Notes under the pieces: model-generated
What the model was told of the DNA's origin: nothing
The model's input: the letters and a program-made list of their open reading frames with translations, nothing else
The model's database searches: none
Translations under genes and position numbers: made by a program
Assembly: GCF_002025665.1 (NCBI RefSeq)
Contig: NZ_CP018786.1
Span: 2,790,001-2,854,000 of the forward strand
Reading direction: 5' to 3'
DNA from: Chryseobacterium indologenes
GTDB lineage: Bacteria; Bacteroidota; Bacteroidia; Flavobacteriales; Weeksellaceae
Length of the DNA: 64,000 nt
Shown here: piece after piece, positions 1-64,000 of the stretch
Numbering within the stretch: position 1 is the first letter of the stretch
Layout of the letters: the number at the start of each line of letters is the position of its first letter

Positions 1-423
1 TCTGATCATAGACCTGAATATCCTACTCATGATAGAAATTTATACTATGATCAAAAAAGTCAGGACTATTTTGACCTCGTTGTCCGATGTCTGATCTTCT
101 GTACTTATGATGATAAAAAATTCAATTCTGTTGCAGACTGCCTGTCTCTGACAGATATCGGAGATGATTTACATATATTCTCATACAGCGAAGAAATAGA
201 ATCGTTATTCAGAAATAAGTTCATCAACGAATCACTGAGACAGAAAATATCAGATTTTAAAAAGGTTACTGATGAAGTCACAGAAGAAGAATGGGTTTTC
301 GAATCAATAGATCTTAGCCATGATGAAAGGTGGAAAAAAATCAACGCAGCTGCAGAAGACCTTTTAACAGAAATGAATATTAAAGAAAGGGATTTTGATT
401 TTGCTTTATATGTACCACGATAA
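1..423 (+). CDS. C-terminal part of an unrecognised protein (5' end outside window)
   Basis: Frame 1 is open from the first base to a TAA at 421-423 and gives 140 codons of acidic, charged protein ending in FALYVPR. It contains no start that must be used, so the gene begins upstream of the window. I see no signal peptide, membrane segment or familiar motif; the fragment looks cytoplasmic and helical (runs such as TDEVTEEEW). It ends 40 bases before the tatC promoter box, so it is probably a separate transcript from tatC. I do not recognise the family. That it is a real gene rests on the uninterrupted frame and codon use similar to its neighbours. Confidence 0.7.
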   Translation, partial: SDHRPEYPTHDRNLYYDQKSQDYFDLVVRCLIFCTYDDKKFNSVADCLSLTDIGDDLHIFSYSEEIESLFRNKFINESLRQKISDFKKVTDEVTEEEWVFESIDLSHDERWKKINAAAEDLLTEMNIKERDFDFALYVPR

Positions 424-462
424 TTTTAGAATCCAACATCGGTCATTTAATTAAATATTTTA

Positions 463-470
463 TAAATTTG
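463..470 (+). promoter_or_regulatory. -7 promoter box (TAAATTTG) of tatC
   Basis: TAAATTTG matches the Bacteroidetes -7 consensus TAnnTTTG exactly. Transcription would begin about 476-478, which leaves almost no leader before a TTG at 482 but about 14 bases before the GTG at 491. I see no clear TTG -33 element. Confidence 0.5.
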
Positions 471-490
471 CGCTTTAAAAATTGTATTCT

Positions 491-1318
491 GTGAGTGATG
501 GTAAAGACATGTCCTTTCTTGGACATATAGGAGAATTAAGAGGGCATCTGATCCGTTCGATTATTGCTATCATAATTGCGGCTTTTGTGGTGGGTTTTAA
601 TATCAACTGGATTATGGACCATATCTTTTTTGGACCCACCAGAAATGATTTCCCGACTTTCAGAGTTGTTAATCATTTTTCAAGAATGATTTTAGGAGAA
701 GATAGTATTCATCTTCCAAAGGACTTCCCTGTTCGTGTACAAAGATTGTATCAGCAGTTCAACGTAATGATGGCTGTTTCTGTTTTTGGAGGAATGGTAG
801 CTGCATTTCCTTATATTGTCTGGGAACTGTGGCGTTTTATTGGTCCTGCTTTACATCCGAGAGAAAGAAAAAATTCTATTTATATTATTAATGCGGTATG
901 GATTCTTTTTATGACCGGAGTATTATGTGGTTATTTCCTGATTCTTCCGTTTGCCGTTAATTTCGGGGTCATTTTTAAAATCTCAGACATTATCGTTCCG
1001 CTTTATGATTTAAGTGATTATACCACTTTATTTTTACAGGTGGTTTTGGGTATGGGCGTTATTTTCCTTTTCCCGATTTTGATCTACTTCCTTACCAGCA
1101 TCGGAATTCTGACGCCTACATTTATGAAGACCTACCGTCGTCATGCTATTGTTCTGATTATGGTAGTGGCTGCAATCATTACTCCGGCAGATGTTTTAAG
1201 TATGCTGATGGCTGCATTCCCGCTGCTTATCTTATATGAATTCAGTATTATGATGTGTACATTCACCTATAAAAAAGTACAGAAGAGCAACGGAAATCTT
1301 CCTGTAGTACAGAAATAA
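491..1318 (+). CDS. tatC: Sec-independent protein translocase subunit TatC
   Basis: TatC is the multi-spanning inner-membrane receptor of the twin-arginine pathway, which exports folded proteins and recognises their RR signal peptides. The sequence shows the family N-terminal region (MSFLGHIGELRGHL), several hydrophobic spans, the periplasmic loop, and the conserved FLLPFAVxFG-like and late ITPAD segments. About 275 aa is usual for Flavobacteriia, in which the first periplasmic loop is long. Start choice is uncertain: a TTG at 482, this GTG, or the ATG at 509. GTG gives MSDGKDMSFLG and fits the promoter box at 463-470 better than the TTG. The gene is monocistronic, closed by a strong terminator. 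No tatA is in the window. Confidence 0.95.
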   Translation: MSDGKDMSFLGHIGELRGHLIRSIIAIIIAAFVVGFNINWIMDHIFFGPTRNDFPTFRVVNHFSRMILGEDSIHLPKDFPVRVQRLYQQFNVMMAVSVFGGMVAAFPYIVWELWRFIGPALHPRERKNSIYIINAVWILFMTGVLCGYFLILPFAVNFGVIFKISDIIVPLYDLSDYTTLFLQVVLGMGVIFLFPILIYFLTSIGILTPTFMKTYRRHAIVLIMVVAAIITPADVLSMLMAAFPLLILYEFSIMMCTFTYKKVQKSNGNLPVVQK

Positions 1319-1345
1319 ACAGTATTTTTTACTAATAAAAGCTTA

Positions 1346-1382
1346 AACGCTACCATTTGATTGAATGGTAGCGTTTTTTTTA
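1346..1382 (+). terminator. Rho-independent terminator after tatC
   Basis: A perfect 12-bp stem (AACGCTACCATT / AATGGTAGCGTT) with a 6-base loop is followed by a run of eight or more T. Confidence 0.9.
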
Positions 1383-1546
1383 TTTAAAAAATCAACCTTA
1401 ATTATATCTATTCTTAATATAATTAAAAACAACGATAAAATTCAACTAAAATTATAAAGTTGGGAGCAATTAACAATGTATCACCAGCTAAAGATTTAAA
1501 AAAATAAACTATCTTTAAAAACTTTAATAACAATCAATAAAAAAAT

Positions 1547-4507
1547 ATGAAAAAGAAAATTATTTTCGTCTGTGCATTGGCTTTAAGTCTAAGTGGTTTG
1601 CAGGCACAACGCTGGAAACCTGTCTCGGAAAAAGTTACGCCAGTAAGAAAAGAAGTAAAAGTAGAATATGCCTACAAATTTGATCTTTCTGCATTAAGAG
1701 ATCAACTAAAGAATGCTCCTGAAGCAGGAAAAGGAGGAAGCGCTGTAATTGTTTCCCTTCCTACAGCAGATGGAAGAATTGAAAGGTTTTCAGTGTACAG
1801 TTCGCCGGTAGTAGAAAAATCTATGGCGGACAGATATGAATTGGGAGCATACTCAGGTATCGGGCTGGATAATCCGCATAAACAAATCCGATTCAGTACA
1901 GCACCAAACGATTTTCAGTCTATGACATTTAATACTGATACAGGAAAATACGAATTCATAGAACCGATCAATAAAGAAAAGGATGTATATGGAGTCTTTT
2001 TCAAATCTAATAAATCTCATGAAGATCCTTTCGAATGTAGAACCTCTGAACCTGAGAAGGTAAAGAAAGAAATGAATAAACTGCTTAAAACAAAAAATGT
2101 TTTAAAGGGGTTAGGGAGCGCTAATAAAAGTAATGAACAAAAATACAGAACCTACAGAATTGCCATCTCTGTAAACGGTGAATATACGCAACTTGCCGGA
2201 AGTGTTCCAGCAGCAGCAGCCCGTATTAACGCTACAATGAACCGTGTAAATGGTGTTTTTGAAAAAGATTTCGGAATCCATATGATTGTACAGGATCTTC
2301 CCCAACTTATATTTGCAGATCCCGCTACTGATCCTTATTCAAATGTAATCACCAATTCAAACGGAACCTATAGTGCTCCCGGTGCATGGAACCTGCAGCT
2401 TCAGCAAACGCTTACCAATACTGCCGGTGTAGGTAACGCTGCATATGATATAGGACATTTCTTTGGCCATAGAGGTGGCGGAGGAAGTGCCGGAGATGTA
2501 GGAAATGTCTGCAGAAACCCTGCAAGTAACAATGATGCAACCTCTAAAGGAGCGGGAATTACTTCTCCTTCTACTCCGGATCAGCCTTTTGGAGATAATT
2601 ATGACATCGATTTTGTAGCTCATGAAATCGGCCACCAGTTCGGTGCAGCACATACCATGTCTATTGCATTGCACGGTGCCCATATGGAGCCGGGATCCGG
2701 ATCTTCAATTATGGGATATGCTGGTATTACCAACTATAATGTTCAGATGCATTCTGATGCTTATTTTCATACCAAAAACATTGAAGAAGTAGGTACCTAT
2801 GTTAATGCTCAGGACTGTGGAATTATTACGAATGTAGCCAATACACCTCCTTCTATTCAGCCAATGGCTAATAAAATGATTCCTAAAGGAACGGCTTTTG
2901 TGTTAACAGCTTCTGCAACAGATACACAAAATGATCCTATGACTTATACCTGGGAACAATATGATCTGGCTACATCTGCTTTTGGGCCAGTAAGTGCAAC
3001 CAGAAATAATGGAGCGAATTTCAGATCTCTAATGCCTACAACCTCGCCTACCCGCTATTTCCCTAAATTCACCAATGTTCTTAACGGTGCTCTTACCAGT
3101 GCAGTAGATTGGGAGACTGTATCCAATATCCCGAGAACAATGAATTTCAAGGTAACGGTAAGAGATAACAATCCGGATGCTGCACAACAGCAAACTCAGA
3201 GCAGTCTGATGAAAGTGGATATAGGAAATGAAGGACCTTTCAAAGTAACTTCAACTACCGTTTATAATAATACAGCTGGAGCCGTGACTTGGGATGTGGT
3301 AAACACCAATAATGCTCCGTATAATGTACAAAATGTTAAAATAGATTATACTACAGACAACGGAACTACATGGACCGTTATTAGTCCGTCTACAGCTAAT
3401 GACGGATCTGAGCCGTTTTCTTTTTCTTCTTTGGCAACAGGTGCGAGTGTAAAAATAAGAGTAAGCGCCATTGATAATGTATTCTACGCTGTTGGAAATG
3501 CTACCGTATCCGCATCTGCGAGTGCTTGTACAACATCTGCTCCAACAGGAATTACTGTAACCGGTATTACAAGAACTTCAGCATCAGTAAACTGGACCGC
3601 ATTAGTAGGAGCAACATACTCTGTAATGTATAGAAAAGTAGGAACAGCAACATGGACTACAGTACCTGTTTCAACAAATGCTTACAACATTTCAGGGCTT
3701 ACTGAAGCTACTCAATATGAAGTACAGGTAGCTAATGTTTGTAGTGCTTCGGTTGGTTCTTATTCAGCATCAACGAATTTCACAACATCTCCATTTGCTA
3801 AATGTTCAATAACCGGAACAAATGCTGCTGATGAGTATATTTCCAATGTTACAGTAACTGGTGCCGGAATGAGCCCTGTTTCAAACAGCAGCAGTAATAC
3901 TCCTTACACAGACTATACTACAGATCCTTCAAAACTAATTACGCTTATGTCCGGATCTACTGGGAATAATGTAAGTATAACCAAAGGATGGACAGGTGCT
4001 CAGTATAATGACGGAGTAACAGCATGGATAGACTTTAACAAAGACGGAGTATTCTCTTCTTCTGAAGTCATCTACACCAGCGCAGCTAGTACCATATCAC
4101 CTGTTTCCGGAACATTCTCCGTACCGGCAGATGCTTATACCGGAGGAAACGTAATTATGAGAGTTGTATTAGGCTATGAAAGCCAGCCAAACAGCGGATG
4201 CAGCAACCAGCAATATGGTGAAGTTGAGGATTATCCGGTACTGATTCAGCAACAGCTTTCTACCAGTGAGACTGTGAAAGATAAGAACTCAATTCAGATC
4301 TACCCTAACCCGGCAAGTGATGTATTGAATGTAACTCAGATTTCATCTAAAGCTCAGTATATCATTACCAATATGGCGGGTCAAAAAGTAATGAATGGCC
4401 AGATTAATGATAATAAAATCTCTGTATCCAACCTAAGTACAGGAGCTTATATTATTTCAATTGAAGATAAAGGAACGACTTCAAATCTGAAATTCATCAA
4501 AAAATAA
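1547..4507 (+). CDS. Secreted reprolysin-like zinc metallopeptidase with type IX sorting tail
   Basis: This 986-aa protein is predicted to be an exported protease. It begins with a signal peptide (MKKKIIFVCALALSLSGLQAQ). The metzincin zinc site HEIGHQFGAAH lies at residues 359-369 (HExxHxxGxxH), followed by the SSIMGYAG Met-turn. Then come Ig/cadherin-like and fibronectin type III segments (roughly 430-750), a GEVED domain (ending GEVEDYPV), and a type A C-terminal sorting domain (IYPNPASDVLNV ... LKFIKK) that routes proteins through the type IX system to the surface or medium. Families with this order are annotated as M12B-like peptidases. The substrate is not visible. The gene stands alone, with a 228-base upstream region and its own terminator. 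Confidence 0.92.
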   Translation: MKKKIIFVCALALSLSGLQAQRWKPVSEKVTPVRKEVKVEYAYKFDLSALRDQLKNAPEAGKGGSAVIVSLPTADGRIERFSVYSSPVVEKSMADRYELGAYSGIGLDNPHKQIRFSTAPNDFQSMTFNTDTGKYEFIEPINKEKDVYGVFFKSNKSHEDPFECRTSEPEKVKKEMNKLLKTKNVLKGLGSANKSNEQKYRTYRIAISVNGEYTQLAGSVPAAAARINATMNRVNGVFEKDFGIHMIVQDLPQLIFADPATDPYSNVITNSNGTYSAPGAWNLQLQQTLTNTAGVGNAAYDIGHFFGHRGGGGSAGDVGNVCRNPASNNDATSKGAGITSPSTPDQPFGDNYDIDFVAHEIGHQFGAAHTMSIALHGAHMEPGSGSSIMGYAGITNYNVQMHSDAYFHTKNIEEVGTYVNAQDCGIITNVANTPPSIQPMANKMIPKGTAFVLTASATDTQNDPMTYTWEQYDLATSAFGPVSATRNNGANFRSLMPTTSPTRYFPKFTNVLNGALTSAVDWETVSNIPRTMNFKVTVRDNNPDAAQQQTQSSLMKVDIGNEGPFKVTSTTVYNNTAGAVTWDVVNTNNAPYNVQNVKIDYTTDNGTTWTVISPSTANDGSEPFSFSSLATGASVKIRVSAIDNVFYAVGNATVSASASACTTSAPTGITVTGITRTSASVNWTALVGATYSVMYRKVGTATWTTVPVSTNAYNISGLTEATQYEVQVANVCSASVGSYSASTNFTTSPFAKCSITGTNAADEYISNVTVTGAGMSPVSNSSSNTPYTDYTTDPSKLITLMSGSTGNNVSITKGWTGAQYNDGVTAWIDFNKDGVFSSSEVIYTSAASTISPVSGTFSVPADAYTGGNVIMRVVLGYESQPNSGCSNQQYGEVEDYPVLIQQQLSTSETVKDKNSIQIYPNPASDVLNVTQISSKAQYIITNMAGQKVMNGQINDNKISVSNLSTGAYIISIEDKGTTSNLKFIKK

Positions 4508-4525
4508 AATCTAATCAGTTTTTAC

Positions 4526-4552
4526 AGCCCGGCAATGACCGGGCTTTTTTTA
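4526..4552 (+). terminator. Rho-independent terminator after the metzincin gene
   Basis: AGCCCGG / CCGGGCT stem with a 6-base loop, followed by seven or more T. Confidence 0.9.
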
Positions 4553-4612
4553 TGTCTTCTTAAAATCTGTATTTAATTTGATTTCCTGCATGGGGCTATT
4601 AATTTAATTTTA

Positions 4613-4620
4613 TACTTTTG
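4613..4620 (+). promoter_or_regulatory. -7 promoter box (TACTTTTG) of the M1 peptidase gene
   Basis: Exact TAnnTTTG match 22 bases before the ATG at 4643, inside an AT-rich stretch. Confidence 0.55.
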
Positions 4621-4642
4621 AAAAGATTTAATATAAGTTTAA

Positions 4643-6274
4643 ATGAAAAAATTATCATATACACTCTTATTTGCATCAGGGCTGGTTTTCGGACAGTTCT
4701 TTGAGAAGGGTAAGGTTTTCACCAAACAGGATACATTAAAGGGTTCCAATACCGAATTCAGAAATTTTTGGGATGTCAAAAAATATGATCTTTCTGTAGA
4801 GCCCGATTTTGAGCAGAAAAGCATTAAAGGAAATAATAAAATCAGTTTTGAGATCATCAAAGATATTACCAATCCTGTTTTCCAGATTGACCTTCAACAA
4901 CCAATGAAAGCGGATAAGGTGGAAGGAAACTTTCCTATTGCCAATTATAAGCAGGATGGAGACTTTATTTTCATTACAACAAATAAAAAATTCAAAAAAG
5001 GTGAAAAATATACAATTAACGTTACCTATTCCGGAAAGCCTACCATAGCTAAAAAAGCACCGTGGGATGGCGGATGGGTTTTCACTAAAGATGAAAAAGG
5101 GAATCCATGGATGACTGCTGCTGATGAGGGAATAGGAGCTTCCATATGGCTTCCTACCAAAGATATCTGGAGCGATGAACCTGATAACGGGATCATTATG
5201 AAAATTGTCACTCCCAATGATCTGGTAGGTGTGGGTAATGGCAGACTCACTGATAAAAAAACAACCGGCAGTAAAACTACTTATACCTGGGAGGTCAAAA
5301 ATCCTATCAACGCCTACTCCATTATCCCGAGCATAGGGAAATATGTAAATTTTAAAGATACATTTGAGGGTGAAAAAGGAAAACTGGACCTGGATTACTG
5401 GGTAATTGACTATAATCTGGACAAGGCAAAGAAACAGTTTGAGCAGGTAAAACCTATGTTATCAGCTTTTGAATACTGGTTTGGTCCGTACCCGTTTTAT
5501 GAAGATTCATACAAGCTTGTAGAATCACCTCATCTTGGTATGGAACATCAAAGTAATGTAGCCTATGGGAATAAATATCAGAACGGCTATCTCGGCAGAG
5601 ATCTTTCTGGGACGGGAGTTGGGCTAAACTGGGATTTCATTATTATTCATGAAAGCGGACATGAATGGTTTGCTAACAATATTACCGCAAAAGATCAGGC
5701 TGATATGTGGATCCATGAAAGTTTCACCAATTATTCCGAGACTCTTTTCACGGAAAAATATATGGACAAAAAATCTTCTGAAATTTATGTTCAGGGGATC
5801 AGGAATTTGATAGACAATGACATTCCTATTATTGGCCAGTATGGTGTAAGAAATGAAGGCAGCGGAGATATGTATCCGAAAGGAGCCAACATGCTTCACA
5901 CGATAAGGCAAGTTATCAATAATGATGAAAAATTCAGACAGATTTTAAGAGGTTTGAATAAAGACTTTTATCATCAGACTGTTACCACTCAACAGATAGA
6001 AGATTATATTTCTTCAAAATCAGGAATCGATTTTTCAACGGTTTTTGATCAGTATCTGAGATCCATAAAAATACCAACCCTTGAGTATGCTCAAAATGGG
6101 GATACTTTAAAGTTCCGTTATACGGATGTGGTAAAAAACCTGAAATTACCTATCATCATCAATGGTGATCAAACCATAAATCCAACGGAAGAATGGCAGA
6201 CCGTAAAACTTAAAAAGAGCACTTCGGTTGAGCTAAGCCCGAACTATTATATCAATTATAAGGAAACTAAATAA
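4643..6274 (+). CDS. Exported M1-family metallopeptidase (aminopeptidase-like)
   Basis: This 543-aa zinc peptidase of the M1 (gluzincin) family probably trims N-terminal residues from peptides outside the cytoplasm. The N-terminus MKKLSYTLLFASGLVFGQ is a signal peptide. The beta-rich N-domain is followed by the GMEH substrate-binding motif (299-302) and the zinc site HESGH (336-340), with the third ligand Glu359 exactly in the HExxH-x18-E spacing. Length is short for M1 (no ERAP1-type C-domain), as in many Bacteroidetes members. No type IX sorting tail is visible. It has its own promoter box and terminator and lies next to two other exported peptidases without being in an operon with them. 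Confidence 0.93.
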   Translation: MKKLSYTLLFASGLVFGQFFEKGKVFTKQDTLKGSNTEFRNFWDVKKYDLSVEPDFEQKSIKGNNKISFEIIKDITNPVFQIDLQQPMKADKVEGNFPIANYKQDGDFIFITTNKKFKKGEKYTINVTYSGKPTIAKKAPWDGGWVFTKDEKGNPWMTAADEGIGASIWLPTKDIWSDEPDNGIIMKIVTPNDLVGVGNGRLTDKKTTGSKTTYTWEVKNPINAYSIIPSIGKYVNFKDTFEGEKGKLDLDYWVIDYNLDKAKKQFEQVKPMLSAFEYWFGPYPFYEDSYKLVESPHLGMEHQSNVAYGNKYQNGYLGRDLSGTGVGLNWDFIIIHESGHEWFANNITAKDQADMWIHESFTNYSETLFTEKYMDKKSSEIYVQGIRNLIDNDIPIIGQYGVRNEGSGDMYPKGANMLHTIRQVINNDEKFRQILRGLNKDFYHQTVTTQQIEDYISSKSGIDFSTVFDQYLRSIKIPTLEYAQNGDTLKFRYTDVVKNLKLPIIINGDQTINPTEEWQTVKLKKSTSVELSPNYYINYKETK

Positions 6275-6276
6275 AG

Positions 6277-6316
6277 AAAAAGGCAAATCCGCACATCAGC
6301 AGATTTGCCTTTTTGC
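6277..6316 (+). terminator. Rho-independent terminator after the M1 peptidase gene
   Basis: Arms AAAAAGGCAAATC and GATTTGCCTTTTT flank a 12-base loop, with a T-rich 3' arm. Confidence 0.85.
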
Positions 6317-6407
6317 TTTTTGCTATTAAAATTTTAAGAAAAGTTTAATACTTTCTTCGTAACAAACTCAGAAAAAAAGCAACTATTTAACTATTAATTT
6401 AAGCCTA

Positions 6408-8264
6408 ATGAGAAAAACAGTACTTAGCCTTGGTATTTTTGCTGCTTTTTTAGCAAATGCTCAGTCTATAAAAACTACTATTGACCTTGTCAATGTAAAA
6501 GATGATAAAGTAGCCGTTACCATGGAATTTCCGAAAATGAAATCCGGAGACATTAAATTTCATTTCCCAAAAACGGTTCCAGGTACTTATTCTGTAGACG
6601 ACTATGGAAGATTCATCGAAGGAATCAAATTTTACGACAATAAAGGAAAAGAACTTACTTATACTAAAGTAAATGACAATACTTACTCCTTGAAAAATGC
6701 TCAGGCACTTTCCAAAATCTCATATCTTGTGAATGACAGTTTTGATGATGAATTGGATACATCAAAGCATAAAGCAGTATTTTCTCCTTCAGGAACGGAT
6801 ATTGAAGAAGGAAAAGTATACATGATCAATACCCACGGATTCATAGGATATATTGAGAATATGCAGGATGTTCCTTATCAGCTTGTCGTTCAGAAACCAA
6901 CTGATTTCTACGGAACCACAGCGTTGGTGGATCAGGATAAATCTGAATCTACAGATACCTATACTCTTGCCAATTATGCTAAGGTGACAGATTCTCCATT
7001 AATGTATACAAAACCTGATTATATTACCTTCAACGCAGGAGGAATGGATCTTGTATTGGGTGTATATTCTCCAACAGGAAAATATAAAGCAGCAGATTTC
7101 AAAGACAATCTTGAAAAAATGGTTGTTGCCCAGAAGAAATTCCTGGGAGATATGAACACGAATAAAAAGTATGCCATCATGCTTTATCTTTCCGGTGGTG
7201 ACGGACCTAAAGTAAAAGGTTTCGGAGCATTGGAACACCACGAATCTACAAGTGTTGTTCTTCCGGAAGCAATGCCAAAAGATGCTATTGACAATACTAT
7301 TACAGATGTAGTTTCTCACGAATTTTTCCATACTGTAAATCCTCTGAAGACGCATTCTGAAGAAATTCACTATTTCGATTATGCAGATCCTAAAATGTCT
7401 CAGCACCTATGGATGTACGAAGGCGGAACAGAATATTTTGCCAACTTATTCCAGATTCAGGAAGGTTTGATTAATAAAGATCAGTTCCTTGAAAGAATCG
7501 GTGAAAAAATTGCCAACTCCAAGAGTTATGATGATACAATGCCATTTACGGTAATGAGTAAAAATGTATTGGTAGAGCCTTACAAAGATCAGTACAGAAA
7601 CGTATATGAGAAAGGAGCGCTTTTAGCCATGTGTTTAGACATCGAGCTTAGAAAATTGTCCAACGGAGAAATGGGATATCGTGATATGATCAGAAAACTG
7701 TCTCAGAGATTTGGTGAAAACAAACCTTTCAAAGATGATAAACTGATTGACGAACTGGTAACAGTTACGGGATATCCTCAGGTAAAAGATTTCTATAACA
7801 AATATATTGCAGGAAACCAGCCAACCCCTTATGCACAATATCTGAGCATGGTAGGTGTGGATATTAAAAAGCAGGAAAGCCAACCTCTTTTCTGGTTTAT
7901 CAAAGACCCGAACCAGACTGGTTTTGATGAGAAGACTAATGCTTTTGCTTTTGATGACCATTCTGCATTATCTCCATTTGCAAAAAGTATCGGATTCAAA
8001 ATTACAGACCAGGTACTTGCTTTAGACGGAAGAACAGTAGACATCAAAAAAGTACAGGATTTTATTGGTTATACCAGAACCATTAAAGAAGGCCAGGAAG
8101 TAACGGTAACTATTTTAAGAGATAATGCCGGGAAGAAAGAGAAAATGACATTGAAAGGAAAGGCTATTCTGGATAAAATGACTATGGAAACTCCTTCATT
8201 TAAGGCGAATCCAACTCCGGAAGAACTGAAACTACAGACACAGTGGCTTACTGGTAAAAAATAA
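6408..8264 (+). CDS. Exported M61-family peptidase with PDZ domain
   Basis: This 618-aa peptidase of the M61 (glycyl aminopeptidase-like) family has an N-terminal signal peptide (MRKTVLSLGIFAAFLANAQS). After a beta-sandwich N-domain the active site HEFFH lies at 304-308, followed by the downstream acidic region WMYEGGTEYF (335-343) that supplies the third zinc ligand. The last ~130 residues form a PDZ-like domain (LSPFAKSIGFKITDQVLALDGR), which usually binds C-termini of substrates or partners. M61 members prefer Gly or Ala at the N-terminus, but specificity here is unknown. It forms a single-gene unit and is the third exported metallopeptidase in a row. Confidence 0.93.
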   Translation: MRKTVLSLGIFAAFLANAQSIKTTIDLVNVKDDKVAVTMEFPKMKSGDIKFHFPKTVPGTYSVDDYGRFIEGIKFYDNKGKELTYTKVNDNTYSLKNAQALSKISYLVNDSFDDELDTSKHKAVFSPSGTDIEEGKVYMINTHGFIGYIENMQDVPYQLVVQKPTDFYGTTALVDQDKSESTDTYTLANYAKVTDSPLMYTKPDYITFNAGGMDLVLGVYSPTGKYKAADFKDNLEKMVVAQKKFLGDMNTNKKYAIMLYLSGGDGPKVKGFGALEHHESTSVVLPEAMPKDAIDNTITDVVSHEFFHTVNPLKTHSEEIHYFDYADPKMSQHLWMYEGGTEYFANLFQIQEGLINKDQFLERIGEKIANSKSYDDTMPFTVMSKNVLVEPYKDQYRNVYEKGALLAMCLDIELRKLSNGEMGYRDMIRKLSQRFGENKPFKDDKLIDELVTVTGYPQVKDFYNKYIAGNQPTPYAQYLSMVGVDIKKQESQPLFWFIKDPNQTGFDEKTNAFAFDDHSALSPFAKSIGFKITDQVLALDGRTVDIKKVQDFIGYTRTIKEGQEVTVTILRDNAGKKEKMTLKGKAILDKMTMETPSFKANPTPEELKLQTQWLTGKK

Positions 8265-8268
8265 AAAC

Positions 8269-8301
8269 AAAAGCGGGGAAAATTTCCTCGCTTTTTATTT
8301 T
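8269..8301 (+). terminator. Rho-independent terminator after the M61 peptidase gene
   Basis: AAAGCGGGGAAA / TTTCCTCGCTTT stem with one mismatch, then T-rich sequence. Confidence 0.75.
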
Positions 8302-8331
8302 CTTACTCGATAGCTTTATTCTTGAATATTC

Positions 8332-8364
8332 AAACCTAACAGTTTTTGAAAACCTGTTAGGTTT
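8332..8364. repeat. Palindromic element, possible terminator for the leftward kinase gene
   Basis: Perfect 11-bp inverted repeat AAACCTAACAG / CTGTTAGGTTT around TTTTTGAAAAC. It lies between two convergent genes, 24 bases from the kinase stop codon. Its core (GTTTT...AAAACCT) resembles the palindrome at 19985-20017, so it may be a dispersed element that also works as a terminator. Confidence 0.6.
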
Positions 8365-8388
8365 CTTATTTGTAAAAGAAATTTGCAG

Positions 8389-9564
8389 TTAAAGAGTTTC
8401 CTCCTTTCTGATTGTTATCCTGAAAGTACTTCCCTTTCCTACTTCAGTCTGAGAAATTTTGATATCTCCGTTGTGGTATTCATGAATTACCCTTCTTGCT
8501 AATGACAACCCCAATCCCCAGCCTCTTTTTTTGGTAGAATACCCTGGATTAAAAGCATTTCGGGCCTGTTGTTTTGTCATCCCGCTTCCGTTGTCCTTTA
8601 CTTCAATGAGAATATTTTTATTTCTTTCAAAAACAGACATGGTGATAGCTCCTTCTCCTTTCATTGCATCCACAGCATTTTTTACAAGATTTTCAATCAC
8701 CCAGCTCATCAGAATTTTGTTATGAGGAACCAAAACGGTATATGTTGGAAGATTAAGTGTAAAATTGATTTTCCTTGAAATTCTTGTTTTCAAATAGTCA
8801 TAATTCTCCTGAATGGTTTTATTAAAATTTCGGTCATTCAACTCAGGAATAGAACCAATTTTTGAGAATCGTTCTGAGATCGTTCTGAGTCTTTCAATAT
8901 CTTTTTCAATCTCATGTACGCCATCTGAATCCGGATTATCCAGCTTCATAATCTCTATCCAGCCAATCATAGAAGACAAAGGAGTTCCAATCTGATGCGC
9001 TGTTTCCTTAGCCAACCCAGCCCAAAGATAACCTTCATCTGTTTTCTTTATCGTTCTGAAAAACCAGAAAGAAAAACCAAAATACAGTAAAATAAACAGT
9101 CCTAAAATATAGGGTGAATACCTAAGATTATTAAGCAGACGCGAATTGTCATAGTATACAAACTGATTATTGCCATCTGGTACCTTAATCTCAATAGGAT
9201 CATAGTTTTTCTCCATATTCCGGATCAAATCCTGCAATTTCTCAGGATCCTTAATTGTACTTTCAGGAATATTTCTGTAGTATCCGAGATCAAGGATTGG
9301 ATTTTTATACTTATCTGTTACAATGAACGGAATAGTATTATTGATATTCAGGATATCAGGCAACAAATCCAGAACGTCTGTGTCTGGAGTTTTCACTTCC
9401 TGTTGTATTCTTATTGCTTTGGAAAGAAGACTGATCCTTTTGATCTCCTCTTTTCTGAGAAAATTAATAAGCGATGTTGAAGCTACTACAATAGCAATCA
9501 CCAAAGTAGTCATCACCACAAAAATGATCCAGTTATTCAGTCTGGTGAGTATGGATTTTCTCAA
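8389..9564 (-). CDS. Membrane sensor histidine kinase
   Basis: This 391-aa two-component kinase has two transmembrane segments (about 13-35 and 150-170) around a ~110-residue extracytoplasmic sensor domain. The phospho-accepting His190 lies in the H-box ETAHQIGTPLSSMIGW, followed by the ATP-binding lid with ENLVKNAVDAM (N box), DNGSGM (G1) and GWGLGLSLARR (G2). No response regulator gene is adjacent, so its partner is elsewhere. The start codon lies 6 bases downstream of the dacB stop on the same strand, so the two are almost certainly co-transcribed. That pairing suggests, as inference only, a cell-envelope signal. Confidence 0.93.
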   Translation of the reverse strand: MRKSILTRLNNWIIFVVMTTLVIAIVVASTSLINFLRKEEIKRISLLSKAIRIQQEVKTPDTDVLDLLPDILNINNTIPFIVTDKYKNPILDLGYYRNIPESTIKDPEKLQDLIRNMEKNYDPIEIKVPDGNNQFVYYDNSRLLNNLRYSPYILGLFILLYFGFSFWFFRTIKKTDEGYLWAGLAKETAHQIGTPLSSMIGWIEIMKLDNPDSDGVHEIEKDIERLRTISERFSKIGSIPELNDRNFNKTIQENYDYLKTRISRKINFTLNLPTYTVLVPHNKILMSWVIENLVKNAVDAMKGEGAITMSVFERNKNILIEVKDNGSGMTKQQARNAFNPGYSTKKRGWGLGLSLARRVIHEYHNGDIKISQTEVGKGSTFRITIRKEETL

Positions 9565-9570
9565 AGTATT

Positions 9571-10944
9571 TTATTTTAAAACATTCAGGATTTTCTGCAG
9601 CTCTGTATTTCCACTTCCCTGATAATTGTTGATGATAATCGAAAATACATATTTTTTTCCATCTTTTGCAGTGTGATATCCTGCGAAAGATTTGGTATCT
9701 CTCATCGTCCCGCTTTTCATCTTCATTCCATTATCCTGAACCGGGAATCCGTCGTAATAAGCCTCAAACCATGATTGTTTTTTAGCATATAAAAGTGCCT
9801 GTACTTCTGCTTTTGCAGCCACATAATTTTGTGGAGAAAGTCCGCTCCCATCAGCAAAATTGATCATATTAGGATTAATTCCCTTTGATTTCCAGAATTC
9901 TTTCAGATAAGAAACACCGCTTTTGAAACTTGAATTTCCTTTTTTCTCTTTTCCTAATGTTTTAATCAGGGTTTCTCCGTAAAGATTGATACTTTTTCTT
10001 AAAAACCAGTAGACAATTTTATCTAAAGTCGGAGACTGATAAGTAAGGAGAATATTATTTTCCGGAGCGACTAAAACCTGTTTTCCTTCTATTTCAAGTT
10101 GAGAATTTGTTATTGCTTTTCCTGAAAGTTCAATTCCGGCTTCTTTTAACCATTGTTTTACTTCTGTGGCTAATTGTAATGGAGGATTAGGAGTAGAACC
10201 GGAAACGGTAACGGTTTTTCCTGCCGGAAGCATTCCATTAATCAAAGCAACATCAGAATGAGGAGCGGTAAAAATCAGACTTTGATCCGAGTTTCCTCCT
10301 GCTTTAAGATCATTGAGCCACTTTACGCCTTCCAGCGGATAAGAAAACCCTTTAAAATCAGTTCCGTTAATATTGATATCAAACTGGTTTTCTCTCCAGT
10401 TGATTCCCCAGACTCCAGCTCCGTAGTAATTACCAAGATCATCCCAAGGCCACCCTCCCGGAATCGTCTGATGATCAAAATAAGAATCATCAATCACCAG
10501 ATCTCCTGAGATTTTTGTTATTCCTGAGTTTTTAATTGCCTCAATCAGCTTCTTTTTAAAATTTTCAGGTTTATAGCCATCATACCTCCAGCTTCCTAAT
10601 GTAGGATCACCTTTGGAGCTGATGAAAAGATTTCCGTTCAGCGTTCCTCCGGAGATATTTCCGGAATAGCTTGAAGTAGTAGTGAAAGTATAATTTTTCC
10701 CTAAAGCTTCCAATGCAGCACCTGCCGTAAAGATCTTCTGTGTAGAAGCTGTAGAAAGTCCTCTGTTTCCCTGATATTCGTATATAAAACTGCCGTTTTC
10801 ATCTGAAACATAAAATGATAAACTGGAAGAAACTGCTCCAGAAGAATCCATAAGATCCTTTGTTACTTTATCTAATTTTTGGGTTATATTCTGAGCAGTA
10901 ACAATTTGTACAGAAAGTGTGAGAACAGCAAGTGTTTTTTTCAT
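9571..10944 (-). CDS. dacB: D-alanyl-D-alanine carboxypeptidase/endopeptidase (PBP4 type, S13)
   Basis: This 457-aa periplasmic penicillin-binding protein removes terminal D-Ala from, or cuts cross-links in, peptidoglycan stem peptides. It carries a signal peptide (MKKTLAVLTLSVQIVTAQ) and all three active-site motifs: S67-TQ-K70, S318-I-N320 and K410-SGT, plus the S13-specific DGSGLS. The large insertion between the first two motifs is typical of the S13 family and length is normal. It is first gene of a two-gene leftward unit with the histidine kinase. A CAAATATA on the plus strand at 11044-11051 would be a TAnnTTTG box about 95 bases upstream, which is only a weak promoter candidate. Confidence 0.95.
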   Translation of the reverse strand: MKKTLAVLTLSVQIVTAQNITQKLDKVTKDLMDSSGAVSSSLSFYVSDENGSFIYEYQGNRGLSTASTQKIFTAGAALEALGKNYTFTTTSSYSGNISGGTLNGNLFISSKGDPTLGSWRYDGYKPENFKKKLIEAIKNSGITKISGDLVIDDSYFDHQTIPGGWPWDDLGNYYGAGVWGINWRENQFDININGTDFKGFSYPLEGVKWLNDLKAGGNSDQSLIFTAPHSDVALINGMLPAGKTVTVSGSTPNPPLQLATEVKQWLKEAGIELSGKAITNSQLEIEGKQVLVAPENNILLTYQSPTLDKIVYWFLRKSINLYGETLIKTLGKEKKGNSSFKSGVSYLKEFWKSKGINPNMINFADGSGLSPQNYVAAKAEVQALLYAKKQSWFEAYYDGFPVQDNGMKMKSGTMRDTKSFAGYHTAKDGKKYVFSIIINNYQGSGNTELQKILNVLK

Positions 10945-11052
10945 TGAATTGTTGTTTTGATCTAAGCAAATAGTTTCAAATACAGTTCACAACAATAGTA
11001 ATGTTACCTGTAGCTGAATCTTTTGCCTACATTTAATTCTAATCAAATATAG

Positions 11053-11904
11053 TTAAAATAAAAGCTTTTTATACTCAATGAGGTCATCGGAAGTGAAAAG
11101 AATCTGATGGTCAGGAGATTTTTCAAATGAACGATCATGTTTGAAATATTTCTCATAATCATCTTCATCTATGGAAATATCCATCTGGCATTCTTTGATA
11201 TAATTTGATTTTTCTCCGTAGTCCTGAATAAAATATCCGGAATCATTCCAGGGTTCATGATGACAGCGTAAACAGTTTTTTTGGTAAACTGCTTTATGAC
11301 CACATACTTCACAATCCTGTAAGTTTTGAAACAATACCGAAATCTCATGCTGGTTTTCTTCCGAAAAAAGGGAAAGAGGAATTGTTTTCAGAAGCAGATA
11401 ATAATTCGGTTCCTGCCATGAAAAATACACCGACTCCGTTTTATTTATAAAAAGCCATAGCCTTTGAAGGTCATATTCTACCTCAGCTTTAACAATATTT
11501 TTAATATTCAGAACAGTCTCATTGCTTCTTTTGATATTCTGTTTGTCATCAATTTCAATAACAGGTTGCTGCTCCAGAAAGTGATTCAGACACAATGTTG
11601 TCTGCCATGAACCAATTGTTCTTAATTTACCTTCTTCTCCACAGATCTCACACGTCTTGACAGACAACTCTGAATATTTTTCTTTGATTTTTTTTAGTTG
11701 GGCATTAAGTGTTTCATCTTCAGAATAGGTGTAGCATCTCAATTCTCCAAACTTTTCCTTTCCAAAGACACGATGTTCCATGTTCCAGCCCGCTGCAGCA
11801 AATTCATACAGCAATTTCCGGATAAGATCACTCCATCCGGTACTGTTCACTGAAAAATTAGTCAGATTACGCTCTATAAAAAGGTTTATTTCTTCTTTGT
11901 TCAT
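11053..11904 (-). CDS. Uncharacterised protein with two zinc-ribbon-like Cys clusters
   Basis: This 283-aa cytoplasmic protein is not one I recognise. It has a CEICGEEGKLRTIG...TLCLNHF cluster (about residues 85-115) and a second one, CEVCGHKAVYQKNCLRCHHEP (about 195-215); both look like zinc-binding knuckles. The rest is acidic and rich in aromatic residues. Its ATG overlaps the pepE stop by one base (TAATG on the minus strand), so translation is probably coupled to pepE. The two Cys clusters suggest a structural metal site and possibly nucleic acid or protein binding. No enzyme motif is visible. Confidence 0.85.
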   Translation of the reverse strand: MNKEEINLFIERNLTNFSVNSTGWSDLIRKLLYEFAAAGWNMEHRVFGKEKFGELRCYTYSEDETLNAQLKKIKEKYSELSVKTCEICGEEGKLRTIGSWQTTLCLNHFLEQQPVIEIDDKQNIKRSNETVLNIKNIVKAEVEYDLQRLWLFINKTESVYFSWQEPNYYLLLKTIPLSLFSEENQHEISVLFQNLQDCEVCGHKAVYQKNCLRCHHEPWNDSGYFIQDYGEKSNYIKECQMDISIDEDDYEKYFKHDRSFEKSPDHQILFTSDDLIEYKKLLF

Positions 11905-12596
11905 TAAAGGCTGCTTCCTGATTCTATTTCGTAAGGCTCTTTCCCTTTTTCAAAAATTCTTGTCAGTTCACTTCCTTCCACTGTTATTGATTCTCCCGTT
12001 CTCCTAATCCAGTTTCCTTCTCTAAGACCAACTACTTTGATATCATTTTGAGTAAGGAATTCCTGAATACGGGTTTCTCTGGTTTCTCCATTATGTTTCA
12101 AATCCGGATTAGGGTCAAGGTAATGGGGATTGAGATTAAAAGGAACCAATCCCATACAATCGAAACTTGGCGGATATACAATCGGCATATCATTCGTAGT
12201 TTTCATATTCTGACCTCCGATATTACTTCCTGCACTACATCCAAGATAAGCTTTTCCTTCAGATACATTTTCTTTCAGAGCAGACATCAGCCCTTCTTCA
12301 TGTAAAGTTTTAACCAATAAAAAAGTATTTCCTCCTCCGGTAAAGAACCCTTTTGCCTGATGAATGGCTTCTTTTTTATCTTCAAATTCATGAAGCCCTT
12401 TTACTTTTATATTGATGGTTTCAAAGAAAGAACGTGCTTTAGTCGTATAATCATCATGGGAAATTCCGCCTGGTCTTGCGAAAGGGATAAACACAATTTC
12501 GTCAATTCCTTTATAGAGTTGGATTAATTCTTCTCTTAAGTATTCCAGATATTCTCCACCAAAAAGTGTGGATGTTGAAGCTAATATAATGTTCAT
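11904..12596 (-). CDS. pepE: Dipeptidase E-like serine peptidase (S51)
   Basis: This 230-aa protein matches the alpha-aspartyl dipeptidase family S51, whose Salmonella member is 229 aa and hydrolyses Asp-X dipeptides. The nucleophile elbow is LGCSAGSN with Ser121 (Ser120 in the Salmonella enzyme); FIPFARPGG and FTGGGNTF are also family features, and the downstream NLNPHYLDP region carries the candidate His. It has no signal peptide and is cytoplasmic. It has a well-formed promoter (12634-12663) and overlaps the downstream zinc-ribbon gene by one base, forming a two-gene operon. Confidence 0.93.
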   Translation of the reverse strand: MNIILASTSTLFGGEYLEYLREELIQLYKGIDEIVFIPFARPGGISHDDYTTKARSFFETINIKVKGLHEFEDKKEAIHQAKGFFTGGGNTFLLVKTLHEEGLMSALKENVSEGKAYLGCSAGSNIGGQNMKTTNDMPIVYPPSFDCMGLVPFNLNPHYLDPNPDLKHNGETRETRIQEFLTQNDIKVVGLREGNWIRRTGESITVEGSELTRIFEKGKEPYEIESGSSL

Positions 12597-12633
12597 ATGG
12601 TGAAATTATAGGTATTAATAAAAAAATGAATTA

Positions 12634-12663
12634 CAAAGATAGCTTCAAAGATGAACGAATCAA
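12634..12663 (-). promoter_or_regulatory. Complete Bacteroidetes-type promoter of pepE
   Basis: On the minus strand, TTG (12663-12661) is followed after 19 bases by TATCTTTG (12641-12634). Both elements and the spacing fit the -33/-7 consensus. The start codon is 38 bases further on. Confidence 0.7.
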
Positions 12664-12785
12664 AAATTAAACTAAAAAAAACACGAATCCCGTTAATATT
12701 TTCTAAAAAAACTTAAAGCCTCTAAAATTTTAGATTTTGTGGAATTATTATTGAATTTTAGATTTCGAATTTAAAATATAAGATT

Positions 12786-13328
12786 ATGAAAATGAGTAAA
12801 ATTAATAGTAGAAGCCTATTTTTAGGATTAATACTAGCAGGAAGTGTAAGTCTTGTAAACGCACAAACGACTCAGCCGGAAACTTCGGCATCAACGAGTC
12901 AAACCACTAATCCAACTATTGAGGGTCTTAAAAAACAGATTGCAGCCAATCCAAAAGATGCAGAATCATTAGCAAAACTGGCGAATGCTTATCAGGAAGC
13001 TTCAGACTGGCCCAATGCCATTGATACCTGGAAGAAAATATCTGTTTTATTACCAGACTGGGCTCCATCTTATTACAGCCAGGCCTATGCCTATCAGTCT
13101 GCAAAAGATGATGCCAATGCAAAAATTGCTTACGAAAAGTATATTGCAACAGTAAAACCTGAAGAAGTAGAGCAAAATAAGAAGAATCTGGCATACGCTT
13201 ATTTCTATCTTGCCTTTACAGAACAGCAAACTGATCCTAATAAAGCAAAAGAACACATTGCAAAATCCATACAGTATGACCCAACCAATGAGGATGCTGT
13301 AAAGCTTAGCAAAACATTAAATTCTTAG
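12786..13328 (+). CDS. Exported TPR-repeat protein
   Basis: This 180-aa protein starts with a signal peptide (LFLGLILAGSVSLVNAQ) and a Thr/Ser-rich linker, then about three tetratricopeptide repeats (for example PKDAESLAKLANAYQEASDWPNAIDTWKK). TPR domains bind other proteins; the partner is unknown. Two ATGs six bases apart (12786 and 12792) could start translation; the first is used here. It is a single-gene unit with a strong bidirectional terminator. Confidence 0.88.
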   Translation: MKMSKINSRSLFLGLILAGSVSLVNAQTTQPETSASTSQTTNPTIEGLKKQIAANPKDAESLAKLANAYQEASDWPNAIDTWKKISVLLPDWAPSYYSQAYAYQSAKDDANAKIAYEKYIATVKPEEVEQNKKNLAYAYFYLAFTEQQTDPNKAKEHIAKSIQYDPTNEDAVKLSKTLNS

Positions 13329-13334
13329 TAAATA

Positions 13335-13370
13335 AAAAAGACCGGAAAAATTTTCCGGTCTTTTTGTTTT
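13335..13370. terminator. Bidirectional terminator
   Basis: Fifteen-bp stem AAAAAGACCGGAAAA / TTTTCCGGTCTTTTT, with A and T tracts on both sides. It serves the TPR gene and the convergent YdeI-like gene. Confidence 0.9.
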
Positions 13371-13451
13371 TAATTATAAATGATAAACATGTTTAATTTA
13401 TCACTTGTTTATTCATTCTTTATAATTTGATCTCTTGATTCCTGGTTTACG

Positions 13452-13940
13452 CTACTCAATCTTTTTTCCGAAAAAATCTGTTTCACCATGCAGATGTCTG
13501 ATAATTTTATCAATGTTTCTCTGAATACTGGCTTCGGTCTTTAAATTATTGATATACCGGATCAGCTCATGTCTTCTTGAAGGAATCAGGTTTTCGAAAT
13601 TTGCTGTTGCCACAGCACTTTCTTTAATTGCTTTTTCTAATTGAGGATGGATAGAAATACTTCTGTCAGAATCATCGTATTCCAGAACAACTTCAATAAC
13701 TTCTCCTATTCTTTTCGGAGAGTTTTTCAGCATTATCAGGTTCACATACAGCCTCCATTCTCCCAGATATTTCATCAGGTTTTGTTTAAACTCTTTCCCG
13801 TTCACAGTTCCTTTTACAGCAATGGGGCTTTTATTTCTCCCTGATTCATTAAAAATTTCTTCCAGAATTTCTTCAGGAATAAAAACAAAAGGATTGATTC
13901 CTATAATTTCCAATGTGGCGGTGAAGCTGTTGTTTTTCAT
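13452..13940 (-). CDS. YdeI/OmpD-associated family protein with DUF1905
   Basis: This 162-aa protein combines an N-terminal DUF1905 barrel (SFTATLEIIGINPFVFIPEE ... VKGTVNGKEF) with a C-terminal YdeI/OmdA segment (SRRHELIRYINNLKTEASIQRNI). The biochemical role of the family is not established; some relatives are annotated as bacteriocin-protection proteins. A TAATTTTG box lies upstream on the same strand. Length and both halves are intact. Confidence 0.88.
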   Translation of the reverse strand: MKNNSFTATLEIIGINPFVFIPEEILEEIFNESGRNKSPIAVKGTVNGKEFKQNLMKYLGEWRLYVNLIMLKNSPKRIGEVIEVVLEYDDSDRSISIHPQLEKAIKESAVATANFENLIPSRRHELIRYINNLKTEASIQRNIDKIIRHLHGETDFFGKKIE

Positions 13941-13967
13941 GGATGGCAGATTTAGTTAGGCTAGAAA

Positions 13968-13975
13968 CAAAATTA
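13968..13975 (-). promoter_or_regulatory. -7 promoter box (TAATTTTG) of the YdeI-like gene
   Basis: Exact TAnnTTTG on the minus strand, 27 bases before the start codon. A TTG lies 17 bases further upstream, slightly closer than the usual spacing. Confidence 0.45.
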
Positions 13976-14009
13976 ACTATTTGGGTTAACATCAACATAT
14001 TTTTTTTTC

Positions 14010-14110
14010 CTCTATAGCCTTCCTACTCTAAAACCCTCCTACACTCAAACTCATTTACTCTAAATCCCATCCCTCGTAACTCAAAATTCATACCTCAGAA
14101 CCCAATTAAT
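14010..14110. repeat. G-poor degenerate repeat tract (CTCAAA/CTCTAAA-like units)
   Basis: The plus strand has almost no G and consists of related short units such as ACTCTAAAACC, ACTCAAACTC, ACTCTAAATC, AACTCAAAATTCA and CTCAGAACCC. Its complement contains TGAATTTTGAGT, which resembles TGAATTATGAGT at 32297-32308 and TGAATTACGAGT near 60308-60319. It therefore looks like a copy of the dispersed short repeat described at those sites. It sits just upstream of the talC promoter. Confidence 0.55.
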
Positions 14111-14114
14111 TCCC

Positions 14115-14122
14115 TATCTTTG
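14115..14122 (+). promoter_or_regulatory. -7 promoter box (TATCTTTG) of the aldolase gene
   Basis: Exact TAnnTTTG match 23 bases before the ATG at 14146. Confidence 0.6.
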
Positions 14123-14145
14123 TATCAATAAATCTATTTATCAAA

Positions 14146-14799
14146 ATGAAATTTTTTATTGACACAGCTAATTTAGAACAAATCAAAGAAGCAAGAGATC
14201 TTGGGATCTTAGATGGTGTAACTACCAATCCTTCATTAATGGCAAAAGAAGGAATTCAGGGAGCTGAAGCGATCAAAAACCATTATAAAACGATCTGCGA
14301 ACTTGTAGACGGAGATATTTCTGCAGAAGTTCTTTCTACAACGTATGAAGAAATGATTAAAGAAGGAGACGAATTGGCTGCTATTCACCCAAATATCGTT
14401 GTTAAAATTCCGATGATCAAAGACGGAATCAAAGCTTTAAAATATTTTTCTGATAAAGGAATCAAAACAAACTGTACTTTGATCTTCTCTCCGGGACAGG
14501 CTCTTTTGGCAGCAAAAGCAGGAGCAACTTATGTTTCTCCATTTCTAGGAAGATTAGATGATATTTCTACAGACGGTCTTAACCTTATCCAGGAGATCAG
14601 ATTAATTTTCGATAACTATATGTTCGAAACTGAAATCTTAGCAGCTTCTATCCGTCACTCAATGCACATTATCGACTGTGCTAAAATCGGAGCAGATGTT
14701 ATCACGTCTCCACTTCCTCCGATCTTGAGCTTATTGAAGCACCCGTTAACAGACAGCGGATTGGCTCAGTTTATTGCAGATTCTCAGAAATTAGCATAA
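14146..14799 (+). CDS. fsa: Fructose-6-phosphate aldolase / short transaldolase
   Basis: This 217-aa TIM-barrel enzyme belongs to the small transaldolase (TalC/FSA) family. The Schiff-base lysine is Lys87 in NIVVKIPM, and [11 protein letters not shown] and [13 protein letters not shown] are family signatures. Members either transfer a dihydroxyacetone unit in the pentose phosphate pathway or cleave fructose-6-phosphate; sequence alone does not decide which, and short transaldolases often fill the transaldolase role when no long form is present. It is a single-gene unit with a promoter box and a strong terminator. Codon use (many AAA, GAA, ATC) suggests good expression. Confidence 0.95.
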
Positions 14800-14821
14800 T
14801 CACTGATCCTTATTCAGATAT

Positions 14822-14856
14822 AAAAAATCCCGGAATGTTATTCCGGGATTTTTTTA
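14822..14856. terminator. Bidirectional terminator
   Basis: AAAAAATCCCGGAAT / ATTCCGGGATTTTTT stem with a 3-base loop. It serves the aldolase gene and the convergent GLPGLI gene. Confidence 0.9.
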
Positions 14857-14869
14857 TAATGTTTTAAGT

Positions 14870-15730
14870 TTATTTCAGCAGATCCAGTTCAAGAATATTA
14901 TTCTGTTTTTTAATATTGGCTTTGGCCATCGCTTCCTGATCTCTGCTTGCCTGTACCGGGTCCAGTATTTTTCCTGTACTGTCTCTCATCTCAATGATGG
15001 TGCCCTGTGCCAGCATTTGTTTTTGACTCTTCATAGGATCCTGGCGGTAATCATTAAAAGCTTTTTTAAATTTGGCTTCGTTAAGTGTGATAAGAGTATG
15101 ATAACGTTCTTTATCTTTGGTACTTTTCCATTCATATCCAGCCGGAAGTTTCTGGCTGCCTTTTAATTCGAATGAATGAGAATGGGTATTATCTTCCACT
15201 TTTACAATTAATCCCGGAAGTCCATAAAATTTGTAGGGCCCATCCTGAATGGGAAGATCTGTAGTGAACCATGCCGTCCATTTTCTACCAGCAAAATCAC
15301 AAACAGCTTTCTGTGTATTAAATTCTCCTATTTTTTCTTTTTCAGGAAGAATCTTCCAGTTCTGCTTTCTCTTTTCCTCTACCTGGTATTCATCAGAACC
15401 CAGAGTAGTAAAGAAGTTGGTAGAATAGTCAGGATACATTTTTTCAATGTTGTAGCGTATTTTGCCTTTAAACTTAAAGTTTCCGAGGTTAATGTTTAAG
15501 CTTTGAGTATCTTTTTCAGTGATAGCTCTCATCGTGGAGTCGGACTGAAAATAATCTTTACTGTAAAATTTGGATCCCTTGGAAGCTACTTCAAGGTACA
15601 TAGTTTCACTTAGCTCTTTATCTCTCGCTGTAGAGTCTGTGATAAATTTGTACTCGTAGATAAATCTTTGATTCTGTGCATTAGTCATTACAGCCAATAT
15701 AAGGCTGAAGAGAATGATCATTTTTTTCAT
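14870..15730 (-). CDS. Exported GLPGLI family protein
   Basis: This 286-aa protein has a signal peptide (MKKMIILFSLILAVMTNAQ) and the family hallmark YKFYGLPGLIVKVED in its middle, plus the preceding WTAWFTTDLPIQDGP. GLPGLI proteins (the family is defined by this motif) are common in Bacteroidetes, often in several copies, and their function is unknown. A second member lies 750 bases upstream at 16478-17368 with about the same architecture. The gene is only 19 bases downstream of the acetyltransferase gene and is probably co-transcribed with it. Confidence 0.92.
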   Translation of the reverse strand: MKKMIILFSLILAVMTNAQNQRFIYEYKFITDSTARDKELSETMYLEVASKGSKFYSKDYFQSDSTMRAITEKDTQSLNINLGNFKFKGKIRYNIEKMYPDYSTNFFTTLGSDEYQVEEKRKQNWKILPEKEKIGEFNTQKAVCDFAGRKWTAWFTTDLPIQDGPYKFYGLPGLIVKVEDNTHSHSFELKGSQKLPAGYEWKSTKDKERYHTLITLNEAKFKKAFNDYRQDPMKSQKQMLAQGTIIEMRDSTGKILDPVQASRDQEAMAKANIKKQNNILELDLLK

Positions 15731-15749
15731 GGTTAGTTTACTATATTTT

Positions 15750-16316
15750 TTAGTTTTTTTCTGTTATAAATTTAACAACCTTACACGGATTTCCCACAGC
15801 TACTGCATTGTCCGGAATATCTTTTGTGACAACACTTCCCGCTCCAATCACCGAATTATTTCCGATAGAAACACCCGGAAGTACAATCACATTTCCTCCC
15901 AACCATACATTATCACCAACTTTGATCGGATGTGCATATTCCAGCCCTTCATTCCTTTGCTGTACATCAAGCGGATGGCCTGCTGTATAAAAACTGCAAT
16001 TGGGCCCGATAAACACGTTATCACCAAACTTTACTTTAGCACAGTCCAGAATAACAAGGTTATGATTGGCATAGAAATTCTCCCCTACTTTTATATTATA
16101 TCCATAGTCGCACCAGAAATTGGGTTCTATACAGATATTTTCTTTTATACTACCAATAATCTTTCTGAGCAGTCTGTATCTGTTTTCTGTATCTGAGTTT
16201 TTCAGACCATTATATTCCTGACACAGATCTTTGCAGGCAATACGTTCCTGAATCAGTTCTTTGTCATAATTGGCATTATATAAAAGCCCGGCTGCACATT
16301 TTTCCTTTTCTGTCAT
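15750..16316 (-). CDS. Maltose O-acetyltransferase-like sugar acetyltransferase
   Basis: This 188-aa left-handed beta-helix acetyltransferase matches the Maa/NodL group, which moves acetyl from acetyl-CoA to a sugar hydroxyl. The N-terminal Mac domain (MTEKEKCAAGLLYNANYD) is followed by hexapeptide repeats (IKVGENFYANHN, VKFGDNVFIGPN, IKVGDNVWLGGN, SIGNNSVIGAGSVV) and the catalytic His in YTAGHPLD. It is cytoplasmic. It lies between two GLPGLI genes on the same strand, and 161 bases with a terminator separate it from the upstream one. The acceptor sugar cannot be told. Confidence 0.93.
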   Translation of the reverse strand: MTEKEKCAAGLLYNANYDKELIQERIACKDLCQEYNGLKNSDTENRYRLLRKIIGSIKENICIEPNFWCDYGYNIKVGENFYANHNLVILDCAKVKFGDNVFIGPNCSFYTAGHPLDVQQRNEGLEYAHPIKVGDNVWLGGNVIVLPGVSIGNNSVIGAGSVVTKDIPDNAVAVGNPCKVVKFITEKN

Positions 16317-16429
16317 GAGATATAACGTTGGTTGCTATTACTTATTGTTCATTGAAGATACTAAATATATCATAACATGATGAATTGATATTTATCACAC
16401 TTTTTCTTAATGTCTTTTGTTAAAATAAA

Positions 16430-16456
16430 AACAGGATGACAAAATGCCATCCTGCA
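16430..16456 (-). terminator. Terminator of the second GLPGLI gene
   Basis: Read on the minus strand, CAGGATG / CATCCTG forms a stem around a 9-base loop and is followed by a T-rich run. Confidence 0.75.
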
Positions 16457-16477
16457 GATATTAGAAAATATATAATT

Positions 16478-17368
16478 TTACTTGAACAAATCCGGTTCTA
16501 TTTTATTGTTATTTTTTAATTGATCTTCTTTTGCTCTTTTTTCAATATTCCTGTACATTTCATTCATATCAATGCTTTTACCATCCTGATTTTTCATATT
16601 TACAACAGCTCCTGCCGGAAGAGTACTCATGGTTTGCTTCATATCTTTTGTAGGATCAACAAGATAATCTTTCCAGGCTTTTTTAAACTGCTTTTTGCTG
16701 ATCTCTATTTCTTTACCCCCCAAACCTATTGTAGTGAGGCCAGGTATTTGAATATCTTCCTGCGATGCAGCTTCTGTTTTCTTATTCCCGATCAGGGTCA
16801 TTATATGTGAGCCTGTGGTATCCTCAATTTTAACAATAAGTCCCGGCAATCCATAGAATTTATAAGGACCATCCTGAAAAGGAATATCTGTAGAAAACCA
16901 TGCTACCCAACTTCTCCCTCCATAATTGGTGGTTGCTTTTTGCGTATTATACTCTCCGATTTTCTGCTTTTCAGGAAGTATTTTCCATTCAGGTTTTTGA
17001 TCTTCCGGCATCTTATAGCTGGTATTCCCAATGTTTTCTGAGAATGAAACACTGTAATCCGGATACTTTTTTGTAACCGTTGAAGAAATTGTTCCCGGTT
17101 TTATATTTCTTTTGATATTAATACTGCCTCCGAATCCTCCTTTCATCTGCTTTGCAATATCTGCTTTTGTTGCAGAATCTGAAACAAATTTTTCTCGGCT
17201 GTAATATTTAGACCCATTTTTATCAATGTCCAGAAACATTACATCATTTTTCACATCTGCTTTATTAGTAGAATCAGATATATATTTATAGTCATAGAAA
17301 AACCTGTTGACTTGAGCGTTGGCAAACACTCCTAAAAATACCAGTAAAATCAAATATTTTTTTCCCAT
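16478..17368 (-). CDS. Exported GLPGLI family protein (second copy)
   Basis: This 296-aa protein starts with a signal peptide (YLILLVFLGVFANAQ) and has WVAWFSTDIPFQDGP followed by YKFYGLPGLIVKIED, as in the paralogue at 14870-15730. The two copies share the order of segments (FYDYKYISDSTNK near the N-terminus, WKILPEKQKIGEYNTQKA in the middle), so they probably arose by tandem duplication that was later interrupted by the acetyltransferase gene. Function is unknown. Terminators on both sides suggest a monocistronic gene. Confidence 0.92.
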   Translation of the reverse strand: MGKKYLILLVFLGVFANAQVNRFFYDYKYISDSTNKADVKNDVMFLDIDKNGSKYYSREKFVSDSATKADIAKQMKGGFGGSINIKRNIKPGTISSTVTKKYPDYSVSFSENIGNTSYKMPEDQKPEWKILPEKQKIGEYNTQKATTNYGGRSWVAWFSTDIPFQDGPYKFYGLPGLIVKIEDTTGSHIMTLIGNKKTEAASQEDIQIPGLTTIGLGGKEIEISKKQFKKAWKDYLVDPTKDMKQTMSTLPAGAVVNMKNQDGKSIDMNEMYRNIEKRAKEDQLKNNNKIEPDLFK

Positions 17369-17387
17369 AGTGTATGTTTAATTGTAT

Positions 17388-17424
17388 TAAAAAAGGCTTT
17401 GCCAATCTGAAACAGACAAAGCCT
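17388..17424 (-). terminator. Terminator of the blaI-blaR1-like operon
   Basis: AGGCTTTG / CAAAGCCT stem with a 15-base loop. On the minus strand it is followed by TTTTTT. It lies between the blaR1-like stop and the GLPGLI start. Confidence 0.75.
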
Positions 17425-17433
17425 GATGGAACT

Positions 17434-19326
17434 TTATTTCTTTGTTTCAATTCTTATCTCCCCTTCTGTCCCTTTTACTAGACTTCCTTTAATAACTCTC
17501 ATACTTGAAATACTTTCAGGTTTTAAAGTATTAATATCTTCTTTGGAACTCTCTCTTCCGTCTATATAGTATTTGTATCTGAAATCATCTCCGGCACTTA
17601 CATTAAATTTTTTAACTCCATTCATTGAAATATTGCCATTTCCGTCTTTTTTAATAAAATCAGCACGCATTACCATGACGTTAGGAGAAGAACTCACCAT
17701 CGTAAAATTACCTCCTCTGAAATTTTGCGCTGTTTTTTCCGCTTCCAGGCGGGCTTTTTCAGCTTCTTTTCTGATTCTGTCCGCATCAATCCTGATTCTT
17801 TGGCTTTGTACTCTGATTCTATCTCCTTCAGCACGTGCTCTGTCACCTTCTACTCGTGCTTTTTCTCCTTCTATTCTGGCCTTAGTTGCTTCTTTCATTG
17901 CTTTTTTAGCTTCGGCCATTGCTTTGCGTATCTCTTCTTTTTCCTGAGCACTCAGATCACTATAATTAACAACTCTGTTTGTTTTAAAATAGGTTATTTT
18001 TGGTTCTTTTGGCGCTTGAGGTGATGCTTGAGGAATTGGCAACTCTCCTATTTTTGCAGCTGCTTTTTCTGCTTTTTCTGCTTTTTTTGCTGCTCTTTCT
18101 ATTTTTCGAAGCTCTTTTTTACTAAGAGGTTCCATATTCTCGAGCTCCTTCATCTGATTCTTCCATTCTACAGAATTGAAATACTTATCAACTTCAACTT
18201 TTGAAGCAATTTCACCTATCTCTGAAGCCAGATTGCTTATTTCTTCTATTTTATCGCTGAAGAGGTCACTTTCGGGATCCAAACCTTCCAGCTCTTTCTC
18301 TTTTTCTTTTATTTTCTTTTCAAGCCCGGTTATTTTGGTGTGGTCTTCACCCGATACCGTTTTTAGTTCTGCAATTTTTTCCTGACCCGATTTTTCAGGT
18401 CTTATCGTATCTTTTTTGATTTCTGAAACTACTTCTTTTATAGAAAGGTTTGTTTCTTCAATTTCTCTGTTTTTAGCATTTACCAGATAAGCAAAAGCGA
18501 TAGAGAATACAACCGGTAAGGCAAAAATTCTTCGCGCATATCCGAATTTGGTTTTTGGTTTTTGTAACATCTTAAGTCTTTTTTTAAGGTTTGAACTTAG
18601 AAACGGACTGGTAACAGGCAACTGTGTTCCGGAAAAGTGGCTTGCTAAAAGCATCTGCGCAAATGCTTTGGTGTCCGATTGTTTTACGGCTTTTTTATCA
18701 GCCAGATATTCATGGATTAGATTAATTTCTCTTTTAATGAGATGAAAGAACGGATTGAACCAGAAAACAGAGGTAATAATCTCGATAAAGATTTTATCAA
18801 AGGAATGTTTCTGCTCAATATGTACCATTTCATGCTTTAAAATCTGTTTTCCTATATCAGAATGCAGTGTAATTGTATTCTTCCAGAACAGGTTTTTAAA
18901 ATAAGAAAATGGAGCTTCAGTAAGGTCTGTACGGTAAAAATTGATCCCGTCAAAACTTTCTTTCTGAAATTGATTTTTAAACTGCTGGATTTTGAAAATC
19001 CCATACAACAGCTTCCCTAAAAAATAGAGAGAAACCAGTCCCAGAGCTGAAAAAATAATGTTAAAATAAAGGTTACCATTGTCTATGTTTTTTTCTGTGT
19101 TAAAATTCTGAATCTTGTCAAGAAGCATATACATATCATTATTTACCTCTATCGTAAAATCATCTATTCTGATAAGTGGTAACAAAAGTGATATCACAAT
19201 TGCACCCAGCAGATAAAATCTGTTATAATGATGGAATGTCTTGTCTTTTAATGACAACTGATAATACAAAAATGTTACACCTGAACATAAAATAGTTTTC
19301 CCAAAGTATAAAAGTATGGCTTCCAT
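17434..19326 (-). CDS. M56-family (BlaR1-like) membrane metallopeptidase with coiled-coil extension
   Basis: This 630-aa protein resembles BlaR1/MecR1 sensor proteases, which cleave their BlaI-type repressor after sensing a signal. Its N-terminal membrane domain has four hydrophobic spans, the last at about 265-285. The zinc site HEMVH is at 165-169, followed by IHEYLADKKAV. Unlike BlaR1 it has no penicillin-binding C-domain. Instead there is a charged linker and a striking coiled coil (about 466-534) of seven-residue units such as RAEGDRI and RVEGDRA, then a ~95-residue tail that ends in a GLPGLI-like or TonB-plug-like MRVIKGSLVKGTEGEIRIETKK region. It is co-transcribed with the blaI-like gene 5 bases upstream. 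The sensed signal is unknown. Confidence 0.92.
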   Translation of the reverse strand: MEAILLYFGKTILCSGVTFLYYQLSLKDKTFHHYNRFYLLGAIVISLLLPLIRIDDFTIEVNNDMYMLLDKIQNFNTEKNIDNGNLYFNIIFSALGLVSLYFLGKLLYGIFKIQQFKNQFQKESFDGINFYRTDLTEAPFSYFKNLFWKNTITLHSDIGKQILKHEMVHIEQKHSFDKIFIEIITSVFWFNPFFHLIKREINLIHEYLADKKAVKQSDTKAFAQMLLASHFSGTQLPVTSPFLSSNLKKRLKMLQKPKTKFGYARRIFALPVVFSIAFAYLVNAKNREIEETNLSIKEVVSEIKKDTIRPEKSGQEKIAELKTVSGEDHTKITGLEKKIKEKEKELEGLDPESDLFSDKIEEISNLASEIGEIASKVEVDKYFNSVEWKNQMKELENMEPLSKKELRKIERAAKKAEKAEKAAAKIGELPIPQASPQAPKEPKITYFKTNRVVNYSDLSAQEKEEIRKAMAEAKKAMKEATKARIEGEKARVEGDRARAEGDRIRVQSQRIRIDADRIRKEAEKARLEAEKTAQNFRGGNFTMVSSSPNVMVMRADFIKKDGNGNISMNGVKKFNVSAGDDFRYKYYIDGRESSKEDINTLKPESISSMRVIKGSLVKGTEGEIRIETKK

Positions 19327-19331
19327 AGGTC

Positions 19332-19697
19332 TTAGTCTTTCTTTTTGAGTTCATCTAATAACATCTCAAGATCTTCTACTGTCATTTCATTTTTTTCAAC
19401 TAAAAATGAAACGGCACTTTTGTAAGAACCTTTAAAATAGTTTTTCACAAGGCTCTTCATGGTTTTCCCGGAGTACTGTTCTTTTGAAACCAGCGGAAAA
19501 TACTCATGCTGTCTTCCATAGACATGATAGTCTACAAATTCTTTATCCTTCAACACTTTTAAAATAGTAGAAACAGTATTTGTGTGTGGTTTTGGCTCCG
19601 GGAAAAGATCAAGCACATCCTTCAGGAAGCCTTTTTCTAATTTCCATAAATACTGCATTACCTGTTCTTCTGCTTTTGTCAGAGTCTGAATTTTCAT
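19332..19697 (-). CDS. BlaI/MecI/CopY-family transcriptional repressor
   Basis: This 121-aa winged-helix repressor begins MKIQTLTKAEEQVMQYLWKL, the usual start of the family in Flavobacteriia; a TTG six codons upstream is an unlikely alternative. The recognition part is HTNTVSTILKVLKDKEFV, and the C-terminal helices form the dimer. Family members bind dyads of the form TACAnnTGTA and are inactivated by cleavage by the partner M56 protease, whose gene follows after 5 bases. A TACAAATGTA sequence overlaps its own promoter at 19765-19774, so autorepression is likely. Confidence 0.93.
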   Translation of the reverse strand: MKIQTLTKAEEQVMQYLWKLEKGFLKDVLDLFPEPKPHTNTVSTILKVLKDKEFVDYHVYGRQHEYFPLVSKEQYSGKTMKSLVKNYFKGSYKSAVSFLVEKNEMTVEDLEMLLDELKKKD

Positions 19698-19720
19698 ATT
19701 CCGTTCATTTATCAATTAAA

Positions 19721-19774
19721 GTGATATACAATCATCTCATTCTATATCACTAATAAATTAGTTATACAAATGTA
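19721..19774 (-). promoter_or_regulatory. Candidate BlaI-type operator cluster
   Basis: Three nested dyads lie in the leader and promoter of the repressor gene. TACAAATGTA (19765-19774) matches the TACAnnTGTA core of bla/mec operators. ACTAAT-AA-ATTAGT (19749-19762) and GTGATATA...TATATCAC (19721-19728 and 19743-19750, arms 14 bases apart) are further inverted repeats. The first overlaps the -7 box exactly. Confidence 0.6.
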
Positions 19775-19796
19775 GAAATAAAAATGAATCAAACAA
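19767..19796 (-). promoter_or_regulatory. Promoter of the blaI-blaR1-like operon
   Basis: On the minus strand TTG (19796-19794), 19 bases, then TACATTTG (19774-19767), a full -33/-7 match. The start codon is 70 bases downstream. Confidence 0.65.
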
Positions 19797-19984
19797 CTAT
19801 TTTTTTAGTGATAAAACATATTAAACAATAATCACTTGAAAATCAACACAATAGAAATAGTTAAAATTTATTAAATTTTTAATGAATAGATTTATTGGCT
19901 GTTTATTGTGCAAAAAACTATTCAATAGAGTTATTATTCTATACTAAATAGATCTGATTATTCTAAGATCTTAAACTCTTTTTC

Positions 19985-20017
19985 ATCCTTGTCAGGGTTT
20001 TAAACCTTGACAAGGAT
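19985..20017. repeat. Palindromic intergenic element
   Basis: Near-perfect inverted repeat: ATCCTTGTCAGGGTTT facing AAACCTTGACAAGGAT around one base. It stands in a 440-base non-coding stretch (19775-20154) in which I see no other gene or RNA. The GGTTTTAAACC core resembles the element at 8332-8364. Confidence 0.6.
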
Positions 20018-20154
20018 AAGACTGATCAAAAATAAAGGTTAAAAAAATTCATAATCACAAATGTCAGATTCAAAGTAAAATTTGTCCGATTGATCAAATT
20101 TTCAGAAAAACATACTTCAAAAAGTCCTGAAATTTGAATAAAAAACAAAGAGAT

Positions 20155-21105
20155 ATGAATCGTTTTTTGAAAAAATTAAAAACAAAAAATATCCTGATGA
20201 TAGTACTGATTGTCTTTACTGGAATTCAGTTTTACAGACCTGAAATTGTACAAAAGCCTGTGACGGGTGAGATTCATGTGCCTACTGAAGTAAGAGCGAT
20301 CCTGCAGCGCTCGTGTTTCGATTGCCATTCTAATCAGGCAGATCTGAAGTGGTTTGATCAGATTACACCTGCTTACTGGCTGGTAGCAGACCATATTAAA
20401 AAAGGAAAAGAAGGACTCAATTTTTCTGAATGGGATAAACTGGCTCCTCCTGCACAAAATGCCAAACTTTGGGAAGCTTTTAATCAGATTAATCTGAAAG
20501 CAATGCCTCTAAAAAGCTACGAATTACTTCATCCCGAAGCAAAACTTTCTGAAAATGATATCCGCATCCTTAAAAACTATGTGACTTCTCTTGCTCCAAA
20601 ACAAAAGCCTGATACAGCAAAAGTTTCTGCATATAACAAACAGCTTCAGCAAGGCGTCCATACTCAGGTATCCAAAGTCTCGTTCCCTACTGCACTGAAT
20701 GGGATCAGCTATATTCCTGATTATAAAAACTGGAAACCGATCAGTTCTACAGAAAGGTTTGATAATGGTACCATGCGTATCATATTCGGAAATGATATTG
20801 CTGTAAAAGCGGCAAAAGAACATAAAACAAATCCATGGCCGGACGGAACCATATTCGCGAAAGTAGCATGGGATCAGATTATAGACAGTGATGGGAATGT
20901 TACTACCGGAGCTTTTAAACAAGTGGAATATATGATTAAGGATTCCAAAAAATTCGCCTCTACAAAAGGATGGGGATGGGCAAGATTTTTATCTCCCAAA
21001 CTTGAACCGTATGGAAAGACAGCAGATTTCGCCAACGAGTGCATCAGCTGCCACCGCCCTATGAAAGACAATGATTTTGTATTTACCTCTCCTCTTAACC
21101 ATTAA
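20155..21105 (+). CDS. Exported haem-binding protein with cytochrome P460-like domain
   Basis: This 316-aa protein has one N-terminal membrane anchor or signal segment (ILMIVLIVFTGIQFY). A haem-binding domain follows with the CFDCH motif (CxxCH), then a P460-like beta-rich domain with a second CxxCH (CISCH) near the C-terminus. Both motifs imply covalently bound c-type haem, so it acts in the periplasm as an electron carrier or redox enzyme. The ATG is preferred over a TTG 21 bases upstream because it gives a compact basic N-terminus before the anchor. It heads a three-gene run with two lipoproteins. Confidence 0.88.
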   Translation: MNRFLKKLKTKNILMIVLIVFTGIQFYRPEIVQKPVTGEIHVPTEVRAILQRSCFDCHSNQADLKWFDQITPAYWLVADHIKKGKEGLNFSEWDKLAPPAQNAKLWEAFNQINLKAMPLKSYELLHPEAKLSENDIRILKNYVTSLAPKQKPDTAKVSAYNKQLQQGVHTQVSKVSFPTALNGISYIPDYKNWKPISSTERFDNGTMRIIFGNDIAVKAAKEHKTNPWPDGTIFAKVAWDQIIDSDGNVTTGAFKQVEYMIKDSKKFASTKGWGWARFLSPKLEPYGKTADFANECISCHRPMKDNDFVFTSPLNH

Positions 21106-21108
21106 GCT

Positions 21109-21582
21109 ATGAAGAATCTGATTGTTTATTTAATAATGTGCGTATTTGTTGTGAGCTGCAATTCCAAAAAACAATACGAACCCGTGAATCAAAATGCCTC
21201 CCTTCCTGAAAGCTTTGATTTTAATGTCATGAATTTAAAGGTGGTAACCTCTTCCATCAATCATAAAAAACAGACTATGATGACGCTGTACGGCACTGAT
21301 TCAGCAATTGATGATTTGAAGGATAATGCTAAAAAAGTCAATGGTAAGGAAAGAATACTGGCTTTGGTTACCTGGTCGCAGAAGGATGATCCTTATTGGT
21401 ATGGAGCCAAAATCCCCAATAACCTTCTGTCTGTAGAAGTTATCAAAAGTAAATTGCCTTTCTCCGAAAACTCAGAAATTCTATATCAAAAATATGAAGG
21501 GAAAGAACTTAAGAAAGTGAAGGCAGATGGGACAAACAGAGTTTCTACAATTCTAAGTATGAAACCTTCAATAATGCCTTAA
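21109..21582 (+). CDS. Unrecognised lipoprotein next to the haem protein
   Basis: This 157-aa protein has a lipoprotein signal (IMCVFVVSCNSKKQ, lipid on Cys17 in VVSC). The mature part has no Cys and includes ILALVTWSQKDDPYWYGAKIP. I do not recognise the family. The gene starts 3 bases after the haem-protein stop, so the two are co-translated and the product probably works with the haem protein in the envelope. Confidence 0.85.
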   Translation: MKNLIVYLIMCVFVVSCNSKKQYEPVNQNASLPESFDFNVMNLKVVTSSINHKKQTMMTLYGTDSAIDDLKDNAKKVNGKERILALVTWSQKDDPYWYGAKIPNNLLSVEVIKSKLPFSENSEILYQKYEGKELKKVKADGTNRVSTILSMKPSIMP

Positions 21583-21640
21583 CACAGGATTTTAAAATCA
21601 CATATAAAAAAATAATATTCATTAAAAACTATTAAAAAAA

Positions 21641-22534
21641 ATGGAAAAATTTACATTCAGTTCAAGCCTGGTAACAGGATGTATTTCAGCAGCATTACTG
21701 CTCTTCACCTCTGTTGCCTGTTCGAAGGATAATCAGGATGAGCCATCTGATCCTGTTGTTAAAGAAGTACAATTGAGAAATGATGCCATTCTTGGAAATG
21801 TCCTGACTGATAAAGAGGGTCACACTCTTTATTATTTTGCCAATGATGCTACCGCCACTAACAATTGTACCGGAGGATGCGAACCGGTATGGCCTATCTT
21901 CAATGCAGATAACCTTTCTGCTGAAAAACTAGGTTCCGGATTGGAACTTTCAGATTTTACAACAATAACAACAGGTTCAGGGAAAAAGCAGGTAACCTAT
22001 AAAGGAAGACCTCTTTATTACTATGCGCCTTTGGTGAACGGAACCAATGTAAAAGAAGATGCAGGGAAAACCGGCGGAGAAAACGTAGGAGGCGTATGGT
22101 TTGTTGCAAAACCTGATTATACTATTATGCTTACCAATGCACAACTTGTAGGACATGACGGAAAAAACTATACTTCAACTTATACGGAAGGCACGGGAAA
22201 AACGCTGTATTTTACAGATGCTAAAGGAGTAACACTTTATACCTTTAAGAATGACAAACAAAATAAAAACAATTTTACAGCCTCTGATTTTTCGAATAAT
22301 GGAGTTTGGCCTATTTATGAAACAGATAAAATTGTAGTTCCTTCCGGGCTGGATAAAACGCTTTTCGGATCTATTACAGTATTCGGAAGAAAACAGCTTA
22401 CGTATAAAGGATGGCCTCTTTACCGTTTTGGACAGGATAATATGGTGATGGGTTCTAATAAAGGCATTTCATTTCCTACTCCAGGCGGTGTTTGGCCTGT
22501 ACCTGTGAAAAATATGGCAGCAGCTATGCCCTAG
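21641..22534 (+). CDS. Lipoprotein with two Yx(F/W/Y)xxD repeats (COG4315-like)
   Basis: This 297-aa lipoprotein (lipobox SVAC) contains a duplicated domain. Each half has the hallmark sequence: HTLYYFANDAT with CVPVWP-like GGCEPVWPIF following, and VTLYTFKNDKQN followed by NGVWPIYETDK. Each half ends with KQ(V/L)TYKG(R/W)PLY(Y/R). The COG4315 family is secreted or surface-anchored and its function is not established; its presence after a c-type haem protein suggests an electron-transfer or metal-related role, which is inference. It is 58 bases after the previous gene with no terminator between, and has its own terminator. Confidence 0.9.
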   Translation: MEKFTFSSSLVTGCISAALLLFTSVACSKDNQDEPSDPVVKEVQLRNDAILGNVLTDKEGHTLYYFANDATATNNCTGGCEPVWPIFNADNLSAEKLGSGLELSDFTTITTGSGKKQVTYKGRPLYYYAPLVNGTNVKEDAGKTGGENVGGVWFVAKPDYTIMLTNAQLVGHDGKNYTSTYTEGTGKTLYFTDAKGVTLYTFKNDKQNKNNFTASDFSNNGVWPIYETDKIVVPSGLDKTLFGSITVFGRKQLTYKGWPLYRFGQDNMVMGSNKGISFPTPGGVWPVPVKNMAAAMP

Positions 22535-22560
22535 TTTTGTGTTTTTATAGAAATCTCAGT

Positions 22561-22601
22561 GCTAAATAACGGACATGCTGCCGTGCCGTTATTTAGCTTT
22601 T
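22561..22601 (+). terminator. Terminator of the haem-lipoprotein run
   Basis: Perfect 12-bp stem GCTAAATAACGG / CCGTTATTTAGC with a 13-base loop, then TTTT. Confidence 0.8.
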
Positions 22602-22602
22602 G

Positions 22603-22610
22603 TATCTTTG
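22603..22610 (+). promoter_or_regulatory. -7 promoter box (TATCTTTG) of the LytS-like gene
   Basis: Exact TAnnTTTG match, 28 bases before the ATG at 22639 and directly after the preceding terminator. Confidence 0.55.
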
Positions 22611-22638
22611 TGACTGCTTAACTGCCTGATTTTTATTT

Positions 22639-23691
22639 ATGATCTATGCAAAATATATAAATACCAACGGAAGAAAGGTATTCAGGATTGATCCGAGAAT
22701 CATTCTCTTCAGTGCTCTTTTTATGGGGATTCTGGCTTCAGTACCCAAAATACTTCGTATGCATATTACATTGGGAGAGCTGACGATAGATTTTTCCATC
22801 TCCTTTTTATTCTCATTATTTGTATGGTATTTTAATATCTATAGTCTGCCGAAGTTTTCTATTCAGAATATATCTACGAGATTTTTCAATAAAAAACTGG
22901 TGGTCAGCTTATCCATCGGAGTAGTTGTCATGGCAGCCATAGTGCTCATTCATCATATTATATTTCCCAAGTATGGATTTAATACTATGGTTCTGATGTA
23001 CGAATTCCGGGGAGTACTGATCAATCTTACGATTTATATGTTCCTCTACCTTTTGTATCAGACTTATAATTCTCAGCAGATTAAATTTGAACTTGAACAA
23101 ATCAGAACGGATAATCTCAATGCCCAATATGAATTGCTGAAGCAGCAGATTAATCCTCATTTTTTATTCAACAGCCTCAATACACTGAAGTCTATGATTG
23201 ACATAAAAGATGAAAGTTCGGGAGATTTTGTGGTGAGGCTTGCGGATTTCTATCGCTTCACTTTAGACAACAGAAAAATGGAGCTTATTCCCTTAAAAAA
23301 GGAGCTTACAATACTGGATGCCTACGTTTTCCTTCTGACATCTAGGTTTGAAGATGGTATAGAGTTTAAAATAGATATTCCGGAAGAGATCTTAAATTCT
23401 TACATTCCTCCGTTTACACTGCAGCTTTTGTGTGAAAATTGCATCAAACACAATATTGTATCGCTGGCCAATCCGTTAATCATAAAACTATACAGCGATA
23501 ACGAATATATTATTATTGAAAATAATTTCCAGCCCAAGAATATTCCTCAGGAATCCGCAGGAATAGGAATTGAAAATATCAGAGAACGTTATAAGCATTT
23601 TGCTGAAAAGGAACTTACCATATTGCATAATGATCATAATTTCACAGTCAAATTACCCATAGTAGATGAAAGTTTTAGTAATAGAAGATGA
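22639..23691 (+). CDS. LytS/YehU-type sensor histidine kinase
   Basis: This 350-aa membrane kinase has four hydrophobic segments in the first 140 residues and no large external domain. A short helix leads to the His_kinase motif KQQINPHFLFNSLNTLKSMI with His174, then the ATP-binding lid (CENCIKHNIV as N box, GIGIENIRERY as G box). Such kinases signal to LytTR regulators. The regulator gene overlaps the 3' end by 26 bases, so the two are translated together. The signal is unknown; neighbouring genes are haem, Crp/Fnr and peroxidase genes. Confidence 0.93.
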   Translation: MIYAKYINTNGRKVFRIDPRIILFSALFMGILASVPKILRMHITLGELTIDFSISFLFSLFVWYFNIYSLPKFSIQNISTRFFNKKLVVSLSIGVVVMAAIVLIHHIIFPKYGFNTMVLMYEFRGVLINLTIYMFLYLLYQTYNSQQIKFELEQIRTDNLNAQYELLKQQINPHFLFNSLNTLKSMIDIKDESSGDFVVRLADFYRFTLDNRKMELIPLKKELTILDAYVFLLTSRFEDGIEFKIDIPEEILNSYIPPFTLQLLCENCIKHNIVSLANPLIIKLYSDNEYIIIENNFQPKNIPQESAGIGIENIRERYKHFAEKELTILHNDHNFTVKLPIVDESFSNRR

Positions 23692-24433
23692 GATAAAAAC
23701 TGCAAAGGCATTGGGACGGATGATCGTTGCAGTACAGCCGGAAGCTACCATAGTACAGTACATTGAAAGCGTTGCTATGGCTGTGGAATATCTTTCTGGC
23801 ACTGAAACTCCGGATATTATCTTTATGGATATTCAGCTGGCGGACGGAAATTGTTTTGAGATATTCAGTAAGGTCAGGATAAAAATGCCTGTTGTTTTCT
23901 GTACTGCCTTTGATGAATATGCGATAGAAGCTTTTAAAAGTAACGGAGTGGATTATATCTTGAAACCTTTTGAGAAAAAAGATATTCAGTCCGCTTTTGA
24001 AAAGATCAATGATCTTAAAAACTTTTTTCAGCACGCTCCTTCTCCTGACCGGAAACTGGAAGATATCCTGAATAATCTGACAACAGGAAGAGGAAAAACC
24101 AATTTTCTGGTCTTTTCCAATAATAAATACAATAATATTCCTGTTGACAAAATTGCCTGCTTTTACAGCCAGTTTGGAAGTACAGTACTGGTGACTTTCG
24201 ATCAGAAAGAATATTCAGTTCCACAATCATTGGATGAGATCGGGCAGCTCGTTTCAGGAGCTCAGTTCTTTAGAATTAACAGACAATATCTGATCAACTT
24301 TACAGCTATTGTTGAAGTGGAACATTATTTCTCCAGAAAACTTCTTGTCAGCCTGAAAATTACCACTCCGGAAAAGCCATTGGTCACCAAAGACAAAGCT
24401 TCCCGTTTTCTTCAGTGGCTTGAAGAGCGGTAA
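23666..24433 (+). CDS. LytTR-family response regulator
   Basis: This 255-aa regulator has a receiver domain with the phospho-acceptor Asp55 (IIFMDIQLADG), the conserved Thr/Ser region (VVFCTAFDEYAIEAF) and Lys (YILKPF). The C-terminal LytTR DNA-binding domain runs from about 140 to 255 (FYSQFGSTVLVTFDQKEYSVPQSLDEI ... FFRINRQYLINFTAI). It pairs with the overlapping kinase. LytTR proteins bind pairs of ~9-bp direct repeats; I did not find an obvious pair next to this operon. Confidence 0.94.
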   Translation: MKVLVIEDEIKTAKALGRMIVAVQPEATIVQYIESVAMAVEYLSGTETPDIIFMDIQLADGNCFEIFSKVRIKMPVVFCTAFDEYAIEAFKSNGVDYILKPFEKKDIQSAFEKINDLKNFFQHAPSPDRKLEDILNNLTTGRGKTNFLVFSNNKYNNIPVDKIACFYSQFGSTVLVTFDQKEYSVPQSLDEIGQLVSGAQFFRINRQYLINFTAIVEVEHYFSRKLLVSLKITTPEKPLVTKDKASRFLQWLEER

Positions 24434-24576
24434 ACAATTAACTAAAAGCTGTATATAAAATAATTTAATCTCTGATTATCATCGGAGAAAGCTAATATTT
24501 TGCCTGATCAGAAATAATTTTTGCACAGCAATAAACAAACGAGCTCAACTCCAGCTCAAAATAAAGAATAAATAAA

Positions 24577-25248
24577 ATGGATCAAAAAAATACTATTGCA
24601 GACGGATTTATTCGCCGTAAATTTGGTTTTCTTGGTGAGGACTTTCTGAAAGAGCTCAAAACCCATGGAATCTACGACAAAATAGAAGCCAGGCAGGAAA
24701 TTATCCGCGAAGGAGACCGCGTCAAGTATGTTTTGTTTTTAATAAAAGGAGCTATTAAAGTATATTCTCTGAATGATGGCCGTGAACTTGTATATTATTA
24801 TATCAGTGATGAAGAGAACTGTCTGATGACCTTTTCATCAATTTTTAATAATAACATCAGTAAGGTCTATGCCACTACGGAAGAAGACTCTGAAGTTCTT
24901 CTTGTTCCTCTGGCAGTGATGAGCAAGTGGCTGGTAGCGTTTCCTGCCATTAATGCAATATTTTTTCATGAATATGAAAGAAGATTTTCAGCTGTAATGG
25001 ATATGATTAATGAAGCGATGTTTCATCATCTGGACACACGTGTTTTGAATTATATTAAACGAAAAGTGATTTTAGCAGGAAATCAACCTGTAAAAATCAA
25101 ACACAGAGAAATAGCAGGAAGTCTGGGAACCTCACGGGAAGTGGTAAGCAGAGTGCTGAAAAAAATTGAAAATGAAGGAAAAATCTTTAAAGATGAAGAA
25201 GGTAAAATATGGGCAGCAGATCAAATGCCTTTACTATTAAATAAATAA
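24577..25248 (+). CDS. Crp/Fnr-family transcriptional regulator
   Basis: This 223-aa regulator has the cyclic-nucleotide-type sensor barrel (IIREGDRVKYVLFLIKGAIKVYS), a long dimer helix and a winged-helix DNA-binding domain (IKHREIAGSLGTSREVVSRVLKKIENEGKI). No Cys cluster of the FNR iron-sulphur type is present, so it is not an oxygen-sensing FNR by that mechanism. It lies 143 bases after the LytTR gene and 35 bases before the glutathione peroxidase gene, with which it is probably co-transcribed; control of a redox or stress response is plausible. Confidence 0.93.
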   Translation: MDQKNTIADGFIRRKFGFLGEDFLKELKTHGIYDKIEARQEIIREGDRVKYVLFLIKGAIKVYSLNDGRELVYYYISDEENCLMTFSSIFNNNISKVYATTEEDSEVLLVPLAVMSKWLVAFPAINAIFFHEYERRFSAVMDMINEAMFHHLDTRVLNYIKRKVILAGNQPVKIKHREIAGSLGTSREVVSRVLKKIENEGKIFKDEEGKIWAADQMPLLLNK

Positions 25249-25283
25249 CATAATATATACATTAATATTAAAATCTTTTCTCA

Positions 25284-25850
25284 ATGAAAAAAATACTTTT
25301 TATCGGAATGGTGCTTATAGGGATTATAAGCCTTTCATCATTTATTAAATCGGATGACTCCAGAGGTACGAAACCTGCAAAATCAATTTATGATTTTAAG
25401 ATTGAATCCATCGATGGAGGAAAAATTGACTTTTCTGAATACAAAGGAAAATACATTCTTATTGTAAACACAGCATCCAAGTGTGGATACACGCCTCAAT
25501 ACAAAGGATTGGAGCAGCTTTACAAGGATTATGGTGATAAACTGGTTGTGGTTGGCTTCCCTTCTGATAATTTTGCAGATCAGGAATTTCATGACAATGT
25601 TGATATCAAATCTTTCTGCGAAAAGAACTATGGGGTAACCTTTCCTCTTACCACTTCAGTGGATGTAAAAGGTTCAAAAATCACTCCCGTATTCGATTAT
25701 CTTACTCATAAATCTCAAAACGGAGTAATGGACGCTGCCATAAGCTGGAATTTCAATAAGTTTCTGATCAGCCCAGAAGGAAAATTACTGGAGCATTTTG
25801 ACTCTAAAGTAGTTCCTGAAAGTGATAAAATCACTCATTATTTCAAATAA
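25284..25850 (+). CDS. Exported glutathione peroxidase family protein
   Basis: This 188-aa thioredoxin-fold peroxidase reduces hydroperoxides; bacterial Cys forms often use thioredoxin rather than glutathione. The catalytic Cys67 lies in NTASKCGYTPQYKGL and the Trp in ISWNFNKFLI. The motif that normally supplies the catalytic Gln (GFPxNQF) reads GFPSDNFADQEF here, with Asn in the Gln position. An N-terminal hydrophobic segment (ILFIGMVLIGIISLSSFI) suggests export or membrane anchoring. It follows the Crp/Fnr-like gene after 35 bases and ends with a strong terminator. Confidence 0.93.
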   Translation: MKKILFIGMVLIGIISLSSFIKSDDSRGTKPAKSIYDFKIESIDGGKIDFSEYKGKYILIVNTASKCGYTPQYKGLEQLYKDYGDKLVVVGFPSDNFADQEFHDNVDIKSFCEKNYGVTFPLTTSVDVKGSKITPVFDYLTHKSQNGVMDAAISWNFNKFLISPEGKLLEHFDSKVVPESDKITHYFK

Positions 25851-25861
25851 ATAATCTTTGC

Positions 25862-25900
25862 AAAACACTACTATCATTATGAGTAGTGTTTTTTTTATCC
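25862..25900 (+). terminator. Terminator after the peroxidase gene
   Basis: Eleven-bp stem AAAACACTACT / AGTAGTGTTTT with a 9-base loop, followed by T8. The remaining 226 bases up to the next gene are AT-rich and I see nothing else in them. Confidence 0.9.
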
Positions 25901-26126
25901 ATGCACATAAAAATATTTTGATAGTGAATGACTATTCAAATGCACAAATTGAATTATATTAACATTTTAAATTACAAAAATCATGTCAATAAAGACCCTG
26001 AAGACGTCATTTTTACAACAATGATTCATATACATTATAGAATTGTTAAATTTTATTAAATAAATATTAAAATGTATTTGTTTTAACCGGGAAATTATAT
26101 TTATTTTAGTGCTTTAAAAATTTCTC

Positions 26127-26708
26127 ATGAAAAGATATAATTTATTGATTGTACTATTACTGCTTATTTTCAATGTTACTACAGCACAAAAGAAGGGTTC
26201 TCCTGCTGCCGATCTTAGTATATTAAAAGATACAAAATCAAAAATCGAAGCTACCGTTCCATTGGTTATTCAGCATCTTCAAACGATCTCTACAAAAGAA
26301 GGAGATAATAATATTGTGAATAACGGAAAGATTGCTTTGGGTAGAGAATATGGTATTTTAGAGTCTGAATGGTTTTTATACAGAAACAATATGAAAAACT
26401 GTATCCTGAACAATTCTTCTAAAAAAGCTAAGAAATGTATGGAATACCACAACAATATGTTGAGAGGTACGATGATCAATTACAACAATTATATTACCAA
26501 CCTTACAAGAAAGAACGGATATCTGGGTGTTGAAGGAGATACAAAATTTGAATTCAAACCTGCTGATATTGCTACAAAGCTAAGTGAAGCGTATTTCAAT
26601 GCAAACGATGCTGCGGGAAGAATGAAAGCGGATCAAAAAAGAGACTTTTTAGGACAGACAATGTCTGATGACAACAAGCTTACTCCTTACGCTCAACTGG
26701 CACAATAA
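26127..26708 (+). CDS. Uncharacterised exported protein
   Basis: This 193-aa protein has a clear signal peptide (LLIVLLLLIFNVTTAQKKG). The mature part is mostly helical, basic, with two Cys (NCILN and KKCMEY, close together) that may form a disulphide. It contains LGREYGILESEWFLYRNNMKN. I do not recognise a family. It is a single-gene unit with a strong terminator. Confidence 0.82.
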   Translation: MKRYNLLIVLLLLIFNVTTAQKKGSPAADLSILKDTKSKIEATVPLVIQHLQTISTKEGDNNIVNNGKIALGREYGILESEWFLYRNNMKNCILNNSSKKAKKCMEYHNNMLRGTMINYNNYITNLTRKNGYLGVEGDTKFEFKPADIATKLSEAYFNANDAAGRMKADQKRDFLGQTMSDDNKLTPYAQLAQ

Positions 26709-26730
26709 TATTTAAATCATATTTAAAAAT

Positions 26731-26766
26731 AAAAAGAGAACCGCAATTGTGGTTCTCTTTTTTTAT
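26731..26766 (+). terminator. Rho-independent terminator
   Basis: AAAAAGAGAACC / GGTTCTCTTTTT stem with an 8-base loop and T tract. Confidence 0.9.
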
Positions 26767-26772
26767 TCAAAA

Positions 26773-26906
26773 GCAAAAAATCTCCGCCGGAAAAAGCAGT
26801 TTTGTGGTACTAATCATAAAACCCTTGGGGAAAAAGTAGAAAATTAGGCAGAGATTTTTTTGCATACACTCTACAGATCAACTGTCCTACCCATGATCTG
26901 TAAGAG
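26773..26906. other. Two adjacent long hairpins in a 346-base gene-free stretch
   Basis: GCAAAAAATCTCCGCC (26773-26788) faces GGCAGAGATTTTTTTGC (26847-26863) with one mismatch and one extra A; the arms enclose 58 bases. Directly after it, CTCTACAGATCA (26869-26880) faces TGATCTGTAAGAG (26894-26906) with one bulge. Both arms of the first hairpin carry a T run when read outward, so it could end transcription in either direction; it could equally be a small terminal-inverted-repeat remnant or a small RNA. No protein frame fits. The rest of 26907-27055 shows nothing I can name. Confidence 0.4.
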
Positions 26907-27055
26907 CTTTACAAAAATAGGACTATAGCCTTCTGCTGGCTGAAAATACCTGTAGAATTAAATGTTCAAAACTGTAGAACTAATACTACTTCTCATTATA
27001 GAAGTAAAGCACCTCAAAAAAAGATGCTCTACGATTACGTTTGACTCGCTTTGTT

Positions 27056-27502
27056 CTATTTCCACCAATGGTAGTAATTATGCAATCCGTCATATTCAAA
27101 CCCGCAGCGTGGATACAGCGTGTTTCCTATATCATTTGTTTTTTCGGTTTCAAGCATCAGCCCACACGCTCCTGTTTCTTCACACCATTGTTTACTGCGG
27201 TCAATTAGTGCCACAGAAAGTCCCTTCCCTCTATAATCAGGATGAACAAAAAGATCACTTAACAGCCATTGTTTTTGTAATCTGGTATAATGAAATAATT
27301 TGTAAAGCTGTACGAATCCTACGGCTTTTCCGTCTGCTAATGCAAGGAAAATATCGGATTCACTGTTTAAAAACCGCTCTTTGAGAAAAGCCTTCCCTTT
27401 TTCAAGATCCGACTCCTGTCTGTAAAAAATACGGTAAAGATTGAACAATTCAGCCGTTTCATCAAGATCCTCAAGACTTGCCTTTTTAATCATGTGATTC
27501 AT
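27056..27502 (-). CDS. GNAT-family N-acetyltransferase
   Basis: This 148-aa acyltransferase has the GNAT fold, with motif A in LLSDLFVHPDYRGKGLSVALIDRSKQW (the RGKG acetyl-CoA loop) and motif B in LMLETEKTNDIGNTLYPRCGFEY. The substrate cannot be told from the sequence. An ATG 60 bases further upstream is in frame, but a TAnnTTTG promoter box (27529-27536) lies inside that extension, so the shorter start, MNHMIKKASLEDLDE, is preferred. Confidence 0.9.
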   Translation of the reverse strand: MNHMIKKASLEDLDETAELFNLYRIFYRQESDLEKGKAFLKERFLNSESDIFLALADGKAVGFVQLYKLFHYTRLQKQWLLSDLFVHPDYRGKGLSVALIDRSKQWCEETGACGLMLETEKTNDIGNTLYPRCGFEYDGLHNYYHWWK

Positions 27503-27528
27503 CGTTATATCTATTTTTATTAACACGG

Positions 27529-27536
27529 CAAAAATA
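27529..27536 (-). promoter_or_regulatory. -7 promoter box (TATTTTTG) of the GNAT gene
   Basis: Exact TAnnTTTG on the minus strand, 26 bases before the chosen start; it decides against the upstream ATG. Confidence 0.5.
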
Positions 27537-27693
27537 GCTTTAAACAGGACCAGTGATATCATCCAGAATCATATTAAAACCATAGTCCAGATAGACTTAC
27601 TCTTATCTTTATTAAATCATACAATGAATATCGCACGTTTCGGATTGTATTGTTCTGAAGAACTATAGATTTTTGCAGAATAAAATCAAACCA

Positions 27694-28407
27694 ATGAAAA
27701 ATATTGTTCATACAATCAAAAATACAGACTGGCAACAACTTACAGAAGCAATGCATCAAAACGGCTATGCTATCATTCCTGATCTGCTGTCTGAAGAAGA
27801 ATGTGAACTATTGAAATCAGATTACGATCATTCTTCTCTTTATCGTAAAACAGTTGTAATGGCCAGACATCGCTTTGGATTGGGTGAGTATAAATACTTT
27901 AGCTATCCATTACCAGAAATTATTCAAACCATACGAACAACAATCTATCCCTATCTGGCTTCTATTGCCAATACGTGGTTTAAAGCTTTACATATTGACA
28001 CTCAATTTCCTTCAGATCATCAGGAGTTCCTGAACCTGTGTCATTTTAACGGCCAGCAAAAAGCTACGGTTTTAATTTTGAAATATGGAAAAGATGGATT
28101 TAACACCTTACATCAGGATCTATATGGAGATGTATACTTTCCTATTCAAATTGTATTAATGCTCAGTGAACCTGATACAGATTTTACAGGCGGAGAGTTT
28201 GTGCTTACCCAACAAATTCCGAGAGCGCAATCAAAAGCTATTGTTTTAAAACCTAAAAAAGGGGATGTACTTATTTTTACAACTCAATTTAAACCGGAAA
28301 AAGGAACCAAGGGTTACTACAGAGTCAATATGAAACATGGAGTAAGTGAAGTGAGAGAAGGAAACCGCTATACTTTAGGTATTATTTTCCATGATGCAGC
28401 CAGTTAG
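27694..28407 (+). CDS. 2OG-Fe(II) oxygenase
   Basis: This 237-aa cytoplasmic dioxygenase uses 2-oxoglutarate and Fe(II). The facial triad is visible as HxD in NTLHQDLYGDVYFP and the distal His in YRVNMKHGVSEV, followed by the 2OG-binding Arg region REGNRYTLGIIFHD. The sequence resembles the group often named simply 2OG-Fe(II) oxygenase (PF09859-like). The gene lies 27 bases before a stand-alone Ada zinc-domain gene on the same strand, a neighbourhood that suggests repair of alkylated nucleic acid, though no activity is shown. A TTG 21 bases upstream is an alternative start. Confidence 0.9.
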   Translation: MKNIVHTIKNTDWQQLTEAMHQNGYAIIPDLLSEEECELLKSDYDHSSLYRKTVVMARHRFGLGEYKYFSYPLPEIIQTIRTTIYPYLASIANTWFKALHIDTQFPSDHQEFLNLCHFNGQQKATVLILKYGKDGFNTLHQDLYGDVYFPIQIVLMLSEPDTDFTGGEFVLTQQIPRAQSKAIVLKPKKGDVLIFTTQFKPEKGTKGYYRVNMKHGVSEVREGNRYTLGIIFHDAAS

Positions 28408-28434
28408 TTATTAAATGTTATAAAAAGATGAATC

Positions 28435-28674
28435 ATGATTCAGCATTCTCAACTATCATCTGAAAATCTGAGAAGTAAAATCCACAGCGGAGACATTTGT
28501 TTTGGAGGGAATAAAAAATTGAAAATCTACGGATTACTCAGCTGCCGATCAGGAAAAAGAATGAAGATGGAAAACAGGGTTTTCTTTGCAGATGAAAAAG
28601 AAGCTTTAGAAAATGGTTATCGTCCGTGTGGTCATTGTATGAGAGAAGCTTATCAACAATGGAAAAACAAATGA
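28435..28674 (+). CDS. Stand-alone Ada-type metal-binding domain protein
   Basis: This 79-aa protein corresponds to the N-terminal zinc domain of Ada, which in E. coli accepts methyl groups from DNA phosphotriesters on Cys38. Cys37 in IYGLLSC, and Cys65 and Cys68 in YRPCGHC, align with Ada Cys42, Cys69 and Cys72. The position of the acceptor Cys38 (FCRPSC in Ada) is Gly here (YGLLSC), although another Cys (22, in DICFGG) lies nearby. The domain could still bind zinc or DNA but should not transfer methyl in the Ada way. It is in one operon with the oxygenase. Confidence 0.88.
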   Translation: MIQHSQLSSENLRSKIHSGDICFGGNKKLKIYGLLSCRSGKRMKMENRVFFADEKEALENGYRPCGHCMREAYQQWKNK

Positions 28675-28698
28675 AACAATAATTAATAAATGAAAAAG

Positions 28699-28720
28699 TG
28701 AAGCAATAAATATTGCTTCA
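28699..28720. other. Perfect 10-bp inverted repeat after the oxygenase-Ada pair
   Basis: TGAAGCAATA / TATTGCTTCA around AA, without a following T run. It might be an inefficient terminator or a regulator site; nothing else is visible in 28675-28877. Confidence 0.35.
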
Positions 28721-28877
28721 TCCTGCATGTATAATATACATTTGAAAAAGTTTTAAAAATTACGGAATCCCGTAGTGGTATGTAAAATATTTGTTGCAAA
28801 ATTGTCCTGTATCATATTCATTAAAATTATTCAATTGAATGTGAAAAATATATTATATTTAAAAACTAAAAAAACAA

Positions 28878-30233
28878 ATGCTTATGAAAAGAAAAATGCA
28901 TGTAACAAGAATATTTCTGGTGATTGTAACATTATTCAGTATGAATTCTTGTATCCGCGATGATCTCGCTGTTGAAAGTCAATCCCAGCAAAATTCAAAA
29001 AATATGTCTGCTAAATTTGCTTCACGGAGTTTTTGGAAAGAAGATAATGTGTATATCAGCAAAGTACAACAGATATTCCTAAAAGTTGCCAATCTGGAAC
29101 ATGTAAGGACTAGATATGGGGAATTGAACTGGGATTATGCCATGACTTTTGGCAATTTTAATGAAACGTATGCTTTAGTACCTATTATTAAAGACAATAA
29201 AGTAGTACTTTTAATGGAGGCGGTTAGAACAGGAAATAAAGTATTTTTTTACGAAAAAGATAATAAAGACCTCATTGAATTTTTTAATCTTGCCATGCAT
29301 TCAAATGTTATAAAGTATGAGGAAGTAATTAATATGAAAAGAAATATATCATCTAAGACAATATCTGCTTTCGTATGTACTACTAGATGGTTATCAATAG
29401 GATGTTCTGATAATGAGCCTAATTGTGTGCCTTATGTGAAATCAGTTACCAATTGTGAATATCAGGGAGGCACCGGCATCCCACCAAAGTCATTCGATCC
29501 TATTGGAATGGATGATGGGGGAAACGGAAATAATGGGTATGAATATCCTGAAATACCTGAAGAGCAAAATCCATGTTCGAAATTGAAAATACAAACGACC
29601 AATACTACTTTCAAAAGTAATATTACTTCCTTACAAGATAAAACAGGAGAATCTCACGAAAGTGGATATAGAATTGGACGTAACCCTGATGGTACCCTGC
29701 AAAATCAATTGTTGCAAAATAAGCCAGGAACCAGCCAGGTAGATATGAAAATATTTCCAAATACCACTACCTTAATGCACTCTCATTATAATACATTATA
29801 TCCTATGTTTTCTCCAGGAGACATTATTTTATTTAATCAATGGATTGTTTGGGCTCAAAATTGGAACGCAGTAGCAACAAATACTCCTAAAATCCCTTTA
29901 AATAATCTTACTCTTACTGTAGTGACTAGTAATGGAAATTATTCATTTAATTTTGACGGATCATCTGCAACTGCTTTTCCTAATTATACGCAACAACAAT
30001 ATGATGAGCTAAATGAATTATATGCAAAAATGTTAAGTGAAGCAAGAACTGTTTCAAATGTGAGTGGAACTGTAAATTATGATATGGAGAAATTGGAAAA
30101 ACAATTTTTAAACTTTATGAAAATTAAAATGAATATGACTGGACTTGTATTATTTAGAAATACAGATACTGGAAATACAAAACTTGGTCTGAATACTAAT
30201 GGAACTTTAAACGCATCGGAGTGCCCTGAATAA
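28878..30233 (+). CDS. Uncharacterised lipoprotein with a JAMM-like HxH...SxxD motif
   Basis: This 451-aa protein has a lipoprotein signal (IFLVIVTLFSMNSC). A central Cys-containing region (CTTRWLSIGCSDNEPNC) is followed by a Pro/Gly/Asn linker. The C-terminal part holds MHSHYNTLYPMFSPGDIILF, with His301, His303, Ser312 and Asp315. This is close to the zinc site of JAB1/MPN (JAMM) proteases (HSH-x7-SxxD) but with eight residues between the second His and Ser. An upstream Glu (SHESGYRIGRN) could complete it. I do not recognise a named family. It lies 12 bases before a DUF6705 gene, in an AT-rich tract that may be recently acquired. Confidence 0.8.
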   Translation: MLMKRKMHVTRIFLVIVTLFSMNSCIRDDLAVESQSQQNSKNMSAKFASRSFWKEDNVYISKVQQIFLKVANLEHVRTRYGELNWDYAMTFGNFNETYALVPIIKDNKVVLLMEAVRTGNKVFFYEKDNKDLIEFFNLAMHSNVIKYEEVINMKRNISSKTISAFVCTTRWLSIGCSDNEPNCVPYVKSVTNCEYQGGTGIPPKSFDPIGMDDGGNGNNGYEYPEIPEEQNPCSKLKIQTTNTTFKSNITSLQDKTGESHESGYRIGRNPDGTLQNQLLQNKPGTSQVDMKIFPNTTTLMHSHYNTLYPMFSPGDIILFNQWIVWAQNWNAVATNTPKIPLNNLTLTVVTSNGNYSFNFDGSSATAFPNYTQQQYDELNELYAKMLSEARTVSNVSGTVNYDMEKLEKQFLNFMKIKMNMTGLVLFRNTDTGNTKLGLNTNGTLNASECPE

Positions 30234-30245
30234 AAACATAAAATT

Positions 30246-30812
30246 ATGAAACAAATATTCTTAATCATACTTTCAATCATTACAATTTCTTGTAAAGCAC
30301 AGATTTATCCTTTAAATACTAGTTTGGATAATCTTCCTGATAATGCGTACTTAAAAGACACCAATAATGAACTTGATCAATATGTAGGCCTATGGAAAGG
30401 AAATTGGGGAGGTAAAACACTATTTTTAGAATTAAAGAAAGTGAAATATTATTATAGTGGTAACAAGCCATTTTACGAAGATAAAATATTTGGTGAAAGA
30501 AAAATAATAGCATCAAATGGAGTGATAGAAATAGATAGGATTACAAATTTTGACTACCAATCTCCTGAATTTAGAGGTATTGAAAATAGTTTAGTAAATG
30601 GAAACTGGAAAAGAATATATTTTTCTCCAAAAAACATGTGTAATAAAAAAGCTTTTCTTGATATTACAAGTTTTTCAGGTAACCAAATGACTTTACATTT
30701 CGAATATTATCCAAGTTTTATTGATGAAAATTGTCAACACAATGCCTATGTCAACCAATATGGTGATTTCCCAATAAATTTTCCAAAAGATATTGTGCTG
30801 ACAAAGCAATAA
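30246..30812 (+). CDS. DUF6705-like exported protein
   Basis: This 188-aa protein has an N-terminal signal (MKQIFLIILSIITISCKAQ; a lipid-modified Cys16 is possible). The mature part starts YPLNTSLDNLPDNAYLKDTNNELDQYVGLWKGN, which I recognise as typical of the DUF6705 group in Chryseobacterium, a family of unknown function with many paralogues. It is 12 bases downstream of the JAMM-like lipoprotein gene and is probably co-transcribed with it. Base composition is as AT-rich as its neighbour. Confidence 0.82.
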   Translation: MKQIFLIILSIITISCKAQIYPLNTSLDNLPDNAYLKDTNNELDQYVGLWKGNWGGKTLFLELKKVKYYYSGNKPFYEDKIFGERKIIASNGVIEIDRITNFDYQSPEFRGIENSLVNGNWKRIYFSPKNMCNKKAFLDITSFSGNQMTLHFEYYPSFIDENCQHNAYVNQYGDFPINFPKDIVLTKQ

Positions 30813-30839
30813 TTGATAATTAGATAGATATTAAATTGT

Positions 30840-30868
30840 AAAAAAACTTCTGCTAGTAGGAGTTTTTT
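30840..30868 (+). terminator. Terminator after the DUF6705 gene
   Basis: AAAAAACTTCT / AGGAGTTTTTT stem (one mismatch) with a 6-base loop and T7. Confidence 0.75.
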
Positions 30869-30990
30869 TATTAAAAATTACCCCGAAGTCTTTCAAGTTT
30901 TTAATAAACTCTTCTATTTCTTCAACTACTGTATTCCCAATGTTCCTAAACAAGAATTAAATCAAAGTTTATTAATTCTAAAAAAATATA

Positions 30991-31030
30991 CAAAAAAATC
31001 GGCATAACAATAAGTCATACCGATTTTTTG
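30991..31030 (-). terminator. Terminator of the initiator tRNA array
   Basis: Inverted repeat AAAAAATCGG / CCGATTTTTT with a 17-base loop. It lies 6 bases beyond the last tRNA in the direction of transcription; on the minus strand a T7 run ends it. Confidence 0.8.
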
Positions 31031-31035
31031 TTTAG

Positions 31036-31108
<73 letters not shown>

Positions 31109-31146
31109 GTATATTTTTAGAGTGTTTACCGAAAACACTTGCTTAG

Positions 31147-31219
<73 letters not shown>

Positions 31220-31257
31220 GTGTATTTTTAGAGTGCTTACCGAAAGCACTTGCTTAG

Positions 31258-31330
<73 letters not shown>

Positions 31331-31368
31331 GTGTATTTTTAGAGTGCTTACCGAAAGCACTTGCTTAG

Positions 31369-31441
<73 letters not shown>

Positions 31442-31479
31442 GTATATTTTTAGAGTACTTACCGAAAGTACTTACTTAG

Positions 31480-31552
<73 letters not shown>

Positions 31553-31563
31553 ATATTGGATTG

Positions 31564-31571
31564 CAAAGGTA
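31564..31571 (-). promoter_or_regulatory. -7 promoter box (TACCTTTG) of the tRNA array
   Basis: Exact TAnnTTTG on the minus strand, 11 bases before the first tRNA; no -33 TTG at the usual spacing. Confidence 0.6.
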
Positions 31572-31641
31572 CGAATATTTTTTACAAATCCTAATTTTTC
31601 TTTTAAATAAAGGACTTTTATGAAAACTATTTTATTATTTG

Positions 31642-31649
31642 TATCTTTG
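31642..31649 (+). promoter_or_regulatory. -7 promoter box (TATCTTTG) directly before the tsaC-like gene
   Basis: Exact TAnnTTTG ending 4 bases before the ATG at 31654. With a normal distance to the transcription start the mRNA would be leaderless or nearly so. Confidence 0.6.
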
Positions 31650-31653
31650 TTTT

Positions 31654-32265
31654 ATGGCAAAAATATTAAAAATTTATCCGGACAACCCACAGGAAAATCT
31701 TGTGAATGAGGTTATTAAAACTTTAAACAACGGCGGGCTGATTATCTATCCTTCTGATACGATTTATGCTTTAGGGTGTAATATTTTTGATATAAAAGCC
31801 ATGGAAAAACTGGCCCAGCTCAAAAAAATGAAGCTTGAGAAGTCAAAATTCTCAATTATCTGTAATGATCTAAGCCATCTTTCGGACTTTACAAGACCTA
31901 TCGACACCTCGGTTTTCAGATTTCTGAAAAGTCATCTTCCCGGACCATTTACTTTCATTCTTGAAGCCAATAAAAGTTTACCTTTAGCTTATAAAGGACA
32001 TAAAACAATTGGTATCCGTGTTCCTGACCATCCGATTCCACAGCTTATTGTTGAAAAACTGGGCCACCCTATTGCATCTACTTCCATTAAAGACGATGAT
32101 GAAATTATTGAATATTCTACCGATCCTGAACTTATTGCTGAAAAATATGATCATCTGGTAGATATTGTTATTGATTCAGGGTATGGAGATAATGTGGCTT
32201 CCACGATTGTAGACCTTACGTCAGGAGAACCGGAGATTATTCGTCAGGGAAAAGGGATCATTTAA
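31654..32265 (+). CDS. tsaC: L-threonylcarbamoyladenylate synthase (YrdC/Sua5 domain)
   Basis: This 203-aa enzyme makes threonylcarbamoyl-AMP from threonine, bicarbonate and ATP, the precursor of t6A at position 37 of ANN-decoding tRNAs. The YrdC signature is clear (IIYPSDTIYALGCN, KxKxK-like KKMKLEKSKFSIIC, LPGPFTFILEA, IGIRVPDHP, STSI). It has no Sua5 C-terminal domain. MAKILKIYPDNP is the usual start; the in-frame TTG 15 bases upstream lies inside the promoter box and is rejected. It lies divergently beside the initiator tRNA array. Confidence 0.94.
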   Translation: MAKILKIYPDNPQENLVNEVIKTLNNGGLIIYPSDTIYALGCNIFDIKAMEKLAQLKKMKLEKSKFSIICNDLSHLSDFTRPIDTSVFRFLKSHLPGPFTFILEANKSLPLAYKGHKTIGIRVPDHPIPQLIVEKLGHPIASTSIKDDDEIIEYSTDPELIAEKYDHLVDIVIDSGYGDNVASTIVDLTSGEPEIIRQGKGII

Positions 32266-32308
32266 TTCAAAGTTTAAAGTTCAAGGTTTAGGGTACTGAA
32301 TTATGAGT
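32266..32308 (+). repeat. Dispersed short repeat that includes the next gene's start codon
   Basis: TTCAAAGTTTAAAGTTCAAG followed by GTTTAGGG and CTGAATTATGAGT. Related copies lie at 34100-34124 (inside prmC), 60245-60320 and, in the other orientation, near 14010-14110. The ATG of the CPBP gene at 32303 lies inside the TGAATTATGAGT unit. Confidence 0.65.
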
Positions 32309-33004
32309 CTTACCGGGAAATATGCTGTAGGGATTTTACTCACGTTTACTATTTTGGCTACTGCCATGCTGTATGCTTTTCCAGCTGTCACAATGATAAC
32401 CGGAATAAAAGGAATTACAGAAGTCAATTTCTTTCTCAGCAGAATTACGTTATGGATAATTCTCCTTCTCGTACTTCTCTACACTATTTTTATTGAAAAA
32501 AGTGCTTTTTTATTTAAGGAAGAGAAAAAATATTCAGCTGCATTTTATGTCAAAGCTGTGCTGAGCTTGTATTTTATCTGTTTGATTGGCGGAGGGATTC
32601 TGAATGCAGTCATCCTGTTTTTTATAGAGGAAAAAATAAGCACTAAACTTCTCAACCTTGTACCCATTTTTAGAAATAATTATTTTTTAGTTATTTTTAC
32701 ATGCCTTACAGCTGCTATTGTAGAGGAGTTCCTGATGCGAGGCTATATACAGTCCAGGCTTGAAAAAATCTACAACAATCCCACCGTTGCAATTGTTATT
32801 TCATCGGTCTTATTTGGAATTTTACATAGTACTTACGGTACCATAAGCCAGGTTCTCGGACCTTTTTTTATCGGAATCGTATTTGCTATATTTTATAAAC
32901 GTTATTCAAATATTAAAATTCTGATCATCTGTCATTTTATGATTGATTTTATTGCCATGATGATGATGAATTTTATTGATATTAAACACTTATCTGTATT
33001 TTAA
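32303..33004 (+). CDS. CPBP-family intramembrane glutamic protease
   Basis: This 233-aa membrane protein has about six hydrophobic segments and the ABI/CPBP motifs: Glu141-Glu142...Arg146 (VEEFLMRGY), FGILHSTYG with His175, and CHFMIDFIAM with His211 and Asp215. The family includes CAAX-type proteases and bacterial proteins involved in bacteriocin maturation or self-immunity; the substrate here is unknown. The ATG is embedded in a dispersed repeat, but GxYAVGILLTFT begins the first span directly, so this start is likely. It is followed after 4 bases by yaaA. Confidence 0.9.
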   Translation: MSLTGKYAVGILLTFTILATAMLYAFPAVTMITGIKGITEVNFFLSRITLWIILLLVLLYTIFIEKSAFLFKEEKKYSAAFYVKAVLSLYFICLIGGGILNAVILFFIEEKISTKLLNLVPIFRNNYFLVIFTCLTAAIVEEFLMRGYIQSRLEKIYNNPTVAIVISSVLFGILHSTYGTISQVLGPFFIGIVFAIFYKRYSNIKILIICHFMIDFIAMMMMNFIDIKHLSVF

Positions 33005-33008
33005 CATT

Positions 33009-33767
33009 ATGAAAATTATAACATCTCCTGCCAAATTAATGAACGTGGAAAATTCAACAGATCTGTTGAAATCTTCTACTCCAAAATTCATTGAAGATGC
33101 AGCATTGATACAATCTTATTTAAAAGAAAAATCGCCAAAATATCTTTCCGAGTTGATGGAAATATCACCTAAGCTTGCTGATGAAAACTGGGAAAGAAAT
33201 CAAAAATGGAAATCCAAACCTACAGCGAAAGAATCTGCTCCTGCCATGTTTGCCTTTACAGGAGAGGTTTACAGAGGGCTGGATTCCAAAACACTGGATA
33301 AAAATGCTGTAGATTACCTGCAGAAAAACTACAGAATGCTTTCCGGGCTATACGGTTTACTGAAACCCTCTGATAAAGTGATGCTTTACAGACTGGAAAT
33401 GGGTCGCCCTTTTGAATTTGAGCAATACAAAAACCTATACGAATTCTGGAGAGAAAAAATTACAGAACAACTGAATGCTGAGATGAAAAAAGGAGAAATC
33501 CTTCTTCACCTTGCCAGTAACGAATATGGGAAAGTAATCGACAGAAAAAAACTGAACCACAAAGTTATTGATTTCGATTTTTACGAATTAAAAGACGGAA
33601 AACTGAAGACCATTGTTGTGTATACCAAACATGCCAGAGGCCTTGTAGTGAGATTCTGTGCAGAAACCAATGCCAAAACACTGGAAGATGTGAAAGCCTT
33701 CAACTATGAAGGATATAGAATTGATGAAGAGAAGTCTACAGATACAAAACTGGTTTTTACAAGATAA
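33009..33767 (+). CDS. yaaA: Peroxide stress protein YaaA
   Basis: This 252-aa cytoplasmic protein of the YaaA/DUF328 family begins MKIITSPAKLMNVE, the typical N-terminus. In E. coli YaaA lowers free intracellular iron during peroxide stress and has a DNA-binding helix-hairpin-helix element. Conserved segments such as YRGLDSKTLD, YLQKNYRMLSGLYGLLKP and LLHLASNEYGKVI are present and length is normal. An in-frame ATG 33 bases upstream overlaps the CPBP gene and is rejected. The stop codon is directly followed by the prmC ATG (TAAATG), so the two are translationally linked. Confidence 0.94.
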   Translation: MKIITSPAKLMNVENSTDLLKSSTPKFIEDAALIQSYLKEKSPKYLSELMEISPKLADENWERNQKWKSKPTAKESAPAMFAFTGEVYRGLDSKTLDKNAVDYLQKNYRMLSGLYGLLKPSDKVMLYRLEMGRPFEFEQYKNLYEFWREKITEQLNAEMKKGEILLHLASNEYGKVIDRKKLNHKVIDFDFYELKDGKLKTIVVYTKHARGLVVRFCAETNAKTLEDVKAFNYEGYRIDEEKSTDTKLVFTR

Positions 33768-34616
33768 ATGACAATTTCAGCATTTAAAAAACATTTCAAA
33801 ACAGAACTTTCCGGCCTTTATACAGAGTCGGAAAGTATGTTTTTATCGTCTTTGTTTATTCATCAAATCGTAGGTTTTGATCCATTTCAGCAAAGAAGAT
33901 TCGCTGAGCAGGAACTTCTGATTGATGATGAAGAAAAACTTTATCATCTTGTTTCGGAACTTAGAACAGGACGACCTTATCAGCAGATATTGGGTGAAAC
34001 GGAGTTTTACGGAATGAAATTCTTTGTGGATGAGAATGTCCTGATTCCACGCCCTGAAACTGAGGAGCTGTTGGAAATGGCTATCAGGGAGATTAAAGAT
34101 TCAAAGTTTAATGTTCAAGGTTTAAAGATTTTAGATATTGGAACCGGAAGCGGAATTATTCCTTTGGTTTTAAAAAAACATTTTCCAGAAGCGGAAGTTT
34201 CATCCATTGATTTTTCTGAAAAAGCTTTGAATACAGCTAAAAAAAATGCGGAGTACCACCAATTGAAAATCCGGTTCATTCATGCTGATTATCTCAATTT
34301 TGAACTGGCTGAAAATTATGATATCATCATTTCAAATCCTCCATACATCGGGATTGAAGAAGAGATAGAAATTGCTGATTCTGTAAAAGAGTTTGAACCT
34401 AAAATGGCTCTTTTTTCTCCTACTTCAGATGCTTTGATATTTTACAGAAAAATTGCAGAAGATGCTAACAAGTATCTGAAGAATAATGGACTTCTGTTTC
34501 TGGAAATCAATCAGAAACTGGGCCCTGAAACGCTGGAATTGTATCAGGATTTTTCTGACGTTCAATTATTGAAGGATTTATCTGAAAACGACAGGTTTAT
34601 TTATGGAAAGAAATAA
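33768..34616 (+). CDS. prmC: Peptide chain release factor N5-glutamine methyltransferase
   Basis: This 282-aa enzyme methylates the Gln of the GGQ loop in release factors RF1 and RF2 with S-adenosylmethionine, which speeds translation termination. The N-terminal helical domain is followed by the AdoMet-binding ILDIGTGSGIIPL (about 121-133) and the catalytic NPPY at 190-193. Residues 111-119 (DSKFNVQGL), in the linker just before the AdoMet domain, are encoded by a copy of the dispersed repeat seen at 32266-32308. The frame is intact, so the insertion appears to be tolerated. The gene is coupled to yaaA. Confidence 0.95.
   Translation: MTISAFKKHFKTELSGLYTESESMFLSSLFIHQIVGFDPFQQRRFAEQELLIDDEEKLYHLVSELRTGRPYQQILGETEFYGMKFFVDENVLIPRPETEELLEMAIREIKDSKFNVQGLKILDIGTGSGIIPLVLKKHFPEAEVSSIDFSEKALNTAKKNAEYHQLKIRFIHADYLNFELAENYDIIISNPPYIGIEEEIEIADSVKEFEPKMALFSPTSDALIFYRKIAEDANKYLKNNGLLFLEINQKLGPETLELYQDFSDVQLLKDLSENDRFIYGKK
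34100..34124 (+). repeat. Dispersed short repeat inserted in frame in prmC
   Basis: TTCAAAGTTTAATGTTCAAG then GTTTA, identical to 32266-32290 at 24 of 25 positions. It codes for part of the interdomain linker. Confidence 0.65.
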
Positions 34617-34631
34617 TTAATTGCGAGTACC

Positions 34632-34991
34632 ATGCTCATCAAATCACACGAAATCAACACGATAAAAATTGCAGAAATTATTTCTGATGACATCATTATC
34701 CAGTCTGCACAAGACGGGCTCGATCTAATGGGAGATATCTATTATCAGGGGTTTGATAAAGTTATTCTTCACGAAAAAAACATTACCTCTGAATTCTTTG
34801 ATTTAAAAACAAAAATTGCCGGAGAGATTCTTCAAAAGTTCTCAAACTATCGTATAGGATTGGCTATTGTAGGTGATTTCGGTAAATATGAAAGCAAAAG
34901 CATGAAGGATTTTATGTTTGAAAGTAATAAAACAAGACATGTCAATTTTGTAAGCACTCTGAATGATGCGTTGAATAATTTTTCAAAATAG
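34632..34991 (+). CDS. DUF4180 domain protein
   Basis: This 119-aa cytoplasmic protein matches the DUF4180 family over its full length (ISDDIIIQSAQDGLDLMGDI, LHEKNITSEFFDLKTKIAGEILQKF, YRIGLAIVGDF). The function of the family is unknown. It lies 15 bases after prmC and may be the last gene of the CPBP-yaaA-prmC run. No clear terminator hairpin follows. Confidence 0.88.
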   Translation: MLIKSHEINTIKIAEIISDDIIIQSAQDGLDLMGDIYYQGFDKVILHEKNITSEFFDLKTKIAGEILQKFSNYRIGLAIVGDFGKYESKSMKDFMFESNKTRHVNFVSTLNDALNNFSK

Positions 34992-35223
34992 ACTCTTTTT
35001 CAATTCTTTGTATTTAAAAATGTGATTTTTTCCTTCGTTTTTTACATATCAACGTCTCAATTTCATCTGTTTTTTAGGATTTCCTAATACAATAGCAAGA
35101 TTTGCATAATAAAAATAATCTTATCTATTTATAAATTATGTAAAAAATTAAACTAAAATATGTTAATTATTAAGAGGAATTTAGAATTAATTCTATAAAC
35201 ATAAACCTGTGGATATTTCTTTG

Positions 35224-35231
35224 TATATTTG
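35224..35231 (+). promoter_or_regulatory. -7 promoter box (TATATTTG) of the long leader
   Basis: Exact TAnnTTTG about 300 bases before the next long gene; 34992-35223 before it is AT-rich and holds nothing I recognise. Confidence 0.55.
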
Positions 35232-35236
35232 CAAAA

Positions 35237-35527
35237 AACACGAGGGAATATGAATCTTACTTATTTAAGAGCTTATACGGCTACATAATCAATTTATTTT
35301 TTCGACTAACCGCCCAGGTAGGCATAAGATATTTCTTTATGAAGTATACTTGCTATATCTGTTGATGAGCTTTTGAACAAAAGGTCTCATTTGGCTATTA
35401 TTTGAGCAGAACAATTCATTGTTTTAATGAATTTGTCAGTGATAACTATTGCCTTTGTAGAATTAAGCCTAAAAATATTCTTTTCCCTAAAAAAACATAC
35501 ACACAGATAAAAAATTATTAAGACATC
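35237..35527 (+). ncRNA. Structured 5' leader (candidate attenuator or riboswitch-like RNA)
   Basis: The predicted transcript carries a 12-codon ORF, then GCCCAGGTAGGC (small stem), ATGAG-CTTTT / AAAAG-GT-CTCAT (35365-35390) and a perfect AATTCATT / AATGAATT hairpin (35413-35433) before the ATG at 35528. I do not recognise a known riboswitch class. A ~290-base leader is long for this organism. Confidence 0.4.
35250..35288 (+). CDS. Possible 12-aa leader peptide (MNLTYLRAYTAT)
   Basis: A 13-codon ORF begins 19 bases after the promoter box and is preceded by GAGGGA, a Shine-Dalgarno-like sequence that is unusual in this window. Its position at the start of a long leader fits a translated leader peptide. 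Expression is not shown. Confidence 0.4.
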   Translation: MNLTYLRAYTAT

Positions 35528-36100
35528 ATGATTAAAAAATTATTTCTACCAATCATTTTTGCCAGTTCATTTTCTTTCGCTCAAGTAGGGATTAATATAG
35601 CCACACCTGATCAAAGTGCAATTCTGGATGTTTACAGCCAAAATAAAGGAATGCTGATACCTAGGTTAACCACAGCAAAGAGAGATGCAATTGCGAATCC
35701 GGCCAACTCGCTTCTTATCTATGATACCGACAAAAAATGTTTAAGTCAGAATATTGGAACTCCTACTAAACCTGATTGGCTTTGTATCAGCAGTAATGCA
35801 GTAAAAATGTTTTATATGCCTAGTGTTTCTTTTGACACTTCCACCACAGCCAATGGTAGAACCAAAGATTTATATACATTGTATAAAACTCAGTTTGGCT
35901 CTCCAAAAGCAAAGAGTACCAGTGCTCCCGCTTCAATTCCTTTTTTCCCGTCCAGTAAAGATCTTTACTATTATGTAACAGATGCAGATCCTAATGTATT
36001 CAGTAATATTTCTATTTCTGATGATGGAGTGATGACTTATGATGTAAAAGCTGCAGCAACGGACTGTTCTTTTATCAATATTGTTTTCGTTGTTAAATAA
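35528..36100 (+). CDS. Exported protein with adhesin/tail-fibre-like N-terminal motif
   Basis: This 190-aa protein has a signal peptide (LFLPIIFASSFSFAQ) followed by VGINIATPDQSAILDVYSQNKGMLIPRLTTAKRDAI, a sequence pattern common at the N-terminus of secreted flavobacterial proteins and similar to tail-collar or trimeric-adhesin heads. The C-terminal ~90 residues are beta-rich with no known motif. It lies 7 bases before the lectin-like gene and is expected to be expressed with it from the long leader. Function is unknown; surface attachment is a reasonable guess. Confidence 0.85.
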   Translation: MIKKLFLPIIFASSFSFAQVGINIATPDQSAILDVYSQNKGMLIPRLTTAKRDAIANPANSLLIYDTDKKCLSQNIGTPTKPDWLCISSNAVKMFYMPSVSFDTSTTANGRTKDLYTLYKTQFGSPKAKSTSAPASIPFFPSSKDLYYYVTDADPNVFSNISISDDGVMTYDVKAAATDCSFINIVFVVK

Positions 36101-36107
36101 TTGAGTG

Positions 36108-37649
36108 ATGATAAAAAACAGCTCAATTTTACGATACAAAAGATTTCTGTTTATTTTTTCCTTATTTATTTTCTCACAAAATATTAAGGCACAAAATGAA
36201 CAGGGAACCGGTTATCCGTACTTTGTTAATTTCACACAGGGATTACAGCCTCAGGAAGCCTATAAGGTTGCTACCAGTGGTGTTCAGAATGATGCAACGT
36301 TTACTACAGACGGGCTAAGACTTACCAGAAGTGTCAATAATATTTCGGGAGGAGTTATCCTTGCAGATAAAATTTTCAAAAGTGATCAGGGAATCAAGTT
36401 TGAATTCGAATTTGCTATTTATGGAGGAAATACCAACGGAGGTGATGGTATTTCTATATTCTTAGTAGATGGATCTATTCCTAAAGACCAGCTTAATCTC
36501 GGATATTTTGGTGGAGGATTAGGATATAGTTTTGTACGTGGCGGAGAATCCACGGAAGGGCTGAGAGGAGCCTATCTGGGAATAGGTCTGGATGAATACG
36601 GAAATTTTAAAACAAGTTTTAACCAAGGTGAAAGAGTTCGGAATGGAATATTTGGGGTAACATTAGCCGATGGACGAAGCAATATATCTTTAAGAGGTAA
36701 ACGTGGAAACCAATATCTTTCGTCTGCAGAACCGGTAGGATATAATGGCTATCCTTTACTTTACAGTACAGCCACCAATGCCTCCCCTTCCAGCAGCAAC
36801 CGAACGGCTTATCTGGATCCTGCAACTGGAAAATATATTGGTATTAAAAATACGACTCTTCAACAATTCAGCATTGAAAGTGGCGGAACAACAATCCCTC
36901 AAAATGAAAATGATGCAAGATTCCGTAAAGCCTATATTACATTAGTTCCCAATCCTGCCGGCGGTTACAATATAACCCTGGAAATACAGCATGGAACTGT
37001 AAAAGAAAAAGTGATTGACAATTATTACTATCCAACATCTCTGAAGTACACTGAAACTACTATATCCAACACTACAGTAAGAACTCTGGATACCTCAGCT
37101 CCTTCTACTTTCAGAATTGGGTTTGCCGCTTCTACCGGAGCTGCCAAAAATATCCATTTATTGAAAAATTTGGGAGTTACAAGGCCTTATGCTGCGGAAG
37201 TAACAGATGATTTGTTTGCAGGATGCCCTGGAATAAAGTCAATCTACTACCCTTTGCTTAATGATGCGGCTTATTCTTCAGCAAGTGGCCAAAACCCGCC
37301 AACACTTTCGTATAACAACCTTGATTTTAATTCATTCCGTTTTTTAGATAACAACGGAGCTGTAATTCCTAATATCACAGGAGGTGTTTATACCAACAGC
37401 CAGGGAACATGGACCTATTTCCCTACTACCGGAGCACTTTCTTTCAAACCTGCAACGGGATTCACAGGAGTAGCCCAGGTACAATATGATATTAAAGGTG
37501 GTGGAAGCAATGGTACTGAAGCACCTTACAATAAGGAAGAATACAGATCATTACCGGCATTGGTACAGGTTAATATTTCAAGTGCCAATAACTGCAGTAA
37601 AGCCTGCGTTATTTCCAACAAAAATGTAACTCAGAAAATCACAAGATAA
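36108..37649 (+). CDS. Exported L-type lectin-domain protein
   Basis: This 513-aa protein has a signal peptide (FLFIFSLFIFSQNIKAQ) and an L-type (legume-like) lectin domain over about residues 25-350: IKFEFEFAIYGGNTNGGDGISIFLVDGS and GAYLGIGLDEYGNF are the metal- and sugar-binding sheets typical of these domains. A second beta-rich domain follows (about 370-490). No standard type IX sorting tail is visible; it ends in CSKACVISNKNVTQKITR. The ATG at 36108 is preferred to the GTG just before it. Carbohydrate binding is inferred from the domain. Confidence 0.88.
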   Translation: MIKNSSILRYKRFLFIFSLFIFSQNIKAQNEQGTGYPYFVNFTQGLQPQEAYKVATSGVQNDATFTTDGLRLTRSVNNISGGVILADKIFKSDQGIKFEFEFAIYGGNTNGGDGISIFLVDGSIPKDQLNLGYFGGGLGYSFVRGGESTEGLRGAYLGIGLDEYGNFKTSFNQGERVRNGIFGVTLADGRSNISLRGKRGNQYLSSAEPVGYNGYPLLYSTATNASPSSSNRTAYLDPATGKYIGIKNTTLQQFSIESGGTTIPQNENDARFRKAYITLVPNPAGGYNITLEIQHGTVKEKVIDNYYYPTSLKYTETTISNTTVRTLDTSAPSTFRIGFAASTGAAKNIHLLKNLGVTRPYAAEVTDDLFAGCPGIKSIYYPLLNDAAYSSASGQNPPTLSYNNLDFNSFRFLDNNGAVIPNITGGVYTNSQGTWTYFPTTGALSFKPATGFTGVAQVQYDIKGGGSNGTEAPYNKEEYRSLPALVQVNISSANNCSKACVISNKNVTQKITR

Positions 37650-37655
37650 CCTGAT

Positions 37656-37686
37656 AAAACCAGCTTTTAAGAGCTGGTTTTTTTAT
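37656..37686. terminator. Bidirectional terminator
   Basis: AAAACCAGCT / AGCTGGTTTT stem with a 6-base loop, T7 on the right. The stop codon of the leftward pseudogene (37667-37669) lies inside it. Confidence 0.85.
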
Positions 37687-38655
37687 TCCTGACAGAATTT
37701 TCAATAAAATACTGTACAGCCTCTTCAATAGCTTTATCAATCGATTGATATTGAATCCCCAACTCCTCTATTGATTTCTGATTAGAATAATAATTAAAGA
37801 TCTGCAGGGATTTCATATTGGCAGAACTCAGATCCGTTTTTATTTTTAATTTTCTTAAACCACCACCCATTAATCCAAGGAAACTCAAAAGCTTGTTTGG
37901 AATGGGGATCATGATTGGATTTTGCCTGGTAATCTGGTTTACTTTCTTAAAAAAATCTCTGTAGCTTAAGTTTTCATTAGCTAGAAGATATTTTTCGCCA
38001 TTCTTTCCTTTTTCAATAGCATTTACTATTCCGTTGGCTGCATCTTCCACATGTACAAAGTTCTTCCTCCTTTCGGATAGAAAACCAGTTTCTTTTTCCA
38101 GGCCCAGAAGATGATTTTCCCGGAACTCGGTTTGCTGTCATAGGCTCCAATCATAAAAGTTGGATTAACAATGATAACGTCAGTATTCTTACCGTTTTTT
38201 AAAAGATAATCTTCAGCAGCCAGTTTACTTTGCGCATAGAATGAATGAGTAAAAGGATAAATCTGTGGTGCTTTTTCACTTCCCCAGAAGGCTGTGTTTC
38301 CAAATCCTAAGGTATTGGCTGTACTTACAAATAAAAACTTTTTTACACCCATCAATTCTGCATGGGTAAACAGATTCACAACTGCTTCATAATTCACTTT
38401 TCTGTATTCGTCATACCGGATGAGATTCTGGCGTGTTTCTGCCGCAATATGAATGATACAGTCAATATCGGTAATATATACTGAGATATCTGACGAAAGG
38501 TCTGCTTCCACCAGCTTCAGATTTTTGTTTTCTTCGCCCAGCCAGCTGCTTTTCTGACGCACCAGAGCAGTAACAGAATAACCATTTTGTAATAATTTAA
38601 GGATAACATTAGTTCCCAGAAGTCCTGTTGCTCCGGTTACACAAACTTTTTTCAT
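37667..38655 (-). pseudogene. NAD-dependent epimerase/dehydratase broken by a 1-base frameshift
   Basis: The first part (from ATG 38655) reads MKKVCVTGATGLLGTNVILKLL, the Rossmann start of an extended SDR epimerase, and includes FYAQSKLAAEDYLLK with the catalytic Tyr and Lys. At about 38060-38063 the frame runs out into GGRTLYMWKMQPTE. Shifting by one base restores GGRNFVHVEDAANGIVNAIEKG, the expected continuation, which then runs to 37667. One missing A in GGAAGAACTTT (minus strand) explains the break. Restored, it would be about 329 aa, normal for the family. It may be a true mutation or a sequencing error. The ATG overlaps the upstream SDR stop by 4 bases. Confidence 0.85.
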
Positions 38656-39437
38656 GCTTCGATTTCTCTTTTTATAGCCTGAGTCATTAATGGCAGTTTG
38701 ATCCATATGGGTAAAATTTTCATCACCAGCCAGCTGATTGGGTTCACCATAATGACGGAATCTTTTTTAAACAATTGCCGGATGCAGTATGAAGCTACTT
38801 TATCAGGATTTAAAAGTGTTAATCTTCCCATAAGGCCTTGTTTTTCTATTCTTTCACAAACATCTTTATTCGTTTTCATGGCTCCCGGATTCACAACGCT
38901 TACAAAGACATTAGTATCTTTTAGTTCTTCATGAAGTCCTCTCGAAAATGAATGGATAAAACTTTTAGAAGCCGGATATACGGTTTTAAAACCTATGGGT
39001 GAAAAGGCTGCCATACTGGAAACATTCAGAATATAGGCTTTGGGTTGTTTTAAAAGGTTAGGAAGCAGCTGATGCGTAATTAGTGAAGTGGCTGCTACAT
39101 TCACCTGTAAAATGGTGTTGATATAATCAGAAGAAGCTTCTGTGAATTTCTTTGTTCCGTCAAGTCCTGCATTATTAATCAGAATATGAATATTAAAAGA
39201 ACTGTTGAGCCATTCTGTAAGCTTCATCACATTTTCATGAACTGAAAGATCTGTTTCATAATAATCCACTTTTATCTCATACAATCTTTTGAGATCCTCG
39301 GAAAATTCTTTGAGATTCTGATCCGGAAGGCTGATAAGGATGACATTGATCTTTTGTTTTGCCAGATGTTCAGCGAATGATTTTCCGAGTCCCTGACTTG
39401 CTCCCGTAACGACAGCATAGGATTCTTGGGTATCCAT
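38652..39437 (-). CDS. SDR-family NAD(P)-dependent oxidoreductase
   Basis: This 261-aa short-chain dehydrogenase has the cofactor motif TGASQGLG (11-18), the NNAG motif (LINNAGLDG) and the catalytic YPASK preceded by the Ser of NVSSM. The C-terminal part has a hydrophobic stretch (INPISWLVMKILPIWIKLPL) that may associate with the membrane. Its stop overlaps the start of the broken epimerase gene (ATGA), so the pair formed one operon, perhaps for lipid or polyketide-like modification; the substrate is unknown. A TAGTTTTG promoter box lies 20 bases upstream. Confidence 0.92.
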   Translation of the reverse strand: MDTQESYAVVTGASQGLGKSFAEHLAKQKINVILISLPDQNLKEFSEDLKRLYEIKVDYYETDLSVHENVMKLTEWLNSSFNIHILINNAGLDGTKKFTEASSDYINTILQVNVAATSLITHQLLPNLLKQPKAYILNVSSMAAFSPIGFKTVYPASKSFIHSFSRGLHEELKDTNVFVSVVNPGAMKTNKDVCERIEKQGLMGRLTLLNPDKVASYCIRQLFKKDSVIMVNPISWLVMKILPIWIKLPLMTQAIKREIEA

Positions 39438-39456
39438 AAGTTTAAATTTTATGGTA

Positions 39457-39464
39457 CAAAACTA
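39457..39464 (-). promoter_or_regulatory. -7 promoter box (TAGTTTTG) of the SDR-epimerase operon
   Basis: Exact TAnnTTTG on the minus strand, 19 bases before the SDR start codon. Confidence 0.55.
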
Positions 39465-39595
39465 TGATGGAAGGTAGGTTTGAATGTTCCGGATTATCCG
39501 AACGAACCGATTTTCAAGAAAGAAATTCAAAACACACAGTGTACTGAAAATCAATTATTTAAATTTATAAAAAGTAAAAGTTTATAAACCGGAAC

Positions 39596-40684
39596 TTATT
39601 TTTTGAACTCAGAAGGAGTTTGTCCGGTCACTTTTTTAAAGGTTGTATTAAAAGAAGTTTTAGAATTGAACCCGGATTCGTAAGCAACCCCGAGAATGGA
39701 TAATTTGCTGTTGGATTCTTTCAAAAGTTTTTTGGCATAATCTACCCTGAATTCATTCACATATTGGAAGAAATTTTTTCCAAAGCCTGTATTGATGACG
39801 TAAGACAAATGATGGGTAGAAACGGACAGCATTTCAGCCAGTCTGATCAGATTAAGTTCACTGTCAAGATAAGGCTTTTGAAGTTCCATAATTCCTTCCA
39901 GTGAAGTTTTAATCTTCAGTAATTCTTCATCAGAAATAAGTTTTCTTTTAACTTCTTCCTGATCGGAATCTTCATCTATAGAGATCAATTCCTGTCTTTG
40001 TTTTTCTTCTAAAGGATAAATTTCCTTCTGTTTCAGAGAATAATATCCAACACAGTAAATAACAGATAAAAAGACCGTATTGATAAAGAAATTCAGTGAT
40101 TTTGGATCATAGAACAGATTATAAATCACGTAAATGATATTCACTATAAGAAGCACCAGAATAATATATTCCAGCCAGTTCAGATTGATTCCTTCGGTAT
40201 TGGAAGAAAACTGCTGGATCTTTTTCTGATGTTTTCGGATGGTAATATAGGAAAGTGCCGTATAGAAGAGCGCCTGAATAAGGATCAGAATAATACTGAG
40301 ATATTCAAATGGTTTTGCATATCCCAATTTGATCAATACAAGACAAATCAGAAAAGCTGCCGGAAGGATTAAAAACTTAACCGCTGTAAGTTTAAAAGTA
40401 AAGGAAGGATTGGTATAAAACAATACACTAAAGTAAAAAACGATGGGAGTAAAAAACTGAATAAACCTTACCCAAAACAGGGAATGAAACTCCACAACTG
40501 AACCTGTGATCAAAAACAGCACCTCATCCAGCCAAAAGGTAGACCACAGAAAGAGAAATATTCCGAACCAGAAATTGGCTTTATGATTTACTTGTAAAGG
40601 ATTGGCCAGCTTTAGCAGAGAAAGCAAAACCAATGAACCATAGATAAGTATCACGATGAAACTGTTTAACTCTGATGTGTTCAT
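39596..40684 (-). CDS. Membrane-anchored AraC-family transcriptional regulator
   Basis: This 362-aa protein has six to seven hydrophobic segments in its first ~225 residues and an AraC-type DNA-binding domain at the C-terminus: LNLIRLAEMLSVSTHHLSYVINTGFGKNF is the first helix-turn-helix and ILGVAYESGFNSKTSFNTTFKKVTGQTP the second. Such membrane-bound AraC proteins are common in Bacteroidetes and probably sense something at the envelope. It is 31 bases downstream of the rhomboid gene on the same strand. Intergenic 39465-39595 contains only the promoter of the next gene. Confidence 0.92.
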   Translation of the reverse strand: MNTSELNSFIVILIYGSLVLLSLLKLANPLQVNHKANFWFGIFLFLWSTFWLDEVLFLITGSVVEFHSLFWVRFIQFFTPIVFYFSVLFYTNPSFTFKLTAVKFLILPAAFLICLVLIKLGYAKPFEYLSIILILIQALFYTALSYITIRKHQKKIQQFSSNTEGINLNWLEYIILVLLIVNIIYVIYNLFYDPKSLNFFINTVFLSVIYCVGYYSLKQKEIYPLEEKQRQELISIDEDSDQEEVKRKLISDEELLKIKTSLEGIMELQKPYLDSELNLIRLAEMLSVSTHHLSYVINTGFGKNFFQYVNEFRVDYAKKLLKESNSKLSILGVAYESGFNSKTSFNTTFKKVTGQTPSEFKK

Positions 40685-40715
40685 TGGTTTTGATATTTTG
40701 ATTAAAAATAGTCTT

Positions 40716-41357
40716 TTATCCTATTCGCTTCCTTACAAAAATTTCATATCCTAAATAAATGAGTGGAAGTGACATGATTCCCAGGAAAAGAATATTGCTC
40801 ATGGCCAGCTGCGGATGCATTACAATAGAGTAAACCAACCCGAAAAATGCTCCTCCAAGGTGAGCTGCATGCCCCAGATTATCCCACTGCTTAGGATTCA
40901 GCATCATATACACTGAGTATCCGAAATACAGGGTTCCAAATAACCATCCCGGTAAGAAATTGACGCTGATCTCATTTGGAGCCATGGCTATGGATGCAAA
41001 AATAATTCCTGAAACCGCTCCTGATGCTCCAATTGCAGAGTACCAAGGCTGATTTTTATAAATCTGTAGACTAAATAAGTTTCCAAGAATCATAGATCCA
41101 AAATAAAGAATCAGAAATCCTATTTCTCCAAAGAAACTAATAACTACTCCCTGGAAAAAATACAGGGAAAGCATATTAAAAAATAAGTGCATAAAGTCTG
41201 CATGCAAAAATGCCGAACTGATAAGTCTTACATACTCTTTACGATTCGCAATTGCTCCGACATTGAATTTATATTTTTCAAATAATGCTGTATTATTGAA
41301 CCCCATGTAACTAAAAATACATGTAGCTGCAATGATAATGATAACAACTATATCCAT
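40716..41357 (-). CDS. Rhomboid-family intramembrane serine protease
   Basis: This 213-aa protein has six hydrophobic segments. The catalytic Ser112 lies in SAIGASGAVSG (GASG motif) and His166 in GHAAHLGGAFFG, the expected Ser-His dyad. HLFFNMLSLYFF in the second span is the conserved His/Asn oxyanion region. Rhomboids cut membrane proteins within or next to their spans; the substrate is not known. It follows parC by 45 bases and is probably in the same long leftward unit. Confidence 0.94.
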   Translation of the reverse strand: MDIVVIIIIAATCIFSYMGFNNTALFEKYKFNVGAIANRKEYVRLISSAFLHADFMHLFFNMLSLYFFQGVVISFFGEIGFLILYFGSMILGNLFSLQIYKNQPWYSAIGASGAVSGIIFASIAMAPNEISVNFLPGWLFGTLYFGYSVYMMLNPKQWDNLGHAAHLGGAFFGLVYSIVMHPQLAMSNILFLGIMSLPLIYLGYEIFVRKRIG

Positions 41358-41402
41358 TGTGTTCTTTTTATTTTATATCTGAACAGACATCTTTAGTTTT
41401 GT

Positions 41403-43994
41403 CTATTCATTTTCATTATTCCCGTCATCCTGGAACAGATCTCCAATCATTCCTCCATCTTCATCCATATCTCCTGTTGGTTCAGGATCTTCGTATACTT
41501 CAGGTTCTTCTTCCACAGGTTCAGGAATGGTAATATTGATGGCTTTTACTTTGAATTTCGTAAACTGGTTTCCAATGGCTTTTATACCTTTTACCGCTAT
41601 GAATTCATCAATATTGATGGTTTCCGGATCACGTTCTTTCCCTTTATCTTTAGCAAAAATGATTTCTGCAGTAACGTCGTTGGCAACAATTACATTTTCG
41701 ATGAATGATTTCGGGTGTTCAGAAGGCATAAAAGTCTGCACATTCACTGTATTTTCCAGTAAGAATCTCTTAATGAAATAAATATCTTTTTCTCCGTCGT
41801 AATAGATACAGGTGATTGGCTGTGCAGGTCTCCATTTTTCCAACACCAGATATTCATCATCAAAACGGTTACCCAAATCAAAAGACACCAGTTTTACTTC
41901 ACCATTTGTATTGATGGTCAGGATTTTGTCATCTCCTTTGAAGCTTCCCAGTAGTGTACCTCTTACATCTGCATTCAGCCTTCTTACCGTATCATCAAAC
42001 CAGATTTTTCTAGGAGCGAGAGTAGAAACTCCTTCTTCCTTCATATCTACTTTCTTTACAGCATACTTAGTCACAAGGTTTCCTTTGGAATCACGTCCTT
42101 TAATGGCAAGATCGGAGAAATTGATCTCCATTTTGTTCTTCCTGATTCTAGGATTTGGTTTTAAAAGAACTGTTACAGTTTCTGCTTCCCCATTAGGGTT
42201 GGCTGAGAAATAGAGTGTTTCCGAGCCTTTTTTATCTGAAGCTAAAGGATAATCTGTATTTCGTGTAACTCCGGTTACAGAGAATCGTTTCATATAATAC
42301 GGACCTTCCCTTCCTTCACGATAGATCATATTATAGACGGTTCTCTTGTCGTTTTTCTTCCAAATGGCAACGTGAAGAATATCTTTACCAATGAAAGTTT
42401 TCGCTTCCACTTTTACGACCTTCATGCTTCCGTCTTTTCTGAATGTGATGATATCATCAATGTCAGAACAGTCGAACAAATACTGATCTTTTTTCAGAGA
42501 TGTTCCAATGAAGCCTTCTTCGAAATTCGCATAGAATTTTTCATTGGCTACAGCTACTTTTGTAGCGTCAATAGTATCAAAGATTCTAAGTTCAGTCTTT
42601 CTTTGTTTGTCTTTACCGTATTTTTTCTGAATATTTAAATAGTAATCGATAGCATAAGCAATCAGGTTAGCAAGATGGTATTTCACCTGTTCTATTTTAC
42701 CTTCAAGTGAGGCTATATTTTCTTTAAATTTATCTAAATCGAATCTTGAAATTCTCTTGATTCTGATTTCTGTAAGTTTTAAAATATCTTCTTCTGTAAC
42801 AGCTCTTAAAAGATGTTTCGTATGAGGTTTTAATCCTGCATCAATAGTTTTTATTACCTCTTCCCAGGTTTTCACTTCTTCAATATCGTGGTAAATCCTG
42901 TTCTCAATGAAAATTCTTTCCAATGAAGAAAAATGCCAGCTTTCCTGAAGTTCATGAAGTTCTATTTCCAGTTCTTTCTTCAGTAAGGATACGGTATGAT
43001 CTGTATTTGTTTTCAGAATATCAGATACCGTCAAAAACATTGGTTTATCTCCTACAATCACACAGGCATTCGGAGAGATTGTCACCTGACAGTCTGTAAA
43101 TGCATACAGCGCATCAATAGTCTTATCCGGAGAAACATCATTATGAATATGAATCAGGATTTCTACTTTATCTGAAGTATTGTCCTCAATCTTTTTGATT
43201 TTGATCTTACCTTTCTCATTGGCTTTTAGAATAGAGTCAATAAGATCCGTTGTTGTTTTGGAGTAAGGAAGTTCAGAAATGACTAATGTATGCTTATCCG
43301 TCTGGGTAATTTTGGCTCTTGCTCTTACTTTTCCTCCTCTGTGACCATCGTTATATTCGGAAACGTCAAGATAACCGGCTGTTAAAAAGTCCGGATATAG
43401 TTCAAATTTCTTACCTTTTAAATAGGCTACGGATGCGTTAATAAGTTCATTAAAGTTATGAGGAAGTATTTTTGTGGAAAGTCCTACTCCAATACCTTCT
43501 ACTCCCTGTGCAAGAAGCAAGGGGAATTTTACCGGTAAATCAATAGGTTCATTGTTTCTTCCGTCATAAGACTTTGTCCAATCTGTAGTTTTAGGATTAA
43601 AGACTACTTCCAGGGCAAAAGGAGTCAGTCTTGCTTCAATATATCTCGCGGCAGCTGCAGAGTCACCTGTATAAATATTACCCCAGTTTCCCTGAGTATC
43701 TATTAACAGTTCTTTCTGTCCAATCTGTACCATGGCATCTGTAATGGAAGCATCACCGTGTGGGTGATATTTCATGGTATTTCCCACGATGTTGGCTACT
43801 TTATTGTAACGGCCGTCTTCCAGCTCCCGCATGGAGTGCATAATTCTTCGTTGAACGGGTTTTAAACCGTCATATATTGAAGGGATAGCTCTATCCAGAA
43901 TTACATAGGAAGCATAATCAAGAAACCAGTCTTTGTACAGCCCGGAAACTTTTTTTAAGCTTTCACCCTCATGCGAATATTCTTCTGTCGTCAT
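41403..43994 (-). CDS. parC: DNA topoisomerase IV subunit A
   Basis: This 863-aa subunit cuts and rejoins DNA to decatenate chromosomes, together with ParE. The active-site Tyr118 lies in AAAARYIEARLTP. The quinolone-determining stretch reads HPHGDASITDAM; Ala82 sits where E. coli ParC has Ser80, and I believe this is normal in Bacteroidetes, so it should not be called a resistance mutation. The C-terminal beta-pinwheel is followed by an acidic tail (EPVEEEPEVYEDPEPTGDMD). Its start overlaps the small membrane protein gene by 26 bases, in a parE - membrane protein - parC operon. Confidence 0.96.
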   Translation of the reverse strand: MTTEEYSHEGESLKKVSGLYKDWFLDYASYVILDRAIPSIYDGLKPVQRRIMHSMRELEDGRYNKVANIVGNTMKYHPHGDASITDAMVQIGQKELLIDTQGNWGNIYTGDSAAAARYIEARLTPFALEVVFNPKTTDWTKSYDGRNNEPIDLPVKFPLLLAQGVEGIGVGLSTKILPHNFNELINASVAYLKGKKFELYPDFLTAGYLDVSEYNDGHRGGKVRARAKITQTDKHTLVISELPYSKTTTDLIDSILKANEKGKIKIKKIEDNTSDKVEILIHIHNDVSPDKTIDALYAFTDCQVTISPNACVIVGDKPMFLTVSDILKTNTDHTVSLLKKELEIELHELQESWHFSSLERIFIENRIYHDIEEVKTWEEVIKTIDAGLKPHTKHLLRAVTEEDILKLTEIRIKRISRFDLDKFKENIASLEGKIEQVKYHLANLIAYAIDYYLNIQKKYGKDKQRKTELRIFDTIDATKVAVANEKFYANFEEGFIGTSLKKDQYLFDCSDIDDIITFRKDGSMKVVKVEAKTFIGKDILHVAIWKKNDKRTVYNMIYREGREGPYYMKRFSVTGVTRNTDYPLASDKKGSETLYFSANPNGEAETVTVLLKPNPRIRKNKMEINFSDLAIKGRDSKGNLVTKYAVKKVDMKEEGVSTLAPRKIWFDDTVRRLNADVRGTLLGSFKGDDKILTINTNGEVKLVSFDLGNRFDDEYLVLEKWRPAQPITCIYYDGEKDIYFIKRFLLENTVNVQTFMPSEHPKSFIENVIVANDVTAEIIFAKDKGKERDPETINIDEFIAVKGIKAIGNQFTKFKVKAINITIPEPVEEEPEVYEDPEPTGDMDEDGGMIGDLFQDDGNNENE

Positions 43995-44475
43995 CTATTT
44001 TATCTTTTTTCTCTTTATTAGCTTTCACTACTTTGTTCAGAGAGAGTTTTAAATCGTTTACTTCTTTGTTACTCAAATAAGAGATCTGGTATTTGAGTAT
44101 GGTAGAACCATTATTCTTACTGGAAACGGTAATGTATAATCTTTTGAAAAAGAGAATACTGACCACATCATATTTTATCAGTTTGTATTTTGGAAATTCG
44201 TCATGAAGAGGCTTGTTTAAAAAGGGAATAACATTCCTGTTTTTAAAATTCAAAGCTTCTCCGTCACTGTCATATTCAAAAATCTGTCTTCCGCTGATAT
44301 AAAAGATAATCAGCAGCAAAACAGGAACAATAATTAATAAATAACTTTCTTTACCCATCGCATGAAATCTGTATTCATTAGCTGCAAATACAGTTATCCC
44401 AAACACTGCAATCATCAAAAGCAGTGTACTCAAAGAGTTATAAATTGATGCTTTATTACGGTTACTTAGTCTCAT
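43969..44475 (-). CDS. Small membrane protein between parE and parC
   Basis: This 168-aa protein has two hydrophobic segments (about 13-31 and 45-60) and then a basic, beta-rich C-terminal domain (KLIKYDVVSILFFKRLYITVSSK) that could be a PH-like fold, ending in a Lys-rich helix. I do not recognise a family. It overlaps parC by 26 bases and lies 110 bases after parE on the same strand, so it is produced together with topoisomerase IV; why is not evident. Confidence 0.85.
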   Translation of the reverse strand: MRLSNRNKASIYNSLSTLLLMIAVFGITVFAANEYRFHAMGKESYLLIIVPVLLLIIFYISGRQIFEYDSDGEALNFKNRNVIPFLNKPLHDEFPKYKLIKYDVVSILFFKRLYITVSSKNNGSTILKYQISYLSNKEVNDLKLSLNKVVKANKEKKDKIDDDRRIFA

Positions 44476-44585
44476 TTTATTTTTTTGGCTGTGTAAGTAT
44501 TATAATTTCCTACTTCATCCAAAATTGTGCTTTTTTTCAGTCTGCAATGGCTCTTACAACCAGTTTTTAAGTTATAAGTTTTTTT

Positions 44586-46472
44586 TTAATTTTCTACTTC
44601 ATTCAGTATTTCTTTTTTATCAATATCAGTATCATCCTCTACCACAAGGTTTTCCAGGATGAAGGTTTGTCTGTCCGGTGTATTTTTCCCCATGTAGAAT
44701 TCCAGAAGTTGATCAATCGTCTGGTCTTTTCCTACTACTACAGGTTCTAAACGGATATCTTTACCAATGAAGTGCTTAAATTCGTCCGGAGAAATTTCTC
44801 CCAATCCTTTAAATCGGGTGATTTCAGGGTTTTTCCCCAATTCGTTTAATGCTTTTATTCTTTCTGCTTCTGTATAGCAATATCTTGTTTCCTTTTTATT
44901 TCTTACTCTGAATAACGGAGTCTGAAGGATATAAAGGTGTCCGTTTTTAATCAGATCCGGGAAGAACTGCAGGAAGAAAGTAATCATCAGCAAACGGATG
45001 TGCATCCCATCCACATCGGCATCAGTAGCAATAATTACCTGATTGTATCTCAGATCTTCCAGACTTTCTTCAATATTTAATGCGGCCTGAAGAAGATTAA
45101 ATTCTTCATTTTCATATACTACTTTCTTGGTAAGACCATAACAGTTCAGTGGTTTACCCTTCAGTGAAAATACGGCCTGAGTTTCTACATCTCTGGATTT
45201 TGTGATAGATCCGGATGCAGAATCTCCCTCGGTAATGAAGATCTGGCTCTCTCCTTTTCTTTCGGCTTTCTGATCGTTATAATGCTGTCTGCAGTCACGA
45301 AGTTTTTTATTGTGAAGAGATACTTTTTTAGCTCTTTCTCTTGCCAGTTTCTGAATTCCTGAAAGTTCTTTTCTTTCTCTCTCGGAAATTAATATTTTTC
45401 TCTGAATTGCTTCAGCTATTTCCGGATTTTTGTGCAGGAAATTGTCCAGTTTACTCTTCAGGAAATCAATAATGAATGTTCTTACGGTAGGTCCGTTTGG
45501 CCCCATATCATTAGATCCTAATTTTGTTTTGGTCTGGGATTCGAAAACCGGTTCTTCTACATTGATGGAGATTGCAGCAATGATAGATTTTCTGATATCA
45601 GAGGCATCAAAGCTTTTATTGAAAAACTCACGAATCGTTTTTACATATGCTTCACGGAATGCATTAAGGTGTGTTCCTCCCTGCGTTGTATTCTGTCCGT
45701 TCACGAATGAGAAATAGGTTTCGGTCTGTGATTTATCAGAATGGGTAATGGCAAGTTCAATATCTTCATCCTTCAAATGAACAATCGGATAAAGAATCTC
45801 ACTCTCCAGCTCTTCTTCCAACAGGTCTTTAAGACCATTTTCAGAATAATAGGTTTCTCCGTTGAAAAGAATTTTAAGTCCCGGATTCAGGTACGCATAG
45901 TTACGGAGCATTCTTTCGATATACTCTTTCCTGTATTTGAAATGCAGGAAGATTTCTCCATCAGGAATAAAAGAAATTTCAGTACCGTTTCTGTCTGAGG
46001 TTTCTTTCTCATCAAAGTTTTCTGTGATCATCCCGCGGGAGAATTCAGCAACTTTCATTTTTCCGTCACGGAAAGAACGAACTCTGAAGTAATCTGAAAG
46101 GGCATTTACCGCTTTGGTACCGACACCATTCAAACCTACAGATTTTTTAAACGCTTTACTGTCGTACTTACCACCGGTATTCATTTTTGAGACAGCGTCT
46201 ACCACTTTCCCTAGTGGAATTCCACGTCCAAAGTCACGGATGGTAACTTTACCATCGTCCAGCTTTATTTCAATTCTTTTCCCTGATCTCATCCTGAACT
46301 CATCAATAGAGTTATCAAGGATTTCTTTTAACAGGATATAAATACCGTCATCAGCGGAAGAACCATCACCGAGCTTCCCGATGTACATACCGGGGCGCAA
46401 ACGGATGTGTTCCTGCCAATCGAGGGTTCTGATATTATCTTCGGAGTAGGTTGGATTTATTTCTTGTGACAT
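44586..46472 (-). CDS. parE: DNA topoisomerase IV subunit B
   Basis: This 628-aa ATPase subunit partners ParC. The GHKL ATP site is visible ([40 protein letters not shown]), then the transducer domain and the TOPRIM site ([10 protein letters not shown] and [13 protein letters not shown]). It ends in the short C-terminal region typical of ParE in Flavobacteriia. [12 protein letters not shown] is the likely start; an ATG 15 bases upstream is less likely. It is the first gene of the parE-parC unit. Confidence 0.96.
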
Positions 46473-46492
46473 ATATGATTTCAGCAAACATA

Positions 46493-46500
46493 CAAAAGTA
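46493..46500 (-). promoter_or_regulatory. -7 promoter box (TACTTTTG) of parE
   Basis: Exact TAnnTTTG on the minus strand, 20 bases before the parE start. Confidence 0.5.
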
Positions 46501-46613
46501 CAAAATTGTCCAAAATTATCCGAATTTTTTCCTCTTGTTTTTTTTCAATATTCTACTACAAACATTGTATTATTCTTAATCAAATTATATATTTACGAAA
46601 TTATCATTATCAT

Positions 46614-49520
46614 GTGAAAAATTTATTTACTTTCCTCACATTATCTGCAATTTTATTCTTTCCCTCATTATTTTCTTCACAGATCCCCGGGATGGTGAAC
46701 TATAGCGATGAGGAAGGATTAAACTGCTCCTATACCTATCATCTGAGACAAGATAAAAATGGTTTCATCTGGATAGGCAGCGATAACGGCTTATTCAGAT
46801 TTGACGGAAAAGAATTTAAACAATACGGTAAGAAAGAAGGTTTAAAGAATATTGATATTATATCCTGTGAGCCTTTGCCCAACGGCGAGGTATTCATTCT
46901 TCCCTTCCTGAATGATTTTGCTTATTTAAAAAACGGCCGTGTTATCAATCTGAACATTAATGACTATGTAAAAAATCAGTTTTCAAGCTCTATTCCGAAA
47001 GTTACCCGTAATGGAAACCGACTTTATTTTTATGGAAATTTAAACCCTCAGAATATTTTCATCTATGAAAGCGGAAAAGTTAAAAAGATCTCCATCCCAT
47101 TAGATTACGGGAAAAGATATTTTGCAACGCTCAGGTTTGAGCCGCATACTTACAATCTCTATTTGCATGATTCTCATCAGGGAAATATACTTGTCTACAA
47201 TATCCTCACCGGAAAAAAGCAATATTTGAAGGCAGAAACCGGAAGTATGATCTGTGAGAAAGATGATCTTTTTGTATTCTTAAATAAAAATACAATTGAA
47301 GTGTATCAACTCTCTGCACCCTCAGGCATAAAAAAGATCCTATCTTATGATTGTGGCACACAAGAGAATGTTTTCTACGGACTTATTGATAAAAACAATA
47401 AACTATGGCTGAATATAAGTAATGGAGGCGTTTTATATTTCAACGAATCACTGACTGAAAAAAAGATAAACCTTGGTACTCCCATCAAAATACTGGACCG
47501 TTATGTGATCAATAATGTTCTTGTAGACAAAGATGATAACGTATGGTTCAATTCACGGAATAATGGTGTATTTTTCATATCAAAATCCCTTTTTGCCAAT
47601 CATATCAATTTGCCTGTAAAAAGTAATTCTGAGTATATAAAAGCCATTACAAAAGATAACGGAAATATTCTTCTCGGCTACAATCAATCTGCCGGTGCGC
47701 TTATCAGTAAAAACAATAAAATACAAAATATTATCCTGGATAAAGGTGATAAAGATGAAAACATCTCGGTATATTTAAAAGGCAATATTTCCATTTTCGG
47801 TTTATCAGGTAAAGTTATTGTTCATGATATGGTCAATAATACTTCTAAAAAGATATATTGTTCCTTAAAGAACATTGTCTCTTACACACAGGATTCCTTA
47901 TTTTTCTGTACATCTGGCGGCTTATTGACCTATAGTTTAAAGACTAAAAAAACAACAACCCTTTTTCAGGAGCGGGTATACACCGTTTTTCCCTACGATA
48001 AAGAGAATCTGTTTATCGGCAGCTTCAGTGATCTGTACAAATACAATATCAGAAACCGGAAAAAAACTTTATTTTTAAAGGGATACTATTTTACAGATAT
48101 TAAAAAATTAGATGATTATACTTATTTGGGAGCAACTAACCTCCACGGGATTATTCTTTTTAATACTCAAGGAATTATAAGAAAAATCGGAAAGAATGAT
48201 GGATTAATCAATGACCAGGTAAAAAAAATAGAAGTAGAAAATAAAAATACATTCTGGGCAAGCACCAATTCAGGGATATCCAGAGTTGAACTGACAGCAA
48301 AGAATCAACATATCAATAACTTCACCCAGACAGACGGACTTCCCTCTGATGCAGTGGCAGGTTGTGTGATAAAAAATGACACCATCTTCATTGGAACTTC
48401 TAAAGGACTTGGAATATTTTCCATCAAAAAACTACTGACTCAGGAAAAATTCATTCATAAAAAGGTCGTCATTAATTCAGTATCTATTGAAAATAATGAG
48501 CATTATGACCTGCAAAAAAGCCTGACTGCTTATCCCCACAATACCGTTATTTTCAATCTCAGCTTTCTGGATTATACCTCGTTGGGAAAAATAAGCTATA
48601 AATATAAGCTGGAAGGCCTTAATAACTCATGGCAGATCAATAATTCTTCTAAAGTCATCTTCAACTCTATTCCGCCAGGTAAATACACCTTCCGGGTTTA
48701 CGGTTTAGGATATAACGGAAAACAATCCTACGCCTCTTCCGATCTCGCTTTTTATATAAAACCTCTGTTCTGGCAGACATGGTGGTTCAGGCTGATATTG
48801 GCCATCATCACCATCGGAACTCTATTGATGATTGTCTTTTCTTACCTGCATAAAAAAAGAAATAAGAAAATGGAAAAAATGGAATATGAAAAGAAGATTG
48901 CCGAACTTGAACTTCAGGCCATTAAAGCTCAGATCAACCCTCATTTTATTTACAACTGTCTGAATTCCATCCAATTTTTATTGTATAAAAAAGATTACCG
49001 TGAAACAGAAAACTACCTGGATATTTTCGCCAAGATGATCCGAAAAACACTTTATTATTCAGAAAAAACCTTTATGTCTATTAAAGATGAAGTGGAATAT
49101 CTCACGCTGTATCTTGATATGGAAAAGCTTCGTGTAAAAGATCTTTTTGAGTATAAAATCATCATTTCTGAACAGGTAGATCAAAACTGGAAGATTCCTT
49201 CTTTACTGATACAGCCCTTTGTGGAAAATGCGATAAAGCATGGCATTTCAGGATTAAAAGACAGGAAAGGAAAAATTCTTATCAGCTTTGATTATACGAA
49301 TGTTTCTTTATGTATTACCATTGAAGATAATGGTATAGGAATTTCCAACCAGGAAGCTTTGAAAAAAGACAACTCCTTCGGGGTAAAACTTTCTCATAAA
49401 AGGATTGAGACTTTCAAACAGCTTTTTGATACCAATATTTTTTTAGAAATCAATGCGTTTCCGGAAAGCAACAGACAGGGAACGCAAATAAAACTTTATA
49501 TAAAACCTTATGAGAAATAA
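46614..49520 (+). CDS. Propeller-sensor histidine kinase (Reg_prop/Y_Y_Y, LytS-type kinase domain)
   Basis: This 968-aa protein has a signal peptide (LFTFLTLSAILFFPSLFSSQ), then a large periplasmic beta-propeller region with two-component-propeller motifs such as LRQDKNGFIWIGSDNGLFRFDG and FWASTNSGISRVE. A Y_Y_Y domain (about 690-770) precedes one transmembrane segment (WWFRLILAIITIGTLLMIVF). The cytoplasmic kinase has the LytS-type His in KAQINPHFIYNCLNSIQF, the N box FVENAIKHGI and DNGIGIS. GTG is chosen as start because the in-frame TTG 108 bases upstream would put a long non-signal extension before the signal peptide. The LytTR regulator gene overlaps its end by 11 bases. Such sensors usually detect a polysaccharide or peptide outside the inner membrane. 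Confidence 0.92.
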   Translation: MKNLFTFLTLSAILFFPSLFSSQIPGMVNYSDEEGLNCSYTYHLRQDKNGFIWIGSDNGLFRFDGKEFKQYGKKEGLKNIDIISCEPLPNGEVFILPFLNDFAYLKNGRVINLNINDYVKNQFSSSIPKVTRNGNRLYFYGNLNPQNIFIYESGKVKKISIPLDYGKRYFATLRFEPHTYNLYLHDSHQGNILVYNILTGKKQYLKAETGSMICEKDDLFVFLNKNTIEVYQLSAPSGIKKILSYDCGTQENVFYGLIDKNNKLWLNISNGGVLYFNESLTEKKINLGTPIKILDRYVINNVLVDKDDNVWFNSRNNGVFFISKSLFANHINLPVKSNSEYIKAITKDNGNILLGYNQSAGALISKNNKIQNIILDKGDKDENISVYLKGNISIFGLSGKVIVHDMVNNTSKKIYCSLKNIVSYTQDSLFFCTSGGLLTYSLKTKKTTTLFQERVYTVFPYDKENLFIGSFSDLYKYNIRNRKKTLFLKGYYFTDIKKLDDYTYLGATNLHGIILFNTQGIIRKIGKNDGLINDQVKKIEVENKNTFWASTNSGISRVELTAKNQHINNFTQTDGLPSDAVAGCVIKNDTIFIGTSKGLGIFSIKKLLTQEKFIHKKVVINSVSIENNEHYDLQKSLTAYPHNTVIFNLSFLDYTSLGKISYKYKLEGLNNSWQINNSSKVIFNSIPPGKYTFRVYGLGYNGKQSYASSDLAFYIKPLFWQTWWFRLILAIITIGTLLMIVFSYLHKKRNKKMEKMEYEKKIAELELQAIKAQINPHFIYNCLNSIQFLLYKKDYRETENYLDIFAKMIRKTLYYSEKTFMSIKDEVEYLTLYLDMEKLRVKDLFEYKIIISEQVDQNWKIPSLLIQPFVENAIKHGISGLKDRKGKILISFDYTNVSLCITIEDNGIGISNQEALKKDNSFGVKLSHKRIETFKQLFDTNIFLEINAFPESNRQGTQIKLYIKPYEK

Positions 49521-50241
49521 AATACAGGCATGCATTGTTGATGATGAGCAAGATGGCAGAGATTATATTGCATTACTTATGGAAAATGAATTTCCTGAAA
49601 TCAACATAGAATTCCAGGCTTCCTCCGTGGAAGAAGCTTATATTTACCTTATCAAAAACTCTCCCGACATTCTGTTTCTGGATGTTCAGTTAGGTGATGG
49701 AACCACTTTCGATTTACTCTCAAAGCTGAATGAAGTTCATTCCCAGATCATTTTCATCACAGCTTACGAAAATTTCGCTATTCAGGCGATTAAAAATGGA
49801 GCTACAGATTATCTTTTAAAGCCTATAAAAAAAATGGATTTTATGATTGCTGTCAATAAAGCCCTGGACAATATCAAAAAAATACAGACTCCCAATCATA
49901 CTCTTCTTAAAGATAACAAAATTGTTCTTTCTACCCTTCAGGGATTTAAGTTGGTAGAAATATCCAATATCATCCGCTGTGAAGCAGATTCAAGCTATAC
50001 CCTTTTTTATCTTGCCGATAAATCAAAAATAATGGTATCCAGAACGCTTCATGAGTTTGAACCCATTCTGATGGAACATCATTTTTTCAGGATACATCAT
50101 AAGCATCTTATTAACATTAATCATCTTCAGGAATATATTAAAGGCAGAGGCGGACAGGTAGTAATGAGTGACGGATCCGTTCTGGATGTCTCCTACCGCA
50201 AGAAGAATGACTTCCTTTCCACCATAGGAAAACCCGAATAA
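49510..50241 (+). CDS. LytTR-family response regulator next to the peptide gene
   Basis: This 243-aa regulator has a receiver domain (acid pocket VDDEQDGRDY, phospho-Asp in ILFLDVQLGDG, IIFITAYENFAIQAI, and YLLKPIKK) and a LytTR DNA-binding domain (ISNIIRCEADSSYTLFYLADKSKIMVSRTLHEFEPI ... FFRIHHKHLINI). It pairs with the overlapping kinase gene. Directly downstream lie two CGCACTTA direct repeats with a 21-bp period and then a GG-leader peptide gene, so the peptide operon is the best candidate target. Confidence 0.94.
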   Translation: MRNKIQACIVDDEQDGRDYIALLMENEFPEINIEFQASSVEEAYIYLIKNSPDILFLDVQLGDGTTFDLLSKLNEVHSQIIFITAYENFAIQAIKNGATDYLLKPIKKMDFMIAVNKALDNIKKIQTPNHTLLKDNKIVLSTLQGFKLVEISNIIRCEADSSYTLFYLADKSKIMVSRTLHEFEPILMEHHFFRIHHKHLININHLQEYIKGRGGQVVMSDGSVLDVSYRKKNDFLSTIGKPE

Positions 50242-50253
50242 AATATTTTCTTT

Positions 50254-50283
50254 CGCACTTACTTATTCAACCTCCGCACTTAT
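50254..50283 (+). promoter_or_regulatory. Direct repeat CGCACTTA, 21-bp period: candidate LytTR binding site
   Basis: CGCACTTAC (50254-50262) and CGCACTTAT (50275-50283) are 9-bp repeats separated by 12 bp, the geometry known for AgrA-like LytTR regulators. A near-consensus -7 box TACTTTCG (50317-50324, one mismatch) lies downstream, which puts the repeats about 45-75 bases before the expected transcription start. Confidence 0.6.
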
Positions 50284-50349
50284 TAGTTGGAGCTGTTTTT
50301 TGTTAAGACTCTTCTCTACTTTCGTCATGTTAAACAAAAAAAAATTATC

Positions 50350-50550
50350 ATGAAAATCACTAGAAAAGTACTCAAGAGAAATCAAATGAGATCCATTGCT
50401 GGAGGAACAGCATTTGTTACCCCAAGCAACCCCGGAACAATCCCTCAACCCCAGCCTCCTATTGCATCTAATCCGCAACAACCTATTGGAGGACTTCCTT
50501 TTATTTATACCATGCCATGGAATGGACTTCCATGGATTGAACCTAAATAA
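50350..50550 (+). CDS. Double-glycine leader peptide with Pro-rich core (bacteriocin/RiPP-like)
   Basis: This 66-aa peptide begins MKITRKVLKRNQMRSIAGG, a short basic leader ending in a GG cleavage site of the kind cut by C39-type ABC exporters. The leader resembles those of the four peptides at 58077-58983 (LKRNQMRSIAGG versus LNKKELRTIKGG). The predicted core of 47 residues is rich in Pro and Gln (IPQPQPPIASNPQQPIGG) and ends FIYTMPWNGLPWIEPK, without Cys, Lys being only the last residue. It lies between the LytTR regulator with its putative site and a metallopeptidase-like lipoprotein. Role as toxin, signal or other exported peptide is open. Confidence 0.75.
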   Translation: MKITRKVLKRNQMRSIAGGTAFVTPSNPGTIPQPQPPIASNPQQPIGGLPFIYTMPWNGLPWIEPK

Positions 50551-50667
50551 TAATGATTTTAAAAATACATTCCAGTCTGCCGATTGGAATGTGGTTTTTA
50601 AAAGAAAAAGTTTCCGGCAATCTTATTCCGGACCAGAAAATAATGTAAAAACTGAAAAAATTAACCC

Positions 50668-52380
50668 ATGAAAAAAATAGTACTCTACATGGCTTTGGTT
50701 TCTCTTTTATCCGCATCCTGCTCTGATGTGATAGAACAGTACGAAACTGAAGCTTCCAATTCCCAACTCATGAACAGGGATCTCACTTCAGAAGATGAAA
50801 CAAAATATGCTGAAGAGGGAGAACCTACCGTATTAGGAGAACAGCTTCCTATTCCATACACGATTGAAAACATGATGGCTGCCTACAAATCATTGCTGGC
50901 TGAGCCAAAAGCAGAAGGCAACAGATCATTGACTGCTGTAAATATTCGCTCTACACACAAATACATTAAATTCAATCCGGCAACGGAAGATGAACTGGAA
51001 ACACTACAGCAATCCGATCTTATTCTTTATGATTATCCACTTGATAAAGAAGTATTGGTAGTCGGTAAATTCTATCATGATCCTGATGTTCCCGCCGATC
51101 AGCCTACACCGCAATATGCAACGGTGAGGAATGAGACAGCCTTACCTGCCGGGATTAGCTATGAGATTCTTCAGGAGGTGTATCTTCCCGAAGAGGATCT
51201 TGAGCTCTTAGGCACTGGTAATATGAATTATAAATTCGTCTATAGCCTGGTCCATAGGGCAGAAAATATATCCGGTTTCACACCTTGGGAGCCCAGCGAC
51301 TATAAGCCCTGGGATAACATAGGAGAACCTGGGCAATGGTATCCCAATCCAAACCCAAATCCCGGAGGAGGAGGAGGCGCTCCAATATATGGTACCATCC
51401 GAATTTTCGATACAAGATTAAATACACTGATCCCTTTTGAAGGCGCCAAAGTTACCGCTAAAAGAGGTTTGAGAACAAGAGAAGGTATCACCAATGCAAA
51501 TGGCCAGTACGGATTGAGCGGCACCCCTTTTCCCAACAACAGAAATGTAGATTTTAAACTGCATATGGATAGAAAGCATTTTGTAATAAAGGATAACATG
51601 GTCAGCCCGTCCAATGTAGTCCGAAATAATATCAAAAGTAATCATTGGAGTCATGACATTATGCCTGGCTATGAAAATATGCAGGGCCACATGTTCAGAG
51701 CAGCTTATCGCTATTTTTATAAAGATATAGGAGGCCTGCAAAGGCCTGTCAGACCTGGTGGAAACCGTTCACACATCATAGCTAAAAATACCGCTAAAAA
51801 TTGGCAGGGAATCAATTATGTTCTTTTTCCTTACCTAAAAATAGCAAGGTTTCAGCCCGGATCAACAACGGAATATCAGTCTGATGATTATTTTTCAACC
51901 ACTGTACATGAACTGGCCCATACATCTCATGTGATCAAGATGAACACCGGTTTAGTTCAGTATTCACAGGTTAATTCTATGTTGCAGGAAAGCTGGCCAT
52001 GTGCTGTAGAATGGTTTGTAACAGGAATAGAATATAGAGAAAGAGGCATTGCAAATTATGGAACGCCAAATTATAATCCATCTAATCCTCCTGTATTTCC
52101 TAATCGTTTCGGATATCAGTTCTGGAGTTTGAATACAAGTTCTGACTACACCAACTTATTCATTAATTTAGTTGATAATTTCAATGAATTGGGACAGTCA
52201 TTTAGCCCTCAACCTATGGGAACGGTCAATGATCAGGTTACCGGCTATACCTTAGCAAATATTGAAAATAATTTCCTAAAATATTGTTATGGATTAAGCA
52301 GTTTAAGTGTTCAGCTTAAGGCGAACAGGCCCGCTGGAGTAAGCAATGCACAGATTGATTTACTATTAAGTTCCTATTAA
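50668..52380 (+). CDS. Uncharacterised lipoprotein with HELAH zinc-protease motif
   Basis: This 570-aa protein has a lipoprotein signal (YMALVSLLSASC). A helical N-part is followed by a Pro/Asn/Gly hinge (WYPNPNPNPGGGGGAP), a carboxypeptidase-regulatory-like beta domain (IRIFDTRLNTLIPFEGAKV ... NANGQYGLSG, about 245-310) and a C-terminal catalytic-like domain with HELAH at 414-418 and a downstream Glu region (MLQESWPCAVEWFVTG). The HExxH pattern suggests a zinc metallopeptidase, but I do not recognise the family. It lies 117 bases after the GG-peptide gene with no terminator between, so co-expression is likely, and it could act on exported peptides. Confidence 0.85.
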   Translation: MKKIVLYMALVSLLSASCSDVIEQYETEASNSQLMNRDLTSEDETKYAEEGEPTVLGEQLPIPYTIENMMAAYKSLLAEPKAEGNRSLTAVNIRSTHKYIKFNPATEDELETLQQSDLILYDYPLDKEVLVVGKFYHDPDVPADQPTPQYATVRNETALPAGISYEILQEVYLPEEDLELLGTGNMNYKFVYSLVHRAENISGFTPWEPSDYKPWDNIGEPGQWYPNPNPNPGGGGGAPIYGTIRIFDTRLNTLIPFEGAKVTAKRGLRTREGITNANGQYGLSGTPFPNNRNVDFKLHMDRKHFVIKDNMVSPSNVVRNNIKSNHWSHDIMPGYENMQGHMFRAAYRYFYKDIGGLQRPVRPGGNRSHIIAKNTAKNWQGINYVLFPYLKIARFQPGSTTEYQSDDYFSTTVHELAHTSHVIKMNTGLVQYSQVNSMLQESWPCAVEWFVTGIEYRERGIANYGTPNYNPSNPPVFPNRFGYQFWSLNTSSDYTNLFINLVDNFNELGQSFSPQPMGTVNDQVTGYTLANIENNFLKYCYGLSSLSVQLKANRPAGVSNAQIDLLLSSY

Positions 52381-52396
52381 ATTTATTCCTTTTAAA

Positions 52397-52432
52397 ATAA
52401 TGACCATCCTTTTATGAGGATGGTCATTTTAT
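52397..52432. terminator. Bidirectional terminator
   Basis: AATGACCATCC / GGATGGTCATT stem with an 8-base loop, A and T tracts outside. It ends the peptide-lipoprotein run and the convergent DUF2867 gene. Confidence 0.85.
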
Positions 52433-52439
52433 ATCAATT

Positions 52440-52997
52440 TTACATTGTATACAATTTCTTCTTTTCCAGCTGCCCAATCATATTTTTCAGCATTGCTGGT
52501 ACAATCAGTCTATGGAAAGGCCGAACGGGTAAAAAATAGAGAACTCCCAGCCAGTTATGAAATTTTACCGTCGTTGATATGGTAAGGGAGTTTTTATTGA
52601 TCTCTTTTTTATTCTTGTCTACGAAAAGAGAAACTCTGAAATCCAGATGCTTATCATCTTCTCCCAGAACAATTTCGTTATTGGTTTTATCAAACACCTT
52701 AAAAAGTCCTATACGCTCTCCTATTTCGCATTGAAAATCCTTCTCGGTTTGTTGTTTTTCTGCTTCATATCCGGTTTTCAACCCGAATAATCCCATTATT
52801 TTATTTCTGAAAGCAAACATTTTCTTTCCCCATTTTGGTCCGCTTGTAAAGAAAGTTTTTCCTATTTCCGAGATATCAATATTTCGACCGTCATTGGCAA
52901 GTTCTCCCTGAAAGCTATCCATATAATCGAAATCTTTTTTCCCTTGAAACAAAATAGACCTTTCAGGAAACCCTGTCTTCTTAATCTTCATTGTCAT
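52440..52997 (-). CDS. DUF2867 domain protein
   Basis: This 185-aa protein matches DUF2867 over its length (DYMDSFQGELAN near the N-terminus, SISTTVKFHNWLGVLYFLPVRPFHRLIV-like C-terminal segment with its hydrophobic stretch). The function is unknown; in other bacteria the domain also occurs fused to SDR proteins. Two ATGs six bases apart can start it. Intergenic 52998-53217 is AT-rich with no recognisable box. Confidence 0.85.
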   Translation of the reverse strand: MTMKIKKTGFPERSILFQGKKDFDYMDSFQGELANDGRNIDISEIGKTFFTSGPKWGKKMFAFRNKIMGLFGLKTGYEAEKQQTEKDFQCEIGERIGLFKVFDKTNNEIVLGEDDKHLDFRVSLFVDKNKKEINKNSLTISTTVKFHNWLGVLYFLPVRPFHRLIVPAMLKNMIGQLEKKKLYTM

Positions 52998-53217
52998 TGT
53001 TTTTATGGTTGTTGGTCTAACAAATGTAAGTATCTTTTCATTGGTTTAAAAGGAAAATTCAAACAATTGTTTAAACCATTTCTATAATCTGGAACTTACT
53101 ATTTGATCTTAAAATTTTTCTAAAAACTTCATTAAACCTACTGTTTGCTAATTTTTATCTCCTTAACTTCAAACTGTTTTAATTATTTCATTAAATTCGG
53201 TCCACAAAACTGTTTTT

Positions 53218-54366
53218 ATGATACAACTTCCTTTATCAAAACTTTCCAATGTAGGAACCACTATTTTCAGCCAGATGACTCAGCTTGCCAATGAAAATGA
53301 AGCCATCAATCTGTCTCAGGGTTTTCCTGATTTTATGCCAGATTCAGAATTATTAAATCATGTAGATCATTTTATTAAAAAAGGCTTCAACCAGTATGCA
53401 CCTCTTGGCGGAATGATTAGCTTAAAGGAAGAAATTGCACGAAAAATTGAAAACAGCCATCAGGCAGTTTACCATCCGGACTCTGAAATAACAGTTACTG
53501 CGGGTGGTACTCAGGCAATTTTCACGGCTATTGCATCATTTATTAAAAAGGATGACGAAGTAATTATTTTTGAACCGGCGTATGATTGTTATGAACCTAC
53601 GGTAGAACTTTTCGGAGGTATTGTCAAACGATTTGAAATGAAAGCTCCCGATTATGAAATCAACTGGGCGGAAGTAAACAATCTTATCAGTGAAAAGACC
53701 AGGATGATCATTCTTAATAATCCTAACAATCCTTCAGGAAAAATTCTGAAAGAAAATGATATCCAAGAACTTATTACGCTGGTAAAAGGAACTTCTATTC
53801 TTATTTTGAGTGATGAAGTGTATGAAAATATTATTTTTGATGGAAAACAGCATTTAAGCATCTGTAAATACCCTGAATTGAAAGAAAGAAGTCTTCTAGT
53901 GGCCTCTTTTGGTAAGCTTTTCCATGTTACCGGATGGAAAGTAGGCTATTGTGCAGCACCTGAAAGCCTAACGGAAGAATTCAGAAAAGTACATCAATTC
54001 AATGTGTTTTGTGTAAACACTCCTATTCAGCTGGCTCTGGCAGAATACATGAAAAACGATGAACATTATACTTATCTGAATCAGTTTTTCCAGGAAAAAA
54101 GAGACTTTCTGAGAAAAGGTCTTACAGGTACATCGTTCGAGCTTCTGGATTGTGAAGGGACTTATTTTCAGGCGGTGAAATATGATAAGATTTCGGATAA
54201 AAATGATTTTGATTTTGCTTCAGAACTTACCATCAATCATAAGGTGGCCAGCGTTCCTTTCTCTTCATTTTATAAAAACAAGCTGAATGAGAATGTGATC
54301 AGGTTGTGCTTTGCCAAGAAGCAGGAAACCCTGGAAAAGGCTCTTGAGAATTTATCAAAGATTTAA
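53218..54366 (+). CDS. Methionine aminotransferase (class I/II PLP enzyme)
   Basis: This 382-aa pyridoxal-phosphate enzyme of fold type I belongs to the group that includes E. coli YbdL, which moves the amino group of Met and aromatic amino acids to keto acids, for example as last step of methionine salvage. The PLP-binding Lys233 lies in SFGKLFHVTGWKVGY; NNPNNPSGK (167-175) and ILSDEVYENIIF are the other cofactor contacts. Length is normal. It is a single-gene unit with a strong terminator. Kynurenine aminotransferase activity is a possible alternative. Confidence 0.92.
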   Translation: MIQLPLSKLSNVGTTIFSQMTQLANENEAINLSQGFPDFMPDSELLNHVDHFIKKGFNQYAPLGGMISLKEEIARKIENSHQAVYHPDSEITVTAGGTQAIFTAIASFIKKDDEVIIFEPAYDCYEPTVELFGGIVKRFEMKAPDYEINWAEVNNLISEKTRMIILNNPNNPSGKILKENDIQELITLVKGTSILILSDEVYENIIFDGKQHLSICKYPELKERSLLVASFGKLFHVTGWKVGYCAAPESLTEEFRKVHQFNVFCVNTPIQLALAEYMKNDEHYTYLNQFFQEKRDFLRKGLTGTSFELLDCEGTYFQAVKYDKISDKNDFDFASELTINHKVASVPFSSFYKNKLNENVIRLCFAKKQETLEKALENLSKI

Positions 54367-54406
54367 TACTTTCTGATTAAAACAAAGAGGTAAAGAGATT
54401 ATGCAT

Positions 54407-54440
54407 AAAACTCCGGAAATGTTTCCGGAGTTTTTTTTTC
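54407..54440. terminator. Bidirectional terminator
   Basis: Thirteen-bp stem AAAACTCCGGAAA / TTTCCGGAGTTTT with a 2-base loop and T9 on the right. It also serves the convergent cardiolipin synthase gene. Confidence 0.9.
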
Positions 54441-54456
54441 TATTCACAGGTGAATT

Positions 54457-55923
54457 TTAAATTAGCGGAGAAAGCAGTCTGGCCAGATGTTCAAAAAAAA
54501 CTTTGAATTTTGACCTTTTTTTCCAGGTATCAAGGAAGATTTCTTCACAATCATTCATATCCTCAATAAAAAGGTTTTTAAGCTTCTGATTAATTTCAGC
54601 ATCAAAGATTAATGTATTCACCTCAAAATTAAGTTCCTGACTTCTGACATCCATATTCGCGGTTCCTACAGATGAGAAATGGTCATCAACAATCATTGTT
54701 TTGGCATGAATAAACCCTTTTTTGTAAAAGAATACTCTCACTTTGTTCTCCAGAAGTTCATCATAATAGGAATAGGCTGCGGCATTCACCACCACAGAGT
54801 CTCCTGATTTTGGTACCATAAGCCTTACATCAAGTCCGGAAAGACCAGCCTGCTTTATAGCGTTCAATACCGTTTCAACAGGGATAAAATAAGGCGTTAC
54901 AATATATACTTTTTTTTGGGCAGAAAGAATTGCCGAACTGGTGCTCAACACAATGGAAGGTCTGGTATCAGGACCACTTGCAGCAACCTGAACAAGAGAA
55001 CTTCCTGCTTCTGCTTTTTTATAATCGAAATACGAAGTTGAGATTTCGGGAAATTTTTCAGTAGCAAAAACCCAGTTGCTGAAAAACAAAAACTGAAAAT
55101 AAAAAGCGGCTTCTCCTTTAATATAAAGATGAACGTCTCTCCAGTACTGTTTTGGATTAGGATTGATGTATTTATCCGAAACATTGATGCCACCTGTAAA
55201 AACCTCAGTCCCATCTACAATGATGATCTTCCTGTGATCTCTGTAATTTACTCTGTTCGCAAGAAGCCTGAAAGTAATTTTGTTGACCGGAGATACTTCC
55301 ACTCCTGCTTCCTGTAACTTTCTTAAAAACTTCCGGCCTAATTTTCCACTTCCCAGATCATCATAAAGAAAACGTATTTTAACACCTTGCTTTGCTTTCC
55401 TCATCAACAGATCAGCAAGCCTGTTTCCGACGTCGTCATTATCATAAATATAATATTCCAGATGGATATGATGTGCTGCCTTTTCAAGTACTTCAAAAAC
55501 CTTTTCAAATTTAGCCTCACCATTGATCAGGATTTCCGTATGATTTCCCTGAGAAACAGGTGCATTACCGGCATTGTAAAGAAAATTAACAGTGAGCAAA
55601 AAATTCTGTAATTCTTCCTGATGAGCAATCAGTGTTTTATGATGGGTTTCTTCAATATATTGCTGTACTTTTTGATATATCTGCTCATTGCGTTCTATTT
55701 TGAAGGTATAAAATTTATTCTTTCTGAAATTGACTCCAAAAACAAAATAAATGATGATTCCTACCACCGGAAGAAAAATAATAAGGAGAAGGTAAGCCAG
55801 TGTTTTGCTTGTATTTCTGGTATCCATAATGATCTTAGCTGCCAGGAAAATAACCCCGAGAAGATAAAGGGCCTCAAGTCCCAACAAAATGTATGGATAT
55901 TGATCAAGAAATTCTTTAACCAT
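54457..55923 (-). CDS. cls: Cardiolipin synthase
   Basis: This 488-aa membrane enzyme joins two phosphatidylglycerol molecules (or related lipids) to give cardiolipin. The N-terminus has two transmembrane helices (PLDc_N type). The two phospholipase D motifs are present: His230-x-Lys232-x4-Asp237 in YRDHRKIIIVDG and His406-x-Lys408-x4-Asp413 in FIHAKTMIVDD. Length is normal. It stands alone, with a terminator 80 bases beyond its start side belonging to the next gene. Confidence 0.95.
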   Translation of the reverse strand: MVKEFLDQYPYILLGLEALYLLGVIFLAAKIIMDTRNTSKTLAYLLLIIFLPVVGIIIYFVFGVNFRKNKFYTFKIERNEQIYQKVQQYIEETHHKTLIAHQEELQNFLLTVNFLYNAGNAPVSQGNHTEILINGEAKFEKVFEVLEKAAHHIHLEYYIYDNDDVGNRLADLLMRKAKQGVKIRFLYDDLGSGKLGRKFLRKLQEAGVEVSPVNKITFRLLANRVNYRDHRKIIIVDGTEVFTGGINVSDKYINPNPKQYWRDVHLYIKGEAAFYFQFLFFSNWVFATEKFPEISTSYFDYKKAEAGSSLVQVAASGPDTRPSIVLSTSSAILSAQKKVYIVTPYFIPVETVLNAIKQAGLSGLDVRLMVPKSGDSVVVNAAAYSYYDELLENKVRVFFYKKGFIHAKTMIVDDHFSSVGTANMDVRSQELNFEVNTLIFDAEINQKLKNLFIEDMNDCEEIFLDTWKKRSKFKVFFEHLARLLSPLI

Positions 55924-55953
55924 ATTGACTGATCTCTAGGTTAAAGATAGTGA

Positions 55954-55997
55954 AAAAGGCCAAAAAGGAAATTAAAAATTTCTCTTTTTGGCCTTTT
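55954..55997 (-). terminator. Terminator of the SDR gene at 56004
   Basis: Perfect 14-bp stem AAAAGGCCAAAAAG / CTTTTTGGCCTTTT around a 16-base AT-rich loop. Confidence 0.8.
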
Positions 55998-56003
55998 AAA
56001 GTT

Positions 56004-56768
56004 CTATAGAAACATTCCTCCTGAAACTTCTATTCTTTGTCCATTGATCCATCTTGCATCTTCTGTACACAGGAAGGCAACCACTCCACCAATGTCATCC
56101 GGAAGACCTACTCTTCCCAGCGCTGTAGCACCTGCCACCATGGCATTAATCTCTTCATTGTCTCTTACTCTTCCGCCACCAAAATCTGTTTCAATAGCTC
56201 CCGGAGCTACAACATTGGCTTTGATTTTTCTCGAACCCAGCTCTTTAGCCATGTATTTCGTCAGCATTTCTACACCTGCTTTAATTGATCCATAAATAGA
56301 AGATCCCGGTGTTGCAAATCTCGCCAACCCTGAAGAGACATTAATAATACCTCCTCCATCATTGATAAACGGCAATAATTTTTGAGTCAGGAAAAATACC
56401 CCTTTAAAGTGAATATCTACCACATCGTCCAATTGTTCTTCCGTTACTTCTGTAATCGGGGAATATAAGGCTGTTCCTGCATTATTGATCAGGTAATCAA
56501 TATGAGTACTTCCTGTATTTTGCTGCAAATGATCTGTTACGTTTTTTACAAAAGCATCAAAGCTTTTAATATCTTTTGTATCAAGCTGAAATGCTACAGC
56601 ATTTCTTCCCATTGATTTGATTTCATTAACAACAGCATCAGCCTCTTCTTTGTTACTTCTGTAGGTAATAATAACATCTAATCCTTTTTGAGCAATTTTA
56701 AGTGCTGAGTTTTTCCCTAATCCACGGCTTCCTCCGGTTACCAGTGCAATATTTGTTTTTGTGTTCAT
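56004..56768 (-). CDS. SDR-family oxidoreductase
   Basis: This 254-aa classical SDR has TGGSRGLGKNSA (cofactor), LINNAGTAL, the Ser of NVSSGLARF and the catalytic IYGSIKAG. The C-terminus WINGQRIEVSGGMFL is typical of FabG-like members, but the substrate is unknown. MNTKTNIALVTGG is chosen as start; an ATG 27 bases upstream is in frame. It lies 89 bases downstream of an AraC regulator gene on the same strand, which probably controls it, a common SDR-regulator arrangement. Confidence 0.92.
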   Translation of the reverse strand: MNTKTNIALVTGGSRGLGKNSALKIAQKGLDVIITYRSNKEEADAVVNEIKSMGRNAVAFQLDTKDIKSFDAFVKNVTDHLQQNTGSTHIDYLINNAGTALYSPITEVTEEQLDDVVDIHFKGVFFLTQKLLPFINDGGGIINVSSGLARFATPGSSIYGSIKAGVEMLTKYMAKELGSRKIKANVVAPGAIETDFGGGRVRDNEEINAMVAGATALGRVGLPDDIGGVVAFLCTEDARWINGQRIEVSGGMFL

Positions 56769-56857
56769 TGTATTTTGATTATTTTGATGGTACAAAGTTG
56801 GGATATTTTCAGACTGAAGTGTTTGCTTGAATCAATCTGAAATTTGCAAAATTCAAA

Positions 56858-57796
56858 TCAGGAACGAAATTCCAATGGGGTAAACGTTGTTTTCCTTTTA
56901 AAGAAATTGGAAAAATGGGCAATCTCCTCAAATCCCAGCGCATATGATATTTCTGAAACATTCCATTTCGTTTGTTTTAAGAGTATTTTAGCTTCCTGAA
57001 TAATCCGGTCCGAAATAAATTCTGTGGTTGTCTTTCCGGTGCTTTCTTTTAATCTTTTGTTTAAGTAATTGACATGAACAGCCAATCGGTCTGCATAATC
57101 TTTTGCAGTCTTCAATTGCAGTCTCTGTTCCCATGATTCAATAGGAAACTGTCTTTCCAGCAGCTCTATAAATAAAGAAACCACTCGCATGGATGCATCA
57201 TTTGAAGCCGATATTTTGGATGCAGGCTGTAATTTCTGTCCATAATGAATCAACTCCAGAACATAGTTTCTGATCAGATCATATTTAAATACATAATCTG
57301 AATCTATTTCTTTTTTAATTTTTTTAAAGAGGCTTTCAATCTCTTCTGCAAATTCATTATCAATTTCAAAGACAGGCACTCCTCCCGGCTGAAAGATAGG
57401 AAGATCTTCAAGATTGTAGTAAGATTTATCCTTAATGAAGAAGTCTTCCGTAAATACACAGAAACTTCCGGACTGATCCGGATCTTCAGGAACCCAGTGA
57501 TACGGAACTTTAGGAGTTGCAAACAATAAGGCATTCTGTTGTATTGAAATTACTTTGTCTGCATATTCTGCTCTATTTCTTCCTTTTATAAAGCTGATTT
57601 TATAGTATTTCCTTCTGTTATAAGGCATTTCGGAAGTGGCCTTTGCTCTTTCTATCGTTTGGGCAATATCAAAAACATTAAAGTGACCGATGTCTTTATG
57701 CAATCCTTTTGGAAAAATACTTTCGAGATCTTTTCCCAGCTTGGCTGCCATCTCTTTATAAAAATCTTCCAGTGAAGTGTGTGCTATTTTTTCCAT
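56858..57796 (-). CDS. AraC-family transcriptional regulator
   Basis: This 312-aa soluble regulator has an N-terminal cupin-like sensor domain (about 1-190) and two helix-turn-helix motifs at the C-terminus: KDYADRLAVHVNYLNKRLKE and NVSEISYALGFEEIAHFSNFFKRKTTFTP. It lies upstream of the SDR gene on the same strand. A perfect palindrome (57796-57812) touches its start codon and lies between the promoter boxes and the gene, so negative autoregulation is likely. Confidence 0.92.
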   Translation of the reverse strand: MEKIAHTSLEDFYKEMAAKLGKDLESIFPKGLHKDIGHFNVFDIAQTIERAKATSEMPYNRRKYYKISFIKGRNRAEYADKVISIQQNALLFATPKVPYHWVPEDPDQSGSFCVFTEDFFIKDKSYYNLEDLPIFQPGGVPVFEIDNEFAEEIESLFKKIKKEIDSDYVFKYDLIRNYVLELIHYGQKLQPASKISASNDASMRVVSLFIELLERQFPIESWEQRLQLKTAKDYADRLAVHVNYLNKRLKESTGKTTTEFISDRIIQEAKILLKQTKWNVSEISYALGFEEIAHFSNFFKRKTTFTPLEFRS

Positions 57797-57832
57797 TACA
57801 AATGATTTGTAAAATTCAAATATACAAAGTTA
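57796..57832 (-). promoter_or_regulatory. Promoter and palindromic operator candidate of the AraC gene
   Basis: TTACAAAT-G-ATTTGTAA (57796-57812) is a perfect 8-bp dyad that includes one base of the start codon. Two overlapping TAnnTTTG boxes on the minus strand, TATATTTG (57817-57824) and TAACTTTG (57825-57832), lie just upstream. The rest of 57833-58039 is AT-rich with nothing recognised. Confidence 0.55.
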
Positions 57833-58076
57833 TGAAATAACCTACTTTGAATTGATTTTGGATGCCCCTATCTGAACTCTAAACTTATTTTTAAATTTCA
57901 AAACCATCCACTCAATATGTCAGTTTAAAACTTCAACGAATTTATTAATCCAACTTAATATTAACCATCAATATCCGAAACAACATTAAAAAAATATTTA
58001 TTTTTTCTATACACAGTGATATAACTCATTTATTTTTATTACTTTAGTCAAAACTAACCTATTAAAAATCAAATCA

Positions 58077-58265
58077 ATGAGAAATCAAATCAGTCAAATC
58101 GGAAAAAAATTAAACAAAAAAGAATTAAGAACTATTAAAGGAGGTCTTATCAACTGCATGGAACCAGTTCTTTGCCCTACCCCTTGTGAGCCTTCTTCTG
58201 ATCCCTATGGATGCACAATCATTTCTCCAAAATGTGCACAGAAAGAGTGCAGACCACAATTATAA
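58077..58265 (+). CDS. Cys-rich double-glycine leader peptide 1
   Basis: This 62-aa peptide has the leader MRNQISQIGKKLNKKELRTI ending KGG, recognisable as the Chryseobacterium bacteriocin-like leader. The 39-residue core has six Cys: CMEPVLCPTPC near its start and CTIISPKCAQKECRPQL at its end, the latter with spacing C-x6-C-x4-C. It is first of four tandem genes 30-37 bases apart. A near-consensus box TACTTTAG (58040-58047) lies 30 bases upstream. The Cys may form disulphides or thioether bridges; no modifying enzyme is in the window. Confidence 0.82.
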   Translation: MRNQISQIGKKLNKKELRTIKGGLINCMEPVLCPTPCEPSSDPYGCTIISPKCAQKECRPQL

Positions 58266-58295
58266 TTAAAGGGCCATTTTATAAACAAAAAAACT

Positions 58296-58493
58296 ATGAA
58301 AAAGATTGAATTAAGTAAAGGTAAAAAGCTTGAAAAAAAACAATTAAAAATGATTCAGGGAGGTATGCTGGATTGCATGGAGCCAAGACCATGCACAGAA
58401 TTCCCATGTGAAACCTATCCTCCTGACGATGTCAGAAACTGCACCAAGATTTCTGTTGGCTGTGCCCAAAAAATCTGCAGACCACAACCCTAA
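58296..58493 (+). CDS. Cys-rich double-glycine leader peptide 2
   Basis: This 65-aa peptide has leader KGKKLEKKQLKMIQGG and a 42-residue core with the same six-Cys plan as peptide 1: CMEPRPCTEFPC, then CTKISVGCAQKICRPQP (C-x6-C-x4-C). Identity to peptide 1 in the core is high at the Cys modules and low in the middle (TYPPDDVRN here), so it is a tandem duplicate that has diverged. It starts 30 bases after peptide 1. Confidence 0.82.
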   Translation: MKKIELSKGKKLEKKQLKMIQGGMLDCMEPRPCTEFPCETYPPDDVRNCTKISVGCAQKICRPQP

Positions 58494-58529
58494 AGATAGC
58501 ACTCATTACAAAAACAAAAATTAAACAGT

Positions 58530-58688
58530 ATGAAAAATCAAGATTTAACTCACGGAAAAAAATTGAACAAAAGACAATTAAGAGTAATAACCGGAGGAAA
58601 AGAAATGTGTCTTCTTCCAGACCTTACCTGTAAGAAATTTTCTTTTGCCTGCGCAGAATTACAGTGCCAGCCAGGTATTGAATTGTAA
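58530..58688 (+). CDS. Cys-rich double-glycine leader peptide 3 (short)
   Basis: This 52-aa peptide reads MKNQDLTHGKKLNKRQLRVI then TGG, and a 29-residue core with four Cys: one near the start (MCLLP) and CKKFSFACAELQCQPGIEL with the C-x6-C-x4-C spacing. It lacks the CMEPxxCxxxPC block of peptides 1 and 2. It lies 36 bases after peptide 2 and 37 before peptide 4, all in the same direction. Confidence 0.78.
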   Translation: MKNQDLTHGKKLNKRQLRVITGGKEMCLLPDLTCKKFSFACAELQCQPGIEL

Positions 58689-58725
58689 TAAGTCAAAAAA
58701 AACTAAACCATAAAAACTTTAACGA

Positions 58726-58983
58726 ATGAAAAATCAATATTTAAATAATGGTAAAAAACTGAATAAAAAACAGTTGAAAACCATTAAAGGAGGTGTCATG
58801 ATATGTAGTACAGGTGGAGCAAACGGCAGAGTATGCGCACAAATCCATCCATCATGTTATGAACCAGAGTGTAGAAGTGGCCAGGCAGAATTAAGATGCA
58901 CAGATATAACTAATAATTGTGTTGTCTTCTCTCTATCCTGTATAGAGCCAAAATGCCGGTTTGATATAGGTATCCCACTTTAA
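58726..58983 (+). CDS. Cys-rich double-glycine leader peptide 4 (duplicated core)
   Basis: This 85-aa peptide has leader NGKKLNKKQLKTIKGG and a core of about 62 residues with nine Cys. The C-x6-C-x4-C module occurs twice, CAQIHPSCYEPECRS and CVVFSLSCIEPKCRF, separated by GQAELRCTDITNN, so the core seems to have arisen by internal duplication. It is the last gene of the cluster and is followed by a weak hairpin (58995-59018). Confidence 0.8.
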   Translation: MKNQYLNNGKKLNKKQLKTIKGGVMICSTGGANGRVCAQIHPSCYEPECRSGQAELRCTDITNNCVVFSLSCIEPKCRFDIGIPL

Positions 58984-58994
58984 AAATAAAAATG

Positions 58995-59025
58995 CTGCTC
59001 TCTAACTTCAGGGAGCAGTAATTTT
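58995..59025 (+). terminator. Weak terminator after the peptide cluster
   Basis: CTGCTCTC / GGGAGCAG stem (one G-T pair) with an 8-base loop, followed by TAATTTTT. Confidence 0.55.
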
Positions 59026-59083
59026 TAGTACCTGTTCCAAACATCAAAATATAAACAGACAGCCAACATTATTAATTTAAAGC

Positions 59084-59118
59084 AAAAAACGCTCCCAAAT
59101 ACATGGAAGCGCTTTTTT
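59084..59118 (-). terminator. Terminator of ychF
   Basis: Imperfect stem AAAAAACGCTCCCA / TGGAAGCGCTTTTTT; on the minus strand it ends in a T6 run, 26 bases after the ychF stop. Confidence 0.7.
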
Positions 59119-59143
59119 AATATAACTAACTTTAATACTTTTC

Positions 59144-60235
59144 TTATACGTTGAATCTAAAGTGCATGATGTCACCATCCTGTACGATATATTCTTTACC
59201 TTCTACAGAAAGTTTTCCGGCTTCTTTTATCTTTACTTCAGAACCGTAAGTAATGTAATCGTTATACTTGATTACTTCTGCACGGATAAATCCTTTTTCA
59301 AAGTCTGTATGGATTACTCCTGCAGCTTGTGGAGCTGTCCAGCCCTGTCCGATAGTCCAAGCTCTTACTTCTTTTACCCCAGCTGTAAAATACGTCTGAA
59401 GTTTCAAAAGATCATATGCTTTTCTGATCAAACGGTTAACTCCCGGCTCTGTAAGACCAAGTTCATCAAGGAAAATTTCTCTTTCTTCGAACGTTTCAAG
59501 TTCATTAATATCCGCTTCGATCTGTGCTGCCAGTACTACTACTTCAGCACCTTCGCCTTTAGCCATTTCTTCAATCTTAGCAATCCACTCATTTCCGTTT
59601 TTGATAGAGTTTTCATCTACATTACAAACGTAAAGGACCGGTTTATTTGTCAACAATTGAACTTCTCCGATGATTGATTTTGTAAAGTCATCAGTCGCAA
59701 ATTCTCTTGCATTCTTACCGTCTTCAAGAAATTTCTGTAAATTCTGAAGGGTTTCGTAAGTAAGAATATCTTCTTTCTTCCCTGATTTGATGAATTTTTT
59801 AGCTTTTTCAACTGCTTTTCCTACGGTTTCAAGGTCTTTCAGCTGAAGTTCTATATCAATAATTTCTTTATCTCTTAATGGATCTACTGAACCTTCTACG
59901 TGAACGATATTTCCATTATCAAAACATCTTAAAACATGAATAATCGCTTCACACTCGCGGATATTAGCCAAGAACTGGTTCCCCAATCCTTCTCCTTTGC
60001 TGGCACCTTTTACAAGACCCGCAATATCAACAATTTCAACTACAGCGGGTAAAACTCTCTCAGGTTTTACGATTTTCTCCAGTTCAAACAATCTCTGATC
60101 TGGTACAGAAACCGTCCCAAGGTTCGGTTCAATAGTACAGAAAGGATAGTTTGCTGATTGAGCTTTTGCATTGCTCAGACAGTTAAAAAGAGTTGATTTA
60201 CCTACATTCGGTAAGCCTACGATTCCACATTTCAT
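59144..60235 (-). CDS. ychF: Redox-regulated ATPase YchF (Obg-related)
   Basis: This 363-aa P-loop protein of the Obg/HflX superfamily hydrolyses ATP rather than GTP and binds ribosomes; in E. coli it is a negative factor in the oxidative stress response. GLPNVGKST (7-15) is the Walker A motif, VEIVDIAGLVKGASKGEGLG holds switch II, and the C-terminal TGS-like domain ends EYIVQDGDIMHFRFNV. The family's altered G4 motif (VLYVCNVDE in place of NKxD) is visible. Length is exactly as usual. Confidence 0.96.
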   Translation of the reverse strand: MKCGIVGLPNVGKSTLFNCLSNAKAQSANYPFCTIEPNLGTVSVPDQRLFELEKIVKPERVLPAVVEIVDIAGLVKGASKGEGLGNQFLANIRECEAIIHVLRCFDNGNIVHVEGSVDPLRDKEIIDIELQLKDLETVGKAVEKAKKFIKSGKKEDILTYETLQNLQKFLEDGKNAREFATDDFTKSIIGEVQLLTNKPVLYVCNVDENSIKNGNEWIAKIEEMAKGEGAEVVVLAAQIEADINELETFEEREIFLDELGLTEPGVNRLIRKAYDLLKLQTYFTAGVKEVRAWTIGQGWTAPQAAGVIHTDFEKGFIRAEVIKYNDYITYGSEVKIKEAGKLSVEGKEYIVQDGDIMHFRFNV

Positions 60236-60244
60236 ATTGTAAAA

Positions 60245-60320
60245 TTCAAAGTTTAAGGTTTAGGGCAACTCAAGGTATCTTCAACTTTAAACATTGATCT
60301 CAGAACCTTGAATTACGAGT
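60245..60320. repeat. Dispersed short repeat upstream of ychF
   Basis: TTCAAAGTTTAAGGTTTAGGG (shorter form of the unit at 32266) followed by CAACTCAAGGT, TCAACTTTAAACATTGA, CTCAGAACC and TTGAATTACGAGT. It occupies the region in which the ychF promoter and leader would lie. Confidence 0.55.
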
Positions 60321-60360
60321 GTGCAAAGATAGTGATTTTTAAGAGAGTTTCATAATAAAA

Positions 60361-60386
60361 AAATCTGTCAGTATTCTGACAGATTT
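60361..60386 (-). terminator. Terminator of the ferritin gene
   Basis: Perfect 11-bp stem AAATCTGTCAG / CTGACAGATTT with a 4-base loop; on the minus strand a T7 run follows. Confidence 0.85.
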
Positions 60387-60411
60387 AAAAGGCTTAGGTT
60401 CACCAGGTGTT

Positions 60412-60963
60412 TTATGGATTGTCTCCTGTGGCATTCTGAGCCAGCGGAACATCATTAGGTGCTTCCTGTAAAGTTTTATCTAAAGTAAATAAAGATTCGT
60501 CAGTAGCTCTGTCGCCGCCTGCGATTTTCAGTTTATCAATTAAATTCTGAGCTAATGTTTCTTCTTCAATCTGTTCCTGTACAAACCATTGCATAAAATT
60601 CCAGGTAGCCCAATCTTTTTCCTCCATAGAAAGGTCTACAATTCTGTAAATAGCGGTGGTATTGTCAACTTCATGTTTAAATACACCATCAAAGCAAGCG
60701 GTAAGACTGTCCGGATCTGCAGGAGGAGCAGGAATAGCATCTACTTTTGGTTTTCCACCTCTGTTTAAGATGTATTCCATGAATTTTATGGAATGATTTC
60801 TCTCTTCCTGAGCATGGCGGTAAAGGAAGTTTGCAATCCCCTGATAACCTTTGTCATCAGCCCAGATTCCATACGATAAAAAAACGTGTGAAGCATGAAT
60901 TTCCTTGTTCATCTGGTCACTAAGTGCTTTTTCCATGTTGGTGGAAAGTCTTTTAGTATTCAT
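60412..60963 (-). CDS. ftnA: Ferritin
   Basis: This 183-aa non-haem ferritin subunit stores iron in a 24-mer shell after oxidising Fe(II). The four-helix bundle and ferroxidase ligands are seen: EIHASHVFLSYG (first Glu), HAQEERNHSIKFMEYI (ExxH) and the third-helix Glu/Gln region MQWFVQEQIEEET. The C-terminal tail is a little longer than in E. coli FtnA. It is a single-gene unit. The 240 bases upstream (60964-61107) contain no clear promoter box that I can name. Confidence 0.95.
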   Translation of the reverse strand: MNTKRLSTNMEKALSDQMNKEIHASHVFLSYGIWADDKGYQGIANFLYRHAQEERNHSIKFMEYILNRGGKPKVDAIPAPPADPDSLTACFDGVFKHEVDNTTAIYRIVDLSMEEKDWATWNFMQWFVQEQIEEETLAQNLIDKLKIAGGDRATDESLFTLDKTLQEAPNDVPLAQNATGDNP

Positions 60964-61107
60964 AATGTTATATTTTGGTGATTATGGAATTAATCATGCA
61001 AAAACAGTTCCGATAAAGTTCTTATTATACTTAAAAACACATCTGCAATCCAGAAACAATACTGATTATCAATGATTTAAATTAATAATTTATAGTTATT
61101 CTAAAAT

Positions 61108-61135
61108 AAAAACCAGCTCTAGAGAACTGGTTTTT
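61108..61135 (-). terminator. Terminator of the GHL10 gene
   Basis: AAAAACCAG / CTGGTTTTT stem with a 10-base loop, T-rich on the minus strand. Confidence 0.7.
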
Positions 61136-61204
61136 ACATTTATTATTGAGATTGCTTCATTTAAAGGTTCACAATGACATATTGGGAGCAGATTTTTAAT
61201 CCAA

Positions 61205-62821
61205 CTATTTAATTTTTCGAGCTGTATAATCACTTTCATTCCCTAATCTGTCGATGGCTTTGATTGCGACTGCATTCAATTTTTTTCCGTCTTTAGATTT
61301 AGGAATTTCTTTTGAAAGGGTATCCAGCGTTAAAATTTCTGTTTGCCATACACCGTTATATTGAGTGAAAAGTACCCATAAAAATACATCAGCGACATTT
61401 TTTGTGCTCCAGCTTGTCTGAGCAAAGCTTCCATTATCAGCAATAAACAAAGTAGGAGTTTGCAATGGAACTGTTTTGATCCATGGAGATTTCGGAACTA
61501 ACGCTTTTTCATTATATGGCCCGGTTTTCAAAGCAGGAAGCATATTGGGGTTTCTGGTCAATCCGGCAATGCTCCAATGAATTTCTCCGGCATCATTTTT
61601 AAGGATATTTCTGGAAATAGCGATCTGATTTTTGATTTCGGCAGGACGGTCTGATACTTTAATCTCAACAGTATTCAACCCTGGCCAAAGGTGGCGGTTC
61701 ATTGTATTTTCAGATTGCCACCAGCTTAACAAGGCTTCAAAGCTTTGTCCTTTGGAATCTACCGGCCAGTACAACTGTGGTGAGAAATAATCTACCCAAC
61801 CTTTATTTAACCAAAGTTTAGCATCTGCATACAGTTCGTCATACTGAGAAGACCCTACAATTCCTGCAGGATATCCGGGTTTCCAAATTCCAAACGGGCT
61901 GATTCCAAATCTTACACTATTTTTTTCTGCGTGAATTTCTTTATAGATACGTTCTACAAATTTATTCACATTATCTCTTCTCCAGTCTGCTCTGGATAAA
62001 GTTCCTCCACTGCTAACATAGGCGCTCCAACTTGCATTATCAGGAAAATCCGCACCTTTATTATAGGTAGCATAAGGATAGAAATAATCGTCGAAATGCA
62101 CAGCATCAATATCATATCTTTTTACAATATCTTTCACCACATTGGACACATGGCCTTGCGTTTTCGGATTAGCCGGATCAAACCAGTACATTCCGTTCTT
62201 TAATCTTACTACAATATCAGACAGCTTATTGGCCATCGACAGGTTATTAACAGCTCCGCCATTCGTATGGTGTGCACGGTAAGGATTTAACCAGACATGC
62301 AATTCCAGCCCTCTTTTATGAGCTTCTTCAATCCAGAACTGAAGCGGATCATAGTTTGGATATGGAGACTTTCCTGTTTCTCCGGTCAGAAAGTAAGACC
62401 ATGGTTCGATATTACTTGTATAAAGTGCATCTGCGGAAGGTCTGATCTGGAAAATAGCGGCGTTGAAATTATTGTCTTTCAGCATATCAAGCATACTAAT
62501 AGCCTCTGCTTTCTGCTGTTCCACCGTGAGATCATTTCTTGAAGGCCAGTTGATATTGGCAACACTGGCAATCCATGCTCCTCGGAATTCTCTTTTGATT
62601 TCCGGAAGATTGGTTCTGAAGTTTTCTTCCGTTGAAGCTGCTGTTCCTGTTGTAGGTTTTGTAGCTGTTGGATTTACTTTTGGAGGATTTGTATTGTTGG
62701 TTGGTTTTGTCGGATTCTTTGTGGAAGGTGTTTTTACAACATTGTTCTGAACGGAACATGAGGTAGTGTAAGAGGCAAAAAAGCCCAGTAAAACGATAAG
62801 TTTTAATTTATTCATTCTCAT
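61205..62821 (-). CDS. GHL10-type glycoside hydrolase lipoprotein (DUF187-like)
   Basis: This 538-aa lipoprotein (VLLGFFASYTTSC) has a Thr/Pro/Asn-rich linker (about 25-65) and then a TIM-barrel of the family-10-like GHL10 group: FRGAWIASVANINWPS, LHVWLNPYRAHH, DAVHFDDYFYPY, FGISPFGIWKPG and YFSPQLYWPVD are its conserved strands with acidic residues that may be catalytic. A beta-sandwich C-domain follows. Members are thought to act on glycans, possibly peptidoglycan-derived, but activity is not established. Three in-frame starts lie within 12 bases (GTG 62827, ATG 62821, ATG 62815). Confidence 0.92.
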   Translation of the reverse strand: MRMNKLKLIVLLGFFASYTTSCSVQNNVVKTPSTKNPTKPTNNTNPPKVNPTATKPTTGTAASTEENFRTNLPEIKREFRGAWIASVANINWPSRNDLTVEQQKAEAISMLDMLKDNNFNAAIFQIRPSADALYTSNIEPWSYFLTGETGKSPYPNYDPLQFWIEEAHKRGLELHVWLNPYRAHHTNGGAVNNLSMANKLSDIVVRLKNGMYWFDPANPKTQGHVSNVVKDIVKRYDIDAVHFDDYFYPYATYNKGADFPDNASWSAYVSSGGTLSRADWRRDNVNKFVERIYKEIHAEKNSVRFGISPFGIWKPGYPAGIVGSSQYDELYADAKLWLNKGWVDYFSPQLYWPVDSKGQSFEALLSWWQSENTMNRHLWPGLNTVEIKVSDRPAEIKNQIAISRNILKNDAGEIHWSIAGLTRNPNMLPALKTGPYNEKALVPKSPWIKTVPLQTPTLFIADNGSFAQTSWSTKNVADVFLWVLFTQYNGVWQTEILTLDTLSKEIPKSKDGKKLNAVAIKAIDRLGNESDYTARKIK

Positions 62822-62900
62822 AGTCACAAAACTACATTAAAATTTATTTTTATTCTTAGAGATTATTATGCCAAAATAAGCATTTTAATGGGTTGGCATA

Positions 62901-62930
62901 GAAAAAAAGCCCCGAAAATCGAGGCTTTAT
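62901..62930 (-). terminator. Terminator of typA
   Basis: Imperfect stem AAAGCCCCG / CGAGGCTTT with a 5-base loop; on the minus strand a T7 run follows. Confidence 0.7.
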
Positions 62931-62950
62931 TATATTTTAAGAATTTTAGA

Positions 62951-64000
62951 TTATGCTTTCGCTCCTCTTTCAACTCTTTTTCTTTCTTCTTCAGAAAGGA
63001 TTTTCTTTCTCATTCTGATGAAGTTTGGAGTAACCTCGATAGCTTCATCACCCTGGATGTATTCCATACATTCTTCCAGAGAGAATAAGATTTTTGGAGC
63101 AACACCAGTATCTTTATCTTTTCCAGAAGCTCTCATGTTATTCAACTGTTTTGCTTCAACGATGTTTACTACTAAGTCACCAGGTTTGTTTTGTTCACCG
63201 ATGATCATTCCTGTGTAGATTTCCTCACCCGGATCAACGAAAAACTTACCTCTATCCTGTAGTTTAGCAATAGAATATTCTGTAGCAGGACCTGTAGTTT
63301 TGCTGATCAGAACCCCATTGTTTCTTCCTGGGATAGCACCTTTGAAAGGCTTATATTCTGTGAAACGGTGTGCCATGATAGCTTCACCTGCAGTAGCTGT
63401 CAACATCTGAGAACGTAATCCGATCAAACCTCTTGAAGGAATTTCGAATTCCATGTGCTGCATTTCACCTTTAGTTTCCATGATGTGAAGGTCACCTTTT
63501 CTCTGAGTTGCCAGGTCGATAACTCTTGAAGCAAATTCTTCAGGAACATCAACAACTAAAGATTCATAAGGCTCACATTTCTCACCGTCAATTTCTTTGA
63601 AGATAACCTGCGGCTGACCAATTGTCATTTCGTACCCTTCTCTTCTCATTGTTTCGATCAAAACAGATAAGTGAAGGATCCCTCTACCAAATACCAGGAA
63701 TGTGTTTGCATCATCAGTCTGTTGAACTCTTAATGCAAGGTTTTTCTCTAATTCTTTAGTTAATCTTTCTTTAAGGTGGTTTGAAGTTACATATTTACCA
63801 TCTTTACCGAAGAAAGGTGAGTTGTTGATAGAGAACGTCATGTTCAACGTAGGTTCGTCAATTGCCGTTCTTTCCAATGGCTCAGGATTTTCAAGATCAA
63901 CGAAAGAATCACCAATCTGGAAAGCATCAAAACCTACTACAGCACAGATATCTCCTGCTTTTACTTCAGTTACTTTTTTCTTTCCTAATCCTTCAAAAAC
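62951..64000 (-). CDS. typA: Translational GTPase TypA/BipA, C-terminal part (5' end outside window)
   Basis: The minus strand is open from base 64000 to the stop, 349 codons: VFEGLGKKKVTEVKAGDICAV, then the domain II-III junction (DEPTLNMTFSINNSPFFGKDGKYVT), domain V (MEFEIPSRGLIGLRSQMLTATAGEAIMAHRF) and the BipA-specific C-domain (RGKFFVDPGEEIYTGMIIGEQNKPGDL, ECMEYIQGDEAIEVTPNFIRMRK). The GTPase domain lies beyond the window. BipA binds the ribosome and aids large-subunit assembly and growth under stress. A TTG inside (63875-63877) is not the start. Confidence 0.96.
   Translation of the reverse strand, partial: VFEGLGKKKVTEVKAGDICAVVGFDAFQIGDSFVDLENPEPLERTAIDEPTLNMTFSINNSPFFGKDGKYVTSNHLKERLTKELEKNLALRVQQTDDANTFLVFGRGILHLSVLIETMRREGYEMTIGQPQVIFKEIDGEKCEPYESLVVDVPEEFASRVIDLATQRKGDLHIMETKGEMQHMEFEIPSRGLIGLRSQMLTATAGEAIMAHRFTEYKPFKGAIPGRNNGVLISKTTGPATEYSIAKLQDRGKFFVDPGEEIYTGMIIGEQNKPGDLVVNIVEAKQLNNMRASGKDKDTGVAPKILFSLEECMEYIQGDEAIEVTPNFIRMRKKILSEEERKRVERGAKA

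What the first reader, a model, noticed from the sequence alone, without database searches (positions are those of the whole stretch)
58077..58983. Four tandem Cys-rich GG-leader peptides sharing a C-x6-C-x4-C module
Four short genes, 30-37 bases apart, encode peptides whose leaders share GKKLxKKxLxxIxGG while the cores differ. Every core ends in, or contains, a module of exactly C-x6-C-x4-C (CTIISPKCAQKEC, CTKISVGCAQKIC, CKKFSFACAELQC, CAQIHPSCYEPEC, CVVFSLSCIEPKC). Conserved leader plus diversified core is the signature of an exported peptide family, such as bacteriocins or RiPPs. GG leaders are normally cut by C39 peptidase-ABC exporters. No exporter, modification enzyme or immunity gene is adjacent, so the system would be split across the genome or use a novel route.
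Basis: partly seen in the sequence, partly recalled or inferred. Interest (0 to 1): 0.85.

Follow-up and report, generated by a model that had tools for sequence, protein, structure and literature searches.

The report
Scattered disulfide-rich peptides, shared export machine
Four small bacterial genes encode what are very probably secreted, cysteine-bridged mini-proteins, made with an export-and-oxidation machine encoded two million bases away that the same bacterium seems to share among dozens of similar scattered peptides.

Summary
In detail: four tandem ORFs (58077-58983, +) encode 52-85 aa peptides with a GKKLxK[KR]xLxxIxGG leader and five C-x6-C-x4-C modules. The genome is Chryseobacterium. 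No exporter is nearby, but the "split system" now has a likely partner. Of five C39-ABC exporters in the genome, four have their own precursor beside them. The fifth stands in an operon without one: HlyD, C39-ABC, and a VKOR-thioredoxin disulfide oxidase fused to a Cys-less C39-like domain.

In a second genus, of another family, the window's peptide family occurs in 12 of 249 genomes, all with this oxidase, and 13 of 15 peptide genes lie within 5 kb of it (11 of the 15 with a slightly shorter module, C-x6-C-x3-C). In Chryseobacterium, 103 of 103 carriers have the oxidase; the 9 of 148 genomes without it have no hit for either leader type. Core cysteine number is even in 241 of 241 peptides.

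Best reading: disulfide-bonded secreted mini-proteins, handled in trans by one leader-guided oxidase/exporter. Orthologous cores are conserved (dN/dS 0.16), not diversifying; nothing points to thioether or radical-SAM chemistry. Biological role unknown. New variant of a known kind.

The parts
58077..58265 (+). Precursor 1 (62 aa): GG leader 1-23, 6-Cys core (C-x5-C-x3-C-x8-C-x6-C-x4-C)
   Evidence: profile match 7.2e-29
58296..58493 (+). Precursor 2 (65 aa): GG leader 1-23, 6-Cys core
58530..58688 (+). Precursor 3 (52 aa): GG leader 1-23, 4-Cys core (C-x6-C-x6-C-x4-C)
   Evidence: AF2 blocks of residues 11-50 pLDDT 83-88, pTM 0.41
58726..58983 (+). Precursor 4 (85 aa): GG leader 1-23, 8-Cys core = two 4-Cys domains in tandem
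58993..59020 (+). Terminator-like hairpin (11 pairs, T-rich tail) after the array
   Evidence: 2 found in the region, 0.7 expected in shuffles; a consensus match only
56858..57796 (-). Divergent AraC-type regulator gene, left flank of the slot (neighbour; regulation of the array not shown)
   Evidence: Pfam HTH_18/HTH_AraC; homologue in 64 of 73 loci
59144..60235 (-). YchF-type GTPase gene, right flank of the slot (neighbour, not part of the system)
   Evidence: Pfam YchF-GTPase_C; homologue in 71 of 73 loci

Best explanation
The four genes are a detached substrate array of a peptide-secretion system whose machinery is encoded 2.27 Mb away. Each precursor is a leader that docks on C39-type domains plus a core that folds into one or two small disulfide-bonded domains (4, 6 or 8 Cys, all paired). 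Steps inferred: (1) the leader is recognised in the cytoplasm by the C39 peptidase of the ABC exporter (G000:C1:573,280-575,475), which cuts after GG and pushes the core out through the HlyD adaptor (571,825-573,147) and an outer-membrane channel encoded elsewhere; (2) the neighbouring VKOR-thioredoxin protein (575,665-577,179) oxidises the emerging core on the periplasmic side, and its N-terminal C39-like domain, which has no cysteine, probably holds precursor leaders near the exporter; (3) the released product is a cystine-stabilised mini-protein. The same machinery would serve the other Cys-rich GG peptides scattered over the genome (35 places match the Chryseobacterium leader model at E<=1e-3). 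Shown: gene content, leader and Cys conservation, co-occurrence, gene neighbourhood in relatives. Inferred: processing, disulfides, secretion in trans. Not known: what the products do.
For: Five C39-ABC genes in the genome. Four have partners: an NHLP system, grasp-with-spasm, and two with a GG precursor beside them; the fifth operon is HlyD/C39-ABC/VKOR-thioredoxin with no precursor found in the 18 kb fetched. Second genus (g5, another family): the window-type profile hits 12 of 249 genomes, all 12 with the VKOR fusion (79 of 249 overall; hypergeometric 5.7e-7), and 13 of 15 peptide genes lie within 5 kb of a VKOR gene, 10 within 1.1 kb. In 7 of the 10 loci fetched a C39-ABC gene (62-65% identical) lies there too, often with an array of Cys-rich GG peptides between; cores such as LKDCIDPNTNQCKYYSLSCASPC are homologous to the Chryseobacterium cores. 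Own genus: VKOR fusion in 139 of 148 genomes, window-type peptides in 103 of the same 148, all within the 139 (recount 99; Fisher 1.2e-5). Of 26 genomes examined further, the 9 without VKOR and G053 with only a distant homologue have no leader_Chryseo hit at E<=1e-3, the 16 with it have 1-20; in 15 of 16 one lies within 2.6 kb of VKOR, in 11 of 16 between VKOR and C39-ABC. On a YchF tree the VKOR state changes 7 times (5 on supported branches), and the peptides follow in 5 of 5 independent pairs. A peptide pair beside VKOR in five relatives lies 1.43 Mb from it in this genome (67-85% identity), as expected if substrate genes disperse. Even core Cys number in 241 of 241. All six redox Cys invariant in 60 of 60 VKOR fusions; no Cys in the N-terminal part in 57 of 60; that part is related to C39 domains by profile comparison (hhalign probability 94.8).
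Against: No expression, mass or activity data. In Chryseobacterium itself no exporter or VKOR homologue lies beside the 73 window-type loci (0 of 73); the link rests on the second genus, on co-occurrence and on leader similarity. Of the 15 peptides in that genus 11 have C-x6-C-x3-C, not x4; of the 4 with exactly C-x6-C-x4-C two are beside VKOR and two are orphans; four of the 15 lack an exact GG (KGQ, KGQ, KGS, NGA) and one has a Cys in its leader. Window leaders fall below the leader_Chryseo cut-off. The VKOR genes next to those peptides are only 26-31% identical to the own operon's copy. The grasp-with-spasm exporter is 83% identical to the VKOR-linked one and could also carry the peptides. 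The tree test has only 5 supported independent pairs (sign test p 0.0625). Even Cys counts are inherited, not independent events.
Confidence: 0.8

Rival explanations
1. Classical GG-leader bacteriocins (microcin or class II type) that kill competitors, exported in trans.
For: GG leader with weak matches to bacteriocin leader models; C39-ABC/HlyD exporter available in the genome; multi-copy repertoire with a variable number of genes in one slot.
Against: No gene recognisable as immunity recurs beside the arrays, though one unassigned 398-aa lipoprotein-like ORF recurs in 21 of 73 loci (not in the window) and ORFs under 100 aa were not examined for this; orthologous cores under purifying selection; array DNA has no match in plasmids and peptide 1 none in phages. 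Real bacteriocins can lack these marks, so this is not excluded; it is compatible with the best explanation of how they are made.
Confidence: 0.35
2. Signals or other secreted effectors (density sensing, surface interaction, protease or metal binding) rather than weapons.
For: Purifying selection on cores; wide conservation in the genus, at one slot in most of the loci read; divergent AraC-type gene as frequent neighbour.
Against: No receptor or target identified; 35 or more different products in one genome are many for signals.
Confidence: 0.35
3. Modified RiPPs (radical-SAM, lanthipeptide or graspetide) with enzymes elsewhere in the genome.
For: Weak similarity to TIGR04149 (rSAM-modified RiPP), 20.4 bits against a cut-off of 25; the genome does have a grasp-with-spasm system.
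Against: Below cut-off; no such enzyme recognised nearby; the grasp-with-spasm system has its own precursor, with one Cys in the core; even Cys number and VKOR linkage point to disulfides. Not searched genome-wide.
Confidence: 0.08
4. Export by the grasp-with-spasm exporter (83% identical) rather than by the VKOR-linked one.
For: Close similarity of the two exporters.
Against: A genome with a 90% identical exporter in a grasp-with-spasm locus but no VKOR (G143) has no leader_Chryseo and no window-type hit: one genome only.
Confidence: 0.1

Closest known systems
NCBIfam NF047798 leader_Chryseo 'bacteriocin-like protein'
   Same: Short GG leader rich in Lys, Cys-rich cores, same genus, scattered over the genome
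   Different: Window leaders score 17.4, none, 11.7 and 17.7 bits, under the 23.5 cut-off; they have the longer GKKLNKKQL form and a core family with a fixed C-x6-C-x4-C module
TIGR04149 GG_sam_targ_CFB and PF14406 Bacteroid_pep (Bacteroidota GG peptides)
   Same: GG leader of Bacteroidota
   Different: Below the TIGR04149 cut-off; no radical SAM enzyme recognised beside the genes; PF14406 matched 32 of 85 relatives at E<=1, best 3.9e-5, and none of the four window peptides
Gram-positive disulfide bacteriocins with a thiol oxidase in the operon (pediocin PedC, sublancin BdbA/BdbB; recalled, no call)
   Same: GG leader, C39-ABC export, dedicated disulfide oxidase
   Different: Here one VKOR-thioredoxin fusion with a C39-like domain, Gram-negative cell, and many substrates scattered in trans
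Class II microcins exported through C39-ABC/HlyD/TolC (recalled, no call)
   Same: GG leader and type-I-like export route
   Different: No recognisable immunity gene beside the array; a disulfide oxidase goes with the exporter; dozens of different products per genome

Membership tests
NF047798 leader_Chryseo | Leader model score over the curated cut-off (23.5 bits) | tested here: not met
   17.4, none, 11.7, 17.7 bits for peptides 1-4
NF047798 leader_Chryseo | Company of the VKOR fusion (a feature found here, not part of the model) | tested here: met
   leader_Chryseo hit within 2.6 kb of VKOR in 15 of 16 genomes; window-type peptides: 103 of 103 genus carriers have VKOR, elsewhere in the genome
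TIGR04149 rSAM-modified RiPP | Score over cut-off (25 bits) | tested here: not met
   20.4, 14.4, none, 16.9 bits
TIGR04149 rSAM-modified RiPP | Radical SAM/SPASM maturase in the locus | tested here: not met
   ORFs of 100 aa or more in 73 loci clustered; the recurrent ones annotated with Pfam are none of that kind; not searched genome-wide
GG-leader peptide exported by a C39 peptidase-ABC transporter | GG-type leader | tested here: met
GG-leader peptide exported by a C39 peptidase-ABC transporter | C39-ABC exporter in the genome, linked to the family in relatives | tested here: met
   linkage in relatives
GG-leader peptide exported by a C39 peptidase-ABC transporter | Cleavage after GG and secretion | not testable with these tools
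   needs mass spectrometry
Bacteriocin (class II / microcin) | Immunity gene beside the structural gene | tested here: inconclusive
   none recognised among recurrent neighbours of 100 aa or more; one unassigned 398-aa ORF in 21 of 73 loci; shorter ORFs not examined for this
Bacteriocin (class II / microcin) | Antibacterial activity | not testable with these tools
   needs an activity assay
Disulfide-bonded secreted mini-protein | Even Cys number with fixed spacing | tested here: met
   241 of 241 even, 239 of 241 with C-x6-C-x4-C
Disulfide-bonded secreted mini-protein | Known fold | tested here: inconclusive
   model of peptide 3 pLDDT 79, pTM 0.41; of peptide 1 pLDDT 59; Foldseek found no PDB match for peptide 3; sequence search best E 0.31
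Lanthipeptide / graspetide | Lan synthetase or ATP-grasp enzyme in the locus | tested here: not met
   none among annotated window neighbours or recurrent neighbours; the genome's ATP-grasp locus found here has its own precursor

The most novel reading that the evidence does not exclude
Chryseobacterium runs a 'venom-gland-like' secretion economy: one leader-guided oxidase/exporter matures dozens of unlinked, cystine-stabilised mini-proteins whose genes have moved away from the machinery operon and are kept by purifying selection, for a purpose other than classical self-immune bacteriocin killing. The dead C39 domain fused to VKOR would be a new device: a leader reader that couples disulfide formation to export.
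Probability: 0.35. Interest if true: 0.8.

Novelty: new variant of a known kind. Interest (0 to 1): 0.62.

Why it matters
It turns a set of orphan 'hypothetical' peptides into likely substrates of a named, testable machine, and would explain why no exporter sits beside them. It would give a Gram-negative bacterium a large repertoire of genetically encoded disulfide mini-proteins and a general disulfide-making exporter with a leader-recognition domain, useful for finding other scattered substrates (search by leader plus even-Cys core) and possibly for making cystine-rich peptides. Gene-cluster mining that looks only near the exporter would miss the peptides in this genome.

Tried and rejected
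Arms-race diversification: tested by dN/dS and rejected for orthologues. The groups were chosen by core motifs and so lean towards conserved cores; one search uses reciprocal best hits and no core motif; in it peptide 4 gave no usable pair and peptide 2 one. Known protein family: Pfam, NCBIfam and PDB gave only weak, mostly leader-type matches. Fold: the model of peptide 1 is poor (pLDDT 59) and was not searched; that of peptide 3 gave no PDB match. Mobile origin: no match in plasmids (array DNA) or phages (peptide 1 only). sigma-70-type promoter scan: 3 found, 6.3 expected; Bacteroidota promoters are not covered. Papers: the searches listed none whose title or abstract start ties VKOR to GG peptides in Bacteroidota; most subscription journals are not held. 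Leader-profile ranking of precursors separated only partly: two VKOR-linked peptides scored as low as non-VKOR ones.

Results against the reading, also told: exporters 90-91% identical exist without a close VKOR in two of 26 genomes (G143, G053); G143's stands in a grasp-with-spasm locus, G053's was not assigned (a 25% VKOR homologue lies about 4 kb from it, yet no leader hit). In G072 no leader_Chryseo hit lies near VKOR; in G018 and G102 the close exporter is not near VKOR. Two of 15 peptides of the second genus are not near VKOR (G206 C2, G511). Own-genome Cys parity: 26 of 27 peptides that my regex caught (the window's four among them) are even, one has 5. In the 16 loci, 33 regex hits: 4, 6 or 10 Cys in 30, one with 7, one with 0, one with 2 (the last beside grasp-with-spasm). 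A lipoprotein-like 398-aa ORF without a Pfam family lies beside the array in 21 of 73 loci, not in the window; it has no relative among the ORFs of 150 aa or more in the VKOR and exporter loci compared; its role is open.

Mended on checking: the tree test first counted G070's leader state, which I had assumed; without it the result is the same. In one search I had typed only the first 60 residues of the L060 precursor; the full 211-aa protein also has no core Cys.

Full report
WHAT IS THERE. The window lies in a 5.31-Mb one-contig genome of Chryseobacterium: the best named relative of peptide 1 is C. cucumeris GSE06, 100% identical. Four ORFs on the + strand at 58077-58265, 58296-58493, 58530-58688 and 58726-58983, with gaps of 30, 36 and 37 bases, encode peptides of 62, 65, 52 and 85 aa. 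Each has a 23-residue leader ending in GG, with invariant G9 K10 K11 L12 K14 L17 I20 G22 G23, and four alignable core cysteines C27 C46 C53 C58 (numbering of peptide 1). Peptide 4 has two 4-Cys domains in tandem. A terminator-like hairpin follows at 58993-59020.

THE SLOT. One scan of genome contigs by the leader stretch GKKL[NE]K[KR][QE]L gave 73 loci, nearly all named Chryseobacterium. A YchF GTPase gene is present in 71 of 73, the AraC-type gene in 64, a ferritin-like gene in 64 and an SDR gene in 63; no HlyD, C39-ABC or VKOR homologue was found among ORFs of 100 aa or more in any of the 73 (about 4 kb on each side where the contig allows). Other recurrent neighbours are GHL10, aminotransferase and phospholipase-D-type genes and, in 21 of 73, a 398-aa lipoprotein-like ORF without a Pfam family. 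The array is thus an old resident of one chromosomal slot in most of these genomes, with a variable number of genes. In the genus, 103 of 148 sampled genomes have a profile match at E<=1e-8.

THE CORES. Among 241 distinct GG-leader peptides (those a leader regex finds in the 73 loci, plus the window), 239 carry C-x6-C-x4-C (3.7 expected from shuffled cores), and the core Cys number is 4 in 140, 6 in 82 and 8 in 19: always even. The loci were chosen by leader, not by core; but the peptides are related, so these are not 241 independent events. The two without the module have ordinary leader_Chryseo-type leaders. Orthologue pairs by reciprocal best hit: leader dN/dS 0.145, core 0.164 over 324 pairs, core pN>pS in 1 of 320. 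This is constraint, not diversification; the variety lies between paralogues and in gain and loss of genes.

THE REST OF THE GENOME. The NCBIfam model leader_Chryseo (18 positions) matches 55 places at E<=1, 35 of them at E<=1e-3; at E<=1e-3 none of 14 control genomes rings, at E<=1 two do. The window peptides match it below its cut-off. So the window array is one island in a scattered repertoire. Of 27 own-genome peptides caught by my regex, the window's four included, 26 have an even Cys number.

THE MACHINERY. The genome has five C39-ABC genes. L056 is an NHLP system (TIGR03796 over cut-off, with an NHLP-like precursor just under the leader model's cut-off); L058 is grasp-with-spasm (TIGR04192 over cut-off, its SPASM partner under its own cut-off) with a GG precursor; L059 and L060 have GG precursors beside them. 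L057 (G000:C1) is an operon of HlyD (571,825-573,147), C39-ABC (573,280-575,475) and a 504-aa protein with Pfam VKOR and Thioredoxin_4 domains (575,665-577,179), with no precursor gene found in the 18 kb. The precursors of L058, L059 and L060 have 1, 1 and 0 core Cys; nine peptides beside VKOR genes in L199, L200, L203, L213 and L214 have 4-8, all even.

THE VKOR FUSION. In 60 sequences all six redox cysteines (175, 189, CRVC, CGFC) are invariant, and 57 of 60 have no Cys in the first 120 alignment columns. The N-terminal domain compares with the exporters' C39 domains at hhalign probability 94.8, E 5.4e-8 for a database of one, 97 columns (37 and 14 sequences). It looks like a C39 domain that lost its catalytic cysteine and may still bind leaders: inference. 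The membrane topology assumed (N terminus inside, thioredoxin outside) is recalled from bacterial VKORs, not tested.

LINK 1, CO-OCCURRENCE IN THE GENUS. The fusion is in 139 of 148 genomes at E<=1e-20; all 103 window-type carriers are among them, and none of the nine genomes without it is a carrier (recount; Fisher 1.2e-5, phylogeny ignored). I then examined 26 of the 148: the nine, G053 with only a distant homologue, and 16 carriers of VKOR that lack window-type peptides. leader_Chryseo hits at E<=1e-3 are 0 in those ten and 1-20 in the 16. On a YchF DNA tree of 30 genomes the no-close-VKOR state needs 7 changes, at least 5 on supported branches, and the leaders go the same way in 5 of 5 independent pairs; the sign test cannot pass 0.0625 with five.

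LINK 2, NEIGHBOURHOOD. In 15 of those 16 genomes a leader_Chryseo hit lies within 2.6 kb of VKOR; a close C39-ABC gene lies within 10 kb of VKOR in 14 of 16, and in 11 of 16 a hit lies between the two (coordinates, worked out; loci read; G072 has no hit nearby). A pair of peptides beside VKOR in five of these genomes has its homologues (74-85% and 67-73% identity) in this genome at 2,002.4-2,002.6 kb, 1.43 Mb from the VKOR operon. This is what dispersal of substrate genes away from a fixed machinery would look like; the direction of the move was not tested.

LINK 3, WINDOW-TYPE CORES BESIDE VKOR. In a sample of 148 genomes of the order, the window-type profile (A2) hits six of the own genus and two of another family. 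In the genus of the latter (g5, unnamed; Flavobacterium-like by my guess), 12 of 249 genomes have hits, all 12 with the VKOR fusion (79 of 249 overall; p 5.7e-7), and 13 of 15 peptide genes lie within 5 kb of a VKOR gene, 10 within 1.1 kb. Of the 10 loci fetched, seven also hold C39-ABC; L281 has 15 GG-peptide ORFs between VKOR and C39-ABC. Examples of the core: LKDCIDPNTNQCKYYSLSCASPC (L281), LKDCIDPMTGQCRYYSLACANPC (L284), RIRCKIGGVCTQYGIQCAETDC (L286). Eleven of the 15 end in C-x6-C-x3-C, four in C-x6-C-x4-C; of these four, two are beside VKOR (L286, L290) and two are the orphans (G206 C2, G511); four of the 15 lack an exact GG. The profile alignment itself supports the homology (47.8 and 37.6 bits for two of them).

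HOW IT WORKS, AND HOW SURE. Best reading (0.8): leader-guided export by the C39-ABC/HlyD route with disulfide formation by the VKOR fusion, in trans. What the products do is open; antagonism and signalling or other effector roles get about equal weight. No peptide product, cleavage, disulfide or activity has been shown.

COMPARED WITH WHAT IS KNOWN. GG peptides with C39 exporters are well known; [quoted passage not shown] Dedicated thiol oxidases of Gram-positive bacteriocins (PedC, BdbA/B) are recalled. The VKOR family survey PMC4555120 (term search only) has no occurrence of peptidase, C39 or Bacteroid-. My searches (listings seen) showed no report of this coupling or of this core family. 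Hence: new variant of a known kind.

Noticed in passing
window 50350-50550 (+): Another GG-leader-like peptide, MKITRKVLKRNQMRSIAGG..., Pro-rich and without Cys, downstream of a sensor kinase (46506-49520, Y_Y_Y/His_kinase) and a LytTR response regulator (49510-50241); a possible peptide-signal arrangement.
   Followed up: partly
G000:C1:2855046-2855099 (about 1 kb beyond the window's right end): A leader_Chryseo peptide (36.3 bits) lies just outside the window, 6 kb from the array.
   Followed up: no
L199 8241-10061 (G000:C1 about 810-812 kb): A second VKOR-thioredoxin paralogue in the own genome (27-29% identical) with a 6-Cys GG peptide 72 bases upstream and no homologue of the exporter or HlyD in the 18 kb fetched.
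   Followed up: partly
L281 2648-7113: An operon of the second genus with 15 Cys-rich GG-peptide ORFs between VKOR and C39-ABC, two of them (5424-5582, 5622-5780) identical in protein sequence.
   Followed up: no
L202 2895-8195: In G191 the VKOR/GG-peptide cluster lies beside two ORFs (1005 and 388 aa) that look like lanthipeptide-type enzymes by eye and a further GG peptide; not annotated with a tool.
   Followed up: no
L092 1768-1944, L095 1691-1867, L104 1810-1992 and similar: In several relatives further genes of the same core family (C-x6-C-x4-C) lie about 2-3 kb upstream of the main array.
   Followed up: no
L091 4962-6158 (-): A 398-aa lipoprotein-like ORF with no Pfam family lies between the array and the YchF gene; homologues in 21 of 73 loci, none in the window.
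   Followed up: partly
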